In this document: positions 1 to 64,000 of the stretch, piece after piece
How positions within the stretch are numbered: position 1 is the stretch's first letter
Layout: each line of letters opens with the position of its first letter
Source of the DNA: Vulcanimicrobiota bacterium
Lineage (GTDB): Bacteria > Vulcanimicrobiota > Vulcanimicrobiia > Eremiobacterales > Eremiobacteraceae
Assembly (NCBI GenBank): GCA_019235715.1
Contig: JAFAKE010000081.1
Coordinates: 1-64,000, forward strand
Direction of reading: 5' to 3'
DNA: 64,000 bases
Notes under the pieces: generated by a model
What the model was told of the DNA's origin: nothing
Database searches by the model: none
The model's input: only the letters and a program-made list of their open reading frames with translations
Position numbers and translations under genes: made by a program

Positions 1-1023
1 CGAGCCGTGGGTCATCGTCGCGGGGTGGCAGATCAGCGACTCGACGCCGCCCAGACTTTCGGCGAGCGAGAACAGCCTCGTGTTGGCTCCTACCGCGCGC
101 GCGCGGTCTGGCGCACCGCGTACCGTGAAGGACACCATGCCGCCGAATCCGCGCATCTGCGCAGCAGCGACCTGATGCTGCGGGTGCGAGGGCAGGCCAG
201 GATAGTAGACGCGTTCGACGTCATCTCGTGTGGTTAAGAAATCGGCGATCGCGTGCGCGTTGTGGTCGTGCTCGCGCATGCGCAGCGCCAACGTCTTCGC
301 GCCGCGCAATGTCAAAAAGCAATCGAATGGTCCGGGCACGCCGCCCACCGCGTTCTGGTGGAACTTCAGCACGTCGTGCAGCTCCGGCCGGTTCGCTGCG
401 ACGAAACCGCCGAGCGCGTCGGAATGGCCGCCGATGTACTTGGTCGTTGAATGGACGGCGATGTCCGCGCCGAGGGAGAGCGGATTCTGCAAATAGGGTG
501 TCGCAAACGTGTTGTCGACCGCGAGCAGCGCAGCGCGTTTGGAGCAAAGCAGCGCGATGCCACGGATGTCGATGACGTGCAGCAACGGGTTGGTCGGCGT
601 TTCAAGCCAGACCATCTTCGTCGTAGGCTGCATCGCCTCTGCCACGCGAGCGGGATCGGTCGCATCCACGTACGTGAACGAAACACCGTAGCGCGTGAGC
701 ACCTTGTCGAAGAGGCGGAAAGTACCCCCGTAGAGGTCCTCGTTGACGACGACGTGATCGCCGGCGGACAGCAAGTTCATCACCGCCGATGTCGCCGCCA
801 TGCCGCTTGCGAACGCCAAGCCGAAGCGCGCGTCTTCGAGCGATGCAAGACAGCGCTCGAGCGCGATGCGCGTCGGGTTGACGGTGCGCGAGTAGTCGAA
901 CCCCTTGTGCTGGCCGGGCGCCGCCTGCGTGTACGTCGTCGTTTGATAGATCGGCACGATGGTCGCGCCTGTCGTTGGATCCGCTTCTTGACCGACGTGG
1001 ATCGCTTTGGTCGCGAACTCCAT
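1..1023 (-). CDS. Cystathionine gamma-lyase / gamma-synthase (PLP), 3' end off window
   Basis: A fold-type I PLP enzyme of the Cys/Met metabolism family, cleaving cystathionine to cysteine or forming it from an activated homoserine. I translated it by hand because it runs off the left edge and is absent from the ORF track. 341 residues are visible; family members have about 380. Motifs seen are YSRTVNPTR, the glycine-rich FASGMAA, and the PLP lysine in HSTTKYIGGH near residue 195. ATG start. It lies 8 bases after cystathionine beta-synthase in the same direction. That pairing suggests reverse transsulfuration, so gamma-lyase is favoured over gamma-synthase by context only. Confidence 0.9.
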   Translation of the reverse strand, partial: MEFATKAIHVGQEADPTTGATIVPIYQTTTYTQAAPGQHKGFDYSRTVNPTRIALERCLASLEDARFGLAFASGMAATSAVMNLLSAGDHVVVNEDLYGGTFRLFDKVLTRYGVSFTYVDATDPARVAEAMQPTTKMVWLETPTNPLLHVIDIRGIALLCSKRAALLAVDNTFATPYLQNPLSLGADIAVHSTTKYIGGHSDALGGFVAANRPELHDVLKFHQNAVGGVPGPFDCFLTLRGAKTLALRMREHDHNAHAIADFLTTRDDVERVYYPGLPSHPQHQVAAAQMRGFGGMVSFTVRGAPDRARAVGANTRLFSLAESLGGVESLICHPATMTHGS

Positions 1024-1031
1024 AGAGCTCC

Positions 1032-2435
1032 TTACTGGCTGGCGGACAGGTACGAGATGATGTCCATCTTCGTGAGCACGCCGACAGGCGAGCCTTTGCG
1101 CGCGACGACGACGGCGCCGTGGCCGAGCGACAGCTCCTTATAGGCGCGCTCGATCTCGCCGTTCTCGTCGAGCACAGGAAACGGCCGCGCCATGACGTCT
1201 TTGACCGGCTTGTGCGCGACGTCGGCATGATCGTAGACGAGCTGCATGACCGCCACTTCATTGATGCTGCCCACCATGTTGCCGCCTTCCACGACGGGGA
1301 TCTGCGAGATCTGGAACTCGCGCATCAGCTCAATGCCCCGTTTGACGGGATCGCTCGGCGCCAGCGTGATGAGCGGCGGCAGCTCGCCCTTGGCACGCAG
1401 CACGTCGCCGACCGTGGCACTGGCGCCCAGCTCGCCGAGATAGCCATTCGCACGCATCCACTCGTCATTGAAGATCTTGGTCAGATAACCGCGGCCGTTG
1501 TCGGGCAGCAACACGACGACGACCGCGTTGGGCGGCAGCTCGCGCGTGATGCGGGCGGCAGCGACGAGCGCGGTGCCCGACGAGCCGCCGACCAGCAGCC
1601 CCTCTTCACGGCAGACACGCCGCGCCATGAGGAACGAATCTTTATCGGAGACGCGCTCGATGCGATCGATAGCCCGCAGATCAACCGTGGCCGGCAAGAA
1701 GTCCTCGCCGATGCCCTCGACCTTGTACGATTTCGCCGTGTCCCCCGAGTAGATCGAGCCCTCCGGATCGGCGCCGATGACCACGATCGATGAATTTTTC
1801 TTCTTTAGATAGTGCGCGACGCCGGAGATCGTCCCGCCGGTGCCGATGCCACTGACGAAATGCGTGAGCTTGCCTGCGGTCGCTTCCCATATCTCCGGTC
1901 CGGTCGTCGCCTCGTGCGACGAGGGGTTTTGCATGTTGGCGAACTGGTTGGGCTGAAATGCGCCGGGTATCTCACTCGCGAGCTTCGCGGCGACGCCGTA
2001 ATACGATTCGGGGCTGCTCGCCGGCACGGCGGTCGGCGTGATGACGGTCTCCGCGCCGTACGCGCGCAGCAGCCGGATCTTCTCGTCGCTGACCTTGTCC
2101 GGCATGACGAGGATGCAGCGGTAGCCTTTGATCGCAGCGACCATCGCAAGTCCGGTGCCGGTGTTGCCGGACGTCGCCTCGACGATCGTGCCGCCGGGCT
2201 TGAGCAGTCCGCGCGCCTCGGCGTCGGCGACCATCGCCAGCGCCGGACGGTCTTTGACCGATCCGCCGGGATTGAAGAATTCGACCTTCGCCAGCACAAG
2301 GCAGCGCGCATCAATCACGCGATGCAGGCGCACCAACGGCGTCGCGCCGACGGTTTCGAGCGCGTTCTCATAGTAGTGCATGCCGTCGTCGTGCAACGGC
2401 CCAAAGCGTTCGCTAAGGTTGGGCTCGGTCTTCAC
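1032..2435 (-). CDS. Cystathionine beta-synthase with C-terminal CBS pair
   Basis: PLP-dependent condensation of serine and homocysteine to cystathionine. The N-terminal part is a fold-type II (cysteine synthase-like) catalytic domain with the PLP lysine at about residue 61 in GGSVKDRPA and the SGNTGTGLA phosphate-binding loop. From about residue 340 there is a tandem CBS (Bateman) domain, the architecture of true cystathionine beta-synthases rather than CysK. The start is GTG; an internal ATG at residue 19 is possible but lacks a ribosome site. It follows the second pst-like cluster by 11 bases and precedes the gamma-lyase/synthase, so it may be co-transcribed with phosphate genes. Confidence 0.92.
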   Translation of the reverse strand: MKTEPNLSERFGPLHDDGMHYYENALETVGATPLVRLHRVIDARCLVLAKVEFFNPGGSVKDRPALAMVADAEARGLLKPGGTIVEATSGNTGTGLAMVAAIKGYRCILVMPDKVSDEKIRLLRAYGAETVITPTAVPASSPESYYGVAAKLASEIPGAFQPNQFANMQNPSSHEATTGPEIWEATAGKLTHFVSGIGTGGTISGVAHYLKKKNSSIVVIGADPEGSIYSGDTAKSYKVEGIGEDFLPATVDLRAIDRIERVSDKDSFLMARRVCREEGLLVGGSSGTALVAAARITRELPPNAVVVVLLPDNGRGYLTKIFNDEWMRANGYLGELGASATVGDVLRAKGELPPLITLAPSDPVKRGIELMREFQISQIPVVEGGNMVGSINEVAVMQLVYDHADVAHKPVKDVMARPFPVLDENGEIERAYKELSLGHGAVVVARKGSPVGVLTKMDIISYLSASQ

Positions 2436-2446
2436 GAAAATCGCCT

Positions 2447-3220
2447 CTAGGGAGTGCGGCCGGCGAGGAATGCCTCGGTCCGCACGTCTCCCGGCTTGTT
2501 GAAGATCAACGGCGTATCGCCGGATTCGACGATCTCGCCGTTCGCCATGTACACCGTGATATCCGCGAGGCGGGCGGCCTGCTGCAGGTCGTTGGTGGCG
2601 ATGATAAGCGTATGGTCCCGGCGCAAGCGCGCGATCACATCTTCGATCGCGAGCGCGGCGATCGGGTCCATAAGCGCCGTCGGGTCATCGAACAGCAGCA
2701 CGTCTGGGTCCACCGCGAGCGCGCGCGCGATACACACGCGCTGGCGTTCGACGTCGGATAACCCAGCCGCCGGCTCGTCGAGACGATCGGCCATCTTCTC
2801 CCATAGGCCCGCACGGCGCAGCGCCTTCTCCGCTGCATCGCGCATCGCACGCTCTTCGCGAATGCCTTGCGCCGCGAGCCCAAACATGACATTGTCGCCG
2901 ATGCTCGTCGGCAGCATCGTCGCCTGCGCGAACACCATGCCGACGTTGCGGCGCAGGCGCGCGGTGTCGACCCCGTGCCCCAGGATCTCCGCACCGTCGA
3001 TCTTGATGCTGCCTTGCACGCGCACGTCGGGATTGAGGTCGTGCATGCGGTTGAGCGCGCGCAGCAGCGTGGTCTTGCCGCTGCCGCCCGCGCCGATGAG
3101 CGCCGTCGTCGTCTTCGAAGCGACGTCGAACGTCACGCCGCGTAATGCTTGCTGGCTGCCGTACCAGACGGCGAGTTTGTTGACTTCGATCTTCGTTTCG
3201 AGCGGCGCTCGATCGGGCAT
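2447..3220 (-). CDS. PstB-like ABC ATPase with degenerate catalytic motifs
   Basis: An ABC nucleotide-binding subunit most like phosphate importer ATPase PstB (257 residues, normal length). Walker A is intact (GAGGSGKT, residues 43-50). Other motifs are abnormal: the signature is LSDVERQ instead of LSGGQQQ, Walker B ends LLFDD so the catalytic glutamate is aspartate (residue 179), and the switch histidine is asparagine (IATNDLQQ, residue 210). The Q-loop and D-loop are also altered. The canonical PstB about 8 kb away keeps every one of these. It overlaps the upstream permease gene by one base and is the last gene of a C2-A2-B2 set. Reduced or asymmetric ATPase activity is inferred. Confidence 0.85.
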   Translation of the reverse strand: MPDRAPLETKIEVNKLAVWYGSQQALRGVTFDVASKTTTALIGAGGSGKTTLLRALNRMHDLNPDVRVQGSIKIDGAEILGHGVDTARLRRNVGMVFAQATMLPTSIGDNVMFGLAAQGIREERAMRDAAEKALRRAGLWEKMADRLDEPAAGLSDVERQRVCIARALAVDPDVLLFDDPTALMDPIAALAIEDVIARLRRDHTLIIATNDLQQAARLADITVYMANGEIVESGDTPLIFNKPGDVRTEAFLAGRTP

Positions 3221-4068
3221 CAGCGATCCTCCTGCGCGGCGCTTTCAGCGCTCGCGCGCAGCTGCGCGACGCCTTGCAGTACCCAGATCAGGATCGTCAG
3301 CACGAGCGCGGCTGCGGCCGTTGCACCGTAGCCGCTCGCCGCGGAGCCCCGGGTAAGCACCTCCACGGCCAGCGGCCACGCGCCGATGGGCGCAGATCCG
3401 TGACCGCCGGGCGCTTGCGCCCCCGCCACAATAGCGATCGCCGCCGCAGCGCCGACGATTTGCGTCGCGACCAGGATCAGCGCGCCGCGCAGGCGCGGAT
3501 AGGCGCGCGGAAGCAGCACGCGCACGACGACGTACATCGGCGATGCGCCGAGCGCCGTCGTCGCCTCGCGGATCGCCGCCGCGCGATAGGTCAACGCGCC
3601 AAGCGACAACGCGGTCATCAGCGGCATGTTGATGATCGACACGGCAAGCGCGGCGCCGGTAAGTGAGGGATGCCAGCCGAACGACAGCGCCGCAAGCAGT
3701 GCGGCAAAGGCGACGATCACCGTCGGCACGCTGCCGACGAGCGTGAGCGCGTTGCGCATCGCCCGTGCGACGGAACCGAACACGCGCACGTCGGCCGCTG
3801 CCATCGCCGCGAATACGCCGACGATCGCCGCGGGCGGCAACGCCAGAATCGTCACGTATGCGGTCGCGATCAGCGGCGCCAGGACGCCTGCGGGGTCGTG
3901 CGGGTTGAAGACGCGCACCGCGTTGGGCACGCCGATGAGGATCAGCCAGCCGACGATGGCGACGACCGATACGCACAGCACGCCCGCGCAGGCGCCGAAC
4001 AGCGCAGCCGGCAGCGGCGGCGCTACGCGCTGCGAGGTTCCCTTCGCCGCGATCGCGTCTATGGCCAT
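3220..4068 (-). CDS. PstA-like ABC permease (second Pst-type system)
   Basis: An integral inner-membrane permease of the PstA type, 282 residues with about six hydrophobic segments. It shows the cytoplasmic coupling (EAA-like) region IREATTALGASPMYVVVRVLLPRAYPRL, which contacts the ATPase. It starts inside the end of the preceding permease gene (10-base overlap) and its stop overlaps the start of the ATPase gene, so translation is probably coupled. The sequence is clearly diverged from the canonical PstA at 11253-12104. No substrate-binding protein accompanies this set, so the ligand is unknown; phosphate or a phosphorylated compound is a guess from context. Confidence 0.82.
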   Translation of the reverse strand: MAIDAIAAKGTSQRVAPPLPAALFGACAGVLCVSVVAIVGWLILIGVPNAVRVFNPHDPAGVLAPLIATAYVTILALPPAAIVGVFAAMAAADVRVFGSVARAMRNALTLVGSVPTVIVAFAALLAALSFGWHPSLTGAALAVSIINMPLMTALSLGALTYRAAAIREATTALGASPMYVVVRVLLPRAYPRLRGALILVATQIVGAAAAIAIVAGAQAPGGHGSAPIGAWPLAVEVLTRGSAASGYGATAAAALVLTILIWVLQGVAQLRASAESAAQEDR

Positions 4069-4877
4069 GGGACATGCCCGACGGCGCGCCGCCCGAGGAT
4101 CACTGAAGCGATCGTCATGGCGAACAACACGAGCGCGGCAGGGGCGAGGCCGAGCGATTCGGTGCTTCTACCCATAGCGCCGACCTGCAGCAATATGCTC
4201 GCCAGCGTGCCGGGCAGGACGACCGCGCTCGCCGCGACCGATTTCGCCTGCGCAGCGCTAAAGACCATTGCGAGTGCCGTCGCTTCGCCAAGCGCAAGCG
4301 CGAACGCGGACCACCAAATGCCGGCGATGCTGCGCTGCGCCGCGGGCAAGACCGCACGCACGGCGACGTTGACCGGATCGGCGCCTGCGGCGCCGGCCAC
4401 TTCGCGCAGATGGTCGGGCAGCGCGCGCAATGCGCGCCGCATCTGCACGAACACGACGGACGCGATCATGATCGAGAGCACGATGGCCGCGATCGCAAAG
4501 GTCACCAGCGGGTTGGGAAGCAGCGGCGTCAACAGGATGACGCCGGCCGCAACGATGCCGTAGCCGACCGCAGGCACCGCATGCAGCGCGCCGACAAGCG
4601 CTTTGATCGTCTGCCGCGTCGAAGGGGCGGCGATTTCGACCACATAGAGCGCTGCGCCGACGCCCAGCGCGGTGCCGAGCGTCGCGCCGACAAGCCCGAG
4701 TGCTACGGTCGCCGCCGCCAGCATCGAGAAGGTGTCCCAGGCGAAGTGTATGCCGCGGGCGAGCGCCGCCGTCGCCGATGCGAGTAGCACGAGGAAGACG
4801 AGCGGCGCAATTGCGACGACGGCGACCGCGCACACGCGAGCCGCCGCGACGAAAAACCGTTCTGAGGCGGAGGACAC
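4059..4877 (-). CDS. PstC-like ABC permease (second Pst-type system)
   Basis: The second permease half of the divergent Pst-like importer, 272 residues and mostly hydrophobic. The coupling helix region reads REVAGAAGADPVNVAVRAVLP, and a later ALGEATALAMV segment corresponds to ALGEAMAVVMV of the canonical PstC. It is shorter than the canonical PstC in this window because it lacks the long N-terminal cytoplasmic extension. The start is GTG, one base after the stop of the phosphoesterase gene, tying the transporter to phosphoester hydrolysis. The family assignment is good; the substrate is not known. Confidence 0.82.
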   Translation of the reverse strand: MSSASERFFVAAARVCAVAVVAIAPLVFLVLLASATAALARGIHFAWDTFSMLAAATVALGLVGATLGTALGVGAALYVVEIAAPSTRQTIKALVGALHAVPAVGYGIVAAGVILLTPLLPNPLVTFAIAAIVLSIMIASVVFVQMRRALRALPDHLREVAGAAGADPVNVAVRAVLPAAQRSIAGIWWSAFALALGEATALAMVFSAAQAKSVAASAVVLPGTLASILLQVGAMGRSTESLGLAPAALVLFAMTIASVILGRRAVGHVPWP

Positions 4878-4878
4878 G

Positions 4879-7308
4879 CTATGGCGTTAGCGGGGCTCCT
4901 CGAGCGAACCTCTGTACGACGCTCACTGGATCCCACAGCGGAGACGGCCACGCCGTCGCGAGCGCCGCAGCCGCGCGGACGTACGAATCGTGCAGCAGGG
5001 CGGACTCCCGGCCTTTGATCGACGTCCATTCCTGATCCGGGAAAAAGCGTGAGTCGGGTCCGTCGATGTCGAGCGAGAGACTTTTCGGCTTACCCGGATT
5101 CTTGCGCATCGCGACGCTCTCTGGAAGCGCGGCATACGGCGCCGCATCGGCCGTGTCGTTCAATGCGGCCGTCATCGGTGTCGCGGCCGCGTCGTATACG
5201 TTGAGCGGCGATGCGCCGAACAACATCTCTACGGTGCTCTGGATCGACGGGATGCTATAGTGCGTGTGGTCGATGAAATTCTTGCGCACGTACGGACCGA
5301 TCGCGAAGACCGGCATGCGGTGCGAGTCGACGTGATCGCCGGTGCCTTGCGGATCGTCGGGCAGTACGATCACGATCGTCGACTGCCATTCCGGCCGCTT
5401 CGATAGGCCCTCGACGATGCGTCCGAGCGCGAGGTCGTTGTCCGCGACATAGGATGCAGGCGTGTAAAATCCGGGCTTCGCGCCGGCCGTGTGGTCGGTG
5501 GGTAGCGTCAGGTACGAATATGCGGCGAGACCGTGAGCGTTGACGTCGTCCAAGAACAACTGCGCACGGTGCGTATCGAGCACGGTGAAGTCGATGTGCG
5601 CGCCTGGATACGCGCGGTCTGCGTTGGCGGCAAGGCCCGGCGCGATACGCCCATTGGACTGCATCGTCATCTGTTCGCCGTACACGCGGTAGGAGATGCC
5701 GCGCCGTTGCAGCTCGTCGATCAGCTCGCCGCGCGGGCCGAAGACCGCGCTGACATTCACGCGCGGCCCGTGCGGCAGGTCCGCAAGGTCGCGATACCAG
5801 TCGAAGTCCATCTGCGCCGGGGTCACCGTATCTTCGCCCGCCTGGGCATATGGCCAGATCGAATAGGCGACGCGCCGGTCGGCGGTTGTCGCTGGATCAT
5901 CGGGAGTATGCGCATTTCGCTCGAGATAATCGTTGGTCATGCCCTGCGTCGTCCAGGAATGGCCATAGATGCTCGCTTCGCCATTGCCGAAAAAATTGTC
6001 GAACAGCGTGTAACGCTCGGCAAGCGCATGCGCGTTCGGCGTGTAGCTGCGCCCGTACAGCAGCAGATTCGGATCGGCGTCCGCTTGGCTTTCGTCGCCG
6101 AATTCTTCGTCGAACTGTTTGTTCTCACGCACGATGACGACGACGTGCTTGATCGGCGGCAACGCGCTTGCTGACGGCGCCGGCGACGGCGCGTCGTCAC
6201 GCGCGACCGCTTGCGACCACGACGCGAAACGGCCGGGCTCGACGATGAGGTGCTGCACGAGGCCGGTATAGAGCCCGTTCCACTCGCTGCCCGGGTCAGG
6301 TTGGGAGCCGAGACCCTGCGCGCTGAGGACCCACAGCTGCGGCTTGGCGCGCGGATCGTCGTCGATGCTCGGGGCAGAGAGAAAGAGCACGCTCATCGGA
6401 TACCACGCGGTCGGAATGCGCGCGATGACCAAGCCGCTTGCGAGATCGACGACGGCGACGTCGTTGAAGCCGGATTCGGCGACGAACAGGTGACGCCGAT
6501 CGCTTGAGAGCGCCATGCCGGAAGGCGTCTGACCGGCGAGCTGTGCGCTCGCCAGCGCCAGGTCGAAGCGACGCACGACGCGCAGCGCTGCGGCATCGAT
6601 CGAAACGACGTCATGCCCATCTGCGTTCGCGACGTAGAGATTGTCGCGGTCGGCGAGCAGCTGCGTCGGATGAGCGCCCGTCTCGATTTCGACCGGCGCG
6701 TGCTGGCCGGCGCGCCACGCGTCGACGCGCCGCCCATCGTAGAGCGAAGCGAACACGGTGCCATGCACGATCGCGACCGAGAATGGCTGACCGCGCGCGG
6801 CAAGACGCGCGGTCACGCTTCCGGTCTTGTCGTCGATCAGATCGACTTCGTGCAGTGCCGTGCGTGCGACGATGAGGCGGTGCGTCGCGGGATCCTGTGC
6901 GATGCCGTTGAGCAGTCCTCCCACGCGTACGTCCGGCCGTGCGGTGAAGACGGGGGCGCTCTGCGAGGCGGCTGCATTATAGATGAAGCGCGAAATGGCA
7001 CCGCTGTAGCCGCGCGTCACGTACAGGCCGCTGCCCGTCCACGTCAGGCCCGTGGCCCATGGCGTCGAAAGACGGCCGGCGAGCGCCGAGTCTTCCCCGG
7101 TCGCCAGAACGTCGATCGCGCCGCCGTCTTGGGAGAGCACTGCGATCCAGCGGTGATCCGGCGACATCGCCATCGCCGACGCAAAGCCTTCGACAGGTAT
7201 CGTGAAGCCGGCCGGCGTGACCGTGCGCCCGTCGGGCAACATCGCCGCCGCTCGACTTGCGAGGGCAGTGGAGGCAAACAGCGTTATTAGCAGCGCAATG
7301 AAGCGCAT
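4879..7308 (-). CDS. Secreted YncE-type beta-propeller / phosphoesterase fusion
   Basis: An 809-residue exported protein with an N-terminal signal peptide. A YVTN/YncE-like beta-propeller of repeated strands fills roughly residues 25-370. A phosphoesterase domain of the acid phosphatase / phospholipase C superfamily follows: it starts at HVVVIVRENKQFDEEFGD, continues through DNFFGNGEASIYGHSW, and reaches the late metal-site region DDPQGTGDHVDSHRMPVFA. It probably releases phosphate from extracytoplasmic phosphoesters; the actual substrate cannot be read from sequence. It lies directly upstream of the second Pst-like transporter and downstream of the TonB receptor, a layout consistent with phosphorus scavenging. 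An AAAGGAT ribosome site precedes the ATG. Confidence 0.88.
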   Translation of the reverse strand: MRFIALLITLFASTALASRAAAMLPDGRTVTPAGFTIPVEGFASAMAMSPDHRWIAVLSQDGGAIDVLATGEDSALAGRLSTPWATGLTWTGSGLYVTRGYSGAISRFIYNAAASQSAPVFTARPDVRVGGLLNGIAQDPATHRLIVARTALHEVDLIDDKTGSVTARLAARGQPFSVAIVHGTVFASLYDGRRVDAWRAGQHAPVEIETGAHPTQLLADRDNLYVANADGHDVVSIDAAALRVVRRFDLALASAQLAGQTPSGMALSSDRRHLFVAESGFNDVAVVDLASGLVIARIPTAWYPMSVLFLSAPSIDDDPRAKPQLWVLSAQGLGSQPDPGSEWNGLYTGLVQHLIVEPGRFASWSQAVARDDAPSPAPSASALPPIKHVVVIVRENKQFDEEFGDESQADADPNLLLYGRSYTPNAHALAERYTLFDNFFGNGEASIYGHSWTTQGMTNDYLERNAHTPDDPATTADRRVAYSIWPYAQAGEDTVTPAQMDFDWYRDLADLPHGPRVNVSAVFGPRGELIDELQRRGISYRVYGEQMTMQSNGRIAPGLAANADRAYPGAHIDFTVLDTHRAQLFLDDVNAHGLAAYSYLTLPTDHTAGAKPGFYTPASYVADNDLALGRIVEGLSKRPEWQSTIVIVLPDDPQGTGDHVDSHRMPVFAIGPYVRKNFIDHTHYSIPSIQSTVEMLFGASPLNVYDAAATPMTAALNDTADAAPYAALPESVAMRKNPGKPKSLSLDIDGPDSRFFPDQEWTSIKGRESALLHDSYVRAAAALATAWPSPLWDPVSVVQRFARGAPLTP

Positions 7309-7321
7309 CGCACATCCTTTC

Positions 7322-7359
7322 TATGGGTGCAGCATCGACTATATGGGTGCAGCATCGAC
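7322..7359 (-). repeat. Tandem 18-bp direct repeat in the phosphoesterase promoter region
   Basis: The 18-mer TATGGGTGCAGCATCGAC (plus strand) occurs twice, exactly, with a 20-bp period. On the minus strand the junction of the two copies makes TATAGT, a good -10, about 30 bases before the phosphoesterase ATG. No -35-like hexamer lies at 17-18 bp. The arrangement suggests an activator- or repressor-bound site two helical turns apart; a chance tandem duplication is also possible. Confidence 0.55.
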
Positions 7360-7415
7360 AGCGGCGCACAAATAGATCCGCCGCGCCGGGGGGATCGCCG
7401 GCAGCGGCGGCGGGT

Positions 7416-7446
7416 TGGCGCCGGCGGGTCGCAACCGCCGGCGCCA
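7416..7446 (-). terminator. 12-bp perfect hairpin after the TonB receptor gene
   Basis: TGGCGCCGGCGG and its exact reverse complement are separated by a 7-base loop, 11 bases beyond the receptor stop codon. There is no clear T-run, so it may act as a weak intrinsic terminator or as a 3'-end stabiliser. It separates the receptor gene from the phosphoesterase promoter. Confidence 0.6.
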
Positions 7447-7457
7447 TGGGACGTGGG

Positions 7458-10265
7458 TCAGCGCAGTTTGTAGCTGTAGATGAACTCGATCGTTTGCGGC
7501 GTCATTCCGAATTCTTCGGTCGCTCCGGCGCCGATGAGCGGCGTATAGTCCGAGGGAGCCGCGTACTGGTTCAGCGGCAGCGGCACGCCGTCGCCGATCA
7601 ATCCCGCCGCGAAGGTGTTCTGATTGAACAGGTTGCTCACGACGACGTTGAACACACCACGCGAACCGGTGCTGACCGACGCGATGAGATTCGTATAGTT
7701 GTAGTTCGGCAGATGCTTCGTGTTGTTCGCCGACACGAAGTACGTCTCACTGCGCAATTCGACGATCTTCGCGAACGTGTAATCGAGCGCGAAGTTCGCC
7801 TTGTGCAGCGGTACACCGGCGAACTGCGAGCCCGGGACCGTCGTCAGATTTCCTTGCAACACGCTTGCCGGAACCTGAAGCGGAACGCTCGAGTTTGTCG
7901 CATAGCCGTAGTCGACGAAGAACGCCGGCGTGATGCGCTGGCGGCCTTGCAGGTCGATGCCCTCCGCCTGCGACGAGCCGATGTTGAGCACGCCGTCGAC
8001 GCCAAGGAAGGTGTTCGCCTGCGCAAGCGTGCCGCCGCATGTCGACTGATAGATCGTCGCATACGGATTCAACGCGCCGTACCCTGACGGGCCGAAGAAG
8101 CTGGCTGGGAAGTTCAACGCGGGAATCGTCTGCGTGTAGAGCGTGTTCCAGATCGGTTCGGAGTACAGCGAGAGCTGGAACGACGAATCGCCTTCGCCGA
8201 AGCGGTGCCCCCAACTGAATTCAGTGTCGCTCGCGCGCTCCGGTAAGGCGTTGGGATTGCCGCCGCTGCCGATCGAGTTCAGCGTGCCGCAGCGTACGTT
8301 GCCGGCCAACGACCCGGGCGCCGACGCGCCGAACGGCCCGAAGACGTCTAGCAAGGTAGGCTGCGTGCTGACGTATCCGAAGGCCGCGCGATAGACGTCG
8401 TTGTTCTTCGTCCCGACGAACGCGATGCGTGGATCGACGAACGACGTGTTGGTCAGCGTCGAATGCTTGAAGTACGCGCTGACGTACGTCGTGATCGGCG
8501 AGCTCAGCGGATGCCACGAGTCGCGGAAGAAGAAGCTGTCCTCGTACGCGCCGGGGCTTGGCTGGGGAACGCCGACCGACGACTCGCGGCTGCGCGAGTT
8601 GTTGTAGTATGCGCCAAACCCGAACTCGTTGTTCTCGCCGACGATCGAATACGTGCCGATCACGCCGGCGTTGTTGACCGCTTCATTGTACCAGGACGGG
8701 TTCGATGTGAGCGTGCACGAGGGATTGCATCCCGCTCCGGCTGGGACGGCCGGCGGCACCAGCAGATAAGGCAACTGGCTTGTCCGATCGTACGTGTGCG
8801 TGTACAGATTCGAGAAGCCGTCGATGTTGAGCGTGTCCTTGCCGAACTCTTCGTCGAAGCGGACCTGATAATCGCTATCAGTGAACGCCTGCCATGCCGG
8901 ACCGGCGCCTTGCCATCCGCTGTTGATGAGCGCCCACTGTGAGGGCGTCACGCAGGTGTTGCCGCCGTCGGGGGTCACGCCGTCGGTGCCGTATCCGTAT
9001 GCATTTCCGCCGGTGCCGGTGCCGACGAATGTTCCGGCTGGGCAATCCGGCGGGTTGAGCGCGTTGAACGGCGCTGTGTTGCCGGCGGGCGTGTAGTTGG
9101 CGAGGTGCTGATTACCCTCTGCCATTGCGGTATCCCACGGCAGGTAGTCGCCATCGCCGTTGCCCGTCTTGTTGTCCCAGTAGTAGCTGCTCATCGCGAC
9201 TGCGGTGAGATGCGCGTTGTTGCCGAAACCATAGCGCACTTTGTAGAGCTGCGATTTGTTCGCGATATTGGAATTGACGGTGTAGTCCTGAAGATTTGCG
9301 ACCGCCGGATCGGTCGCGCTGGGATCGTATGCGGCCGCCGGTTGAGCAAAGACCGCGTTACGTATCGAGCCGTTGATGCCGGAGGTGCCTAACGCTAGCG
9401 CGTAGCCCCAGCGGTTGCCCTCGAGCGATCCGGTCGCGGTCAACTGGCTCGTGAGCTTACTAAACGAGCCGTAACCCTGCGTGAATACGATTTGCGGGGT
9501 CAGCGTCGGCTCGAGCGTTTGCATGTCGATGACACCGCCGATCGCGTCGACGCCGTACAGGTCGCCGCCGCCGGCGCCATAGACGACGCTTACCGCGCGC
9601 AGCGCGAACGACGGGCTCAACTCGTAGTTCAGCCCGCCGAGCCCCAACGCAATGGGGTGGCCGTCGATGAGCGAAACGGTTTCGAGATCGCCGATGCCGC
9701 GCAGCGACAGGTTCACGTCGTCGCCGTAGGACGCGGTCCAGCTGCTCGTATTGTCGACGGCACCCAGCTTCATCAATGCATCGGCCGTGCGTGTGGTGCC
9801 CGTCTTCTGGAGTGTGTTGCCGGAGACTTGCTGATAGATGACGGCCGATCTTTGCAGCGACGCAGCCGCGGTGACGGTCGTGCGTCCAAGCGTGCGGATC
9901 TGGTTGGTCGTACTCGTGCGCTGCATCGAGAGCACGAGCGGTAACGAGTAACCGCCGCTCACATTGAACTCTTCGGACACGGTCTTATCCCAGCCGGTGA
10001 GCACCATCTCAAGGCTGTACGAACCGGGCGCAAGATCGGTGAACTCAAAATCACCGGCGCTGTTCGACGTCTCGGTCTTATGCGTGGGGCCGACCGATGT
10101 CAACTGGACTCCGGCGAGCGGCAAACCGGTCGCCGCGTCGACGACTTTGCCCTTGACGGTGAACGTCGATGCTGCGGCCGCCGGCAGCGCAATCGAACTG
10201 AGAGAGGTCAGAAACAAAAAAGCCGCGGCCATCGCCCCGGCGACGCCCTGAATCCGTTTCAGCAA
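7458..10265 (-). CDS. TonB-dependent receptor with N-terminal carboxypeptidase-regulatory-like domain
   Basis: An outer-membrane, energised uptake receptor. After a signal peptide (LLKRIQGVAGAMAAAFLFL...) comes a CarboxypepD_reg-like beta-sandwich (TVKGKVVDAATGLPLAGVQL), then a plug domain (DDVNLSLRGIGD... VYGAGGGDLYGVDAIGGVIDM), then a long beta-barrel rich in aromatic strands. The open reading frame extends to a GTG at 10301, but a TTG at 10265 has a GGAAAGAG ribosome site 6 bases upstream and begins the signal peptide cleanly, so I chose it. A Pho-box-like array lies just upstream, after pstB. The ligand is unknown; a phosphorus compound is inferred from regulation and from the adjacent phosphoesterase. 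Confidence 0.9.
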   Translation of the reverse strand: MLKRIQGVAGAMAAAFLFLTSLSSIALPAAAASTFTVKGKVVDAATGLPLAGVQLTSVGPTHKTETSNSAGDFEFTDLAPGSYSLEMVLTGWDKTVSEEFNVSGGYSLPLVLSMQRTSTTNQIRTLGRTTVTAAASLQRSAVIYQQVSGNTLQKTGTTRTADALMKLGAVDNTSSWTASYGDDVNLSLRGIGDLETVSLIDGHPIALGLGGLNYELSPSFALRAVSVVYGAGGGDLYGVDAIGGVIDMQTLEPTLTPQIVFTQGYGSFSKLTSQLTATGSLEGNRWGYALALGTSGINGSIRNAVFAQPAAAYDPSATDPAVANLQDYTVNSNIANKSQLYKVRYGFGNNAHLTAVAMSSYYWDNKTGNGDGDYLPWDTAMAEGNQHLANYTPAGNTAPFNALNPPDCPAGTFVGTGTGGNAYGYGTDGVTPDGGNTCVTPSQWALINSGWQGAGPAWQAFTDSDYQVRFDEEFGKDTLNIDGFSNLYTHTYDRTSQLPYLLVPPAVPAGAGCNPSCTLTSNPSWYNEAVNNAGVIGTYSIVGENNEFGFGAYYNNSRSRESSVGVPQPSPGAYEDSFFFRDSWHPLSSPITTYVSAYFKHSTLTNTSFVDPRIAFVGTKNNDVYRAAFGYVSTQPTLLDVFGPFGASAPGSLAGNVRCGTLNSIGSGGNPNALPERASDTEFSWGHRFGEGDSSFQLSLYSEPIWNTLYTQTIPALNFPASFFGPSGYGALNPYATIYQSTCGGTLAQANTFLGVDGVLNIGSSQAEGIDLQGRQRITPAFFVDYGYATNSSVPLQVPASVLQGNLTTVPGSQFAGVPLHKANFALDYTFAKIVELRSETYFVSANNTKHLPNYNYTNLIASVSTGSRGVFNVVVSNLFNQNTFAAGLIGDGVPLPLNQYAAPSDYTPLIGAGATEEFGMTPQTIEFIYSYKLR

Positions 10266-10373
10266 GATCGACTCTTTCCAGGACGGTGGAGAAAAAATCA
10301 CGCCCGGCCGGCCTTCATGAATGGTCTACGGCGCAACGGGGTACGGGACGTGTGCGGTGTCCGTCCTCGTCTG

Positions 10374-10418
10374 ATGCTAGGGGTGCTGTATTAAGCCGGC
10401 GTTATGCCTAGATTAACC
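10374..10418 (-). promoter_or_regulatory. Pho-box-like array (3 x 11 bp) and -10 upstream of the TonB receptor gene
   Basis: On the minus strand the units GGTTAATCTAG, GCATAACGCCG and GCTTAATACAG follow each other without gaps. Each carries TTAA or ATAA at positions 3-6. Six bases later is TAGCAT (TAnnnT). The same 11-bp period and 6-base gap occur before pstS. The first unit includes the pstB stop codon. Tandem 11-bp repeats are the known architecture of PhoB/PhoP sites. Confidence 0.7.
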
Positions 10419-11234
10419 AAAACGGCCCGTGATGTAATCTTCTGTTCGCTTTTCTTTCGGCGTGGTGAACATCTTCGAGGTCGTATCGAATTCCACCAGT
10501 TCGCCCGTCGCTGCCTCGCCGGCGAGCATGAAGCCCGTGTAGTCCGAGCAGCGCGCCGCCTGCTGCATGTTATGCGTGACGATGATGATCGTATACGCCC
10601 CACGCAGTTCGCGCATCAGCTCTTCGATCTTGACCGTCGAGATGGGGTCAAGTGCGGATGCCGGCTCGTCCATGAGCAGCACTTCGGGATCCACGGCGAG
10701 CGCACGTGCGATGCACAGGCGCTGCTGCTGGCCGCCAGAAAGCGACGTGCCGGCCTTGTGCAGCTTGTCTTTGACCTCATCCCACAGCGCCGCGCGCCGC
10801 AAGCTCTTCTCCGAGATCTCTTCGAGCGTCGCATCTCCGGGCGGCTTACCTGCGAGGCGCACGCCGGCGAGCACGTTGTCCATGATCGTCATCGTCGGAA
10901 ATGGATTCGGGCGTTGGAAGACCATCCCGATGCGCCGGCGCGTGTCGGTGGGGTCGACGCCGGGTTCGTAAAGATTCTGACCGTCGAGCAGCACCTCGCC
11001 CTCGACGTGCGCGTGCGGAATCACCTCGTGCATACGGTTCAAGCAGCGCAGCAGTGTTGACTTCCCGCAGCCCGAGGGTCCGATGAGCGCGGTGATCGCA
11101 CCCGGCTCGAATTGCATGTTGACGCCCTTGACCGCGAGATGTTTGCCGTAGTACGCGTTGAGGTCTTTGACCTCCAAGCGAGTCGCGCTCGCGTCGGCGG
11201 GCCGTCCTGGTTGCGTTTCTTGAATCGCTTGCAT
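10413..11234 (-). CDS. pstB: Phosphate ABC transporter ATP-binding protein PstB
   Basis: The cytoplasmic ATPase of the high-affinity phosphate importer PstSCAB. All motifs are canonical: Walker [11 protein letters not shown]-loop [10 protein letters not shown], signature LSGGQQQR, Walker [12 protein letters not shown] and switch histidine VTHNMQQA. It has 273 residues, including a short N-terminal tail. It is the last gene of pstS-pstC-pstA-pstB. The ATG is preceded by two tandem copies of a Shine-Dalgarno-like decamer. Its motifs provide the internal reference that shows how degenerate the second PstB-like protein is. Confidence 0.97.
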
Positions 11235-11236
11235 TA

Positions 11237-11256
11237 TCTCCCCTAATCTCCCCTAA
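11237..11256 (-). promoter_or_regulatory. Duplicated ribosome-binding decamer before pstB
   Basis: TTAGGGGAGA occurs twice back to back on the minus strand, overlapping the pstA stop and ending 2 bases before the pstB ATG. The inner copy gives unusually short spacing and the outer copy rather long spacing, so alternative ribosome docking is possible. Confidence 0.5.
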
Positions 11257-12104
11257 TTCGCCGAGACGCGCCCCGAGAACGCGAGCCGTGCAGTGAGATT
11301 GAGCGCGAACACCAACGCGACGAGCACCAACGCGCAGCCCCACGCCAACTGCTGCCAATCGGGATACGGTGAGATCGCGTACTGGAAAATGACCAGCGGC
11401 AGCGCGGCCGTCGGCGATGACAGCCCTTTGGACCAGTATTGGCTGCCGAAGGCGGTGAACAGCAGCGGCGCGGATTCACCCGCGACGCGCGCAACGGCGA
11501 GCAGTGCGCCCGTCACGATGCCGGCGCGCGCGACGGGAACGGTCACGAGCAGCGTCGCCTTCCAGGCAGGTATGCCGAGCGCGAGCGCGCCCTCGCGAAT
11601 GACACCTGGTACGAGGCGTACGGCTTCCTCAGTGGTGCGCACGACGATGGGCAGCATGATGACCGCCAGCGCGACCGCGGCTGAGTGCGCTGAGAAGTGG
11701 CCAGTCGGAATCACGACGAGCGAGTACGCGAACACGCCGATTGCGATGGATGGCATGCCGGTGAGGACGTCGCTAAAGAAGCGGACGTTCGCCGCCAAGT
11801 GACCGCGCCCGAACAGCGCCAAGTAGATGCCGGCCAACACGCCGACCGGCACTGAGATGACGGACGCCATCAGCACGATTTCGAGCGAACCGACGATCGC
11901 GTTCGCGACGCCGCCGCCGGTCATGCCCACGGGCAACGGCAGCTTCGTGAAGAAATCGAGATTGAGCGCTTTGTAACCCTTGGAGATCACAAACGTCACG
12001 ACGACCGCAAGAACCACCCCGCACACGATAGCGCACAAAGCGGCTATGATGATCATGAATGCGTTCCAGAACTTGCGGAAGCCCGGGGACTTGAGAAAAT
12101 CCAT
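11253..12104 (-). CDS. pstA: Phosphate ABC transporter permease PstA
   Basis: An inner-membrane permease of PstSCAB, 283 residues with about six transmembrane helices. It carries the family segments TGGGVANAIVGSLEIV, the coupling region VPGVIREGALALGIPAWKATLLVTVP, and ARVAGESAPLLFTAFG. Its start overlaps the pstC stop (TGATG), and its own stop lies just upstream of the duplicated pstB ribosome site, so the three genes are translationally linked. Length and motifs are normal for PstA. Confidence 0.95.
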   Translation of the reverse strand: MDFLKSPGFRKFWNAFMIIIAALCAIVCGVVLAVVVTFVISKGYKALNLDFFTKLPLPVGMTGGGVANAIVGSLEIVLMASVISVPVGVLAGIYLALFGRGHLAANVRFFSDVLTGMPSIAIGVFAYSLVVIPTGHFSAHSAAVALAVIMLPIVVRTTEEAVRLVPGVIREGALALGIPAWKATLLVTVPVARAGIVTGALLAVARVAGESAPLLFTAFGSQYWSKGLSSPTAALPLVIFQYAISPYPDWQQLAWGCALVLVALVFALNLTARLAFSGRVSAN

Positions 12105-13081
12105 CAGCGGCGCCCCCGGCCACTCGCGTTCCAGACCAGCAGGCGCGCGCTGATGTTGACGAGCAGGCTGACGATGAAGAGCAGCAAGCCGACCTCGATC
12201 AGTGCCGAGATGTAGACCTTACCCGTCGCTTCAGAGAATTCGTTCGCCGGTACACTGGCCATGGTATAGGCAGGCTGGAAGAGCGATGCGACGATCTGCG
12301 GCTTGTTGCCGATGACCATGACGACAGCCATCGCTTCACCCAGCGCGCGACCCAATCCAAGAACCAGTGCGCCGACGACGCCGGAGCGCGCATACGGCAG
12401 CACGGCTTTGGTCATCATCTCCCATTTCGTCGAACCAAGCGCGAGCATGCCTTCGCGCTGATCGTTGGGCACTGCCTCGAAGACGTCGCGCGAGATCGCC
12501 GCGACCGTCGGCACAACCATGATCGAGAGGATCAGACCGCCTGCCAGCATGCCGACGCCGTAGATCGGACCTTGGAAGAGCGGAAGGAAGCCGAACGTAT
12601 GCTGCAGCGCGGGGCCGATGTACATGCGGATCACCGGCACGAGCACGAATAAGCCCCAGATGCCGTACACGACGCTGGGCACTGCGGCGAGCAGTTCGAT
12701 CAGCATCGCGACGGGTGTCGCCAGCCGCTTGGGCGCGAGTTCTGCCAAGAATAGCGCCGCGCCGATCCCGACCGGACCGGCGATGAGCAGTGCGATCGCG
12801 GACGTGACGATCGTACCGTAGATGAACGTCAGAACGCCGAAGTGTCCGCCGCCGGGATCCCATAACTGGGTGAAGACGCCAAGACCGATCGTCTGAATCG
12901 CCGGCCACGAACGCTGCAGCAACACGAGGAAGAGCGCGGCGACGATCGCCAGCACGAACCATGCTGACGCATAGAGCAGGAACATGAAGATGCGGTCGCC
13001 GGCAGGCGAAATGCGGGTCCGAGCCGCGCGCGCTGAGGCGCCGGCGGTCGCGCTGATAACTTCGGCGCTTTCTTGCGACAT
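12104..13081 (-). CDS. pstC: Phosphate ABC transporter permease PstC
   Basis: An inner-membrane permease of PstSCAB with about six helices. Family segments include WDPGGGHFGVLTFIYGT, AAVPSVVYGIWG, the coupling region VPNDQREGMLALGSTKWEMM and LGRALGEAMAVVMV. The frame extends to a TTG at 13180, but that codon has no ribosome site. The ATG chosen here has GAGGACG directly upstream and still leaves a 27-residue cytoplasmic N-terminus rich in Ala and Arg. It follows pstS and overlaps pstA by one base. Confidence 0.94.
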   Translation of the reverse strand: MSQESAEVISATAGASARAARTRISPAGDRIFMFLLYASAWFVLAIVAALFLVLLQRSWPAIQTIGLGVFTQLWDPGGGHFGVLTFIYGTIVTSAIALLIAGPVGIGAALFLAELAPKRLATPVAMLIELLAAVPSVVYGIWGLFVLVPVIRMYIGPALQHTFGFLPLFQGPIYGVGMLAGGLILSIMVVPTVAAISRDVFEAVPNDQREGMLALGSTKWEMMTKAVLPYARSGVVGALVLGLGRALGEAMAVVMVIGNKPQIVASLFQPAYTMASVPANEFSEATGKVYISALIEVGLLLFIVSLLVNISARLLVWNASGRGRR

Positions 13082-13189
13082 CGTCCTCGTTTTGCCGGCG
13101 TCGTCTGAATCGAATGAGCGAGGCGGTTGCGGCGGCGGGTTTGTCGCCCGGCCCCGCACCGCCTCTTGAGTCGTGTCCAAGCGATGCGT

Positions 13190-14224
13190 TTAGTTGTGGA
13201 TCGAACCGATCGCCTTGATCGCTTCCTGCTGCACGTTCTCAGGAAGCGGGACGTAGTTGACCTTCGCGGCGTACTGCTGACCACCGGTGACGAGCCACTT
13301 GAGCAGCGCCGTCAGCTCTTTGCCCTTGGCCGGGTCGGCTTGATTCTTCCAGACCAGCAGCCACGAGTAACCGGCAATCGGATAACTGTCCTTGCCGCCC
13401 ATGTCGGTGATCGAGAACTCGTTCGGGTTCACGTCGGGTTTTTGCGACGCGGCCGCGCGAATCGAGTCCGGCGACGGCAACACGAACTCACCGGCTTTGT
13501 TCTGCACTGCAGCATACGACATGTCGTTCTGCAGCGCGTAGGCGAGCTCGACGTAACCGAACGCGCCAGGCGAGTTGCTGATCTGACCGGCGACGCCCTC
13601 ATTGCCTTTTGCGCCGACGCCCGTCGGCCAGTTCACCGTCTTGCCGCGGCCAACTTTGGAATTCCAGTCCGGGCTGATCTTCGAGAGGTAGTCCGTGAAA
13701 TGGTAGCTGGTGCCGCTGCCGTCGGCGCGGTGTACGACGAGAATCGGAAGATTCGGGAACTTCACGCCTGCATTGAGCGCCGCGATGCTCGCATCGTTCC
13801 AGTTCGTCACTTTGCCGAGCATGACGTTTGCGATCACGGCGGGTGACAGCTTGATATGCTTGGAGACGCCCTGGACGTTGTAGGCGATCGCGATGCCGCC
13901 GAGCGTGTCTGGGATCTGGACGACCGCCCCATTCGCAGCGACTGCCGCATCGAGTTCTGCTTTGGTCATGGGCACGTCAGATGCGCCGAAGTCCACGGTC
14001 TTTGCCGTGAACTGAGCGATGCCGCCGCCCGAACCAATGCTCGCATAATTGACGGTGATGCCGGCGTGGTCTTGGCTGTACGCGTAGAACGCACGCGAGA
14101 AGAATGGATATGGGAACGTCGCGCCGGCGCCGAGGAATTGCGTATCGGCGAGCGCCGCCATTGGGACGATGAAGCCGGCGATCACGCCGGCTGCGACGAG
14201 CGACTTCAGTGGAGACATTTTCAC
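13190..14224 (-). CDS. pstS: Phosphate-binding periplasmic protein PstS
   Basis: The high-affinity phosphate receptor of the PstSCAB importer, 344 residues including a signal peptide (LVAAGVIAGFIVPMAALAD). The mature N-terminus shows GAGATFPYPFFSRAF, then NYASIGSGGGIAQF and DFGASDVPM, the classic phosphate-site loops. Later HRADGSGTSYHFTDYLS and GNEGVAGQISNSPGAFGYVELAYA are also PstS hallmarks. The GTG start has an AGGAG 10 bases upstream. It is the first gene of the pst operon and lies directly behind a four-unit Pho-box-like array, so strong induction under phosphate limitation is expected. Confidence 0.96.
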   Translation of the reverse strand: MKMSPLKSLVAAGVIAGFIVPMAALADTQFLGAGATFPYPFFSRAFYAYSQDHAGITVNYASIGSGGGIAQFTAKTVDFGASDVPMTKAELDAAVAANGAVVQIPDTLGGIAIAYNVQGVSKHIKLSPAVIANVMLGKVTNWNDASIAALNAGVKFPNLPILVVHRADGSGTSYHFTDYLSKISPDWNSKVGRGKTVNWPTGVGAKGNEGVAGQISNSPGAFGYVELAYALQNDMSYAAVQNKAGEFVLPSPDSIRAAASQKPDVNPNEFSITDMGGKDSYPIAGYSWLLVWKNQADPAKGKELTALLKWLVTGGQQYAAKVNYVPLPENVQQEAIKAIGSIHN

Positions 14225-14288
14225 GTTTTGAGCGCTCCTGCTCGCGAAAAAATCGCGGGTTGGTAAAGTGAAATTTGCACCTCCCCGG

Positions 14289-14344
14289 ACCGTATCGCAG
14301 GGGCCTCAAGCCTATATTAAGAGGGCCTTAACACAACATTAAGG
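14289..14344 (-). promoter_or_regulatory. Pho-box-like array (4 x 11 bp) and -10 upstream of pstS
   Basis: Minus-strand units CCTTAATGTTG, TGTTAAGGCCC, TCTTAATATAG and GCTTGAGGCCC run without gaps. Each has TTAA or TTGA at positions 3-6. Six bases after the last unit is TACGGT (TAnnnT). The first two units also form a 9-bp inverted repeat (GGGCCTTAA / TTAAGGCCC, loop 7) that could double as a phoU terminator. PhoB/PhoP binding is inferred from the 11-bp periodicity and position. Confidence 0.75.
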
Positions 14345-14390
14345 CCCCCCGAACGCCAGAAAAATGGAGTGGCTTACAGCCGAAAGAGGC

Positions 14391-15125
14391 CTATGACGCG
14401 GCCGTTTCGCCGAGCGAACGCGTGCCGAGAGCTTCGGACTGACCGATCGCCTGGTTGATGTCGACCACGGAGCGTTTCAGATTCTTGGGCACGCCTTCGA
14501 CCATGTAGACCACGCGTTCGCAGATGTTCGTCGCATGGTCGGCGATGCGCTCGAGGTAGAGCGCGACCAAGATCAGATTGCTGCCGCGACCGATAGCCCG
14601 CGGATCCTTGGCCATGAATTCGATCAGCTCTTTGAAAACGGCGCGATAGAGGCGGTCGACCTCGTCGTCCTTTTGCGGCACCTTATGCGCGATGTCGGCG
14701 TTGTGCTGCGCGAAGGCGTCCAGCGACTCGCGCAGCATTTCGCGCGCATTGGTCGCCATGAGCGGGATGTCGATGAACGGCTTGAGCTGCGGCTCGGTCG
14801 CCAGGTTTTTCGTGATCTGCGCGATGTCGCACGCATGGTCGCCGATGCGCTCGAGATCGATGATGATGTCGAGCATCGCCGCGATGGTGCGCAAGTCCGA
14901 CGCCATCGGCTGTTGCAGCGCGAGCAGATTGAGGCAGTTGGTCTCGATGCGCACGCACAGGTCATCGACGATGTCGTCGCCTTCGCATATCTCGTCGGCG
15001 AGTTTGACATCAGAACGCATCAGCGCGTCGACCGACTTGGCGGTCGCGTCCTCAACGAGGCTACCAAGGCGCAGCACGTCCTGCTGCGTCTCGTCTAGGA
15101 TGCGGTGAAAGCTCTCGCGACCCAA
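14391..15125 (-). CDS. phoU: Phosphate signalling protein PhoU
   Basis: A cytoplasmic all-helical regulator that links the Pst transporter to the PhoR/PhoB pair and damps signalling when phosphate is plentiful. It has 244 residues with the two-fold repeat of the family. Each repeat carries a metal-binding helix of the E/DxxxD type: DLERIGDHACDIAQ near the middle and YLERIADHATNICERVVYM near the end. The start is TTG with AAGGGGG 8 bases upstream. The gene has its own near-consensus promoter just after the phoR stop, so it is probably not only expressed with phoBR. It is separated from pstS by the Pho box. Confidence 0.95.
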   Translation of the reverse strand: MGRESFHRILDETQQDVLRLGSLVEDATAKSVDALMRSDVKLADEICEGDDIVDDLCVRIETNCLNLLALQQPMASDLRTIAAMLDIIIDLERIGDHACDIAQITKNLATEPQLKPFIDIPLMATNAREMLRESLDAFAQHNADIAHKVPQKDDEVDRLYRAVFKELIEFMAKDPRAIGRGSNLILVALYLERIADHATNICERVVYMVEGVPKNLKRSVVDINQAIGQSEALGTRSLGETAAS

Positions 15126-15143
15126 ACGGATGTGCCCCCTTCA

Positions 15144-15186
15144 AAATGTCCCCTTGCATTATAGGCGCGAGCGGGACATTTGTAAA
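15144..15186 (-). promoter_or_regulatory. phoU promoter with overlapping inverted repeat
   Basis: On the minus strand TTTACA, 17 bases, then TATAAT: a near-consensus sigma-70-type promoter beginning directly after the phoR stop. A 9-bp inverted repeat, AAATGTCCC / GGGACATTT with a 20-base spacer, brackets the -10 and expected start site, where a repressor could bind. The leader to the phoU TTG would be about 26 bases. Confidence 0.75.
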
Positions 15187-16296
15187 CTATCGGGCCCTTA
15201 AATCTTTGAATCGGCAGCGGAACGTGGTGCCAACACCGAGTTCGCTTTCGGCCACGACAGTGCCGGCGTGCAGCTCGATGATGTGTTTGACGATCGCCAA
15301 TCCCAGTCCGGTGCCCGTCGCGGAACGCGCCCGCGAGCGATCGACGACGTAAAAGCGCTCGAAGATGTGCGGCAGCGCCGATGACGGGATGCCGGGGCCG
15401 TCGTCGCTCACGTACAGCTCAGCGTGACCATCGTCACGCTTGACGCCGACCCTGACGTGGCCGCCCGGCGGCGTGATGCGCAGTGCGTTATCGAGCAGAT
15501 TGACGACGACTTGCACGAGCTTCGCGCGATCGCCCTCAATCTCGATGGGATCGTCAGGCGTGCGCACTTGCAGGTCGATGTTGAGCTGCTTGGCGCGCAG
15601 CGCTTGCGTCGCCACGACTTCGCGGCAGACTTCGCACAGATCGACCGGCGCAAACGGCGATTCCGGCGCTCCGCTTTCCAGCTTGGCCAGCCCGAGGAGA
15701 TCGCCGACCAGCGCGATCATGCGGTCCGTCTCCCGGGCGATGTCGTTAAGGAATTCCGTTTGCGCGGTCGCGTCAACGCCACCTTGCAGCGTCTCGACGA
15801 TGATCTTCACCGATGTCAGCGGGGTACGCAACTCGTGCGAGACGTTGGACACGAAATCGCGACGGATGGCTTCGAGCTCGCGCACGCGCGTGATGTCGTG
15901 CACCACGGCGACCGCTTCGCGCGGCGGTTCGGCGCCGCGCAGCGGACGAGTCGTCACCTCGAGGCGGCGCTCGCTGCCGACGTTATAGGTCAACTCGGCG
16001 GTCTGTTCTGCGCCCGAGCGCAACGCGTTCGACAGCCTGCGATCGAGTTCGAAACTGCGCACGCTCTCGATCAGCGTGCGCCCGATCGCGCGCTCGCGCG
16101 GCACGGCGAAAATCTCCGCGGCCGCAGGGTTGAAGACGGTGACACGGCCGTCCTCGCCGACTACGATGACGCCGACCGGCAGCGCGGTGACCAACGCGTC
16201 GAAGCGCTCGAGCAAGGCGGCGCTGTGATCCGCGGCAGCTGCATCGGCGCGCGCCTCGGCGCGACGCGACCGCCTGAATTGATCGAAAAGCGGCAT
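15187..16296 (-). CDS. phoR: PhoR-type sensor histidine kinase without transmembrane segments
   Basis: A histidine kinase, 369 residues. Order of domains: basic N-terminus, PAS domain (about 30-140, starting FDALVTALPVGVIVVGEDGRVT), HisKA with phospho-acceptor His154 in NVSHELRTPL, then HATPase with the N box NLLDNALRITPPGG, DDGPGIP and GTGLGLAIVKHI. Location next to phoB, phoU and pst marks it as PhoR. Unlike textbook PhoR it has no hydrophobic helix at the N-terminus, so it appears cytoplasmic. It starts 17 bases after phoB stops. Confidence 0.9.
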   Translation of the reverse strand: MPLFDQFRRSRRAEARADAAAADHSAALLERFDALVTALPVGVIVVGEDGRVTVFNPAAAEIFAVPRERAIGRTLIESVRSFELDRRLSNALRSGAEQTAELTYNVGSERRLEVTTRPLRGAEPPREAVAVVHDITRVRELEAIRRDFVSNVSHELRTPLTSVKIIVETLQGGVDATAQTEFLNDIARETDRMIALVGDLLGLAKLESGAPESPFAPVDLCEVCREVVATQALRAKQLNIDLQVRTPDDPIEIEGDRAKLVQVVVNLLDNALRITPPGGHVRVGVKRDDGHAELYVSDDGPGIPSSALPHIFERFYVVDRSRARSATGTGLGLAIVKHIIELHAGTVVAESELGVGTTFRCRFKDLRAR

Positions 16297-16313
16297 CTCC
16301 GCTTGCGAGTTGG

Positions 16314-17021
16314 CTAGTCTTTGAACAGATACCCGCGGCTGCGTACGGTCAAGATGCAGCGCGGATCGCTCGGATCGTCTTCGATCTTCTCACGCAACCA
16401 GCGGATGTGCACGTTGACCGTCTGCAGATCGCCGTAAAAATCGTAACCCCACACGCGGTCGAGCATCGCTTGGCGCGTGACGACGCGGCCTTTGTTTTCG
16501 AGCAGCACTTGCAGCAGTCTGAACTCCTTGGGAGCAAGCTCGATCACGCGTCCGGCTTTGGTGACGCGATGACGGCCGGCGTCGAGTTCGATGTCGCCGC
16601 CTTTGACGATCCCTGTTTCGGCCGGCGCATGGGTCGCTTGCAAGCGGCGCAGATGCGCTTTGATGCGCGCGAGCAGTTCGTACACCGAAAACGGCTTAGT
16701 GATGTAATCGTCCGCGCCGATCTCGAGCGCGAGCACTTTGTCGATCTCTTGATCTTTCGCGGTGAGCATGAGCACCGGCGTCGTCGACCGCTTACGGATT
16801 TCGCGGCACACTTCGATACCGTCGAGCTCCGGCAGCATGATGTCGAGCACGATAAGGTCGGGCTTTTCGACTTCGGCGACCGACAGCGCGCGCCGCCCAT
16901 CGCCCGCGGTGCACACCGAGTAACCGTTCTTCTCGAGGTTATAGCGCAGCGTCTGGAGGATGGTCGCCTCGTCGTCCACGACGAGGATCTTCGCGGATTG
17001 CGCTGCTCGTAATTCAGTCAT
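16314..17021 (-). CDS. phoB: Phosphate response regulator PhoB (OmpR family)
   Basis: A two-component DNA-binding regulator, 235 residues. The receiver domain has the acidic pair VVDDE, phospho-acceptor Asp60 in LIVLDIMLPE, and the conserved Lys in ITKPFS. A winged-helix output domain follows (LAPKEFRLLQVLLENKGRVVTR ... TVNVHIRWLREKIEDDP ... VRSRGYLF). The frame extends 12 codons upstream to a GTG, but the ATG at MTELRAAQ fits the family start better. It is first in phoB-phoR and presumably binds the 11-bp repeat arrays before pstS and the TonB receptor. No such array was found before phoB itself. Confidence 0.93.
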   Translation of the reverse strand: MTELRAAQSAKILVVDDEATILQTLRYNLEKNGYSVCTAGDGRRALSVAEVEKPDLIVLDIMLPELDGIEVCREIRKRSTTPVLMLTAKDQEIDKVLALEIGADDYITKPFSVYELLARIKAHLRRLQATHAPAETGIVKGGDIELDAGRHRVTKAGRVIELAPKEFRLLQVLLENKGRVVTRQAMLDRVWGYDFYGDLQTVNVHIRWLREKIEDDPSDPRCILTVRSRGYLFKD

Positions 17022-17217
17022 GGCTTTTCGCGCGCGGCGTTTCGCCGTGCTCCCCACGCATGACCTTCGTTACCGCGCTCGTTCGTCGCACGCGATTCGC
17101 AGGGCAGCTCAATGGGGACGGCGGTCGATCGGGATATTGACCCTTCCGCCTCGGTGGCGCCGGCTTTCGCCGCAGCCAACGCCCCGTTTCGAGCTTCCAC
17201 CGCGAATCGCGTTCGAT

Positions 17218-18396
17218 TTAGTAGCGTGGTACGACGGCGAATGCGTGATAGGCCCACGAATACCAGACGCCGTACGCGTCTGCGATCACCGACCAGACGA
17301 TGAGCCCGTAGGACGCCGCGAACCTCGCGCGCTCCAGCCCGCGCGCGACGAGCGGGATGAGAAACGGCGCGAAATCCATCGAGTGGCGCATGCCGAACTG
17401 CTCGAAACCATTGACGTAGTAGAGCGCCGACGGAATCGCGGTCAAGATCGTCGCGATCCACAAAAACCACGTCTCGCGCGCGCGCGCCGGCGCGAAAAAG
17501 GCCAACAGCAGCGCTGGACTTGTGAACGTCAGTGCAACGCCCGCCCCCGTAGGCTTGAGCCATGGCGGATAGACCGTGAAGTCGGGCGGCAGGAAAAAGA
17601 AACTGTACAGATTTCCCGGCAAGAATTTCAGCTGGAACGGGCTGCCCGTCGCCGAGCCGACTTCATCTTGATGGAACCAGGTCGTGTAGCCGATGTCATT
17701 AAGCGTGTGCCACCGTCCGTAATTGTACGCGATGAAGAGCAGAAAAAACGGCAACGCTCCGAGCGCCGTCTGCGCGAGCGCGCGCAGACGCTGGCCTTTC
17801 GGCGTCTCAATGACGAGCCACACGGCGAACGGGATGCCTGCCAGTGCCATCGGAAAACGCGACAGCGCAAGACACGCGAAGAGCACGCCGAGCAGCCAGG
17901 GACGCCGCCGTCCGTACCATTCGGCCAGCGCGAGCAGCGCGAACATCGCACCGGTGATGTGTGCGAACATCCACAGCGACCCGAACGAGGCGCACCACCA
18001 GTACACCGTGCCGAAGCCCAAGAACACCGTCGTCCAGATCTGCACGTCGCGCGTCACGCGCATGCGTCCGAGCATCACCCAAGTGGCGGAAACCCCGATG
18101 GCTGCAGCGATTGCGCAAACGATCGCCTGGTTGGCGTCAAGCCCGAACAACAGCACGAGCGGGATGCACAACACCGCCGGGATCGGGCCTTCGATGACGT
18201 AGTGCTGGCCGTTGAATTCGAGCGCTTCGATCGCCGGACCGGGCCAATCGATCCACAGCCGCCCGTGCGTGAGTGCGTACGCGAGGCGGATGAAATTGTC
18301 GTAGTACGCGTGCATGAGGTGTGTGGATATGAGATAGAGCACGAGCGCTGTGACGAACACGAGCGGCGTCGACCAGCGCGCGAGAAACGCCTTCAC
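17218..18396 (-). CDS. Polytopic membrane protein, glycosyltransferase-like
   Basis: A 392-residue integral membrane protein with about ten hydrophobic segments. The first large loop (HLMHAYYDNFIRLAYALTHGRLWIDWPG) resembles the acidic first loop of lipid-linked-sugar transferases of the GT-C type, and later segments (WWCASFGSLWMFAHITGAMF) fit that fold. I cannot name a specific family or substrate. It overlaps the upstream secreted-protein gene by four bases, so the two are probably translated together behind alaS. A 196-base gap to the phoB start follows, with no convincing RNA or operator. Confidence 0.6.
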   Translation of the reverse strand: MKAFLARWSTPLVFVTALVLYLISTHLMHAYYDNFIRLAYALTHGRLWIDWPGPAIEALEFNGQHYVIEGPIPAVLCIPLVLLFGLDANQAIVCAIAAAIGVSATWVMLGRMRVTRDVQIWTTVFLGFGTVYWWCASFGSLWMFAHITGAMFALLALAEWYGRRRPWLLGVLFACLALSRFPMALAGIPFAVWLVIETPKGQRLRALAQTALGALPFFLLFIAYNYGRWHTLNDIGYTTWFHQDEVGSATGSPFQLKFLPGNLYSFFFLPPDFTVYPPWLKPTGAGVALTFTSPALLLAFFAPARARETWFLWIATILTAIPSALYYVNGFEQFGMRHSMDFAPFLIPLVARGLERARFAASYGLIVWSVIADAYGVWYSWAYHAFAVVPRY

Positions 18397-19091
18397 GACG
18401 AACCGCTCGGATGCAGCACGTCTTGCGGAATCGCTGCGGGAAACGAATAATTCGAAAAGCGGATCACGTGCTTGAACTCACCGCCGGCGATCGTGCATTG
18501 TGCCGAGACGGTCGAGGGCAGCACATATGCGCCGACCTGCGCGAAGTCGATCTCGCCGGTGCCATCGCAGCCGCTGGACGAAGCGACGTAGCGCTCGCGC
18601 AACGGCGCGCCGCTTGCGGGATCGAGGGCGAACTGCACGATCGCGAACTGCGCAGATGTCGTGCGCTTCGCGTCATACATGTAAGCTTTGCGCCCATTCA
18701 CGACCGCGAGGCCGGTGAAGGTCACATCGTAGTCCGCCTCGCTGACTGCGAATTGATCCGCGTCGTACGGCCAGGTCGCATGGTGATACGTCTGCGTGCG
18801 CGGCGGCCGCAGCCTGGAATCGTCGATCGCGATCGTGTCGTTACGCTGGTCGCCGTCTTTGCTGCGATAGACTCGATGCTGTGCGGTGATCATGCGCGTC
18901 GGACCAGTGCGCACTTCGTTGTATTCGAACACCATGTATGGAGGCTTCGGCAGGGCCGCCATCAACGCGCGATATTTGACCAGCGTTTTCGCCACCGCGC
19001 CGGCGGGGGTTGACGCCGCCGCACAGCGCAGCGGGCTTGCAAGAGCCGTCAGCGCGATCGCGAGAAGCAGCGCCGCGAGGCGCTCAGCCAC
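18393..19091 (-). CDS. Secreted protein of unknown function (paralogue of 55820-56686)
   Basis: 232 residues with a clear signal peptide (LAALLLAIALTALASPLRCAAA). The mature part opens with a segment about phenotype-neutral strands: PPYMVFEYNEVRTGPTRM, then a modification-sensor-like beta pattern ending in FALDPASGAPLRERYVASSSGCDG. The order of motifs (short strand pair, XX-Y-V/M-Y-X2-L, then 'predicted change on X axis' R-E) resembles the secreted protein at the other end of the window. It overlaps the alaS stop by eight bases and the next membrane-protein gene by four. A lipoprotein-sorting-type beta sandwich is possible but not demonstrated. Confidence 0.6.
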   Translation of the reverse strand: MAERLAALLLAIALTALASPLRCAAASTPAGAVAKTLVKYRALMAALPKPPYMVFEYNEVRTGPTRMITAQHRVYRSKDGDQRNDTIAIDDSRLRPPRTQTYHHATWPYDADQFAVSEADYDVTFTGLAVVNGRKAYMYDAKRTTSAQFAIVQFALDPASGAPLRERYVASSSGCDGTGEIDFAQVGAYVLPSTVSAQCTIAGGEFKHVIRFSNYSFPAAIPQDVLHPSGSS

Positions 19092-21735
19092 GAACGGCCT
19101 TTTCGATCGCTGCCGGCACCGCGGCTAGCGCTGCGCCGATGCCGGATGCGTTTTTGCCTGCGCCCTGCGCGATCGCGGGATTGCCGCCCCCTTTGCCGTC
19201 GATGTGCGGCATGAGCTCGGCCAACACGTCTTTGGCAGACACGCCCTTTTGCGCAGCGCCGGCGCCGGCCGCGACGACGAGCGATACCTTGCCATTCGAC
19301 GGCGTCGCGATGACGATGACGCCATCCGGCAGCTTGTCGCGAATCGACTCGGCGAGATCGCGTGCGCCGATGGTCGCGTCGTCGTTCTCGATCGCGACGT
19401 AGCGCACGCCTGCGACCTCTTTGGCCGCAGCGGCGTAGTCGCCGGCATGCTGCGCGGCCAGCTGCAGCTGGAGCGTCTCGACCTTGCGTTCGAGCTCGCG
19501 CTGTCGCGTCGTCAGCCGTTCGACCGCTTCGGGCACGTGCTCGGCCGACGTCGACAAGGCAGAACCGACCTCGTCGATGCGGTCCTGCACGGACGCGACA
19601 TAGCGATCGGCGGATTCGGATACGACGCCTTCGACGCGGCGAATACCCGCGCCGATCGCAGATTCGCCGAGCAGCACGAAATGGCCGATCTCGCCCGTCG
19701 ACGCGACGTGGGTGCCGCCGCACAGCTCGACGCTGGGTCCGAACGTCACGACGCGCACGACGTCGCCGTAATTCTCGCCCTTCATGTAGACGGCGCCGCG
19801 CGCGATCGCTTGCGCGAACGGCATCGATTCTTCGACGACGTGATAGTCGCTGCGGATCAATTCGTTGACGCGGCCGGACACCTGCGAGCGCACGGGGCGC
19901 GACAGCGCACCGACCGGAGAATCGAAGTCGAAACGCGTGCGTTCCGGGAACACCGCGCTGCCGCGCTGCGCGACCGAATCGCCGAGCACTTCTTTGAGCG
20001 CGCGCTGCAAAAGGTGCGTGACGGTGTGGTGGCGCCGGATCTCGCGGCGCCAGTGCGGATCGACGATCGCTTCCACGTGGTCGCCGATCGCGAACCCACC
20101 GGCGCGCACCACCCCGCGATGCACGATGCGGCGCTGCGTCTTATCTTCATACTGCGTGTCGCGCACATCGAACGATGCGCCCGCTGTCGCGATAACGCCT
20201 CGATCGCCGCTTTGTCCGCCTTTCTCGGCGTAGAACGGCGTCTGATCGAGCACGAGCGCGCCGTGCGCATCGGGCTCGAGGCGTTGTACCGGCGTACCGT
20301 CGCGATCGAATAACGCGACGACGGTCGCCTTCGCCTCGAGACTCTCATAGCCCACGAAGTTGGAGCGCTCTGCCGTTTCGGCGATAGGCCGTGCGACGCG
20401 CACTTCGCCGCGCTTCGCAAGCGCGTCGGCACGCGCGCGATCGCGCTGCGCTTCCATCGCGGCATGGTAGCCCGCCATGTCGATCGAGATGCCATCCTCG
20501 GCGGCGATCTCGCGCGTTAGGTCGACCGGAAAACCGTAGGTATCGTACAGCTCGAACGCGTCGTCGCCCGGCAGCACGCGCCCTCCTGCGCTCTTGCGCG
20601 CGTTGAGCCGTTCGGTCAGCAACGCCGAGCCGCGCGCAAGCGTCGTGCCGAATTGACGCTCTTCGGCTTCGAGCGTGCGCTGCACGCGTTCGCTTGCGGC
20701 GCGCAGTTCCGGATAGCCGCTTGCCAGCGACTCGACGACGGCCGGCATGAGGCGCGAGAAGAAACCGTCCGCGAAACCGAGCAGCTTGCCGCTGCGGATC
20801 GCGCGGCGCGCAAGAAAGCGCAGCACGTATCCGCGATCGGTATTCGACGGCGTGACGCCGTCGGCGACGAGGAACATGCACGCGCGCGCATGATCGGCGA
20901 TGATGCGCTGATGGACGTGCGTCTCTTCGCCGAGCTTCTTCTCGATCGTGTTTGAAACGCGCGGCAGCGCGGCGATGATCGTCTGATAGAGATCCGTGTC
21001 GAAGATCGACGTCTTACCGGCCAGCACCATGCACAGCCGCTCGAATCCCATGCCTGTGTCGATGCACTTCTTCGGCAGCGGGTGCATCGTGCCGCTCGCG
21101 TCGCGGTCGTACTGCTGGAAGACGAGATTCCATACCTCGATATAGCGGTTGCAATCCGGGCAGCCCGGGCCACACGCCGGCTTCCCGCAACCCACGGCCG
21201 CACCGAGATCGTAGAAGATCTCGGAGCACGGGCCGCATGGACCCGTCGGTCCCATATCCCAAAAGTTGTCTTCGCGAAAGCGCGTGACGCGTTCGGGCGC
21301 TAAACCGATCTCCTGCCGCCACATCTGCGCGGCTTCGTCGTCATCGACGTACACAGTCGCGTATAATTTGTCCGCCGGCAGCGAAAGCGTGCGCGTCAAG
21401 TATTCCCACGCCCACGCGATCGCCTCGCGCTTGTAGTAATCGCCGAACGAGAAGTTGCCGAGCATTTCCAGAAATGTGCCGTGGCGGCCCGTACGCCCGA
21501 CCGAATCGATGTCGTTCTTGCCGCCCGCGACGCGCAAGCAGCGCTGCACCGTGACGACCCGCGCCGCCGGCGGCGGGGCTTCGCCCAAGAACTGCGGCAC
21601 GAACGGCTCCATGCCGGCGATGGTGAACAGCGTGGTCGAAAGCGCGTCCGGCACCAGGCTCGCCCCGGGCAGATGCACGTGCCCTTTGGCCACGAAGAAA
21701 TCGACGAACGACCGCCGGATGTCCGCGGATGTCAT
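19084..21735 (-). CDS. alaS: Alanyl-tRNA synthetase
   Basis: Class II synthetase that charges tRNA-Ala, 883 residues, full length. The N-terminal catalytic domain shows RRSFVDFFVAKGHVHLPGASLVPD and GRTGRHGTFLEMLGNFSFGDYYK, with NFWDMGPTGPCGPCSEIFYD. The editing domain has the HTVTHLLQRAL zinc motif and CGGTHVASTGEIGHF. A C-terminal coiled-coil and DHHA1-type glycine-rich domain closes the protein. It starts 9 bases after the sigma factor gene ends, so it is read in the same transcript as the RsbV-RsbW-sigma module. Confidence 0.98.
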   Translation of the reverse strand: MTSADIRRSFVDFFVAKGHVHLPGASLVPDALSTTLFTIAGMEPFVPQFLGEAPPPAARVVTVQRCLRVAGGKNDIDSVGRTGRHGTFLEMLGNFSFGDYYKREAIAWAWEYLTRTLSLPADKLYATVYVDDDEAAQMWRQEIGLAPERVTRFREDNFWDMGPTGPCGPCSEIFYDLGAAVGCGKPACGPGCPDCNRYIEVWNLVFQQYDRDASGTMHPLPKKCIDTGMGFERLCMVLAGKTSIFDTDLYQTIIAALPRVSNTIEKKLGEETHVHQRIIADHARACMFLVADGVTPSNTDRGYVLRFLARRAIRSGKLLGFADGFFSRLMPAVVESLASGYPELRAASERVQRTLEAEERQFGTTLARGSALLTERLNARKSAGGRVLPGDDAFELYDTYGFPVDLTREIAAEDGISIDMAGYHAAMEAQRDRARADALAKRGEVRVARPIAETAERSNFVGYESLEAKATVVALFDRDGTPVQRLEPDAHGALVLDQTPFYAEKGGQSGDRGVIATAGASFDVRDTQYEDKTQRRIVHRGVVRAGGFAIGDHVEAIVDPHWRREIRRHHTVTHLLQRALKEVLGDSVAQRGSAVFPERTRFDFDSPVGALSRPVRSQVSGRVNELIRSDYHVVEESMPFAQAIARGAVYMKGENYGDVVRVVTFGPSVELCGGTHVASTGEIGHFVLLGESAIGAGIRRVEGVVSESADRYVASVQDRIDEVGSALSTSAEHVPEAVERLTTRQRELERKVETLQLQLAAQHAGDYAAAAKEVAGVRYVAIENDDATIGARDLAESIRDKLPDGVIVIATPSNGKVSLVVAAGAGAAQKGVSAKDVLAELMPHIDGKGGGNPAIAQGAGKNASGIGAALAAVPAAIEKAVRG

Positions 21736-21744
21736 ACCGGGTGG

Positions 21745-22554
21745 TTATTTTGCGTGTTCGGGTCGCGACTCTTCTTGCAGCAGGCCCTTCATCTTGGCCA
21801 GCGCGCGCTGTTGCAGCCGTGAGACGTGCATCTGCGAGAGCTGCAGGCGGCGCGCGATGGCCGACTGCGACACGTTCTCGTAGTAGCGCAGGTACACGAT
21901 GACGCGCTCGCGCCGGTCGAGGCGCTCGAAGGCGCGTTCCAGCAAATCCTTGTTCTCGAGCGCGCGCATGTCGGGATCGTCGCGTCCGAGGTAATCGAGC
22001 AGCGTCGCTGCTTTGCCCTCGCTTTCGCCGGCCAGCTCGACATCGAGCGAGAGCGGCGAGTACGCTTGGCCAAGCTCGTGCGCTTCGATGATCTCTTCTT
22101 CGCTCGCCTTGAGCGCAGCGGCCAGCTCGGCGACGCTGGGCGAACGGCCCAGGTGGACCGACATCGTATCGAGCGCACGATTGACGGCGGCGTTCAGCTC
22201 TTGCAGGCGGCGCGGCACGCGGATCGCCCAACCGCGATCGCGGAAGTGGCGTTTGATTTCGCCGATCACCGTCGGCGTCGCATACGTCGTGAACTCCAGG
22301 CCGCGCTGCGGCTCGAAACGATCGATCGCTTTGATGAGTCCCAGCGTGCCGACCTGGATCAGATCGTCGAGCGGTTCACCGCGGTTGGCGAAGCGCGATG
22401 CGAGGTAACGCACCAAGTTGAGGTGCGCGACGACCAGCTGCTCGCGCACTTCTTGATCGCGCGTCTGCGCGAACGTCGCGAACAGCGCGCGCGTGCGCTC
22501 CCGATCGAATCGCTCGGGACGAGAATCATTGGACGGCCGTGGTTGCGCTCCCAC
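21745..22554 (-). CDS. SigB/SigF-type sigma factor
   Basis: An alternative sigma-70-family factor, 269 residues. Region 2 reads DLIQVGTLGLIKAIDRFEPQRGLEFTTYA and IGEIKRHFRDRGWAIRVPRRLQEL, region 3 follows, and region 4 ends in the helix-turn-helix ENVSQSAIARRLQLSQMHVSRLQQRAL. This IRVPRRLQEL signature is typical of the SigB/SigF/SigG group controlled by RsbW/SpoIIAB kinases. The matching kinase and antagonist lie directly upstream, so partner switching is the likely control. GTG start. Confidence 0.92.
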   Translation of the reverse strand: MGAQPRPSNDSRPERFDRERTRALFATFAQTRDQEVREQLVVAHLNLVRYLASRFANRGEPLDDLIQVGTLGLIKAIDRFEPQRGLEFTTYATPTVIGEIKRHFRDRGWAIRVPRRLQELNAAVNRALDTMSVHLGRSPSVAELAAALKASEEEIIEAHELGQAYSPLSLDVELAGESEGKAATLLDYLGRDDPDMRALENKDLLERAFERLDRRERVIVYLRYYENVSQSAIARRLQLSQMHVSRLQQRALAKMKGLLQEESRPEHAK

Positions 22555-22592
22555 GAATTGCGTCTTCTACAGTCCGGGTCTCGCGGTGCTTG

Positions 22593-23033
22593 CTAGCGAG
22601 CCGGCGACTGCGGCCGCAGATGTTTGGTCATCGTCAGCCGAGTGCCGCGGCGCGGATCGACGTCATAGCTCACATCGTCCATCAGCGTGCGGATCAAGAA
22701 CACTCCCAGTCCTCTCTCGAGCGGCTCATCCTTCTGCCGCAGCTCGGTCCCTTGTCCTCTGAACCCCTTGCCATCATCCTGCACGGTCACGACCAGTTTG
22801 TCCGGATCGATCGTGCATGCGATGTGCACCTCGCCGTCGTCGGCCGCATGCTGGATGCAATTGGTATATGCTTCAGCGACAGCGAGCTTGAGGTCTTCGA
22901 TATCTTCGATGCCGAAGTCGAGCCGGCTGGCGATCCCCGCGATGGCGAGGCGCGCGACGCCGACCCACTCGGCTTTGCTCGGCAAGCGCAGTTCGATCAC
23001 GTTGGATGTCGACTGCTTTTTCGGCGAGATCAT
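22593..23033 (-). CDS. rsbW: Anti-sigma factor serine kinase, RsbW/SpoIIAB type
   Basis: A GHKL ATPase of 146 residues that would bind and hold the sigma factor downstream and phosphorylate the STAS protein upstream. Motifs are the N box LKLAVAEAYTNCIQHA, the G1 box DDGKGF, and the G2 region RGLGVFLIRTLMDDV. The ORF track starts 32 codons earlier, but that extension lies inside the STAS gene in another frame. The ATG used here overlaps the STAS stop as ATGA, which implies coupled translation and a fixed ratio of antagonist to kinase. Confidence 0.9.
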   Translation of the reverse strand: MISPKKQSTSNVIELRLPSKAEWVGVARLAIAGIASRLDFGIEDIEDLKLAVAEAYTNCIQHAADDGEVHIACTIDPDKLVVTVQDDGKGFRGQGTELRQKDEPLERGLGVFLIRTLMDDVSYDVDPRRGTRLTMTKHLRPQSPAR

Positions 23034-23377
23034 AGCGCTGCACCGGCGGCAGCTTCCGAATCGTAGATGCCGAAGATCTTGACGAGTCCGGTGATGTCGA
23101 AGATCTTCTTGATCTGCGGATTCGTGCACACGAGGCTGACCGTGCCGCTGTGCTCGCGCACGCGCTTGAGTCCGCCGATGAGCACGCCAAGCCCGGTCGA
23201 GTCGATGTAGCGCACGTTCTCGAGGTTGATGATCAGGTCGTAATGGCCTTGATCGATCAACTCGCCGATCGTCTCCTTGACGCGCGGCGAGGTGTAGACG
23301 TCGATCTCGCCGTTGAGATCGACGACGCGCACGCCGTTCTTGCCAGGCACTTCTTTCACGTCTACGGTGATGTCCAC
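23030..23377 (-). CDS. rsbV: Anti-anti-sigma factor, STAS domain (RsbV/SpoIIAA type)
   Basis: A single STAS domain of 115 residues. The family phosphorylation site is Ser60 in NVRYIDSTGLGVLIG. In the unphosphorylated state such proteins pull the kinase off the sigma factor. The gene overlaps the kinase gene by four bases and follows the YtxH-type gene by seven. No PP2C phosphatase (RsbU/SpoIIE type) lies nearby, so the signal input must be encoded elsewhere. Confidence 0.92.
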   Translation of the reverse strand: MDITVDVKEVPGKNGVRVVDLNGEIDVYTSPRVKETIGELIDQGHYDLIINLENVRYIDSTGLGVLIGGLKRVREHSGTVSLVCTNPQIKKIFDITGLVKIFGIYDSEAAAGAAL

Positions 23378-23384
23378 GCGCCGC

Positions 23385-23729
23385 CTACCCGTTCTGCAAC
23401 TCGTCGATCTTGGCTTGCGCCGCCTGTTTGGCGGCGTTCACCGCATTGCCGGCCCGCTTGGCCGTCGTGTCGTACGCCGCGCGCGTGCGCTTGGCCAGGT
23501 CATCCGCCTGTTTGCGCAAGTCGTCGGCGAGCTGATTGGCGAGATCGCGCAGATCCGAGGCGAGGTCCAGCGCTTTGCCGCGCGCCTCTTGTGCTTTGCC
23601 TGAGATCAGCTCGCGCGTCTCTTCGCCCGACTGCGGCGCGAGCACGAGCGCGAGCACCGCACCCGCGAACGCGCCGATCACTAATCCTGAAAGAAAACCG
23701 ACCCCTGAATTGCCACGGTCATTGTCCAT
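23385..23729 (-). CDS. YtxH-like small membrane-anchored protein
   Basis: 114 residues: a glycine-rich hydrophobic N-terminal helix (GVGFLSGLVIGAFAGAVLALVLAPQSGEETRE) followed by a long Ala/Lys/Asp-rich amphipathic helix, the layout of YtxH-domain general stress proteins. It overlaps the DUF948 gene by eleven bases and precedes the STAS gene. In Bacillus, YtxH-type proteins belong to the SigB stress regulon, which fits the neighbouring SigB-type module. No enzymatic function is expected. Confidence 0.8.
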   Translation of the reverse strand: MDNDRGNSGVGFLSGLVIGAFAGAVLALVLAPQSGEETRELISGKAQEARGKALDLASDLRDLANQLADDLRKQADDLAKRTRAAYDTTAKRAGNAVNAAKQAAQAKIDELQNG

Positions 23730-24147
23730 CTGAATGCGTCTCCTTGACGTTCGATCCGTTGTCTTTGCCCCGCACCTTGGTCAAGAATGAGCGCGCGCCC
23801 GCGCTTACGCCGGCGATCAGGCTCGCGATCTTGACGACGGTCGGCGCGATGCTCGCGCTTGCGGCGTCGGTCGCTTTGTCGACCGCACCTGCGGCGCGCT
23901 CGGCGACGGCCGTCACCCGATCGACGCGCGCGACCATGCTGTCCACGCTGTCCGCGATGTTGCCCACGTGGTCCATCGTCTTCATGATGGGCACGTCGAA
24001 CTGGTCCAGTTTTGCGTCCGCTTTCGCCAGGGTCGCCTGCGTCTGCGTCAACAGCATGCCCAATCTAAGGAAGACGAACAACAGCCCGCCCGCCACGACG
24101 AGCGCGGCGATTCCGATAGCGAGCCACATGAAATCTTGGGTGCTCAT
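23719..24147 (-). CDS. DUF948-type membrane protein
   Basis: 142 residues with one N-terminal transmembrane helix (WLAIGIAALVVAGGLLFVFLRL) followed by a long predicted coiled coil (TQATLAKADAKLDQFDVPIMKTMDHVGNIADSVDSMVARVDRV). That is the pattern of DUF948 proteins, which are often encoded next to YtxH proteins. It lies 13 bases after the cysteine desulfurase gene and overlaps the YtxH-like gene. The role is unknown; a structural or stress-related envelope function is plausible. Confidence 0.75.
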   Translation of the reverse strand: MSTQDFMWLAIGIAALVVAGGLLFVFLRLGMLLTQTQATLAKADAKLDQFDVPIMKTMDHVGNIADSVDSMVARVDRVTAVAERAAGAVDKATDAASASIAPTVVKIASLIAGVSAGARSFLTKVRGKDNGSNVKETHSDGQ

Positions 24148-24160
24148 GCGAGGACCTCAG

Positions 24161-25363
24161 TCATTCTCGGGCCCGAGCGAGACCTCCCCCAGGATTCAAC
24201 GCATCCGCAAGTGCTCGTAACTTCTCTATAGTACCCGGCAGACGAGAAAGCAAACGCGCGATGTCATCGGCGCTCGTGGTGCGGCCGAGCGAAAAACGGA
24301 CTGTGCCGCGCGCCTGCCCGGGCGGCAATCCGAGCGCGCTCAGCACGTGTGACGGCTCGAGCGAACCCGACGCGCACGCGCTTCCGGTCGACGCTTCGAA
24401 TCCCGCGACATCGAGCGCGAGCACCGCCGTCTGCCCATCGACGCCTTCAAAGCGCAGGCTTGCGTTGTTGGGCAAGCGTTCCTCGCGCGCACCGTTGAGA
24501 GACGCGCCTGGCAGCGCGAGCGCGCCGTCGATGAGCGCGTCGCGCAGGGCGGCGATATGGACCGATTGCGACGCGATTTCGTGCACGGCGAGATCGAGCG
24601 CGACGGAGAGACCGACGATGCCTGCGACGTTCTCGGTGCCCGCTCGCCGGCCGCCTTCTTGCGCGCCGCCGACGATCAACGGTTCGACGCACGCGCCCTT
24701 GCGCACGTACAGCGCGCCGACGCCTTTTGGCCCTTCGAACTTATGCGCCGAAAGCGACAGCGCATCGATGCCGAGCTGCGCGACGTCGATCGGGATATGC
24801 CCGGCCGTCTGCACAGCGTCGGTGTGGAACAGCGCGCCGTGCTCGTGCGCGATCGCCGCGAGCCGCGCGATCGGCTCGATCGTGCCGATCTCGTTGTTCG
24901 CATGCATGATGCTGACGAGCATCGTCGCGTCTTCAGCGCTGTCCGCGCGCGCGCGCAGCGCTTCGGCGAGCGCGTCGGCGTGTACGAATCCCTGCGCATC
25001 GACGGGCACGATCGTCACCGCGTGTCCGCGTGCGCGCAGCGTGTCGGCCGCGTGCAGGACGGCATGATGTTCGATCGCGCTCGTGATCAGGTGCCGCCGC
25101 TGGCTTGCGCCGGGGGCCGATAACCCGAAGATGGCCATGCAATCCGCTTCGGACCCGCTGCCGGTGAAGACGATCTCGTCCGGATGCGCGCCCAGCGCGG
25201 CGGCCGTGCGTGCGCGCGCTGCATCCAGCGCGCGGCGCGCGCGCTGACCGGCCGAGTGCGCGCTCGACGGATTCGCGTAGTCACCCCGCATCAATGGCAA
25301 CATCGCGTCGAGCGCTTCACTGCGCACTTCCGTCGTGGCGGCGTTGTCGAGGTAAACGGCCAT
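24161..25363 (-). CDS. Cysteine desulfurase (IscS/NifS family)
   Basis: PLP enzyme that mobilises sulfur from cysteine for Fe-S clusters and tRNA thiolation, 400 residues. It opens with AVYLDNAATTEVRSEALDAM. The PLP lysine lies in SLSAHKFEGPKGVGALYVRKG and the catalytic cysteine loop in TGSACASGSLEPSHVL. The ORF track extends 126 codons upstream, but that part is the antisense of the neighbouring glycosyltransferase; the ATG at MAVYLDNAATT is the family start. rarA and alaS nearby match the arrangement common in Clostridia, although iscU and mnmA are absent here. Confidence 0.93.
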   Translation of the reverse strand: MAVYLDNAATTEVRSEALDAMLPLMRGDYANPSSAHSAGQRARRALDAARARTAAALGAHPDEIVFTGSGSEADCMAIFGLSAPGASQRRHLITSAIEHHAVLHAADTLRARGHAVTIVPVDAQGFVHADALAEALRARADSAEDATMLVSIMHANNEIGTIEPIARLAAIAHEHGALFHTDAVQTAGHIPIDVAQLGIDALSLSAHKFEGPKGVGALYVRKGACVEPLIVGGAQEGGRRAGTENVAGIVGLSVALDLAVHEIASQSVHIAALRDALIDGALALPGASLNGAREERLPNNASLRFEGVDGQTAVLALDVAGFEASTGSACASGSLEPSHVLSALGLPPGQARGTVRFSLGRTTSADDIARLLSRLPGTIEKLRALADALNPGGGLARARE

Positions 25364-25417
25364 GCGCCGTGCTTCGCGACGGGGTCGGGTGAACCTCGGC
25401 GCCGAACGCACAGTGGC

Positions 25418-26152
25418 GTGACTTCCCCTACTGCTTCTGGGCAGCCGGCGAACAGCCGCTGCCTCGTCGTCCTGCCCACGTATCGAGAGCGCGAGAACAT
25501 CGAGGCGACGGTGCGCGCCGTGCTCGACTCGTCTGCGCGCGTCGACGCGGTCGTCGTCGATGACTCGTCCCCGGACGGGACCGCCGATCTCGTCAACGCG
25601 CTGCGCTTGCACGAACCGAGACTGTTCCTCATCAGCAGGCCGGGAAAGCTCGGTCTGGGCACCGCGTACGTCGCCGGCATACGATTCGGCCTGGATGCAG
25701 GGTACGACATCATTGCGACGATGGATGCAGATGGTTCCCACGACCCCAGCGCGTTGCCGGCGATGCTCGCGCAGCTTGATGCGGACGGCGCGGATGTCGT
25801 GATCGGCTCGCGCTACGTCGCCGGCGGCTCGGTGGAAAATTTTTCACTCGCGCGCAAGGCGAACAGCGCGGTCGCGAACGCGGTCGCGCGGGCACTTCTG
25901 GGTTTGCGCGTGCGCGACTGCACGTCGGGCTTCCGCGCGTATGACGCAACCCTTTTGCGCGCGATGCGTCTCGATGCGCTGCGCTCGACCGGCTACTCGA
26001 TGGTGCCGGAGCTGTTATATGAGGCGACGCGCTCGGGCGCGCGCATCGCCGAAGTGCCCATCGCGTTTCGCAACCGTGAAAAAGGCGTCTCGAAGGTGAC
26101 CGTCGGCGAGATCCTCAGCTGGATGCGCACCGTCGCCGCACTGCGCCGCTGA
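25418..26152 (+). CDS. Family 2 glycosyltransferase, polyprenol-phosphate mannose synthase type
   Basis: A GT-A fold enzyme of about 244 residues: VVLPTYRERENIEATVRAVL, VVDDSSPDGTADLV, then the metal motif ATMDADGSHDP, and GSRYVAGGSVENFSLARKANS. These are the hallmarks of Dpm1-like synthases that charge polyprenyl phosphate with a sugar. No C-terminal transmembrane helices are present, so it is the soluble form. The ORF track starts far upstream inside the antisense of the desulfurase gene; the GTG chosen is the last plausible start before the conserved core. It is divergent from the desulfurase with a 54-base gap and is followed by rarA 13 bases on. Confidence 0.85.
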   Translation: MTSPTASGQPANSRCLVVLPTYRERENIEATVRAVLDSSARVDAVVVDDSSPDGTADLVNALRLHEPRLFLISRPGKLGLGTAYVAGIRFGLDAGYDIIATMDADGSHDPSALPAMLAQLDADGADVVIGSRYVAGGSVENFSLARKANSAVANAVARALLGLRVRDCTSGFRAYDATLLRAMRLDALRSTGYSMVPELLYEATRSGARIAEVPIAFRNREKGVSKVTVGEILSWMRTVAALRR

Positions 26153-26165
26153 ATTCCGAACGCGA

Positions 26166-27446
26166 ATGGCTGACGAACCGCGCCTCTTCGAAGACACCGC
26201 AGCGCTGCAAAACGGCGACGAAGCCCTGCCGGCGAGCGCCCCGCTGGCGGCACGGATGCGGCCGCGCACGCTTGACGAGTTCGTCGGGCAGCAGCGCATC
26301 GTCGGACCTGGCAGTGCGCTGCGCACCGCGGCCGAGCAGGGCAAGGTGCCATCGCTCGTGCTGTGGGGGCCGCCGGGAAGCGGCAAGACGACGCTCGCGC
26401 GTCTGCTCGCGCAGGCTGCGCGTGCGCGCTTCATCGCGCTTTCGGCGGTCACGGCAGGCGTTGCGGACCTGCGGCGCATCGTTGCCGATGCCAAGCGCGT
26501 GCGCGCGCGCGCTCACACGGTCGTCTTCATCGACGAGATCCATCGCTTCAACAAAGCACAGCAAGACGCGGTCCTGCCCCACGTCGAGCGCGGCGACATC
26601 ACGTTCATCGGCGCCACGACCGAAAATCCGTCGTTCGAAGTCAACAGCGCCTTGCTTTCGCGCAGCCGGGTGTTCGTGCTCGCCCCGCTCGGACCCGATG
26701 AGATCGGCACGATCGTCGACCGTGCTCTCGCGGATCGCCAACGCGGCTTGCCGGCCGCTACCACACTTGACGACGACGCCCGCGCGAAGCTCATCGCCCT
26801 CGCCGACGGCGACGCGCGCTCGGCGCTCAACGCGCTCGAGCTGGCCTTCGAACTTGCGAGCGCGCGCGATGCCGCGCATCCTGCGATCGGCGCACGCGAC
26901 GTCGAAGAGGCGATGCAGCGCCGCGCGCTGCGCTACGACCGCGCCGGCGACGAGCACTACGACCTTATCTCCGCATTCATCAAATCGGTGCGCGGCAGCG
27001 ATCCGGATGCCGCCGTCTACTGGCTGGCGCGCATGCTCGAAGCCGGCGAAGATCCGATGTTCATCGCGCGCCGCTTGGTGATTCTCGCCGGTGAGGACGT
27101 CGGATTGGGCGATCCCCAAGCCCTGCCCATCGCGACGGCCGCCCATTACGCAGCGCATTCGATCGGCATGCCCGAAGCGATGTTTCCGCTCGTGGAAGCG
27201 ACGCTCTATCTGGCGCTCGCCAAGAAAAGCAACGCGGGGCTGCGCGCGTATGCCGCGGCGCGCGAGGCGATCGAGGAAACGGGCACGCTGCCCGTACCGC
27301 TGCACCTGCGCAACGCCGCGACGGGTCTGATGAAACAGCTCGGTTACGGCAAAGACTATCAGTACGCGCACGATTTTCCTGACGCGAAAGTCGAGCAGCA
27401 GCATCTGCCCGACGAACTGAAGGATCGCACGTTTTTCGAGCCGTGA
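26166..27446 (+). CDS. rarA: Replication-associated recombination protein RarA (MgsA) AAA+ ATPase
   Basis: A clamp-loader-like AAA+ ATPase that acts at stalled forks, 426 residues. It shows the N-terminal [22 protein letters not shown], Walker [16 protein letters not shown], Walker [18 protein letters not shown], sensor 1 [23 protein letters not shown], and the C-terminal tetramerisation part with [18 protein letters not shown] and [20 protein letters not shown]. Length and motifs are normal. A hairpin terminator follows. Confidence 0.97.
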
Positions 27447-27462
27447 CAGTACGCGCAAGCAA

Positions 27463-27493
27463 AAAGCCCACGACCGTCGCGATCGCGGGCTTT
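27463..27493. terminator. Bidirectional hairpin between convergent genes
   Basis: AAAGCCC and GGGCTTT form a 7-bp stem extended by a further CGA/TCG after one mismatch. It is flanked by A-rich sequence on one side and a short T-run on the other, between the convergent rarA and repeat-protein genes, so it can serve both strands. Confidence 0.7.
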
Positions 27494-27511
27494 GCGTGCC
27501 GTCCTGATGCG

Positions 27512-28201
27512 TCAGTTCATCTGCGTCGCGTAGAACATGTTGTTCTGGTACCAGCCGATCGCATGGATCGAACGGCCGACGTAGACGCGGCCTGAGGCCT
27601 GGCGGTCCAAGGCAGGCTGATCGTTGACGAGGATCGGTCTGCCGTTATCCTGGCGCACAGTCAGCTGGTCGCCGTTGACGGCGGTGATGACGCCTTGCAG
27701 CGTCGCGTTGCCCTGATAACCGTACCCGCCGTTGTACGGATTGCCGTTGTTATAGGGACTGCCATTGTAGTACGGATTTCCGTTGTAATACGGGTTGCCG
27801 TTGTAGTATGGGTTGCCGTTGTAATACGGGTTGTTGCCGTAGTAGTACGGCGTGCCGGTGTTGTTCGGTCCGTTGTAGTACGGGCCGTTGTACGTCGGCT
27901 GCTGATTGCGGTCGTCGGCATCGCGCCGGTCATCTCGATCGCGCTGCCACCGGCGGTCCCAATTCGGGTCGTGCCCGTCGTTGTTACGATTGTTGTTGGA
28001 ATACACCGGACCGTAATAGCGGTTCGAGCCATTGCGGTTCGCTCCGTTGCTCCAGCGGCCGTTGTTCGGTTGTTGAACTTGCTGCTGGTAACCGCCCCGA
28101 TGGTCGTCTTGATCGGCGCGCGCCGGCTGGGCCGGCGAACCGAGCAGACCGACCGTCAGCCCTACGATCGCCGCGAGCAGCGCGGCGTTCCGCTGTTTCA
28201 T
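27512..28201 (-). CDS. Secreted Asn/Tyr/Gly-rich repeat protein
   Basis: 229 residues. A signal peptide (AALLAAIVGLTVGLLGSPAQPARA) is followed by a low-complexity region of Asn, Gly, Arg and Asp, then about six copies of PYYNGN, then a conserved-looking C-terminal domain of about 65 residues (ATLQGVITAVNGDQLTVRQDNG ... GRSIHAIGWYQNNMFYATQMN) with an OB-like beta pattern. The start is set by GAGGAGCAAGAAG directly before the ATG; the track's longer N-terminus has no support. A surface or matrix role is a guess. It is convergent with rarA. Confidence 0.75.
   Translation of the reverse strand: MKQRNAALLAAIVGLTVGLLGSPAQPARADQDDHRGGYQQQVQQPNNGRWSNGANRNGSNRYYGPVYSNNNRNNDGHDPNWDRRWQRDRDDRRDADDRNQQPTYNGPYYNGPNNTGTPYYYGNNPYYNGNPYYNGNPYYNGNPYYNGSPYNNGNPYNGGYGYQGNATLQGVITAVNGDQLTVRQDNGRPILVNDQPALDRQASGRVYVGRSIHAIGWYQNNMFYATQMN
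27729..27833 (-). repeat. Coding tandem repeat, 18-bp unit
   Basis: Five consecutive 18-base units close to CCGTTGTAATACGGGTTG plus one 15-base partial unit. They encode PYYNGN repeats in frame within the secreted protein. Units differ mostly at synonymous positions, which suggests selection on the peptide as well as recent expansion. Confidence 0.85.
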
Positions 28202-28367
28202 CGTCTTCTTGCTCCTCGCGAGGCTATGCATTGCGTGCGTGTGCACGCGCCTCGCGTATAACAAACGAATACGCGCGCGCGCGGCGTTTCACTCTCGACG
28301 AATTCTCGTGGTGCTCTCGGCGAACGCCAAACCAGCTCGATAGTCCGCTGGCCGAGCGAGCAGTGCG

Positions 28368-30209
28368 TCAGTGCGGCGTGGGCGTCGCCGACGGCGTCGG
28401 TGACGGCGTCGGCGACGGCGACGGCGACGTGTACTGCGCGGGCGTCGCGCTATTCGCGAACGGCGACGGCGCTTGCGGTGAGACGCTTGCGCTCGGGCGC
28501 GCAAATGGCGTCGGCGACGGCGAGGCGCGCGAGAGCGGGAAGATCGCCATGATGCCGCCCAGCATCTTGAAGTTCTCGCTCGAGGTGTCGTACGTGAGCT
28601 CGGGCGTGTCGAACGTGCGCCCCGGCGGTTCTTGCGCATGCACGCCGCCGCTGACGTGCAGCAGATGCGTTGTGTCGTCCAAGCTCATGACCTGGCCCGT
28701 CATCGAGCGTGAACCCTGGACCACCTTCGGATTACCCGTCGCGGTGTAGGCGCGCGCGTTGCCATCGATGCGCACGTTGCTTGCCGTCAATACCGTCGGA
28801 TCTTTGTCGCCCGCCCGCTGCCTGCGCATCACGACGTGGTCCGAGAGATCGAACACGTTCTGTTTAAGATTGCCGGTCGCGCGGTCCGCACGGAACGCGT
28901 CGGTCGACGAGCGGCCTGAGACCTGCGCGGGCGCGAGGATCTCGCCGGTATCGGTATGATAGATCACCTCGGCCGTGTCGGCGCTGCGGTCAGGCTGCTC
29001 GGTCGCGTGCACGCCGCCGGTCAGCTTGACGAGATGCGCTTGACCGTCGAACGTCATGAGCGGCGCGCTGACGGTCCGCGTGGCTTGCGAAGCGACCGCA
29101 TGGCCTTGCGCGACATAGCGTTTGTTGGCATCGTCGACGTGGATACGGTCGGCCGCCAACGAGCTCGGCGTCTGCGGCGGCCCTTTTGCGCGCTTGCCGG
29201 ACGTATGCACGACGGCATTGCCGATGAGATCGTACGTCCGGTCCTTGATATTGCCGCTCGCCTTGTTCGCCGCGAACGTGCCTTCGCCAGACGAACCGTG
29301 TATCGCCGACGGCACGGTGATCGCACCGCTGTCGACATTGTAGGTGAGCTCTTTCGTCGCAAAACTGCGGTCGGGGGGCTGCGTGCCGCGCACGCCACCG
29401 CTCAAGCGCAAATCACCATTCGCGTTGTTGAGCGTCAGCAGCGCCGCCGTCACCGTCTGCGTGCCCTGCTCGATCTTGATGTGGCCGTCTGCGGTGACCA
29501 TCTTCGCTTGGCCGGTGTAGTGCAGTGTGTCGGCATACAGCGTCACCGGTTCCTGCGACTGCTCGCCCGCGGCCGCACCCGAATGAAGCTCGACGCCGCC
29601 GTTCAGCGTGACGTCGCCTGCCTTGACGTTGCCGTGCGCGCTGTCGGCGCGGAATTCGCCGTTCTCCATCGTGCCGCTCAACGGACCCGGCGACTCGATA
29701 TCGCCCGTATCGTCGTGATAGATGAGCTGCGCCGTCGCGAGCGATCGCCCGGGCGGTTCCATGATATGCACGTTGCCGGTAAGGGTGAACACATGCGATG
29801 CATCGTCGAGCCGCATCTGGTCTGCGCTCATCGTGCGCGCGCCGACGATCGCGTTGACATTTCCGGTCGCGATATACGTGCGGGTGCGCTCGTCGATCGT
29901 CGCGGTATCGCTGCGCAGCGTGATCGGTTCGGCGGCAGCGACGCGGTGCGCTTCGACGCTGCCGACGAGCGTGATCTCGCGGCGCTCTCTGTTGCCGAAG
30001 GCGCGGTCGGCACGGAAATCGCCGTCGGGTCCCTTGCCGCGCACGCCTCCGGTGAGCACGATGTCGCCCGTCTTCAGATTGTAGTTCGAGTTACGGAACT
30101 CGATCGTGAAGCGCCCGATCTGCAGGTCGGCACGCGCGCTGCGCGTGATGCACAGCGCGATGAGCAGCAGCGCGAACCCTGCCGCGACCGGGTATGAATG
30201 TCGTTTCAT
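28368..30209 (-). CDS. OstA/LptA-like protein with four tandem repeats
   Basis: A 613-residue exported protein (signal peptide YPVAAGFALLLIALCITRSARA). The rest is repeated beta structure of the OstA/LptA/LptC type: alternating VTLNGGV or LTGNV strands and ADRI/ADTL strands. A block containing GGVHATEQPDRSADTAEVIYHTDTG recurs about four times at roughly 125-residue intervals (near 143, 270, 395 and 518, the last one cut short). The C-terminus is a Pro/Ser/Thr-rich tail (SPSPTPSPTPSATPTPH). LptA bridges inner and outer membranes for LPS; one LptA is about 180 residues, so this is a multi-domain version. It lies 12 bases after tsaC. Confidence 0.78.
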   Translation of the reverse strand: MKRHSYPVAAGFALLLIALCITRSARADLQIGRFTIEFRNSNYNLKTGDIVLTGGVRGKGPDGDFRADRAFGNRERREITLVGSVEAHRVAAAEPITLRSDTATIDERTRTYIATGNVNAIVGARTMSADQMRLDDASHVFTLTGNVHIMEPPGRSLATAQLIYHDDTGDIESPGPLSGTMENGEFRADSAHGNVKAGDVTLNGGVELHSGAAAGEQSQEPVTLYADTLHYTGQAKMVTADGHIKIEQGTQTVTAALLTLNNANGDLRLSGGVRGTQPPDRSFATKELTYNVDSGAITVPSAIHGSSGEGTFAANKASGNIKDRTYDLIGNAVVHTSGKRAKGPPQTPSSLAADRIHVDDANKRYVAQGHAVASQATRTVSAPLMTFDGQAHLVKLTGGVHATEQPDRSADTAEVIYHTDTGEILAPAQVSGRSSTDAFRADRATGNLKQNVFDLSDHVVMRRQRAGDKDPTVLTASNVRIDGNARAYTATGNPKVVQGSRSMTGQVMSLDDTTHLLHVSGGVHAQEPPGRTFDTPELTYDTSSENFKMLGGIMAIFPLSRASPSPTPFARPSASVSPQAPSPFANSATPAQYTSPSPSPTPSPTPSATPTPH

Positions 30210-30221
30210 CGCGTAGAGCGT

Positions 30222-30833
30222 CTAGAGAAATGCGATGGCTGCGTCGTCCACCGCTCCGTGGCGCAGGATGCGCGCGCTTTCACCGGTGCAATCAACCACC
30301 GTGCTTTCTTGCCGCAGCCGAGTCGGCCCTGTGATGATGGCGAGCGTCGCATCCGGCAGCAGCGATACGTCTTCATCGCCGGTGAATGCGGGGCGATCGG
30401 AGATATTGGCAGACGTCGCGGCAAGCGGGCCGGTCGCGCGCAAGATCGCAGCGCACGCCGCATCGTCAGGACAGCGCAGTGAGATCGTCTCGCCGTCAAG
30501 CGCCGCCGCGCTCGCAGCGCCGGCAGCCCGCTCGACCACGATCGCGACGGGTCCGGGCCATAAACGCTCGATGATGCGCTGCGCGCACGGCATCAGTACG
30601 CGCGCGAACGTCGCCGCTTGCTCCGCATAGGCGAGATGGATGGCGAGCGGTTTGTCGGCTGGCCGCTGTTTGGCGCGAAAAATCGCATCGACCGCATGCG
30701 CATCATCCGGCGCGCAGCCGATGCCGTACACCGTTTCGGTCGGAAAGATCAGCGTGCCGCCGGCTGCGATGCACGCCGCCGCTTCCGCCAATCGCGCTGC
30801 ACTGGGTATGCCGTGCACGCGTACTACGCGCAT
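30222..30833 (-). CDS. tsaC: Threonylcarbamoyl-AMP synthase (TsaC/Sua5/YrdC)
   Basis: It makes threonylcarbamoyl-AMP for the t6A modification of ANN-decoding tRNAs. 203 residues, YrdC domain only (no Sua5 extension). Motifs: GGTLIFPTETVYGIGCAP, FRAKQRPADKPLAIHL, LWPGPVAIVVER, RCPDDAACAAIL, PLAATSANISDRPA and TGPTRLRQESTVVDCTG. It probably forms a transcript with the OstA-like gene. In Firmicutes tsaC often neighbours the LMW phosphatase-rpiB-glyA-atp block, which is encoded just to the right here. Confidence 0.93.
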   Translation of the reverse strand: MRVVRVHGIPSAARLAEAAACIAAGGTLIFPTETVYGIGCAPDDAHAVDAIFRAKQRPADKPLAIHLAYAEQAATFARVLMPCAQRIIERLWPGPVAIVVERAAGAASAAALDGETISLRCPDDAACAAILRATGPLAATSANISDRPAFTGDEDVSLLPDATLAIITGPTRLRQESTVVDCTGESARILRHGAVDDAAIAFL

Positions 30834-30890
30834 CGCACCACCGCATCACGCGTCAAAGGGCGAACCGCTCTATTTGGAAAACGTTGGCTC

Positions 30891-31085
30891 ATGATGTCCC
30901 GCCTTCGCGACCAGCTTTTCTATGCCGGTTTGGCGGCTGTCTTGATCGCGCTCTATTGTGCACTCGTACCCATCGGTCTCGGGCGCGCGCTGCAGCGTAA
31001 GGCCGGCAACCGCGTCGAGCGTGCGCGCCGGCGCGTCATGCGCGCGGGCGCGAGCTTCGTGCGCCGCTTACGCTCGGCGACCTGA
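30891..31085 (+). CDS. Small single-pass membrane protein
   Basis: 64 residues, not recognised. One strongly hydrophobic helix (FYAGLAAVLIALYCALVPIGLG) is followed by a very basic tail (RALQRKAGNRVERARRRVMR). The ORF track merges it into a longer frame that overlaps tsaC antisense; the ATG-ATG here sits 57 bases from the divergent tsaC start, with GGAAAA upstream. Its stop lies four bases from the convergent binding-protein stop. That tight fit on both sides, rather than homology, supports it being real. Confidence 0.45.
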   Translation: MMSRLRDQLFYAGLAAVLIALYCALVPIGLGRALQRKAGNRVERARRRVMRAGASFVRRLRSAT

Positions 31086-31089
31086 CGTC

Positions 31090-31893
31090 CTAGTTGCTCC
31101 CCAAGTCGTAGATCTTCCAGGTCCTTTGCCAGGCTGCCAGTTGGCCTGACTTGTCCAGGTCGGTGATCTGCGCGGCGACCCACTTGGATAACGCGTCCGC
31201 GCCCTTTTTTGTGGCGACGGCGTACGGCTCTTTGCTATAGCGCTCCGGCAGGATGACGGCGCTCGGGTCTTGCGCCGCATACGAACGCAAAATCGAACTG
31301 TCGGTCGCAAACGCCTGCACTTTCCCGGTCATCAGCGCGTTGAGCACTTGCGAGTACGTGTCGAACGCGGCGAACGTCAGGAGCACATCGGAACCCGCTT
31401 TGGCCATCAGCGCGCTGGCCGTCGTCGTATCTTTGGCGATGCCGATCGGCTTGCCCGCGAGGTCGGACAGGCTCTTGACGTGCGCGAGCTTAGGCACGAG
31501 CAGCGCGGTGCCGTCGGTGTAATATGGCGGGCTGAAATTGTAGACGATGCTGCGCTCGGGCGTCACGCTGAACGTCGCGATGATCATGTCCACTTCGCCG
31601 GCGTCGAGCAGCGTGCCGCGCGTGCTCGGCGTGACCGCCATGAAATTGACCTTGTTCGGGTCGCCCAATAAGCGTTTGGCCAGCTCGCGTGCGATGTCGA
31701 TCTCGTATCCTTGGTATTGCTCCGTCTTCGGGTCGAGATACGCAAAGCCGAGGACGTCCGCCTTGACGCCGACGTTGAGCGTGCCGCGCGCCTTGATCGC
31801 GCTCAGTTCATCTGCGCGCGCCGCGACCGCGGCGAACGACCCGAACGCGAAAGCGAACAATGCGAAAACGACGGCGGTGGAACGGAGCATCAT
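31090..31893 (-). CDS. Amino-acid-type ABC transporter substrate-binding protein (orphan)
   Basis: A family 3 solute-binding protein, 267 residues with a signal peptide (VVFALFAFAFGSFAAVAARA). Mature motifs are GTLNVGVKADVLGFAYLDPKTEQYQGYEIDIARELAKRL, GEVDMIIATFSVTPERSIVYNFSPPYYTDG and GKPIGIAKDTTTASAL. The start is decided by a strong AGGAGG site 7 bases before the ATG; the track's extra 35 residues have no ribosome site. No permease or ATPase is adjacent. It follows mreB by 65 bases. The ligand could be a polar amino acid such as glutamate, but this is unproven. Confidence 0.85.
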   Translation of the reverse strand: MMLRSTAVVFALFAFAFGSFAAVAARADELSAIKARGTLNVGVKADVLGFAYLDPKTEQYQGYEIDIARELAKRLLGDPNKVNFMAVTPSTRGTLLDAGEVDMIIATFSVTPERSIVYNFSPPYYTDGTALLVPKLAHVKSLSDLAGKPIGIAKDTTTASALMAKAGSDVLLTFAAFDTYSQVLNALMTGKVQAFATDSSILRSYAAQDPSAVILPERYSKEPYAVATKKGADALSKWVAAQITDLDKSGQLAAWQRTWKIYDLGSN

Positions 31894-31958
31894 GGCAGTC
31901 CTCCTGGCCGCTCGCATTGCGCTCGAGCGGCTCGGAATCCCGCTCTTATGCCGTAGCG

Positions 31959-32951
<993 letters not shown>

Positions 32952-34313
32952 CTACTCGACCGGCGCGAACGGCGTGACGATCCGCGGCAGCGTTTCGGTC
33001 AGTGCGGTATCGGCGCGCGGCAGAACCGGCGCCACGCCGCTGACGCGCATCGCCGACGCGCCGAGCGTGCTCAGCTTCTGTTCGACGAACTCATAGCCGC
33101 GGTCGATGAACTCAAGTCCGCCGACCTGCGACGTGCCCTGTGCGGCGAGCGCCGCAAGCACAAGTGCGCCCCCCGCTCTGATATCCGGCGCTTCGACCAC
33201 GGCATCCTTGAGCGTTTCGACGCCGGTGACCGTTGCGTTGCGACCCGATACTTTGATATCGGCGCCCATGCGTGCAAGTTCACTGACGTAGACGAAACGC
33301 GCGTCGAAAATCGTCTCCTCGACCAGCGATGTGCCCTTCGCTAAGCTCAGATATGCGACGAGCGGCGCCTGCAGGTCGGTCGGGAAGCCGGGATACGGCG
33401 CGGTGACGATGTCGACGGGCTTCCAGGAAGGAGTTCCCTGCACGCGCAGACTCACGCCTTGGGCGTCGACCTGAGCGCCGGTCGCGCGCAGCTTGTCGGA
33501 CAACGCGTCCAACATCGTGGGGTCGAGGCCCTTGATGGTGACGTCGCCGCCGGTGATCGCGCCGGCGATGAGGTACGTCCCGGCGACGACACGGTCGGGG
33601 ATGACCGTGTGCTCACAGCCGTGCAGCTTGCGAACGCCGTCAATCGTGATCGTCGGCGTGCCTTGGCCGCGTATACGCGCGCCGCACGCGTTGAGGAAGT
33701 CGGCGAGATCGACGACTTCGGGCTCCTGCGCGGCGTTCCCGATGACTGTCGTGCCGCGCGCGCGCGTCGCCGCGAGCATGATGTTTTTGGTGGCGCCGAC
33801 CGATCGCTTGGGAAGGGCGATGGACGCGCCGCTGAGTGACGGCGCGTTCGCGATGATCGCGCCGTGCTCGAGATCGATCTCGACGCCGAGCGCCTCGAAA
33901 CCGCGCAGGTGCATGTCGACGGCACGCGGTCCGATCACGCAGCCCCCTGGCTGCGGAACTTCGGCGCGACCGAAGCGCGCGATCAACGCGCCGGTGACGT
34001 CGAACGATGCGTTGAGCCGGCTGACCAATGCGTACGGCGGCGCGCACGAATTCACCGACGACGTATCGAGGATCATCGAACCGCCCGGCTGCTCGCGCAC
34101 GCGCGCTCCCAAACTTTCCAAGATCGCGGCCATCACGTCGACGTCAGTGATGCGCGGCACGCGGTGCAAGACGACTTCGCCTTCCGCAAGGATCGCGGCA
34201 GCCATGATGGGCAGCGACGCGTTCTTCGCCCCCGGCGCAGGCAGCACGCCCTCGAGGCGCCGCCCGCCTTCGATCACGAGCCTGGTGGAAAGCCCGTCGA
34301 GCGAGTCGATCAT
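32952..34313 (-). CDS. murA: UDP-N-acetylglucosamine 1-carboxyvinyltransferase MurA
   Basis: It catalyses the first committed step of peptidoglycan synthesis, transfer of enolpyruvate from PEP to UDP-GlcNAc. 453 residues. Motifs: PAPGAKNASLPIMAAAIL, the active-site loop PQPGGCVIGPRAVDMH with the catalytic Cys at about 125 (a fosfomycin-sensitive type), and FPTDLQAPLVAYLSLAKG. It follows the ATP synthase epsilon gene by 18 bases and precedes mreB, the position murA has after the atp operon in many Firmicutes. Confidence 0.97.
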   Translation of the reverse strand: MIDSLDGLSTRLVIEGGRRLEGVLPAPGAKNASLPIMAAAILAEGEVVLHRVPRITDVDVMAAILESLGARVREQPGGSMILDTSSVNSCAPPYALVSRLNASFDVTGALIARFGRAEVPQPGGCVIGPRAVDMHLRGFEALGVEIDLEHGAIIANAPSLSGASIALPKRSVGATKNIMLAATRARGTTVIGNAAQEPEVVDLADFLNACGARIRGQGTPTITIDGVRKLHGCEHTVIPDRVVAGTYLIAGAITGGDVTIKGLDPTMLDALSDKLRATGAQVDAQGVSLRVQGTPSWKPVDIVTAPYPGFPTDLQAPLVAYLSLAKGTSLVEETIFDARFVYVSELARMGADIKVSGRNATVTGVETLKDAVVEAPDIRAGGALVLAALAAQGTSQVGGLEFIDRGYEFVEQKLSTLGASAMRVSGVAPVLPRADTALTETLPRIVTPFAPVE

Positions 34314-34331
34314 TCGAACCTCGCGGGCGCG

Positions 34332-34772
34332 TTATTCGGCGCTGCGGCCAGTGAGTTTAAGCGTCGCCTCGAAAAAAGCCACGGCGATGCGCTCTGCAGA
34401 ATCATCAGCGCCCTTCTTCGCCGCCAACGCCTCGAGCGCCCGCTGGTAAGCGCTGCGCGCGGTTTCGTACTCGACTTCATCGGCGCCGATCGCGCGGTCG
34501 CTCAGCACGATCACGCGATCCGGCATGACCTGCATGAAGCCGCCGTCGACGGCGAAACGCGTGCCCGCTGCAAGCGCATCGGCGTCGGCGCGCTCCGGCG
34601 CCTGCGCCGGACGCGCGATCACCAGTCCAGGGCGCAGCGTCGTCAGCAGCGGCGCGTGACTCGGCAGTGCAGCCAGATCGCCGGCCGCACCGGGTGCGAT
34701 GACGATCGCGACGTCGCCTTCGAACTTCGTGCCCTCGGGCGTGACGACCGAGAGGCGGGTTGTCGACGTCAT
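34332..34772 (-). CDS. atpC: ATP synthase F1 epsilon subunit
   Basis: Central-stalk subunit of F1. 146 residues: an N-terminal beta-sandwich (LSVVTPEGTKFEGDVAIVIAPGAAGDLAALPSHAPLLTTLRPGLV) and a C-terminal helical hairpin (ETARSAYQRALEALAAKKG). The N-terminal block is the standard epsilon/delta signature. It is the last atp gene, 6 bases after atpD. Confidence 0.95.
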   Translation of the reverse strand: MTSTTRLSVVTPEGTKFEGDVAIVIAPGAAGDLAALPSHAPLLTTLRPGLVIARPAQAPERADADALAAGTRFAVDGGFMQVMPDRVIVLSDRAIGADEVEYETARSAYQRALEALAAKKGADDSAERIAVAFFEATLKLTGRSAE

Positions 34773-34778
34773 ACGCGC

Positions 34779-37060
<2,282 letters not shown>

Positions 37061-37063
37061 CGA

Positions 37064-38575
37064 CTATGCAGCCGCCTTGAAGCGCTTCTTGAACTCGCCG
37101 ATGGCGCTGTCGAGCTTGGCGCGCGTCGCGTCCGACAACTCCTTGCTGTCGGCCACCGCCTTGGGGATGTCGGGATGCGCCGTCTGCAAGAACTCATAGA
37201 ATTGCTTTTGGAACTCGCGGACCTGGCCGGTCGGAATGTCGGCGAGATAGTCCTTGACCGCGACGTAGATGGCGATGACCTGCTTGTCGAGATCGAGCGG
37301 CTCGAACTGCGGCTGCTTGAGCGTTTCGGTGACGCGCTCGCCGCGCGAGAGCTGCGCCTGCGTCGCCTTGTCGAGGTCGGACGCAAGCTTGGCGAATGCG
37401 GCAAGGTCGCGATACTGCGACAATTCGAGGCGCAGTTGGCCGGCGACCGCTTTCATCGCCTTGGTCTGCGCATTGCCGCCGACGCGCGACACGGACAGGC
37501 CGACGTCGATCGCGGGTCGGATGCCTTGATAGAAGAGGTTCGTGTCGAGGTAGATCTGGCCGTCGGTGATCGAGATGAGGTTGGTCGGGATGTAGGCCGA
37601 CACGTCGCCCTGCTGAGTCTCGATGATCGGCAGCGCGGTCATAGAGCCGGCGCCGAGTTCTTCGGACAGCTTCGCCGCGCGCTCGAGCAGGCGCGAGTGC
37701 AGGTAGAAGATATCGCCGGGGTATGCTTCGCGGCCCGGCGGGCGGCGTAGCACGAGCGAGATCTCGCGATAGGCCTGCGCGTGCTTGGAAAGATCGTCAT
37801 AGATGATGAGCACGTGCTTGCCCGCATACATGAGCTCTTGGCCCATCGCGCAACCCGCATACGGCGCGATGTAGCGCAAGCTCGCCGGATCCGACGCGTT
37901 GGCGGCGACGATCGTCGTGTAATCCATGGCGCCCGCGTCGTTGAGGATCTTGTAGAGCTGCGCGACCGTCGACGCCTTCTGTCCGATCGCGACGTAGATG
38001 CAGATGACGTCTTTGCCTTTCTGGTTGAGGATGGTATCGATCGCGATCGCCGTCTTGCCGGTCTGGCGGTCGCCGATGATCAATTCGCGCTGGCCTTTGC
38101 CGATGGGGATAAGTCCGTCGATCGCTTTGATGCCGGTCTGCAGCGGTTCGTGCACGCCCTGGCGCTGCACCACGTTGGGCGCTTGCGTTTCGATCGGGCG
38201 CGTGCGCGTCGTGTTGACCGGGCCTTTATCGTCGAGCGGCTGGCCGAGCGGATTGACGACGCGTCCGATGACGCCCTCACCGACCGGGACCGAAACGATG
38301 CGCCGCGTGCGCCGCACCGTATCGCCCTCTTTGATCTCGCTGTCGTCGCCCATGATGACGACGCCGACATTGTCCTCTTCGAGGTTGAAGACGATGCCGA
38401 ACAGGCCGTTCGGGAACTGCACGAGTTCGCTCGCTTGGACCGCGGACAGTCCGTAGACGCGCGCGATCGAGTCGCCCACCTCGATGACGGTGCCGACTTC
38501 GTCCTCGCGCACTTGCGTCTGCGCGCTCTTGATCTGCTGTTTGAGTATTCCAGCGATTTCGTCTGCGTTGATCAT
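37064..38575 (-). CDS. atpA: ATP synthase F1 alpha subunit
   Basis: The non-catalytic nucleotide-binding subunit of F1, 503 residues. It starts [42 protein letters not shown]; the P-loop is [18 protein letters not shown] and later comes [49 protein letters not shown]. The ORF track starts 103 codons too early, inside atpH in another frame; the ATG given begins the conserved N-terminus, immediately after atpH. Confidence 0.98.
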
Positions 38576-38576
38576 C

Positions 38577-39173
38577 TCAATCCCCTGTGACGGTGGAATT
38601 CGTGTGCCCGTTGCTTGAAGCGGCGGGCCACGTGTCGGCGCTTGCGAGCAGGTGGCGGCGCATCTCCTCGATCTTACCGGACGCGCTCGCGTCGATGTAG
38701 CGGTCGCCGACCTGCACGACGATGCCGCCGAGCAAGTCAGGCTTGATCTTGACGTCCGGCACGATGCTGCGCCGATAGACGCCTGAGAGCCGGCGCGCCA
38801 GCGCGGCCAGCTCCTGGGGGTCCAGCGGCGCCGGCGTTTCGATCGCCGCATGCGCGCGCCCGATCTGGCGGTCGTGCAGCTCATGCATCTGGCGCGCGAC
38901 GATGCGCACGATGTTCTCGCGCCGCTTGCGCACGAGCAGGATGATGAAGTTGCGAACCAGTTCGCTCGCGCCGGCGAGCGCGGTCGCGATCATCTGCTCC
39001 TTGCGCGCGCGGTCGACGACCGGCGATTCGAAGAACAGCCCGAGATCCGGATCGCGGTCGAGCGCTGCGACAAATGCGTCGAGCTGCGCGATCGCGGATT
39101 CAACCGCGCCCGCCTCGGTCGCAAGCGCGAAGAGCGCCGAAGAATAGCGTTGCGCGATGCTGTCCTTAAGCAC
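38577..39173 (-). CDS. atpH: ATP synthase delta subunit
   Basis: The peripheral-stalk cap on top of F1 (OSCP homologue). 198 residues. The N-terminal helical domain opens [28 protein letters not shown], and the C-terminal end carries the family motif [33 protein letters not shown] start, 11 bases after atpF. The C-terminus is slightly longer than usual, with a Ser/Asn/Thr-rich tail. Confidence 0.94.
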
Positions 39174-39184
39174 GGATCGAGTCC

Positions 39185-39682
39185 TTACGCACGGCCCGAC
39201 TCCAGTTTTTCGACAAGGCCCTCGATGAGCCGGTGCTGGCCCTGCGGCGTGAGCTCGGAAGCGACGATGTCGCGCGCGCGTGCCGTTGCGCGCTCGACGG
39301 TATCTTCCAACAGTTCGCGTCGTACGCGGTAACGCTCGCGCTCGAGCTCGCCGTTGGCGTGCGCGACGATGCGCGCCGCGTGCTCTTGCGCCTCCGCGTT
39401 CGCCGCGACGATGAGGTGCTGTCCTTGCGCGCGACCGACATCGATCATGTGCACGGCGTCAAGCTTCGCCTGCTCGACCTGTTTGCGCGCCGCCTCGACC
39501 GACTCGGCCGCAGCCGCCCGCAACGCGACCGCGTCGGCGACCGCCTTGTTCTGCGCTTCTTGCTGCGCGACCAAGACCGCCTTGCCGACGCGCTGATAGA
39601 TGAAGACGATGACGACGATCAGCAACCCGAAGTCGATGACTTTGGCGATGAAGATCGGGTCGGCGAGCGCTGCCAGTTGCAT
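39185..39682 (-). CDS. atpF: ATP synthase F0 b subunit
   Basis: A peripheral-stalk subunit of 165 residues. One N-terminal membrane helix (IFIAKVIDFGLLIVVIVFIYQRVG) leads into a long charged coiled coil (QQEAQNKAVADAVALRAAAAESVEAARKQVEQAK). It is one of two different b-type genes in a row, so the stalk is probably a b/b' heterodimer. Which of the two is b and which b' cannot be settled from sequence alone. Confidence 0.9.
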   Translation of the reverse strand: MQLAALADPIFIAKVIDFGLLIVVIVFIYQRVGKAVLVAQQEAQNKAVADAVALRAAAAESVEAARKQVEQAKLDAVHMIDVGRAQGQHLIVAANAEAQEHAARIVAHANGELERERYRVRRELLEDTVERATARARDIVASELTPQGQHRLIEGLVEKLESGRA

Positions 39683-39684
39683 GC

Positions 39685-40119
39685 CTATGCCACGGCCTCG
39701 CCGTCCAACGCGCGCGTCGCCATGGTTCGCGCGAGCTCTTCCACGAACGGCGCTTGCTTGGCGACCGCCTGCGAGCGTTCGCCGGCCACCGTCGCATCTG
39801 CCAGGGCGACGATCGCGCCTGCCTCTTCGGCGGCTTTGCGCTCGATGACGCGCGCCTGATCGGAAGCCTGCGCGCTCGCCGCGCGCAGCGCTTCGTCGGT
39901 CGTGCGCCGCGCTTCGTCGAGGATGTCATCGGCCTGGACGCGCAGCCCCTTCGCTTGCGCCGCCAGCTCGTCTGCTTCGCGCTGTTGCGTCGCGATGTAG
40001 CGCTGGCGCGCTTCGATCGCACGCCGCGTCGGACCGATGAACACGTAGTCGAGCAAGATCCAGAACAAGACGAAGTTCAGGATCTGAGCCAACAGCGTGC
40101 CGTCGAACGAAAGCAGCAT
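39685..40119 (-). CDS. ATP synthase F0 b' (second b-type) subunit
   Basis: 144 residues: an N-terminal membrane helix (LLAQILNFVLFWILLDYVFIGPTRRAIEARQ) and a coiled-coil stalk rich in Ala, Glu and Arg. The start of the helix (LNFVLFWILL) is the usual b/b' pattern. It is encoded between atpE and the other b gene, with only 2 bases to the latter. Paired b genes are known from photosynthetic bacteria and several deep-branching phyla. Confidence 0.88.
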   Translation of the reverse strand: MLLSFDGTLLAQILNFVLFWILLDYVFIGPTRRAIEARQRYIATQQREADELAAQAKGLRVQADDILDEARRTTDEALRAASAQASDQARVIERKAAEEAGAIVALADATVAGERSQAVAKQAPFVEELARTMATRALDGEAVA

Positions 40120-40138
40120 AGCGTTGCGTCGCGCCTGC

Positions 40139-40423
40139 CTAGTGGGGCAGCAGCCCTTTGAGCTGCGAGAACACGCCGAAGCCGCCGCCGCCGATGACGA
40201 GGAAGAAGGCGAGCGCGATCGCGATGATCGGAAACGCCTCCAGAATGCCGAAGCCGAGGAAATAGAAGAAGAAGATATTGCCGCGCGCTTCGGGCTGGCG
40301 GGCGATCGACTCGACCGCCTTGCTGCCGATGATGCCGTCGCCGATGGCCGAGCCGAACGCGGCGAAGCCGACCATCAGGGCAAACGCCATGATGACCGTG
40401 GCGACGAGAATCGTATTTTCCAT
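40139..40423 (-). CDS. atpE: ATP synthase F0 c subunit
   Basis: The rotor-ring proteolipid, 94 residues forming a helical hairpin. Helix 1 carries GFAAFGSAIGDGIIGSKAVESIARQPEA, with the conserved polar-loop RQPE. Helix 2 has the ion-carrying carboxylate Glu62 in GILEAFPIIAIALAFF. The Gln and Thr positions of sodium-binding rings are not evident, so proton coupling is the simpler reading. The C-terminus is extended beyond helix 2 by some 15 residues. Confidence 0.95.
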   Translation of the reverse strand: MENTILVATVIMAFALMVGFAAFGSAIGDGIIGSKAVESIARQPEARGNIFFFYFLGFGILEAFPIIAIALAFFLVIGGGGFGVFSQLKGLLPH

Positions 40424-40433
40424 CTATAACTCC

Positions 40434-41159
40434 TTAATGCTCGTCCGAGGTCGGTGCGATGAGGTATGCGATCGTGAGCAGGGTGAACACGAGCGCCTGA
40501 ATGGCTCCGATGATCAGATTGAACGCGAAGACGGCGATCGGCGCGACGTTTGCCGCAAGCGAAAGCGCGCCGAGGTGCGCGGCGATGACGGCGGCGACCA
40601 CCAGCAAGAGCACTTCCCCGGCGAAGATGTTGCCGAACAGCCGCATCGCCAACGTCACCGGGCGCGCAAGTTCGTCGACGATCATGATGGGCAGCATCGG
40701 GATGCCCAACGCGTATGGCTTGATCACGAGATGTCCGAAGTATCCAAGTCCCTTGCGATACACGCCGACGCCCCACACCAGACCGATCGCGAACAGCGCG
40801 AGCGCTGCGGTCGTGTTGAGATCGGCGGTCGGCGACTTGCCGACGAACGGCACGACGCCGATCTCGTTGAGCACGAAGATGAAGAGGAAGAGCGAGATGA
40901 TGAAGGGCACGAAGGGCACGCCGTTCTTGCCCAAGATCGTCTCGACTTGATTGCTCAGCCACGAGACGACGAGTTCAAGCAGCGTGTAACGCTTTGACAG
41001 CTGCGTGACCGGATAGACGCGCGCGAGCAGACCGAGCGACACGAGCACGATCGCCATGGCAAGCCACGTGATCAGCACCGTATCCGAGTGCACGGTGTTG
41101 AACGGTGCAGGCAAGAAGGGGACATGCCAGAGCGGATGGTCCCCTATCGTCTCGTGCAT
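40434..41159 (-). CDS. atpB: ATP synthase F0 a subunit
   Basis: The stator of the proton channel, 241 residues with five or six membrane helices. It carries the essential-arginine motif ELARPVTLAMRLFGNIFAGEVLLLV and the C-terminal helix FNLIIGAIQALVFTLLTIAYL. The extracytoplasmic N-terminus is short (MHETIGDHPLWHVPFLPAPFNTVHSDT). It precedes atpE by 10 bases and follows the atpI-like gene by 6. Confidence 0.97.
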   Translation of the reverse strand: MHETIGDHPLWHVPFLPAPFNTVHSDTVLITWLAMAIVLVSLGLLARVYPVTQLSKRYTLLELVVSWLSNQVETILGKNGVPFVPFIISLFLFIFVLNEIGVVPFVGKSPTADLNTTAALALFAIGLVWGVGVYRKGLGYFGHLVIKPYALGIPMLPIMIVDELARPVTLAMRLFGNIFAGEVLLLVVAAVIAAHLGALSLAANVAPIAVFAFNLIIGAIQALVFTLLTIAYLIAPTSDEH

Positions 41160-41165
41160 CGATTC

Positions 41166-41576
41166 CTATCCGAGCGAGGTGTGCGTGCCGCCGTCCGTCG
41201 TCTGAGCGGAATGCGCATCGATTCTATTCTTGTAGGCCCAGATGGCCACTGCCAATGGTGCGACAAATCCAGCAAGATATGTGAAGTAACCGAGCCATGG
41301 CCCGCGCCCGACGATGAGGAACGGCGCCGCGCCGGCCAGCAGCACGCGCAACACCGATTCCCCGATGAGGAATGGCATGTAGCGTTTGCCGCCTTTCACG
41401 AGCCGGTTGAACCCTGTAGCGATGTGGAAAAGATACGCCAGTCCGATGAGAGTGCCGGCGATCAGCGCTAAGGCGGGCAGTGGCTGGCGGGTGGCGGCCA
41501 GCGCGACGGCCGCAATAGCCGCGACCGCCAGGCTGCGTGACGCCACCGCTGCCTGAAACGGGCGGAAGCCTTCCAT
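41166..41576 (-). CDS. ATP synthase subunit I-like membrane protein
   Basis: 136 residues with four hydrophobic segments (SLAVAAIAAVALAATRQ, LALIAGTLIGLAYLFHIATGFNRLV, VLRVLLAGAAPFLIVG, YLAGFVAPLAVAIWAYKNRI). Size, topology and place just before atpB match the AtpI / ATP-synt_I family, which helps assemble the c ring or supply ions. The track's 332-residue version reads backwards through wecB; the ATG here is the only start after atpZ. A 9-bp hairpin ends 9 bases upstream and no strong ribosome site is visible. Confidence 0.75.
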   Translation of the reverse strand: MEGFRPFQAAVASRSLAVAAIAAVALAATRQPLPALALIAGTLIGLAYLFHIATGFNRLVKGGKRYMPFLIGESVLRVLLAGAAPFLIVGRGPWLGYFTYLAGFVAPLAVAIWAYKNRIDAHSAQTTDGGTHTSLG

Positions 41577-41585
41577 GGGTCTGTT

Positions 41586-41608
41586 GGTTTTCGGCGGCTC
41601 CGAAAACC
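41586..41608 (-). promoter_or_regulatory. Perfect 9-bp hairpin before the atpI-like gene
   Basis: GGTTTTCGG and CCGAAAACC surround a 5-base loop in the atpZ-atpI gap, ending 9 bases before the atpI-like ATG. No T-run follows, so read-through with translational control or RNA processing is more likely than termination. Confidence 0.55.
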
Positions 41609-41635
41609 GCCCTCCCCTTCGAACGCGCGTGCGCG

Positions 41636-41833
41636 CTACATCTGCGAGAGCTGGCGGAACATCGAGAAGAAGCCGGATACGAATCCGACGAGGATCCCGA
41701 CCGGCACCGCCCATCCCCAGTTCAAGAATCGATAGGCGACGTAACCGAGCAGGCCGCCGACGATCACATTCGCGATGAGCGAAAAACCGATCGCGCCAAG
41801 GCGCGCGAGTGAAAGTGGTGTTTGCTGTTTCAC
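41636..41833 (-). CDS. AtpZ/ATPase_gene1-type small membrane protein
   Basis: 65 residues forming a two-helix hairpin (RLGAIGFSLIANVIVGGLLGYVAYRFLN and WAVPVGILVGFVSGFFSMFRQL). This is the size and glycine pattern of AtpZ proteins encoded at the head of atp operons, thought to act in ion handling with AtpI. Its start overlaps the wecB stop by four bases. Confidence 0.8.
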   Translation of the reverse strand: MKQQTPLSLARLGAIGFSLIANVIVGGLLGYVAYRFLNWGWAVPVGILVGFVSGFFSMFRQLSQM

Positions 41834-42999
41834 CGCGCGGCAGCCGGCAGCGTCGGCGGCTTTGAGGGATCGAATTCATCGGGCATCGCGCCGTTGCGCG
41901 CGAACGCCCATAACGCTTCGGCGATCCGGCGCGCGGCTTGCCCATCGCCGTATGGATTTGCGGCGCGCGCCATCGCCTGATATTGCGCGCTGTCATCCAA
42001 GAGATCGTCAAGCGCGCGCGCGACCGTTTGCTCGTCGGTGCCGACCAGACGCAGCGTTCCGGCGGCGACGCCTTCCGGCCGCTCGGTGACGCGGCGCAGC
42101 ACGAGCACCGGCTTGCCGAGGCACGGCGCCTCCTCTTGCAGTCCGCCTGAATCCGTCGCGACAAGCGTGCAACGCCCGATGGCGCCGACGAGCTTGCGAT
42201 ACGTCAATGGCGCGAGCAGCGCGACGCGATCGTGCGCGCCGAGAATGCGGCGTACCGGCTCGACGACCGCGGGATTGGGATGCACCGGCCATAGTATGCT
42301 GACATCGGCGTGGCGGTCGATCACCGCGCGCAGCGCGCGGCAGATCGATTCGAGCGGCGCGCCCAGGTTTTCACGCCGATGTGCCTCGACGAAGATCATG
42401 CGCCGCGTGGCCACCGCAGGTGCGTCGTCTGGCGTCGCGCGCTCGTGAACCCACAAGAACGCGTCGATGACGGTATTGCCGGTGACGACGATCGAGCGCG
42501 CGTCTTTGCCCTCGCGCAGCAGATGAGCGCGCGAAGTCGGCGTCGGCGCGAAGTGATACGACGCGATGACGCCGGTCAAGCGGCGGTTCATCTCCTCGGG
42601 GAACGGCTCGTAGATCGTATCGGTGCGTAGCCCTGCCTCGACGTGCCCGACCGGGATCTTCTTATAATAGGAAGCGAGCGCTGCAGCGGTCGACGTCGTC
42701 GTGTCGCCGTGCACGAGCACGACGTCGGGACGCACGTCCTCCAGCACGGGCCCGATGCGTTCGAGCACGCGGGTGGTCACGTCTGTGAGCGACTGGCCTT
42801 CGGTCATGACGCCCAGATCGTGCTGCGGTGTGATTCCGAACAGCGCCAGCACTTCGTCCATCATCTCGCGGTGCTGCCCGGTCGCGATCGGCACGCATTC
42901 GAAGCGCGAATCGCGCGTCAATTCGAGGACGACAGGCGCCATCTTGACCGCGTCCGGCCGCGTGCCGAACACGACCCCCACGCGCAGCGGACACATCAC
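41830..42999 (-). CDS. wecB: UDP-N-acetylglucosamine 2-epimerase (non-hydrolysing)
   Basis: It interconverts UDP-GlcNAc and UDP-ManNAc for surface glycans. 389 residues in the GT-B-like fold. Motifs: VFGTRPDAVKMAPVVLEL, CVPIATGQHREMMDEVL, VLVHGDTTTSTAAALASYY, HVEAGLRTDTIYEPFPEEMNRRL, and LVATDSGGLQEEAPCLGKPVLVLRRVTERPEGVAAG. It overlaps wecA and atpZ by four bases each. In Bacillus the homologue is MnaA, also near the atp genes. Confidence 0.96.
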   Translation of the reverse strand: MMCPLRVGVVFGTRPDAVKMAPVVLELTRDSRFECVPIATGQHREMMDEVLALFGITPQHDLGVMTEGQSLTDVTTRVLERIGPVLEDVRPDVVLVHGDTTTSTAAALASYYKKIPVGHVEAGLRTDTIYEPFPEEMNRRLTGVIASYHFAPTPTSRAHLLREGKDARSIVVTGNTVIDAFLWVHERATPDDAPAVATRRMIFVEAHRRENLGAPLESICRALRAVIDRHADVSILWPVHPNPAVVEPVRRILGAHDRVALLAPLTYRKLVGAIGRCTLVATDSGGLQEEAPCLGKPVLVLRRVTERPEGVAAGTLRLVGTDEQTVARALDDLLDDSAQYQAMARAANPYGDGQAARRIAEALWAFARNGAMPDEFDPSKPPTLPAAAR

Positions 43000-44045
43000 A
43001 AGACGTGCGGTCCGTGCGGCAGCGAAAGCACGATCGCGACGACGCCGAGAATACCGCAGACCGCATAGATCAACAGGACGGCTTGGCGCTGCGAGAGCCC
43101 GAGGTCGAGCAGTTGATGATGCACGTGTTCGCGGTCGGCGGCCGCGATCGGCGCGCCCTTGTGCAGCCGGCGCGCGATCACTTTGGCCGTGTCGAGGATG
43201 GGCAGCGCGAGGATCAGCAGCGGCACGACGAGCGAGATCGCAACAGCCTGCTTCTCCGTACCCATGACCCCCACGGTCGCGAGGACAAAGCCGACGAACA
43301 GCGAGCCGCCGTCGCCCATGAAGATGCGCGCCGGGCTGTAGTTATATGGAAGAAACCCGCCCGCCGAGCCGGCGATCGCACACGTCGTGATGGCGACGAG
43401 GTACTGGCCTTTCATCAGCGAGATGATGGTCAGCGCGATGCACGCGATCAACGTATAACCGGCGACGAGGCCGTCCAATCCATCCAGGAAGTTGATCGCG
43501 TTGACCATGCCCAGGAACCAGAAGAGCGAGAAGGGGATGCCGAACCAGCCGAGCTCGACCAATCCGAAATGCGGCAGGCTCAGGTGGTAGATGGTGAAGC
43601 CGTAGAACAGCACCGCGATGAGCGCCACGATGAACTGCGCGATGAACTTGTCGCGGGCGCGTAACCCCATGACGTCATCCCAAAGGCCGACGCCCATCAT
43701 GAGCGTGCCGCCGAACAGCAAGCCGATGATCTTCGCAAGGTCGGGAGTATCGAGGTACCTCACGATGACGCTGTTGTTCGAGAGCGCGACGTTGAGCGTG
43801 ACGAAGAGCGCGAGCGCGAAACCGAGATAGATCGCGATGCCGCCGACGCGCGGCGTCGGCTCGTTATGGATGCGCCGCTCGCCATCAGGCTCGTCGAAAT
43901 GGCCGAGGCGCACCGCAGCGCGGATCACCAGCGGCGTGAGCAGCGCACATGCTGCGAACGCGAGCACGAACGTCGCGATGCACAGGGCATAGATGTTGAT
44001 GTCTAAACGCATCGCGCCCAGCGGTGCGGCGAGCATTGAGATCAC
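42996..44045 (-). CDS. wecA: Undecaprenyl-phosphate GlcNAc-1-phosphate transferase (WecA/TagO family)
   Basis: An integral membrane enzyme that loads GlcNAc-1-P on undecaprenyl phosphate to start O-antigen, teichoic-acid-like or other envelope polymers. About 11 membrane helices in 349 residues. Catalytic loops are LWDDVMGLRARDKF, NAINFLDGLDGLVAGYT, RIFMGDGGSLFVGF and the HVHHQLLDLGLSQRQAV motif with the signature histidines. The GTG start overlaps the deaminase stop; an ATG three codons later is an alternative. It stands next to wecB, so ManNAc-containing polymer is possible. Confidence 0.94.
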   Translation of the reverse strand: MISMLAAPLGAMRLDINIYALCIATFVLAFAACALLTPLVIRAAVRLGHFDEPDGERRIHNEPTPRVGGIAIYLGFALALFVTLNVALSNNSVIVRYLDTPDLAKIIGLLFGGTLMMGVGLWDDVMGLRARDKFIAQFIVALIAVLFYGFTIYHLSLPHFGLVELGWFGIPFSLFWFLGMVNAINFLDGLDGLVAGYTLIACIALTIISLMKGQYLVAITTCAIAGSAGGFLPYNYSPARIFMGDGGSLFVGFVLATVGVMGTEKQAVAISLVVPLLILALPILDTAKVIARRLHKGAPIAAADREHVHHQLLDLGLSQRQAVLLIYAVCGILGVVAIVLSLPHGPHVL

Positions 44046-44560
44046 TCGCCGGCCTCTGCAGGCCGGCGCTGCATCGCGCTCGGTTCGCGCGGCGTTTCAG
44101 CCGGCGAGCGGTCGAGGCCCGTGCCGGCTTCGCGCAATAGCGCAGCAGCGAGTTCGTCCGGATACGCCGACTCGTAGACGATACGCGCGATGCCAGCGTT
44201 GATCAGCAGTTTTGCGCACGTCAGACACGGGTGGTCGGTGCAGTACATCGTGCCGCCCGCGATCGGCGTGCCGTAGCGCGCGGCCTGCACCAACGCGTTT
44301 TGTTCGGCGTGCGTCGAGCGCGCACAGTGGCCGTCGCGCATGTCGCCGCCGTTCGTATGGTCGCAGTGGCGCATGCCGATCGGCGCGCCGTTATAGCCGG
44401 TCGCGAGGATGCGTTTGTCCTTGACGATGACCGCGCCGACGGAACGGCGCGAGCACGTCGCGCGCGTCGCCACCGCGCGCGTGATCGCCATGAAGTACTC
44501 GTCCCATGAGGGGCGGTCGTGCGTCTGCGGCTGCGGGATCTGCGCGAGCGTCTCGTTCAC
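44042..44560 (-). CDS. dCMP deaminase family protein (ComEB-like)
   Basis: A zinc-dependent deaminase of 172 residues that would supply dUMP for thymidylate synthesis. Active-site motifs: CARSTHAEQNAL with the zinc His and proton-shuttling Glu, and TDHPCLTCAKLLINAGI with two zinc cysteines. The RRSVGAVIVKDKRILATGYNGAPIGMRHCDH segment is typical of dCMP deaminases. The C-terminal 30 residues are a Pro/Glu/Arg-rich tail of unknown role. It lies 4 bases after glyA. Confidence 0.92.
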   Translation of the reverse strand: MNETLAQIPQPQTHDRPSWDEYFMAITRAVATRATCSRRSVGAVIVKDKRILATGYNGAPIGMRHCDHTNGGDMRDGHCARSTHAEQNALVQAARYGTPIAGGTMYCTDHPCLTCAKLLINAGIARIVYESAYPDELAAALLREAGTGLDRSPAETPREPSAMQRRPAEAGE

Positions 44561-44564
44561 GGCG

Positions 44565-45818
44565 TCAGGGTACGTCGAACTGCGCCGTCAGTTCGTAGAC
44601 CCGCGCGCGCAACGCGTCGACGCGCGCGTGCGTGCCGATGTCGTCCATCGCCGCGCCGATAATGTCGGCGATCTCGCGCATCTGCGCTTCTTTCATGCCG
44701 CGCGTCGTGATCGCGGGAGTGCCGATGCGCACGCCGCTTGCGACGGTAGGCGGGTTCTTATCGAACGGAATCGTGTTTTTGTTGACCGTGATGCCGATCT
44801 GGTCCAGGTATGCCTCGACGTCTTTGCCGGTCTGGCCGCGGACTGAGACGTCGACAAGCATGAGATGATTGTCGGTGCCGCCGGCGACGATGCGCAGCCC
44901 GTGATCTTGCAAGGCGGCGGCGAGCGCCTTGGCGTTGGCGATGACTTGGCGCGCGTAGTCCGTGAACGCCGGGGCGAGCGCTTCGTTGAAGGCGACCGCT
45001 TTAGCCGCGATGATGTGCATGAGCGGGCCGCCCTGAATGCCCGGAAACACCTTCTTGTTGATCGTTTTGCCGCGTTCGGCATCGCACATCACGGCGCCGC
45101 CGCGCGGACCGCGCAGCGTCTTGTGCGTGGTCGTGGTGACGTATTCGGCATGCCCGACCGGCGACGGATGCAGGCCGGTCGCGACCAGACCGGCGACGTG
45201 TGCGATGTCGGCCATCATGACGGCGCCGACCTCATGGGCGATCGCGGCGAACGCCTGCCAATCCGGGATGCGCGAGTACGCGCTCCACCCGGTGACGAGC
45301 AATTTCGGCTTGTGCTCTTTTGCGAGCGCTAAGATCTCGTCGTAGTCGAAGCGCTCGGTCGTAGGATCGACCGTGTAGCCGATGGCGTTGTAAAGACTGC
45401 CGCTGAAGTTGACCTTGCTGCCATGCGTGAGATGCCCACCGTGGTCGAGCGCCGCGCCCATGACGGTGTCGCCCGGCTTGACGGCGGCGAAATACACGGC
45501 CATGTTCGCCTGCGCGCCCGAATGCGGCTGCACGTTGGCATACTCGACGCCGAACAACTGCTTGAGCCGTTCGATCGCGAGCGTCTCCGCGACGTCGACG
45601 AACTCGCAGCCGCCGTAGTAGCGCTTGCCTGGATAGCCTTCGGCGTATTTGTTGGTCATCACGCTGGCGGCGGCTTCGCGCACGGCCGGGCTGACGTAAT
45701 TCTCTGACGCGATCAACTCGAGATTCTTGCGCTGGCGCTCTTCCTCTTTGACGATCGCGTCGTAGATCTGCGGGTCTTCGGAAGCGAGCATGGATTGTTC
45801 GAGCAGACGCGCGTTCAC
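44565..45818 (-). CDS. glyA: Serine hydroxymethyltransferase
   Basis: PLP enzyme that converts serine and tetrahydrofolate to glycine and methylene-tetrahydrofolate. 417 residues. It shows [16 protein letters not shown], the conserved [20 protein letters not shown], and the PLP lysine in [16 protein letters not shown]. The ORF track begins inside rpiB in another frame; the GTG two bases after the rpiB stop gives the usual length, with AAGGAG upstream. Methylene-THF made here feeds thymidylate synthesis together with the deaminase next door. Confidence 0.97.
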
Positions 45819-45820
45819 CG

Positions 45821-46300
45821 CTAGACGTGCTCCTTGCTCTGCGGATCGTATTCGTCGAGTTCGGAGACGCGGCGCGCATGCCGGCCGCCTTCGCCCTCGG
45901 TGTGCAGCCAAACGTCGAGGCATTCGACGATCATCTCCCAGCCGACAAGGCGCTCCGCGAAGCAGATGATGTTCGCGTGATTGTGCTGACGCGACAGTTT
46001 TGCGGAATACGGTTCGGCCACCGGCGCCGCGCGTGCACCGCGCACCTTATTGGCGGCCATGGCGATGCCGATGCTCGAACCGCAGACAAGCACTCCGCGG
46101 TCGAACTCCCCGCTCGCAACCGCTTCGCCGACCTTGAAACCGATCAGCGGGTAGTCGACCGGATCGGTCGAGTACGTGCCGAAGTCCGACACTTCATGAC
46201 CCCACTGGCGCAGTAGGTCAGCGAGCTGCTGTTTGTAGAGGAAACCGGCGTGATCGGCGCCGACCGCGATGCGGAAAACGTGGGCGTTTGTCTCGTTCAT
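45821..46300 (-). CDS. rpiB: Ribose-5-phosphate isomerase B
   Basis: It interconverts ribulose-5-P and ribose-5-P. 159 residues. Motifs: [64 protein letters not shown] with the active-site Cys in VCGSS, and [15 protein letters not shown]. It lies 2 bases before glyA and 6 after the phosphatase gene. Confidence 0.95.
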
Positions 46301-46306
46301 ACGCTC

Positions 46307-46810
46307 CTACACGTTCTTCGGGCCCGCGCGCTCGCCCGCCTTGAGCACGAGCGCGCTGAGCACGCGCGGCATTCCGGCGATGAGCTGGTCGCGCACGCGG
46401 CGGTAGTCTTCGAGGCTGCTGCCGTACGGATCGGGCACGTCGCCTAATCCGGTAAGTTCGTCGAAGCTGGCGATGTTCGTCGCCGCCGGGTGGCGCGCGC
46501 GCAGCCAGGCCGCGTGCGCGCGCGTTAGCGCGACGACAAGCGAGGCATCGCGCACGAGTTCAAACGATACCTGACTTGCGATGTGCTCGCGCAAACCGAC
46601 GCCGACTTCAGCGACCGCTTCGCCGGCCGTGCTCTCCGCGGGTAGGCCCACGAGGGCGGACGTGCCGGCGCTGGCCGCGCGGATGTGCAACCCGCCGTGG
46701 CGCGCGAGCTCGACTGCGAGCGCCGCCGCCATCGGGCTGCGGCAGATGTTGCCCGAACAGACGAAGAGCACGAGAGGCGGCGCGTGCGGCGCTTGCCGGC
46801 CGGAGGTCAT
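46307..46810 (-). CDS. Low-molecular-weight protein-tyrosine/arginine phosphatase family
   Basis: 167 residues from the chosen ATG. The phosphate loop CX5R is seen as VLFVCSGNICRSPMAAAL (Cys18, Arg24), and the general-acid loop as DVPDPYGSSLEDY. The ORF track adds 37 residues, but those lie in the divergent neighbour. In Bacillus the homologue YwlE is an arginine phosphatase and lies at the same place before rpiB-glyA; whether this one is Tyr- or Arg-specific cannot be told. It heads the long minus-strand gene run. Confidence 0.9.
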   Translation of the reverse strand: MTSGRQAPHAPPLVLFVCSGNICRSPMAAALAVELARHGGLHIRAASAGTSALVGLPAESTAGEAVAEVGVGLREHIASQVSFELVRDASLVVALTRAHAAWLRARHPAATNIASFDELTGLGDVPDPYGSSLEDYRRVRDQLIAGMPRVLSALVLKAGERAGPKNV

Positions 46811-46868
46811 ACCGTCGGTTGCTTCGCGCACGAAGGTCGAGACCCCGTTGCGAAGAACGCCGGGCGCG

Positions 46869-47567
46869 ATGAGATTGGCGCTGAGCTCGCGCAGTTTCGC
46901 GCGCGCGCTGGAAAGCGGCACGCTGACGCAGCTCGAGTGGATCGACGTATGCTGCGCCGAGCCCGCGATCGACGGCGCCGATTTTGCGCGCGAACATTTC
47001 CCGCGTCGCGATGACGACTATCTCGCGCAGATCAAGAAACTGTGCGTCGATCGGCGCTTGACGATTGCGGGAATGAACAGCGCTGCACGATTCGGCGGCG
47101 GCGGCGTCGACGCTCAGGCGGGTGAGATGTGCGCGACGTTGGACGAGGCTGCGCTCATCGGAGCTCCGCTCGTGCGCTTTTCGTGCGCTGCGGTCGACGG
47201 ACCGGCCGGCGTCGTGTGGGGCGAACTCATCCGCGGTTTGAAGTTCGTGAGCGAGCACGCGAAGCGCGTCAATGTGACGCTGGCGCTCGCGCCGCTCTCA
47301 GGCACGCTGGTCGCCGACGAAGCAGCCGCCAAGCGCGCGCTCAAGGAATGCGACTCGGCGTGGCTGCGCCTTGCCATTCCGGCGGCGGTCGCGTGGGAGA
47401 CGCATGCGCGCGATGCGGTCGTCATGACGTCGGCGCCGCGCGGCGATGATCTTGCAGCGGCGCTGCGTTTCCGCGGATTCGTCAGCCTAGAAGATGAAAG
47501 CGGCACGCTCGATGCCGCACGTCTGCGGCGCTGGGCGGAAACGTTCTACGCCCCGGGTATAGAGTAG
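46869..47567 (+). CDS. TIM-barrel sugar-phosphate isomerase/epimerase-like protein
   Basis: 232 residues resembling xylose-isomerase-like TIM barrels: RLALSSRSFARALESGTLTQLEWIDVCC at the start, DDDYLAQIKKLCVDRRLTIAGMNSAARFG, then APLVRFSCAAVD and a late AETFYAP. The metal ligands of the family are not obvious, so it may be a divergent or inactive member. The ORF track starts 96 codons early within the antisense of the phosphatase gene. It is divergent from the phosphatase (58-base gap) and convergent with the 6S RNA. Confidence 0.65.
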   Translation: MRLALSSRSFARALESGTLTQLEWIDVCCAEPAIDGADFAREHFPRRDDDYLAQIKKLCVDRRLTIAGMNSAARFGGGGVDAQAGEMCATLDEAALIGAPLVRFSCAAVDGPAGVVWGELIRGLKFVSEHAKRVNVTLALAPLSGTLVADEAAAKRALKECDSAWLRLAIPAAVAWETHARDAVVMTSAPRGDDLAAALRFRGFVSLEDESGTLDAARLRRWAETFYAPGIE

Positions 47568-47577
47568 GCCGATGCAA

Positions 47578-47602
47578 ACGGCCCGCCGTGAAAGCGGGCC
47601 GT
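47578..47602. terminator. Shared hairpin terminator of the TIM-barrel gene and 6S RNA
   Basis: A perfect 9-bp stem, ACGGCCCGC / GCGGGCCGT with a 7-base loop, lies 10 bases after the plus-strand stop and directly after the 3' end of the minus-strand 6S RNA, followed there by TTTGC. It fits both transcripts. Confidence 0.75.
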
Positions 47603-47611
47603 CCGTTCGCT

Positions 47612-47790
47612 CTGCCCCGAAGTGCCGTTGCCTGCAAGGGACTTGAACCTGCACCTGCAGGTGGGTGCTCACCCGGCCGAACGCAGGCTTCCCTCTACGA
47701 GGAGGGCTTGCTCAAGGCGGCGCGGAGATCGGCTCCCGTTGTGATTGCGTTGGCTCAATCACAAAGCAAGCTGACGCACACCGCAGGGAG
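47612..47790 (-). ncRNA. ssrS: 6S RNA
   Basis: About 180 bases on the minus strand, the usual 6S length. The 5' arm CCCUGCGGUGU pairs with the 3' arm GCACUUCGGGG (one mismatch and several G-U pairs), and next to it UUGCUUUG pairs with CAGGCAA. The 5' strand continues to ...GAUUGAGCC and the 3' strand carries GGUUCAAGUCCCUUGCAGGCAACGGCA, both close to the conserved 6S arms that flank the open-promoter-like bubble. Small hairpins such as CCCUC/GAGGG fill the centre. 6S RNA binds the housekeeping RNA polymerase as a promoter mimic in stationary phase. It is directly followed by a terminator. A covariance-model search was not possible here. Confidence 0.8.
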
Positions 47791-47819
47791 ATCTCGCGCG
47801 ATCGCTCACGCGTGGCCAT

Positions 47820-47848
47820 ACGGTAACATCTCGCGGCGCACAAGACAA
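47820..47848 (-). promoter_or_regulatory. Putative 6S RNA promoter
   Basis: TTGTCT, 17 bases, TACCGT on the minus strand. The predicted start lies about 20 bases before the closing stem, allowing a short processed leader. An inverted repeat (ACAAGTCT / AGACTTGT, 47845-47873) overlaps the -35. Confidence 0.5.
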
Positions 47849-47926
47849 GTCTTGACTTTGGCGTGAGACTTGTTCCGGCTCCCGCGCGCGGACGGTAATC
47901 GTACGCGAACCGACGAACGATGGCGC

Positions 47927-49798
47927 ATGCGCCTCGGGCACAAGCTTCGGGCGGCGTTCGCATTCGCGTTGATCGCAGGTTGCGCGCTGGCGGTCGCCAG
48001 CGTCAACACAGGCCGCGCGCAGTTTCCGATACCGAATCCGGCGGGAGCCGCGCAAGATGCGGCCGTGCGCGCCGCGCTCTCCTCGTTCGGCAAAGCGGTC
48101 GGCGATCAACTGCCGATCGTCGTCTCGCCTTCCGATGCGTATCCCACCGCGCAATTGCCCGGCGCTCCGTTCGCGGCGGGCGCTGCGCCGAACATCACCT
48201 CACTGCTGCGAGCGTCGAGCGACGGCACCGTTGCGCTGCCGCCCGGCGATTATACGTTTACGGTCGACGTCTTCTGCATGAAGGCGCACGCGCACAGTCC
48301 GAGCGCACACCGCTACCTCGTCGCGCCGCTGCGCGGCGCCGCCGCTGATGTTTTCCGCGCGCTCAACGCACGCGCTCCGTCGTACGCGCTCAACCACGGC
48401 GCGTTGCAAGTCCTGTCATGGGATATCCAAGCCGGCCTTCCTTACAGCGCTATGCCTGTCGCACAGCGCACGATCGTCGATCGCGTGATTCCCGACTTCC
48501 GCTCGCGCCTCAATGCGGACGTGTACACGAACATCCGCGCGCAGTACGACCAAGTCGCGTCAAAAGTGCCGGGCATGCCGTCCTTTGACTCGGCGCTCGG
48601 GCGGCTCGGCCCGACCGGCCAAGCCATTCTCGAGATGCAGCGCTTGCGCGACGAAATGGCGCAGCCGCCGCCGACATTCGACGAGCTGGTGCGCGAACTG
48701 ATCCCATTCGCGCCGCCCGAGCACAACGTTTCCGGCGACACGCCGTGGAGCCGGTATTCCGATCGCGTCTACGTGCGCTTCGTCACGAGCGGCAATTTTG
48801 CGACGCCCGGCACATACGAGGTGCGCGTCCTCGCCGGCAATCAGGTAAGCACGACGCACATCGTCGGGCTCGGGCCGCCGGGCGGCGGCGCGCCGGTTCC
48901 GTTTTCGAACGTCGTCAACAATCCGGGCACGGATTCGGTGCAGCCGCTCACGCAAGCGCCGCAGCCGGGCGGCGCGCCATTGCTGCCCACGCCGTCACCG
49001 TCGCCTACCGCGTCCATCACGTCGGAGACCGTCGCGACGCAGCCCGCGGACCGCACGCGCACGGAAGTCGGCGTCAACGAACCGGTAATACTGACATTCT
49101 CCGGCGCGAGCGCGCAGTGGACCATCTCGGGAGGTCAAGGAAAACTCTCGACCACCAGCGGCAAGACGGTCAAGTACACCGCCAGCATCACCCCGGCGAC
49201 GGAGACCATCACCGCGGTCGATACGTCCACCCATGCGAGTGCGTCGATCACGTTCACGGTCATCCAGCCGCAGGATCCGTTGTTCGAAGTCGTTCCGGCG
49301 ACTGAGGCGACGCCGGCGCCCGACCCCGATTTCTGGCACCACATCCAAGGATATCCGGGCGTCGGGTTCTACGCGCGCGTGTATCTCCCGCCCGACACCG
49401 TTTCGTTCCAATACATCAAGGTGCGCGAGAGGGATGTGCAGTTCAGTGCGAACGGCTATTACACGTTTGAGAACGGCGTGTGGCACATCGGCGATAACCA
49501 CCGCGATCCAAATCCACCGTGGGTCGAGGTGCGATCGCTCGAACAAGGCAAAGGCTGGTTGCTCAAGCTGACGGATTCCATATGGTCGGGGGCGCAACCA
49601 AATATTCCGTTCAATCCGGGCAAAGTAAGCGCGGTGATCCCGTGGGAATACACGTCGGTCTCGAACCAAAGCCTCGGCCCGTTCAACTTCGCGACGGTCA
49701 CGCAAGTGTGCGAGTTGCACGGAGATCGCTCGACGCTCACGTGCCAGAAGGGTACCGCAAGCACGTCGTCCAGCGTCTCGGCGCCGTCGTACAAATGA
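47927..49798 (+). CDS. Large secreted protein of unknown function
   Basis: 623 residues with a signal peptide (LRAAFAFALIAGCALAVASVNTGRA). Not recognised. The N-terminal half is mixed alpha/beta (NITSLLRASSDGTVALPPGDYTFTVDVFCMKAHAHSP, then helices up to about 260). A strand-rich part follows, then a Pro/Ser/Thr linker (LLPTPSPSPTAS). An Ig-like module comes next (VGVNEPVILTFSGASAQWTISGGQGKLSTTSGKTVKYTASI), then a final Trp-rich region (YYTFENGVWHIGDNHRDPNPPWVEVRSLEQGKGWLL). A surface-exposed binding or adhesion role is a guess. The ATG chosen starts the signal peptide; the track adds 19 residues. It is divergent from the 6S RNA. Confidence 0.75.
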   Translation: MRLGHKLRAAFAFALIAGCALAVASVNTGRAQFPIPNPAGAAQDAAVRAALSSFGKAVGDQLPIVVSPSDAYPTAQLPGAPFAAGAAPNITSLLRASSDGTVALPPGDYTFTVDVFCMKAHAHSPSAHRYLVAPLRGAAADVFRALNARAPSYALNHGALQVLSWDIQAGLPYSAMPVAQRTIVDRVIPDFRSRLNADVYTNIRAQYDQVASKVPGMPSFDSALGRLGPTGQAILEMQRLRDEMAQPPPTFDELVRELIPFAPPEHNVSGDTPWSRYSDRVYVRFVTSGNFATPGTYEVRVLAGNQVSTTHIVGLGPPGGGAPVPFSNVVNNPGTDSVQPLTQAPQPGGAPLLPTPSPSPTASITSETVATQPADRTRTEVGVNEPVILTFSGASAQWTISGGQGKLSTTSGKTVKYTASITPATETITAVDTSTHASASITFTVIQPQDPLFEVVPATEATPAPDPDFWHHIQGYPGVGFYARVYLPPDTVSFQYIKVRERDVQFSANGYYTFENGVWHIGDNHRDPNPPWVEVRSLEQGKGWLLKLTDSIWSGAQPNIPFNPGKVSAVIPWEYTSVSNQSLGPFNFATVTQVCELHGDRSTLTCQKGTASTSSSVSAPSYK

Positions 49799-49874
49799 CC
49801 TCGGTGCGCGAGCCGAGGTAGCGCTGCGCGCGACTGCGAATCCGGACGTGCCGCTGTCAAGGCAAGGAGACGAC

Positions 49875-50297
49875 ATGGTCGATCGCTATTTCGCTGAATA
49901 CGCGGCATATCACAAAGACCGGCGCAACCTGATCTGCCACGAGATCGGCATTCCGCTGATCGTCTGGGCCATTTTCTCGCTGCTCGAGCTGGTCAAACTC
50001 GGGCCTGTCGATCTGGGACTTGTCGCCGGCGTGCTCATCATCGCGTTCTATCTCACGTTGGACGTGCGGCTCGCGCTGGTCGCGCTCGTCGCTTTCGCTG
50101 GCCTCTATATCGCCGGCCGCTACACGCCGTGGCCGCTCGCAATCGGCGCCTTCGTCCTCGGCTGGATCTTCCAATTCGTCGGACATGGATACGAAGGCAA
50201 AAGGCCTGCGTTCTTCACAAATCTGGTCCATCTGCTGGTCGGCCCATTGTGGATCTGCTCGTTGGCGATGCCGCGCACCAAGAGCGCGACGCCATGA
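49875..50297 (+). CDS. Mpo1/DUF962-like membrane protein
   Basis: 140 residues with three or four helices. Family motifs: YFAEYAAYHKDRRNLICHEIGIPLIVWAIF with conserved histidines, and WIFQFVGHGYEGKRPAFFTNLVHLLVGPLWI. Yeast Mpo1 is an iron-dependent dioxygenase of 2-hydroxy fatty acids; the bacterial members are largely uncharacterised. AAGGAGACGAC sets the ATG start. It opens a run of seven plus-strand genes. Confidence 0.85.
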   Translation: MVDRYFAEYAAYHKDRRNLICHEIGIPLIVWAIFSLLELVKLGPVDLGLVAGVLIIAFYLTLDVRLALVALVAFAGLYIAGRYTPWPLAIGAFVLGWIFQFVGHGYEGKRPAFFTNLVHLLVGPLWICSLAMPRTKSATP

Positions 50298-50316
50298 AGA
50301 CCGTGCTGGGCAACGC

Positions 50317-50925
50317 CTGAACAAAGCTCGTTTCGAAGCATTCTCCGATGGCGTTTTCGCCTTTGCGGCGACGCTGCTCGTGCTGGGCTTCGTGCTGCCG
50401 GCCTTCTCGAGCGCTCCGACCGAGACGCTGATGCGCTCAGCGCTGCTGCACATGTGGCCGAATCTCATCGCCTACTTTATGAGTTTTTCCGTCATCGGGA
50501 TCATGTGGCACAATCATCACACGCTGTTCCGGCCGGTGCGCACGATCGACCGGCGTACCGTCTTTTACAATCTCATGTTGCTGGCTGTGACGGCGTTCAT
50601 TCCGTTTGCGACGTCGCTGCTGGGCACATACCCGGCGATGCGACCGACGACGTTTCTGTACGGCCTGACCCTGACGATGTCGGCGACGGCATACAACGTC
50701 ATGCTCAACCACCTCGTCGCGAGCCGCGCGTTCGATCCCGAGGTCAGCGAAGACGCGATCCGCGGCACCGTATTCGCCTATCGCGTCGGCTGGATCACCT
50801 ACCCTGCCGCGATGGCGATCGCTCTCATCGCGCCGGTCGTCAGCTTCGCGCTCTATCTCGCGATCACGATCTTTTATCTGATTCCGCGCGGCGTCGACAC
50901 CGATGCCGGCGCGCGGACGCGATGA
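50317..50925 (+). CDS. TMEM175-like potassium channel family protein, non-canonical start
   Basis: 202 residues with six hydrophobic helices. The diagnostic RxxxFSD motif is seen at the start (ARFEAFSDGVFAFAATLLVLGF), and the second helix ends IGIMWHNHHTLFRPVR as in this family. No ATG, GTG or TTG precedes the conserved motif in frame at a sensible distance; CTG (before NKARFEAFSDG) is the best start. The track's 301-residue version would overlap the Mpo1-like gene out of frame. The stop overlaps the next start as ATGA. Confidence 0.75.
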   Translation: MNKARFEAFSDGVFAFAATLLVLGFVLPAFSSAPTETLMRSALLHMWPNLIAYFMSFSVIGIMWHNHHTLFRPVRTIDRRTVFYNLMLLAVTAFIPFATSLLGTYPAMRPTTFLYGLTLTMSATAYNVMLNHLVASRAFDPEVSEDAIRGTVFAYRVGWITYPAAMAIALIAPVVSFALYLAITIFYLIPRGVDTDAGARTR

Positions 50926-51944
50926 GCGAGCGCGCAGCGCAGTTGCGCTTCCAACCGCTCGACCTGCGTCTGCGCCATCGTTTCACGATCGCGCGCAGCT
51001 CCGAAGACATTTCACGGACTCTGATCGTGCATCTGCGGGCGCGCGGAATCGACGCGCTGGGTGAAGTGACGCCATCGCAGCGTTACGGCGAGACCGTCGA
51101 GCTTATCGAGCGTCAGCTTCGCGGCGTGACCGTGCCGGAAGACGAGCTGCTCGACGTGCCGCGCGCGCTCGCACGTCTGCCCGCAACGCAACGCGGCGCG
51201 ATGTGCGCGCTCGATCTGGCGCAGCACGACTACGCCGGCAAGTTGTTCGGCGTGCCCGCCTACGAGCTATTCCACCTCGATCCGTCGGCTGCGAAACAGA
51301 CGTCGTTCACGATCGGCATCGCCGGCATTGAAGAAACCCTTGCGAAAGTGCGCGAAGCGGCGCACATGCCGATCCTCAAGGTCAAACTCGGCACCGGTCA
51401 CGAGGTCGAAACGCTCGAATCGATCCGCGCTATCTATCACGGCACCATACGAATCGACGCGAACGAGGGCTGGACGCCGGAGCAGGCGGTGGCGTGCCTG
51501 CACGAGCTTGCGCGTTTCGATCTCGAATTCTGCGAGCAGCCGATCGCCGCCGGGCATCCCGAGCAGTTGCGCTACGTGCGCGAGCGCAGTCCGATCCCGA
51601 TCTTCAGCGATGAGGATTCGGTGACCGCCGACGACCTGCCCAAGCTTGCCGGCTGCGTTGACGGCGTCAACGTCAAGCTGGTCAAGTGCGGCGGCATGCG
51701 CGAAGGCGTGCGCATGATCCGCGACGCCCGCGCGCTCGGACTGAAAGTGATGATCGGATGCATGATCGAGTCGTCGGTGCTGACGACGGCGGCCGCGCAC
51801 TTGACGCCGCTCGCGGACTACGCGGACATCGACGGCCCGTTGCTGATCGCGGACGATCCGTTCGCAGGCGTGACGTACGAGGGCGCTCAATTGCGCCTGC
51901 CGGCAGCGCCCGGGCTAGGGGTGCGGGCGCGCACCGCGGCGTAG
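50922..51944 (+). CDS. dgcA: Enolase-superfamily epimerase, DgcA / dipeptide epimerase type
   Basis: 340 residues of the mandelate racemase / muconate-lactonising group. Active-site pieces: the KxK acid-base pair in LKVKLGTGHE, metal ligands in IRIDANEGW, FCEQP and IFSDEDSV, and the second lysine in NVKLVKCGGMREG. General annotation would be L-Ala-D/L-Glu epimerase. Because a DUF1611 (DgcN-type) gene follows directly, N-acetyl-D-glutamate racemase (DgcA) is a strong alternative. The ATG overlaps the upstream stop; the track's longer N-terminus is the TMEM175-like gene in another frame. Confidence 0.82.
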   Translation: MSERAAQLRFQPLDLRLRHRFTIARSSEDISRTLIVHLRARGIDALGEVTPSQRYGETVELIERQLRGVTVPEDELLDVPRALARLPATQRGAMCALDLAQHDYAGKLFGVPAYELFHLDPSAAKQTSFTIGIAGIEETLAKVREAAHMPILKVKLGTGHEVETLESIRAIYHGTIRIDANEGWTPEQAVACLHELARFDLEFCEQPIAAGHPEQLRYVRERSPIPIFSDEDSVTADDLPKLAGCVDGVNVKLVKCGGMREGVRMIRDARALGLKVMIGCMIESSVLTTAAAHLTPLADYADIDGPLLIADDPFAGVTYEGAQLRLPAAPGLGVRARTAA

Positions 51945-51953
51945 TCGGCGAAC

Positions 51954-53030
51954 ATGGCGCGGCGCTATGCCGTTCTCACCGAAGGGCATCTGCTCGACCG
52001 GCGCGCGAAGACCGCGCACGGCGTGATCCAGTACGGCCGTGACGAGATCGCGGCCGTCATCGATTCCGCATTCGCGGGCCAAGACGTGCGCGATGTGCTG
52101 CCGCGGCTCGGACGCTCGGCGCCGATCGTCGCGTGCATGCGCGACGCGCTTGCGTACCGTCCGACGTCGCTGCTGCTCGGCGTCGCCAACCAAGGCGGCT
52201 TCATTCCGGAATCTTTTCGCTCGCAGATCCTCGACGCGATCGATGCCGGCCTTGAGATCGTGAGCGGATTGCACCAGCTCTTGCGCGATGATCCTGAGTT
52301 CGCCGCGCGTGCGCACGCGTCAGGCGCAAAACTCTGGGACGTGCGCGTGCCGCCTGCCGACATCCCTTTGTTCTCGGGCGCGGCGTATCGCGCGCCGGCT
52401 GTGGTAGCGCTCGCCGTCGGCAGCGATTGCGCTGTCGGCAAGAAATCGGTGATGATCGAGCTCGACCGCGCGGCGCGCGCGGCGGGCGCCCGCAGCGAAT
52501 TCGTGGCCACCGGGCAGACGGGCACGCTTATCGCGGGCAAAGGCATCGTCGTCGATCGCGTCATCTCCGACTTCATCACTGGCGCGGCCGAACAGCTCGT
52601 GTTGAACGTCGCGCCCGACGCCGACATCGCGCTCGTCGAAGGCCAGGGTAGCTTGTGGCATCCTGCATATGCGCCCGTCACGCTTGGCCTGCTCTTCGGC
52701 TGCGCTCCGGATCTGCTCGTCATGTGCATCGACAGCGCGCGCACGGAAGTCGAAGAGTACGGCATCGCGCTGCCGCCGCTCAGCGACATGATCCGCGCGC
52801 ATGAAGCGCTCGTGCAGCCGATCAAGTCCGCGCTCGTCGCAGCAGTCGCGGTCAATACCGCAACGTTACCGGAAGCCGCCGCGCGCGACGCGATCGCACG
52901 CGCACACGCTTCGTGCGGGTTGCCCGCCGACGATGTCGTGCGTTTCGGCGCGGCGCGCTTATGGCGCGCCGTACGGGCCGCCGCGGAGCGCACGGACAAA
53001 TGGCGCGCGCGCACGCACGCGGCCCGCTGA
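51954..53030 (+). CDS. dgcN: DUF1611 P-loop protein, DgcN-type D-glutamate N-acetyltransferase
   Basis: 358 residues. A DUF1611 N-terminal domain (VLTEGHLLDRRAKTAHGVIQYG) is followed by a P-loop domain with GSDCAVGKKSVMIELDRAARAAG, then EFVATGQTGTLIAGKGIVVDRVISDFITGAAEQLV and VEGQGSLWHPAY, all typical of the family. DgcN proteins have been shown elsewhere to N-acetylate D-glutamate, and DgcA then racemises the product. The two genes are 9 bases apart here, as in that pathway. The function is by family and context. Confidence 0.82.
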   Translation: MARRYAVLTEGHLLDRRAKTAHGVIQYGRDEIAAVIDSAFAGQDVRDVLPRLGRSAPIVACMRDALAYRPTSLLLGVANQGGFIPESFRSQILDAIDAGLEIVSGLHQLLRDDPEFAARAHASGAKLWDVRVPPADIPLFSGAAYRAPAVVALAVGSDCAVGKKSVMIELDRAARAAGARSEFVATGQTGTLIAGKGIVVDRVISDFITGAAEQLVLNVAPDADIALVEGQGSLWHPAYAPVTLGLLFGCAPDLLVMCIDSARTEVEEYGIALPPLSDMIRAHEALVQPIKSALVAAVAVNTATLPEAAARDAIARAHASCGLPADDVVRFGAARLWRAVRAAAERTDKWRARTHAAR

Positions 53031-53067
53031 CGCCATACCGCGGCCGCCACACGATCGCCGCGCTGTG

Positions 53068-54750
53068 ATGTCAGCTCACGCGCTCGCTCGAATCGATCAG
53101 CTTGCCGTACGCTTGGCGATACTGCTCGGCATCCTCATGGTGCTCGGCGCGCTCGCTGCGTGCAGCTCGCCGCGCGGCAAGATCAACGCGAGCGCGCCGA
53201 GCGGATCTGCCAAGCGCGCCGGCGCAAATCCATGGACGATGCACGGCGTACTGCGTTTCTCAGAACAAGAAGAGCCGAACACGCTGATCAAAATGTTCTC
53301 GAACCAGGAGTTCGCGGACGACGTCACCGCGCTGCTGTTCGAACCATTTTTCCGCTTCGACGACCGCGGCCAGCCGGTGCCGGCACTGGCGACGACGTTC
53401 CCGACGGCCGGCAACGGTCTGGTCAGCAAAGACGGCTTGCGCGTCACGTTCAAGCTGCGGCCGAACGCGCGCTGGTCCGACGGCGCGCCGGTGACCGCCG
53501 ATGACGTCGTCTTCACGTGGCACGCGATCATGAATCCGGCCAATCCGGTCACGCACACCGCCGGCTACGACAAGATCAAGACGATACTCGTGCAAGGCCC
53601 GCACCAAGTGACCGTCGTGCTGCGCGAGCCGTTCGCGCCGGCGGTCTACCTGTTCTCCGAAGGAGACTTCCCGCCGCTGCCCGCGCATCTGCTCGCCGGC
53701 CACACACCGCTCAACAACATCCCGTACGACAGCGCGCCGGTCGGCGACGGCCCGTTCGTGCTCGCGCGCTGGGATCGCGGTTCTGAGTTGATCTTCGACG
53801 CGAACCCGCGCTATTGGCGCGGCCGGCCGCGCCTCGATCACGTGCGCATTCGCATCATTCCAAGCACGACCACCGCGTTGCAGCTGCTGCGCACGCACGA
53901 GATCGACGTGCTCGACGGCGTGCCCAAAGCGCAAGTGCGCGAGCTGGACGGCATCGACGGCATTCGCATCCACGCGCATCTCATCGCCGCATACCGCCAT
54001 CTGGATTTCAACGTGAGAAACCCGATCCTCGCCGATGTCGCGGTGCGGCGCGCTATCGCGCGCGGCATCGACTACCGGCGCATCATGGATACGGTGTATG
54101 CCGGCTACGGCGAGCGCGCCGCGAGCGATATTCCGCCCTTTTCCTGGGCCGCGAACGATCTCAAACCGATTCCGTACGATCCGGCGACGGCGCGGCGCAT
54201 CCTCGACGACGCCGGCTGGCTCGCCGGCGCCGACGGGGTGCGCGCCAAGCACGGTACGCGGCTTGCGTTGACGCTGTCGAGCGCTGCCGGCAATCGCGCC
54301 GCAGAGTCTGCCGAAGCCCTCATCCAGCAGCAACTCAAAGCCGTCGGCATCGACCTGGCCATCAAGAACTACGCCGGAGCGGTGCTCTTCGACGAGCACG
54401 GACCGCTCTTCAGCGGCACGTACGACATGGCGTGGATCGAGAACACGGAGGGCGTCGACCCGGACGATCTGGCCGCATGGGGTTGCGACTATATGCCGCG
54501 GCAAGGCATCAACACCGACTTCTTCTGCGACCGGCGCGTCGACGCGTACCTGCGCGACGCGCAACGCCGCTCCGACCAGGCGGTCCGCCGCCGGGACTAC
54601 GAACAAGCGTGGACGATCATGCTGGACGAAGTGCCGGCCGTCATCGTGTATTGGGATAAGAGCGTCGTGGCGGCGAACTCCGATCTGCGCAACTACGTCA
54701 TGTCGCCCGTCATCACCGATTTCTGGAACTGCTGGGAATGGGAGATCTGA
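53068..54750 (+). CDS. Peptide-type ABC transporter substrate-binding lipoprotein (SBP_bac_5)
   Basis: 560 residues with a lipoprotein signal (VRLAILLGILMVLGALAAC). Family 5 motifs: EPNTLIKMFSNQEFADDVTALLFEPFFRFDDRGQPVPALA, FKLRPNARWSDGAPVTADDVVFTWHAIM, SAPVGDGPFVLARWDRGSELIFDANPRYW, and VRRAIARGIDYRRIMDTVYAG. The ORF track begins in the DgcN gene in another frame; the ATG here starts the lipoprotein signal. Its end overlaps the C39 peptidase gene by 13 bases. No permease gene is adjacent. A peptide ligand fits the D-glutamate neighbours. Confidence 0.9.
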   Translation: MSAHALARIDQLAVRLAILLGILMVLGALAACSSPRGKINASAPSGSAKRAGANPWTMHGVLRFSEQEEPNTLIKMFSNQEFADDVTALLFEPFFRFDDRGQPVPALATTFPTAGNGLVSKDGLRVTFKLRPNARWSDGAPVTADDVVFTWHAIMNPANPVTHTAGYDKIKTILVQGPHQVTVVLREPFAPAVYLFSEGDFPPLPAHLLAGHTPLNNIPYDSAPVGDGPFVLARWDRGSELIFDANPRYWRGRPRLDHVRIRIIPSTTTALQLLRTHEIDVLDGVPKAQVRELDGIDGIRIHAHLIAAYRHLDFNVRNPILADVAVRRAIARGIDYRRIMDTVYAGYGERAASDIPPFSWAANDLKPIPYDPATARRILDDAGWLAGADGVRAKHGTRLALTLSSAAGNRAAESAEALIQQQLKAVGIDLAIKNYAGAVLFDEHGPLFSGTYDMAWIENTEGVDPDDLAAWGCDYMPRQGINTDFFCDRRVDAYLRDAQRRSDQAVRRRDYEQAWTIMLDEVPAVIVYWDKSVVAANSDLRNYVMSPVITDFWNCWEWEI

Positions 54751-55811
54751 TCCGTGCCGCGCTTGTGCTCGCCGCGTCGACGTTGGCCGGCACGACGATC
54801 GTGAACGGCGCGTCCGGCTTCGACGCCAACGACCGCGTCTGGTTCTTCGACGCGCAATCGCCCGGGGGCGCAGTCCAGTCCGGCGCAGACGTCGCCGGTG
54901 GATTCAAGACCGCGGTCGTCTCGTACAACGTGCGCACGCCCGGCGGTTCGAGCGTCGACGTGCGTCTGCGCGCGCGCGTCGGTGCGCGCTGGACGCGCTG
55001 GTACGACATGGGCAGCTGGAGCGCCGACCTGCGCGGCGGACGCCGTCATTCGGTCGCCGGACAACGCGACGCCGACGGCGACGTCGACACCGACACGCTC
55101 GAGCTCAATGCGCCGGCGAGCGCGTTCGAAGTCGGCGTGCAGCCGCGTGCCGGCGCCGGCGGCGACGCACCCGTGCTGCAGATGCTTGCAGTGGCGACCT
55201 CACTCGCACCGGAGCTCCACGCAGATGCCGATGCGCCCGGCGGCGCGATCGCCGAATTAGCGGTACCGGAGCGCTCGCAGCGCATTCCGAGTTCGCCCGA
55301 CGCGAAAGGCGGCGGCGGCGACTCGTGGTGCAGCCCGGCTAGCGTCTCGATGGTGATGGCGTACTGGGCGCAGACGACCGGTCACCCGCAATGGGATATC
55401 GATGTCGCCAGCATCGCCGACGGCGTGTACGATCCGGTCTACGACGGCTGCGGCAACTGGCCGTTCAACGTCGCGTTCGCATCCGAGCACGGTCTCGCCG
55501 GATTCGTGCGCCAGTTCCCGTCGCTTGCCGCCATCGAACTTCTGGTCGCACGCGGCGTGCCGGTGATCGCCAGCATCGCAGTTAAGCCGGGTGAGCTCGA
55601 CGGCGCGCCGTACAAGAAAACCGCCGGCCACCTGCTGGTCGTCCGTGGCTTCACAGCGGCCGGCGACGTCATCGTCAACGACCCCTACGGCGAGCCGGGA
55701 ACCGTGCGCCGGGTGTACGCCCGGCCACAATTCGCGCACGTCTGGCAGGCCGGCTCCAACGGCACCGTGTACATCATCGCGCCACCCGACATGATCAAGT
55801 CTTTGCGCTAG
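54738..55811 (+). CDS. Secreted C39-family cysteine peptidase (C39_2 type)
   Basis: 357 residues. A hydrophobic N-terminal segment (LIRAALVLAASTLAGTTIV) is followed by a beta-rich N-domain and a papain-like C39 domain. Catalytic residues: Cys198 in GGGGDSWCSPASVSMVMAYW, His in KKTAGHLLVVRGF, and the third residue in DVIVNDPYG. The C39 fold cleaves peptides; the exact target is unknown. It is coupled to the peptide-binding protein gene by a 13-base overlap, suggesting that cleaved peptides are captured by that protein. Confidence 0.87.
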   Translation: MGDLIRAALVLAASTLAGTTIVNGASGFDANDRVWFFDAQSPGGAVQSGADVAGGFKTAVVSYNVRTPGGSSVDVRLRARVGARWTRWYDMGSWSADLRGGRRHSVAGQRDADGDVDTDTLELNAPASAFEVGVQPRAGAGGDAPVLQMLAVATSLAPELHADADAPGGAIAELAVPERSQRIPSSPDAKGGGGDSWCSPASVSMVMAYWAQTTGHPQWDIDVASIADGVYDPVYDGCGNWPFNVAFASEHGLAGFVRQFPSLAAIELLVARGVPVIASIAVKPGELDGAPYKKTAGHLLVVRGFTAAGDVIVNDPYGEPGTVRRVYARPQFAHVWQAGSNGTVYIIAPPDMIKSLR

Positions 55812-55819
55812 GAGCGGCG

Positions 55820-56686
55820 ATGCGGATCCGAGCGGTCGTGTTCGCGGGCGCGCTTGCCGCGCTGTGCGCCGTCACGTCCGCGTCCCAAGCGTCCGCGCGT
55901 CAAGCGAACAACAGCCTCAACGACGCTGCCGAGATCTTCGACCGCGCGCTCGCATTCGTGCGCGCCCAGAATTATCCGCCTTACCTTACTTCGGTCATCA
56001 CGGTCAGCACGCAGATCAAAGGCGGCCGCTGGCTGGTCGAGCAGTTCTCGTCGGTCTGCCGCACGCGCGACGACCGCGTCAGCACCGCATCGACGCCGCT
56101 CTCGACGACGAACCATGCGAACAATCCGTACGGTTTCACGCTGAAAGTCAAAGGGCTTGCGGTACCCGACACGTCCAATATCGATGAGCCGCTGGGGCTG
56201 CCGGAGATCTCGCCGATCTACGACTTCGGGCTCGCGAAACTGCCGCCGGCGACGTCCTCATCACCGGCCTATGACGTTTCTCTGCTTGAAAAGACCGTGT
56301 TGCACGGCAGAGACGTCTACGTGCTCAATCTCACGCCGCTGCTCGACGCCAAGGTGTATCGCTTGCGCGAGATGTGGGTCGATGCTGCGACGTTCGCGGT
56401 CGTGCGCCTGATCAGCGAAGGCGCGTTCCGCTCGGGCCCAGGCACGACCGTTGCCTGGACGATAAACTACACGATCAATCACGGCCACTGGCTGATCTCG
56501 GATGAAGCGACGGCCGCTTCGCTGCTCCTGGGCGGCTATGCGCCGCCGGTCAACAGCTACGTCGCGCTGCCGGGCGCGACGCGCTACGACGGAATCACGT
56601 ACAGTTTTTCAAACTTCGAATCTCCGAAGACGGTCTCGGATCTCGTCTTTCTCGAGAGCCGCTCGAGCCAAGCCGTTCAGGAGTGA
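55820..56686 (+). CDS. Secreted protein of unknown function (paralogue of 18393-19091)
   Basis: 288 residues with a signal peptide (VVFAGALAALCAVTSASQASA). The mature part has NYPPYLTSVITVSTQIKGGRWLVEQFSSVCRTRDDRVST, then LHGRDVYVLNLTPLLDAKVYRLREMWVDAATFAVVRLISEG. This beta pattern (strand pair, display-Y-V-L, then R-L-R-E-M-W-V-D) recalls lipoprotein-sorting folds and the secreted protein next to alaS. It ends the plus-strand gene run and overlaps tail-to-tail by 10 bases with the next gene. Confidence 0.65.
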   Translation: MRIRAVVFAGALAALCAVTSASQASARQANNSLNDAAEIFDRALAFVRAQNYPPYLTSVITVSTQIKGGRWLVEQFSSVCRTRDDRVSTASTPLSTTNHANNPYGFTLKVKGLAVPDTSNIDEPLGLPEISPIYDFGLAKLPPATSSSPAYDVSLLEKTVLHGRDVYVLNLTPLLDAKVYRLREMWVDAATFAVVRLISEGAFRSGPGTTVAWTINYTINHGHWLISDEATAASLLLGGYAPPVNSYVALPGATRYDGITYSFSNFESPKTVSDLVFLESRSSQAVQE

Positions 56687-58095
56687 GCCGCGTGCGGCAG
56701 GCAGCTCGGCGGATCGCCTTGCGCGCGCGCGTACGCGAGGTCCGGCACCGGTTTGACGCGCTTGTAGAGCGTGACGCCGTCTTGTGACGCGACCGGTACC
56801 ATGAATCCCGGACATACCGCGGCCGCGAGGCGCGGCACGATCGACGCGCTCCAGGTGACGCCGCGATAGTGCGGGTCGTAGACGAAATAATCGGGAGTCA
56901 CATACATGCCGATCCGCGCGTTTGGGTCGAGCGACATGTGCGTATACGCTTCGTCGAACGACGCGACGAAAGCATCGCGCGGCACCTGCGCGATGATGCG
57001 GTCGAGCGCGGCATCGCGCGGCGTGCGCAAACGGTAGTAATGCGCCCAGTGGGTCGGACTGGCGACGATGAGGTCCGCGATGCACAGACCCAGGCAAATC
57101 GCGACGAGCGTGCGCGCGCGCCGCGCGTCGCCGGCCGCGACGCGCGCGACGCCGAGCGCAAATGCGACCAGCACGTACGGTATCCACACGGCCGCGTAAT
57201 GGTCACCCATCGTGTACGTGACCGGCCAGCGCGATGATAGCACCTCGATAAGGCCCGGCACGGCCAACCACAGCCAGCGCGACGCGAACGGCAAGAACAA
57301 CAGCGGTACGAACACTTCGAGCAGAAACGTGACGCGCTGGCTGAGGATGGCGATGCCATGCGGCAAGTCGGCATTGTGCGCGAGGTAGAAGTCAGCGACG
57401 AAATAGCGGCCGCCCGAGTGCGGTTGGATATAGTCGAAGTACAGCGCCAATACCGCGAGCGATGCGACCGCGACCGATGCGCCGAACCATGCGCCGGCGC
57501 GATCTTTGCGGCGCATCGAGACGATTAAGTACGCACCGCCGAGCAGCGCGAGGATGACGGCCTCGTCCTCCTTGGTGCACAGCGCCAGTGCTGCCAAGAG
57601 CGCCGCCCATCCAAAGCGGCGCTCGTCGATCGCCCACACCAGCCATGCGATCGTCGCCGGCACGAACGCGTTTTCGTGAAACTCCGAGAGCGCCATCGAG
57701 AACAGCGGCGGGTAGAACAGGACGACGAGGGCGACGAGAACGGCCAGCGGCTGCGCGATGCGCTTGCGCGCCAGGAGATAGATCGCCGGCGCGGTGAGCG
57801 CGCACGCGCAGATCTGCAGGATCTCCAAGGTCATCGGTGAGCGCAGCAACTGGAGCAGCGGCGCGATCAAGAAATAGATCGGCGAAAAGTGCACGAGGAA
57901 ATGGCTGCCGTGCTCGACTTGGTTGGCGGCTCCGTGGAACGCGTCGAGAATGGTCTGCGTGTACAGTCCCAGGTCCGCGCCGTAGCCGTAGGTCACATAG
58001 CGATCGAATGCGAGCGCGCCTTGCGCGCACACGACAAGGGCCGCAGCGATCCACACCGCAGCCGCCGGCCGGCGCATGACGGAGCTTGCGAGCAC
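56677..58095 (-). CDS. DUF2079 polytopic membrane protein
   Basis: 472 residues with about ten helices. It shows the DUF2079 hallmarks YGYGADLGLYTQTILDAFHGAANQVEHGSHFLVHFSPIYFLIAPLL, SEFHENAFVPATIAWLVWAIDERRFGWAALLAALALCTKEDEAV and SSRWPVTYTMGDHYAAVWIPYV. Members look like GT-C glycosyltransferases but lack a proven substrate. The GTG start abuts the DehI-like stop; an ATG six codons later is possible. Its 3' end overlaps the convergent secreted-protein gene by 10 bases. Confidence 0.83.
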   Translation of the reverse strand: MLASSVMRRPAAAVWIAAALVVCAQGALAFDRYVTYGYGADLGLYTQTILDAFHGAANQVEHGSHFLVHFSPIYFLIAPLLQLLRSPMTLEILQICACALTAPAIYLLARKRIAQPLAVLVALVVLFYPPLFSMALSEFHENAFVPATIAWLVWAIDERRFGWAALLAALALCTKEDEAVILALLGGAYLIVSMRRKDRAGAWFGASVAVASLAVLALYFDYIQPHSGGRYFVADFYLAHNADLPHGIAILSQRVTFLLEVFVPLLFLPFASRWLWLAVPGLIEVLSSRWPVTYTMGDHYAAVWIPYVLVAFALGVARVAAGDARRARTLVAICLGLCIADLIVASPTHWAHYYRLRTPRDAALDRIIAQVPRDAFVASFDEAYTHMSLDPNARIGMYVTPDYFVYDPHYRGVTWSASIVPRLAAAVCPGFMVPVASQDGVTLYKRVKPVPDLAYARAQGDPPSCLPHAAHS

Positions 58096-58962
58096 TTACG
58101 AGCGGTCTGCGTGCAGAGCGCGCTGCGCCAGCGCGGTGCCGAGAACGATGCTCGGCAGCATGCGGCAGAACGTCTCGTTCGCACGCGCGATGCGCGCACG
58201 TTCGTCCGCGCTGACTTCGACGCGCATGAGCGCGTCGTCGCGTAGGTTGAGCGTATACGGCAGGCGCCGCGCCGCCTCCGTCGCGGCATCGTCGAGCTCG
58301 CGGCACGCCGTTTCGAAGCGCGCCGCCTGCATCGCGGCTTTCATGTCCGACCACCACACCTCGAGCCAGTCGGGGAACGCGCCCATCACACGGTACTCGC
58401 CGCTCACGAATTGCGCGCCGCTCTGCGCTTTGATCTCCTCATAGACCGTGCGCACGCGCAACGGCGCGTCGCGCTCCTCGATGATCGCGACGCTCAAACC
58501 ACGATAGTCGCGCGCGAGGCGCTCTTCGTCGCCGCTGAATTGATGCGCGCCGACGCCGCCGCCGCCGATGCGCGCACCGCTCATCGCCAGGCGCACCGCG
58601 TGCGCGATCACGAGCAGCTTAGGGTCGACGTCGACCAGCATCTCGGCCGTCTCACGCACGCGCACGATGTCGCCTTCGCCGACGTTACGCGCGCGCAGCG
58701 CGGCGACGTGATCGTTGAGCGGCCACGTCGCCGTCTCGCGTTGCGCCTGCTCGCCGAGCGCGCGCGCCTGCTCGACAAAAGGTTTGGCCAATACGTTTGG
58801 CCGCAGCCGGCGCCAGGTGTAATCGAGGAAACGCGGCACGACGGCGTAGGCTTGGAAGAGGCTAGAGACGACGGGCACGCGCAGGCTGGCTTTGATGTCG
58901 CGGTACGCCTCGCGCACGCGCTCGTCGACCGCGTCAGGCTCGCGCACGAGCACGATGCTCAC
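58096..58962 (-). CDS. DehI-like two-repeat protein (halocarboxylic-acid dehalogenase family)
   Basis: 288 residues made of two similar halves: VREAYRDIKASLRVPVVSSLFQAYAVVPRFLDYTWRRLRPN, then RVRTVYEEIKAQSGAQFVSGEYRVMGAFPDWLEVWWSDMKAAM. This internal duplication and its helix pattern match the DehI group, first known as D,L-2-haloacid dehalogenases. The catalytic Asp and Asn of DehI could not be aligned with confidence, so enzymatic activity is uncertain. It overlaps the aspS stop by four bases. Confidence 0.6.
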   Translation of the reverse strand: MSIVLVREPDAVDERVREAYRDIKASLRVPVVSSLFQAYAVVPRFLDYTWRRLRPNVLAKPFVEQARALGEQAQRETATWPLNDHVAALRARNVGEGDIVRVRETAEMLVDVDPKLLVIAHAVRLAMSGARIGGGGVGAHQFSGDEERLARDYRGLSVAIIEERDAPLRVRTVYEEIKAQSGAQFVSGEYRVMGAFPDWLEVWWSDMKAAMQAARFETACRELDDAATEAARRLPYTLNLRDDALMRVEVSADERARIARANETFCRMLPSIVLGTALAQRALHADRS

Positions 58963-60788
58963 GATTGGCTCCTCGATTGGTTCGGCTGGCTCGGCTGGGC
59001 CGGTTGATCGACGCGCAGGCGCAGTTCGCGCAGCGACTGCGGTTCGACCGCCGACGGCGCGTCGATCATGAGGTCCTGGAACCGCTGGTTCTTCGGAAAT
59101 GCGATGACTTCGCGGATCGACTCGGCGCCGACCATAATGGCGATGATGCGATCGATGCCCAACGCCATGCCGCCGTGCGGCGGCGCGCCGTACGCAAACG
59201 CTTCAAGCAGGAAGCCGAAGCGCTGCTGCACTTGCTCGTCGCTATAGCCGAGCAGCTCGAACACCTTGCGCTGCACGTTCGGATCGTGGATGCGGATCGA
59301 ACCGCTGCCAAGCTCCGAGCCGTTGAGCACGACATCGTAGTGCTGCGCGCGCAGCGCGAGCGGATCGCCGGTGAGCAGGTCTTGGCCCGGCGCAGGCGCG
59401 GTGAATGGGTGATGCATCGGCCCAAGAGCACCGCTTTCCGGATCGCGCTCGAACAGCGGAAAATCGAGCACCCAGCAAAACTCGAAGCGCGCCGGGTCGC
59501 GCAAGCCGCGCTCGCTCCCAAGGTGCAGGCGCAGCTTGCCGGCGATCGCTTGTGCGGCGGCGCGTTCGTCGGCTGCGAAAAACACCGCGTCGCCTTCCCC
59601 TGCACCGCCGATGGCGCGGACCTGCGTCAATGCCGCTTCGGTAAGCGCGGCTTTGGGCAGCGAGCTCTTCACGCCGTCGGATGCGAACGCGATCCATGCC
59701 AAGCCCTTCGCGCCCCATTCCGCCGCCGCCGTTTGCACGAGCGTATCGAATTCGCGCCGTGACCGGCCGGCGCCGGATGCATCGACGAGGCCGACGATCG
59801 CGTGTCCCTTTGCGAGCTCGTTCGCGAAGATCTTGAATTCGGTGCCGGCGAACGCCGGCGAAAAGTCCGACAGCTTCATCGCGAAGCGCAGGTCAGGTTT
59901 GTCGGAGCCATAATCGGCCAGCGCTTCGTCGTAGCGCAGGCGCACGAACGGCGTCTTCACGTGGGTGCCGAGCGCGCGCTCGAACATGTGCGCAAGCGTG
60001 CCTTCGATCACGGCGATGACGTCGTCTTGCGTCGGAAACGTCATCTCGATGTCGATCTGCGAGAACTCCGGCTGCCGATCGGCGCGCGAGTCCTCATCGC
60101 GGAAGCAGCGTGCCATTTGGAAATAGCGGTGGAAGCCGGCGACCATGAGCAGCTGTTTGAACAGCTGCGGCGACTGCGGCAGCGCGTAGAACTCGCCCGC
60201 GTGCAAGCGGCTGGGCACGAGGAAATCGCGCGCACCTTCGGGCGTGCTCTTGATGAGCATCGGCGTTTCGATCTCGAGAAAGCCTTGCGCGTCCAGATAG
60301 TCGCGCGCCGCTTTGAGCGCGCGATGGCGCAGTTCGATGTTGCGCTGCATCGGTGCGCGGCGCAGGTCGATGTAGCGGTACTTCATGCGCAGCGCCTCGT
60401 CGACGTCAGCGTCCCCGTGCAGCGGGAACGGCGGCGTCTTCGATTTGTTGAGCACCGTCAGCGCGTCGGCGGCGACTTCGATCGCGCCCGTCGACAGATT
60501 CGCGTTCTCGGTACCGGCGGGCCGCGGCCGTACGGTGCCGGCTGCCATGATGACGTCTTCGGAACGCAGGTGGGCGGCGCTCTCGTACGCTTCGCGCGCG
60601 CTCGTCCGCGGGTCGAACACCGCTTGCGTGACGCCGTAACGGTCGCGCACGTCGATGAAGATCAAGCCGCCGTGATCGCGCGTCGCATTGACCCAGCCGC
60701 GCACGGCGACGCGCTGGCCGGCGTCCTGCGCGCCGAGCTCACCGCAGGTGACGAATCGTTGTGTGCCTGTGTTGTCGACCGATGTCAA
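58959..60788 (-). CDS. aspS: Aspartyl-tRNA synthetase
   Basis: Class IIb synthetase, 609 residues of the bacterial type with the inserted GAD domain. OB-fold anticodon domain: VRGWVNATRDHGGLIFIDVRDRYGVTQAVF. Motif 2: QMARCFRDEDSRADRQPEFSQIDIEMTF; motif 3 region: AYGAPPHGGMALGIDRIIAIM. Whether it also charges tRNA-Asn (needing GatCAB) cannot be told from this window. It overlaps the upstream glycosyltransferase stop and the downstream DehI-like start by four bases each. Confidence 0.97.
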   Translation of the reverse strand: MTSVDNTGTQRFVTCGELGAQDAGQRVAVRGWVNATRDHGGLIFIDVRDRYGVTQAVFDPRTSAREAYESAAHLRSEDVIMAAGTVRPRPAGTENANLSTGAIEVAADALTVLNKSKTPPFPLHGDADVDEALRMKYRYIDLRRAPMQRNIELRHRALKAARDYLDAQGFLEIETPMLIKSTPEGARDFLVPSRLHAGEFYALPQSPQLFKQLLMVAGFHRYFQMARCFRDEDSRADRQPEFSQIDIEMTFPTQDDVIAVIEGTLAHMFERALGTHVKTPFVRLRYDEALADYGSDKPDLRFAMKLSDFSPAFAGTEFKIFANELAKGHAIVGLVDASGAGRSRREFDTLVQTAAAEWGAKGLAWIAFASDGVKSSLPKAALTEAALTQVRAIGGAGEGDAVFFAADERAAAQAIAGKLRLHLGSERGLRDPARFEFCWVLDFPLFERDPESGALGPMHHPFTAPAPGQDLLTGDPLALRAQHYDVVLNGSELGSGSIRIHDPNVQRKVFELLGYSDEQVQQRFGFLLEAFAYGAPPHGGMALGIDRIIAIMVGAESIREVIAFPKNQRFQDLMIDAPSAVEPQSLRELRLRVDQPAQPSQPNQSRSQS

Positions 60789-61726
60789 TGCGTTGCCGCT
60801 CCGTCGGGCTCGCGCAATGCGCGCTTCACCCCGTTGAGATAGTGGTATTGATAGGCGATCTGGCGGGCGATGAACGGCCAGGTGTTCTTGCGCGGCGCCT
60901 GCTCGCCTGCGCCTGCACGCTCGATCGCGCGGCGCATCGGACCGGCCGCGTGCAGCAGCGAGTGCAGCGCCAGCGAGACCGGCGTCATGCCGAGGTTCGC
61001 CATCACCGCGATGTCGCGGTGCTTGCGATAAAAACGCACCGTCGATACGCCCGCCAGCTCCATCTTGCTCTTCTGCTCTTCATAACCGACCGGATGCCAA
61101 TGGTAGTTGACCGCGAGCGGATCGTAGCGCAACTCGACGCCCGCCTTTTGCAACCGGTACCCGAGCTCGAGGTCTTCGTGGCCGTAGCCCGTGAAATCCT
61201 CATCAAAGCCGCCGACCGCCGCCAAGTCGTCGCGGCGCACCGACGCATTGCCCGTCAGAAAATACAACCACGAGAGATGGCGCCTCGTCGCCGGGTGCAG
61301 TGGCCGGCGCAGGCCGGGGTCGTCGCGCTGCGCGCGATAGTCGGCAAGCGAACTGACCTGCAGTTCGCACCCGACGATCGCGGTGCGCGTAGTCGCGTTC
61401 GCGTGGCCGTTGACATGGCGTTCGAGCAAGTCTGGCGACGCGACGATGTCGGCATCGGTGAACATCACGAGGGGCGCCCGGGCAGCCGCGATACCGGCAT
61501 TGCGCGCCGCGGCGCGGCCGCTGTAGCTACCGGGCAAATGCCGGATCTGCGCCCCGCCGGCTGCGTTCAGCTCGTCGACGTACCCGGCGGTGCCGTCCGT
61601 GCTTTCGGAGTCGGCGAGGATGATCTCGTAATCGCTGGGCGACAGCGATTGCGCGCGCAGCGACGGCAGCACTTCGCGCAGCGTGCTCAGCCGGTTGAAC
61701 GTCGGCATGACGACGCAGATCTTCAC
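60785..61726 (-). CDS. Family 2 glycosyltransferase
   Basis: 313 residues. GT-A nucleotide-sugar site CVVMPTFNRLSTLREVLPSLRAQSL, then ILADSESTDGTAGYVDEL, the metal motif LVMFTDADIVASPDLLERHV, and the acceptor-side GYGHEDLELGYRLQKAGVELRYDPLAVNYHWH, as in Glyco_transf_7C-type C-termini. It is one of four alternating GT2/GT9 genes; the polymer is unknown but LPS-core or O-chain synthesis is likely. Confidence 0.9.
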   Translation of the reverse strand: MKICVVMPTFNRLSTLREVLPSLRAQSLSPSDYEIILADSESTDGTAGYVDELNAAGGAQIRHLPGSYSGRAAARNAGIAAARAPLVMFTDADIVASPDLLERHVNGHANATTRTAIVGCELQVSSLADYRAQRDDPGLRRPLHPATRRHLSWLYFLTGNASVRRDDLAAVGGFDEDFTGYGHEDLELGYRLQKAGVELRYDPLAVNYHWHPVGYEEQKSKMELAGVSTVRFYRKHRDIAVMANLGMTPVSLALHSLLHAAGPMRRAIERAGAGEQAPRKNTWPFIARQIAYQYHYLNGVKRALREPDGAATH

Positions 61727-61736
61727 GCGCGGCGCC

Positions 61737-62774
61737 TCACGCGGCCGGCGCCGGCTGACTCAGCAAGGCGCGTGCCCCGCCAGCGACGTCGTCGATGAGC
61801 GGCTGCGGACTCGCGCCGACCGGCGGCTTGCACAACACGACACAAGGGACGCGCCACGGGCTCCATTCCTGCGAAGTCAACCGATAATAGCGGCGCTCGT
61901 ATACGCCGATGACCGGCACGCCCTGCGCGGCAGCGACATGAACGGCGCCGCAATCGACGGTGACGAGCACGGCGCAGCGGCCGATCGCGGCAGCCCAGTT
62001 CAACGCGTCTGCTTGTCCGAGCCAGCGCACGCGCGGCGTGTCGACAGCCGCCCGTACCTGCGCGGCTTCGGCGACGACGTCGCTGCCGTACGTGACGAGA
62101 ACGCCTTGATGTTCGGCTGCCAAGCGTACGATCAGTTCGGCCACCGCCCCGGCACCGAAGTCGCGCTCGAACCAGCGCGGTGCGAGATTGAGCCCGATCG
62201 ATCCCTCGGGCACGAGGTGTGCCGCGAACGCGCGCGCTTCCTCGCCGACGTCGAGCACGAGTGCGTCGGTCAACACGTCGCCGCCGGCGAGCCGCACCAG
62301 GGCAAGCACTTGATGCACCTCGTGCGCGATCGGGCGATCGGGATAGCGATCGGCGAGATCGGGGTCGGCCTCGGAAATGCCGTGTTGCGTGAGCATCACG
62401 CGCGCCGCGACGCGCGAAAGGTAGCGTCGCCTGTAGACGTAACCGAGGCGGCGCGGCGCGCGCGACCACAGCGCGAGGCGATAATCCGCGGTTCGCGGCG
62501 CGAGCGCCACCGCAAGGTCGGTCCCTTCGCCGAGATGCGACGCGAGCGCGCGCGCCTGTTCGCGCGACGCCGAGCGCGCCAAGACGTGCAACCCATCGAT
62601 GTCGCGGTTATAGCGCAACACCGGTTCGTTGTAATCGGAGACCAGGGCCTCGATGCGCGCGTTCGGCCACGAGCGGCGGAACGACGCGATCGCCGGCGTC
62701 GACAGCACGAGGTCGCCGATCCTATCCGTGCGGATGAGCAGGATGCGCTCGTAGGCCGGCTTGGAGGCGATCAC
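61737..62774 (-). CDS. Family 9 glycosyltransferase (heptosyltransferase-like)
   Basis: 345 residues in the GT-B fold: ILLIRTDRIGDLVLSTPAIASFRRSWPNARIEALVSDYNEPVL at the start, and the donor site GRCAVLVTVDCGAVHVAAAQGVPVIGVYERRYYRLTSQEWSPW near the end. It would add a heptose or related sugar to lipid-A-linked core. It overlaps the next upstream GT2 gene by four bases. Confidence 0.88.
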   Translation of the reverse strand: MIASKPAYERILLIRTDRIGDLVLSTPAIASFRRSWPNARIEALVSDYNEPVLRYNRDIDGLHVLARSASREQARALASHLGEGTDLAVALAPRTADYRLALWSRAPRRLGYVYRRRYLSRVAARVMLTQHGISEADPDLADRYPDRPIAHEVHQVLALVRLAGGDVLTDALVLDVGEEARAFAAHLVPEGSIGLNLAPRWFERDFGAGAVAELIVRLAAEHQGVLVTYGSDVVAEAAQVRAAVDTPRVRWLGQADALNWAAAIGRCAVLVTVDCGAVHVAAAQGVPVIGVYERRYYRLTSQEWSPWRVPCVVLCKPPVGASPQPLIDDVAGGARALLSQPAPAA

Positions 62775-63691
62775 GAGCGTGCGCTCCGTTGCGCGCGCTC
62801 GCGGCGCAGTTCGCGGTAGTACTCAGCGCGCGCAAAGCGTGCGGCAGCCCAGCGGCGCAGGCGAAGCGGCGCAGCGCCATCGGCTGAATCCGGCTTGGCT
62901 AAACGCTCGAGCACGCTCGGCCAGCCCAATGCGCCGGTCACCCCGCTCCAAAATAGTGCCGGCGCCACTTGCCCCGTGGCGAGCGCGACGCGCCAGTGCG
63001 GGTGCTTGTCGAGAAACTGCACGGCCGTGCGCGCCTGCGCGCGCGCTTGACGCGCCATGCCCGCGAACGCCTCTGGCTGCGGTGCAGGCTTATAATGGTA
63101 GACAAGCGCGTCTTTGGCGAGGATGGAGGGCACGCCCATGTGGCGCAAGCGCAATCCGACGTCGAGATCTTCCCACCCGTACTCCCGGAAGCGCTCATCA
63201 AAGCAACCGGCCTCCTTGAGCAGCGCGAGCGGCACGGATACGTTCGTCGTCCAGAAATACGCGCCCGAATAATTGCGCCAGCTGTAACGCGCCGGCGGCA
63301 GCTCGTCGAACGACTCGACGTTGATGACGCCGCCGCGGCAGATGGCGCGCGGATTGGTCCGATGGCAACGCAGGTGCGCCGCGAGCAGACCTGGCGTCGC
63401 CAGCACGTCGTCATCCATGAACATGATCAGGTCGCCGCGCGCGCGCGCGATGCCCGCGTTACGTCCGGCGGCGAGTCCCGCGTTCGCCTGGCGCACGACG
63501 GTCAGCGCGCACGTCGGATGAAGCGCCGCGATGACGTCCTCATAGGTGCCATCGGTCGAGCCGTCGTCCACGAGCACGATCTCGTAGTCCTGCGGGTCCA
63601 GCGTCTGCGCGAAGAGTGCGGACATCACGCGCCCAAGCAGCGCGCGCCGGTTGTAGGTGCACAGCTGCACGGTGATCAGCGGCGCGCTCAT
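62771..63691 (-). CDS. Family 2 glycosyltransferase
   Basis: 306 residues. TVQLCTYNRRALLGRVMSALFAQTL and IVLVDDGSTDGTYEDVIAAL form the nucleotide site; LIMFMDDDVLATPGLLAAHL carries the metal motif; GWEDLDVGLRLRHMGVPSILAKDALVYHYKP is the acceptor-side motif. It is similar in layout to the other GT2 gene of this cluster and overlaps both neighbours by four bases, consistent with coupled translation. Confidence 0.9.
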   Translation of the reverse strand: MSAPLITVQLCTYNRRALLGRVMSALFAQTLDPQDYEIVLVDDGSTDGTYEDVIAALHPTCALTVVRQANAGLAAGRNAGIARARGDLIMFMDDDVLATPGLLAAHLRCHRTNPRAICRGGVINVESFDELPPARYSWRNYSGAYFWTTNVSVPLALLKEAGCFDERFREYGWEDLDVGLRLRHMGVPSILAKDALVYHYKPAPQPEAFAGMARQARAQARTAVQFLDKHPHWRVALATGQVAPALFWSGVTGALGWPSVLERLAKPDSADGAAPLRLRRWAAARFARAEYYRELRRERAQRSARS

Positions 63692-64000
63692 GCGGCGCTC
63701 GTCATGCGCATCGCGGCGCGCGCGGACTCGACGACACGGACCGGATCGAGCGCGCGATAGCAGTCAAATGTCTTGCACGTCTCTTTGCGGCACCATACCG
63801 GGCACGGGAACGTCGGACCGAGCACCACGACGCGTTCGCCCAACGGCCGCCAGCGCATCGGCAGATCGGTGCGCAGTGCGAAGATGCCGACGGTTGGTGC
63901 GCCGACGGCAGCGGCGATATGCATCGGGCCGGAGTCGAGCGCGACGACCACGTCTGCGCGGGCGAGCAAGGCAGCCAGCGAGCGCAGGCTCGTTTGTCCA
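63688..64000 (-). CDS. Family 9 glycosyltransferase, C-terminal part (cut by window edge)
   Basis: About 104 residues are visible and the frame is open to the right edge; the ORF track starts it artificially at a TTG. GQTSLRSLAALLARADVVVALDSGPMHIAAAVGAPTVGIFALRTDLPMRWRPLG is the GT9 donor-binding region. A cysteine-rich tail follows (FPCPVWCRKETCKTFDCYR), also known from heptosyltransferase-like proteins. Confidence 0.85.
   Translation of the reverse strand, partial: GQTSLRSLAALLARADVVVALDSGPMHIAAAVGAPTVGIFALRTDLPMRWRPLGERVVVLGPTFPCPVWCRKETCKTFDCYRALDPVRVVESARAAMRMTSAA

Follow-up and report, generated by a model that had tools for sequence, protein, structure and literature searches.

A single-copy 6S RNA gene of Eremiobacterota with a conserved dyad over its -35 element

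The small RNA known as 6S RNA sequesters RNA polymerase. An earlier note placed a 6S RNA gene on the minus strand at 47612-47790 of the DNA analysed here, a 64-kb stretch of contig JAFAKE010000081.1 from Vulcanimicrobiota bacterium (GCA_019235715.1), hereafter called the window. Does this intergenic stretch encode a genuine 6S RNA, and what governs its production? On its lower-numbered flank a plus-strand xylose-isomerase-like TIM-barrel gene ends at 47567, and on the other flank a plus-strand gene starts near 47870-47920. For glyA, a neighbour of the locus, the best relative bearing a name comes from an Eremiobacterota MAG (65% identity), and it is from this match that the phylum name used here derives. 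In the literature searched, no paper linking 6S to Eremiobacterota was found.

The window was searched against all Rfam families. RF00013 (6S/SsrS) matched the minus strand at 47610-47792 with 85.7 bits and an E-value of 1.6e-15, well above the gathering score of 46.4 bits. This covariance search had been named beforehand as the check, and it bears out the proposed gene, shifting its ends by 2 nt on each side and giving 183 matched nucleotides where about 180 had been expected. The alignment runs end to end (model positions 1-187 of 187) and is the sole Rfam match above cut-off within the 64 kb. Other Rfam matches near the locus (E<5) were under cut-off and chance-like, and a search for a tRNA or tmRNA found none. 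No second 6S copy is present in the genome assembly (2.5 Mb, 107 contigs, 96% complete). The outer arms, described in the earlier note as complementary, do pair, with standard pairs at 42 of the 51 Rfam consensus pairs in the window copy, and the canonical 6S parts are all present: closing stem, P2, central bubble with its 3' hairpin, and terminal stem. Likewise, the 3' block GGUUCAAGUCC...CAACGGCAC, which had been called conserved, matches the canonical 6S 3' strand.

Thermodynamic folding alone would miss this RNA, since the folding energy of the single sequence lies weakly below that of shuffled sequences (z = -1.5); recognition therefore rests on the covariance model and on comparison. When the Rfam structure was lifted onto 30 sequences of the phylum, 75% of cells were paired, as compared to 41-49% in slid controls. 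The covariation score of these 30 sequences was 0.261, against a mean of 0.159 after shuffling, and slid structures did not exceed 0.128. Compensatory changes maintain the closing stem, the central bubble and the terminal stem. The minus strand at 47610-47792 is a genuine 6S RNA gene and an ordinary member of the known family. At the sequence level the call draws support from conservation across the phylum, from covariation, from the single copy and from a promoter that is itself conserved. We put at about 97% the probability that this is a single-copy 6S gene of Eremiobacterota (WPS-2), read leftward from an extended -10 promoter of housekeeping type and ending at a hairpin. The features are collected in Table 1.

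Table 1. Features of the 6S RNA locus and of the sigma-factor pair within the window
Feature	Position	Strand	Remarks
6S RNA (SsrS) gene, 183 nt	47610..47792	-	RF00013 85.7 bits, GA 46.4; single copy
-35 element TTGTCT	47843..47848	-	conserved TTG, 17-bp spacing to -10
-10 element TACCGT, preceded by TGT (extended -10)	47820..47825	-	conserved in 13 family members
Dyad GTCAAGACTTG, overlapping -35, possible operator	47846..47856	-	sole genome copy; exact in 41/122 phylum 6S upstream regions (not phylogenetically independent)
Predicted pRNA start C44; pRNA 5'-GUUGGCUCAAUCACAAA	47749	-	position inferred from GAGCCAAC
Alternative 5' central-bubble hairpin UUGUGAUUG/CAAUCACAA	47739..47764	-	80% of cells paired, 13 family sequences
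3' central-bubble hairpin ACCUGC/GCAGGU	47647..47662	-	91% of cells paired, 30 phylum sequences
Terminator-like hairpin, perfect 9-bp stem, 7-nt loop, short U-run	47578..47602	-	position kept in relatives
Sigma-70 family factor, Sigma70_r2/r3/r4 (regions 2, 3, 4)	21745-22554		adjoins RsbW-like gene
RsbW-like HATPase_c_2 protein	22593-23129		adjoins sigma-70 factor

Two other readings of the locus have to be weighed against this one. The plus strand does carry an open reading frame of 92 amino acids at 47588-47866, and a small protein might be encoded there, the RNA match being incidental. The third-position G+C of this frame is 0.62 as compared to about 0.8 in the surrounding genes, and the match of the minus strand to the RNA model (1.6e-15), together with the covariation, speaks against it, so that we consider a small protein extremely improbable. 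The RNA might also be 6S-like but bind something else, for instance core RNA polymerase, the partner of Ms1 in mycobacteria. A binding partner cannot be told from sequence, but the RNA scores as 6S, and its P2, its bubble and the start region GAGCCAAC are intact; PMC9130861 describes Ms1 as standing in for 6S in a group in which no 6S is found. A different partner is thus very improbable, and we keep to an ordinary 6S RNA.

How widely is this gene kept? Of 149 phylum genomes, RF00013 matched 58 at E<=1e-3, with 38 scoring above cut-off. A covariance model of the phylum, built from the sequences of 30 of the RF00013-matched genomes, detected 6S in 126 of 147 genomes and in 80 of the 85 good assemblies, almost always as a single copy. 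6S is close to universal in Eremiobacterota. Annotation by the Rfam cut-off understates it, because Rfam scores drop under the cut-off in f3, the largest family, where most copies are missed. In the window's own family a single genome (G024) lacks a match to the model; there, the promoter dyad described below, the -10 and the 5' end of 6S run off a contig end, and the absence is therefore an assembly break. Hence 6S control of RNA polymerase is retained nearly throughout a largely uncultured and little-studied phylum, and the gene studied here is known in kind and new in detail for Eremiobacterota.

A consensus promoter scan detected nothing at the locus, because the -10 hexamer TACCGT is a weak match (TA...T). 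It was family comparison that revealed the promoter: in an alignment of 13 family members, GTCAAGACTTGT followed by TGnTAnnnT is nearly invariant amid otherwise diverged DNA. In the window this promoter (47820-47848) reads TTGTCT, 17 bp, TACCGT, with TGT before the -10, and the plausible promoter of the earlier note is in this way confirmed by its conservation. Transcription is predicted to start at about 47813, leaving a leader of about 20 nt up to the 5' end of 6S; 5' processing is therefore assumed. The leader region (47793-47819) holds GAGCGATCGCGCGAG in the window's genus; genus g8 lacks it and has its -10 almost directly at the 6S start, so that 5' trimming is implied only in the window's genus. 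The hairpin 3' of 6S keeps a constant position, while its stem sequence changes among relatives. Of the perfect terminator hairpin proposed earlier, the stem (47578-47602) holds, but the U-run following it is poor and short. Judged by these features, the locus is a gene in its own right, about 180 nt long and equipped with a promoter and a terminator.

The promoter contains a dyad of 11-13 bp, (T)GTCAAG-W-CTTG(AC). In each of the 13 family members whose 6S is complete it overlaps the -35, as it does in roughly half of the phylum's 6S genes. In the window's genome GTCAAGWCTTG occurs exactly once, at the 6S promoter. Among the 6S upstream regions of the phylum the exact dyad is found in 41 of 122, counts which are not phylogenetically independent, and it is found in none after shuffling, in none with the reversed pattern and in none downstream. 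If the centre may be any one or two bases, 61 of 124 upstream regions hold the dyad, again without phylogenetic independence. The dyad is 20-21 bp away from the extended -10 in 17 cases; in 25 others the distance is 10-11 bp. The two registers are one helical turn apart, and in both of them one half lies near the -35 with a spacing of about 17 bp. Although left out of the covariance model, the dyad adjoins 6S matches missed by Rfam.

The 13-bp form GTCAAGWCTTGAC was sought in 25 genomes and occurs there at 19 places, of which 13 are 6S promoters. The six others include two in coding-like frames, one copy of a 6S upstream region and one before a MarR-like gene; another sits where no frame passed the filter. 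No genome-wide regulon of the dyad was found, and in the window's family every further exact site that was examined lies inside a long coding-like frame. In genus g21 (L262 1501) the 6S upstream region, dyad included, appears to be duplicated about 6 kb away, where an intact -10 is missing. In L256 1501 (family f2) a perfect GTCAAGACTTGAC dyad precedes, by about 57 bp, a gene judged MarR-like by eye; this might point to a dyad-binding protein. The dyad was also considered as a universal 6S element and rejected, being present in one of 28 promoters of other phyla and as two near-copies among 30 Negativicutes. Most Negativicutes 6S promoters have CTTGCA at the -35 place; those of L325, L326 and L292 carry TTGTCAAG-N-CTTG at the -35, resembling the Eremiobacterota dyad.

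What does the dyad mean? A dedicated 6S operator is plausible. A DNA-binding protein of its own may control 6S in Eremiobacterota, the operator TGTCAAG-W-CTTGACA being essentially restricted to 6S, always placed over the -35, at two positions one turn apart, and spanning the phylum. Such an operator would explain the specificity, the deep conservation and the 10-bp register, and regulation at this very place has precedent in lactic acid bacteria, where a cre site lies over the 6S -35; still, we hold this tentatively, at somewhat less than even odds. The dyad may equally be a pair of -35-like sequences that overlap, TTGTCA and CTTGNN, each usable by sigma and kept for promoter strength. This accounts more simply for the 17-bp spacing: it is the right half in family f1 and the left half in f3 that lies about 17 bp from the -10, and many Negativicutes 6S promoters carry CTTGCA alone at the dyad's place. 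It accounts less well for eleven dyad bases that are almost invariant in a family with otherwise diverged upstream DNA, for f3 promoters which lack the left half and yet retain CTTGAC at its place, too near the -10 for a -35, and for the occurrence of the dyad about once per genome and not at many promoters. We give overlapping -35 sequences close to an even chance. The dyad offers a concrete handle on the timing of 6S production in bacteria distant from the model species; few groups have an answer to this so far (e.g. CcpA in lactic acid bacteria).

Within the RNA, an extra hairpin may form in the 5' side of the central bubble in the window's family. It is mutually exclusive with part of P2, with which it shares bases. 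In this family its covariation exceeds that of all shuffles, with few independent events: double changes occur in three pairs only, several of them from one genus. P2, where the bases are shared, varies on one side only. The modest covariation is suggestive of the extra hairpin. By its position C44 (window 47749) is the likely start of the pRNA, and the predicted antisense pRNAs would begin GUUGGCUC. Following established 6S biology, the RNA would mimic a melted promoter and would bind the primary-sigma RNA polymerase holoenzyme as growth slows. Using the 5' side of the bubble as template, the polymerase would then make a short pRNA, probably from C44 on, and pRNA synthesis would unwind P2 and thereby release 6S. 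With lower confidence, a dedicated protein bound to the dyad over the -35 might set when 6S is made.

Two statements of the earlier note concern the surroundings. The 6S locus does not lie in the only large intergenic gap, for the gap at 25742-26165 has about 424 nt with nothing predicted, as compared to about 350 nt at 6S; it separates an aminotransferase class-V gene from a MgsA/RarA-type ATPase gene and gave no Rfam match. Two layers of sigma-factor competition had also been proposed. A sigma-70 factor and its RsbW-like neighbour do exist (21745-23129) and are, by their domains, consistent with a SigB-type module, but they lie about 24 kb from 6S, with which no shared feature was found beyond the one genome. 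Joint control by this module and 6S would thus be conjectural. 6S alongside alternative sigma factors is common in bacteria. Elsewhere in the window, the minus strand at 10413-17057 carries a phosphate-type set (ABC ATPase, two permeases, binding protein, PhoU, PAS histidine kinase, OmpR-type regulator).

Compared with known systems, the gene agrees with 6S/SsrS (RF00013) in its full-length match of 183 nt, in closing stem, P2, bubble with 3' hairpin and terminal stem, and in being a single intergenic gene. It differs in the extra 5'-bubble hairpin that the window's family may form, and most of its f3 class mates are below the Rfam cut-off. In E. coli type 6S an extended 3'-bubble hairpin forms on release (PMC8876501). 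The RNA shares with B. subtilis 6S-1 the capacity to fold a short 3'-bubble hairpin while free (PMC8876501), and its predicted pRNA start is at the same relative place. For B. subtilis 6S-1 weak 5'-bubble pairing was predicted and was unconfirmed by probing (PMC8876501), whereas the 5'-bubble hairpin here has modest covariation support. At the promoter, the closest likeness is found in lactic acid bacteria, where the palindromic cre site (CcpA) overlaps the 6S -35 (PMC8414754). Both are palindromes over the -35, but cre has another sequence and is a genome-wide regulon motif, whereas the Eremiobacterota dyad is nearly 6S-specific.
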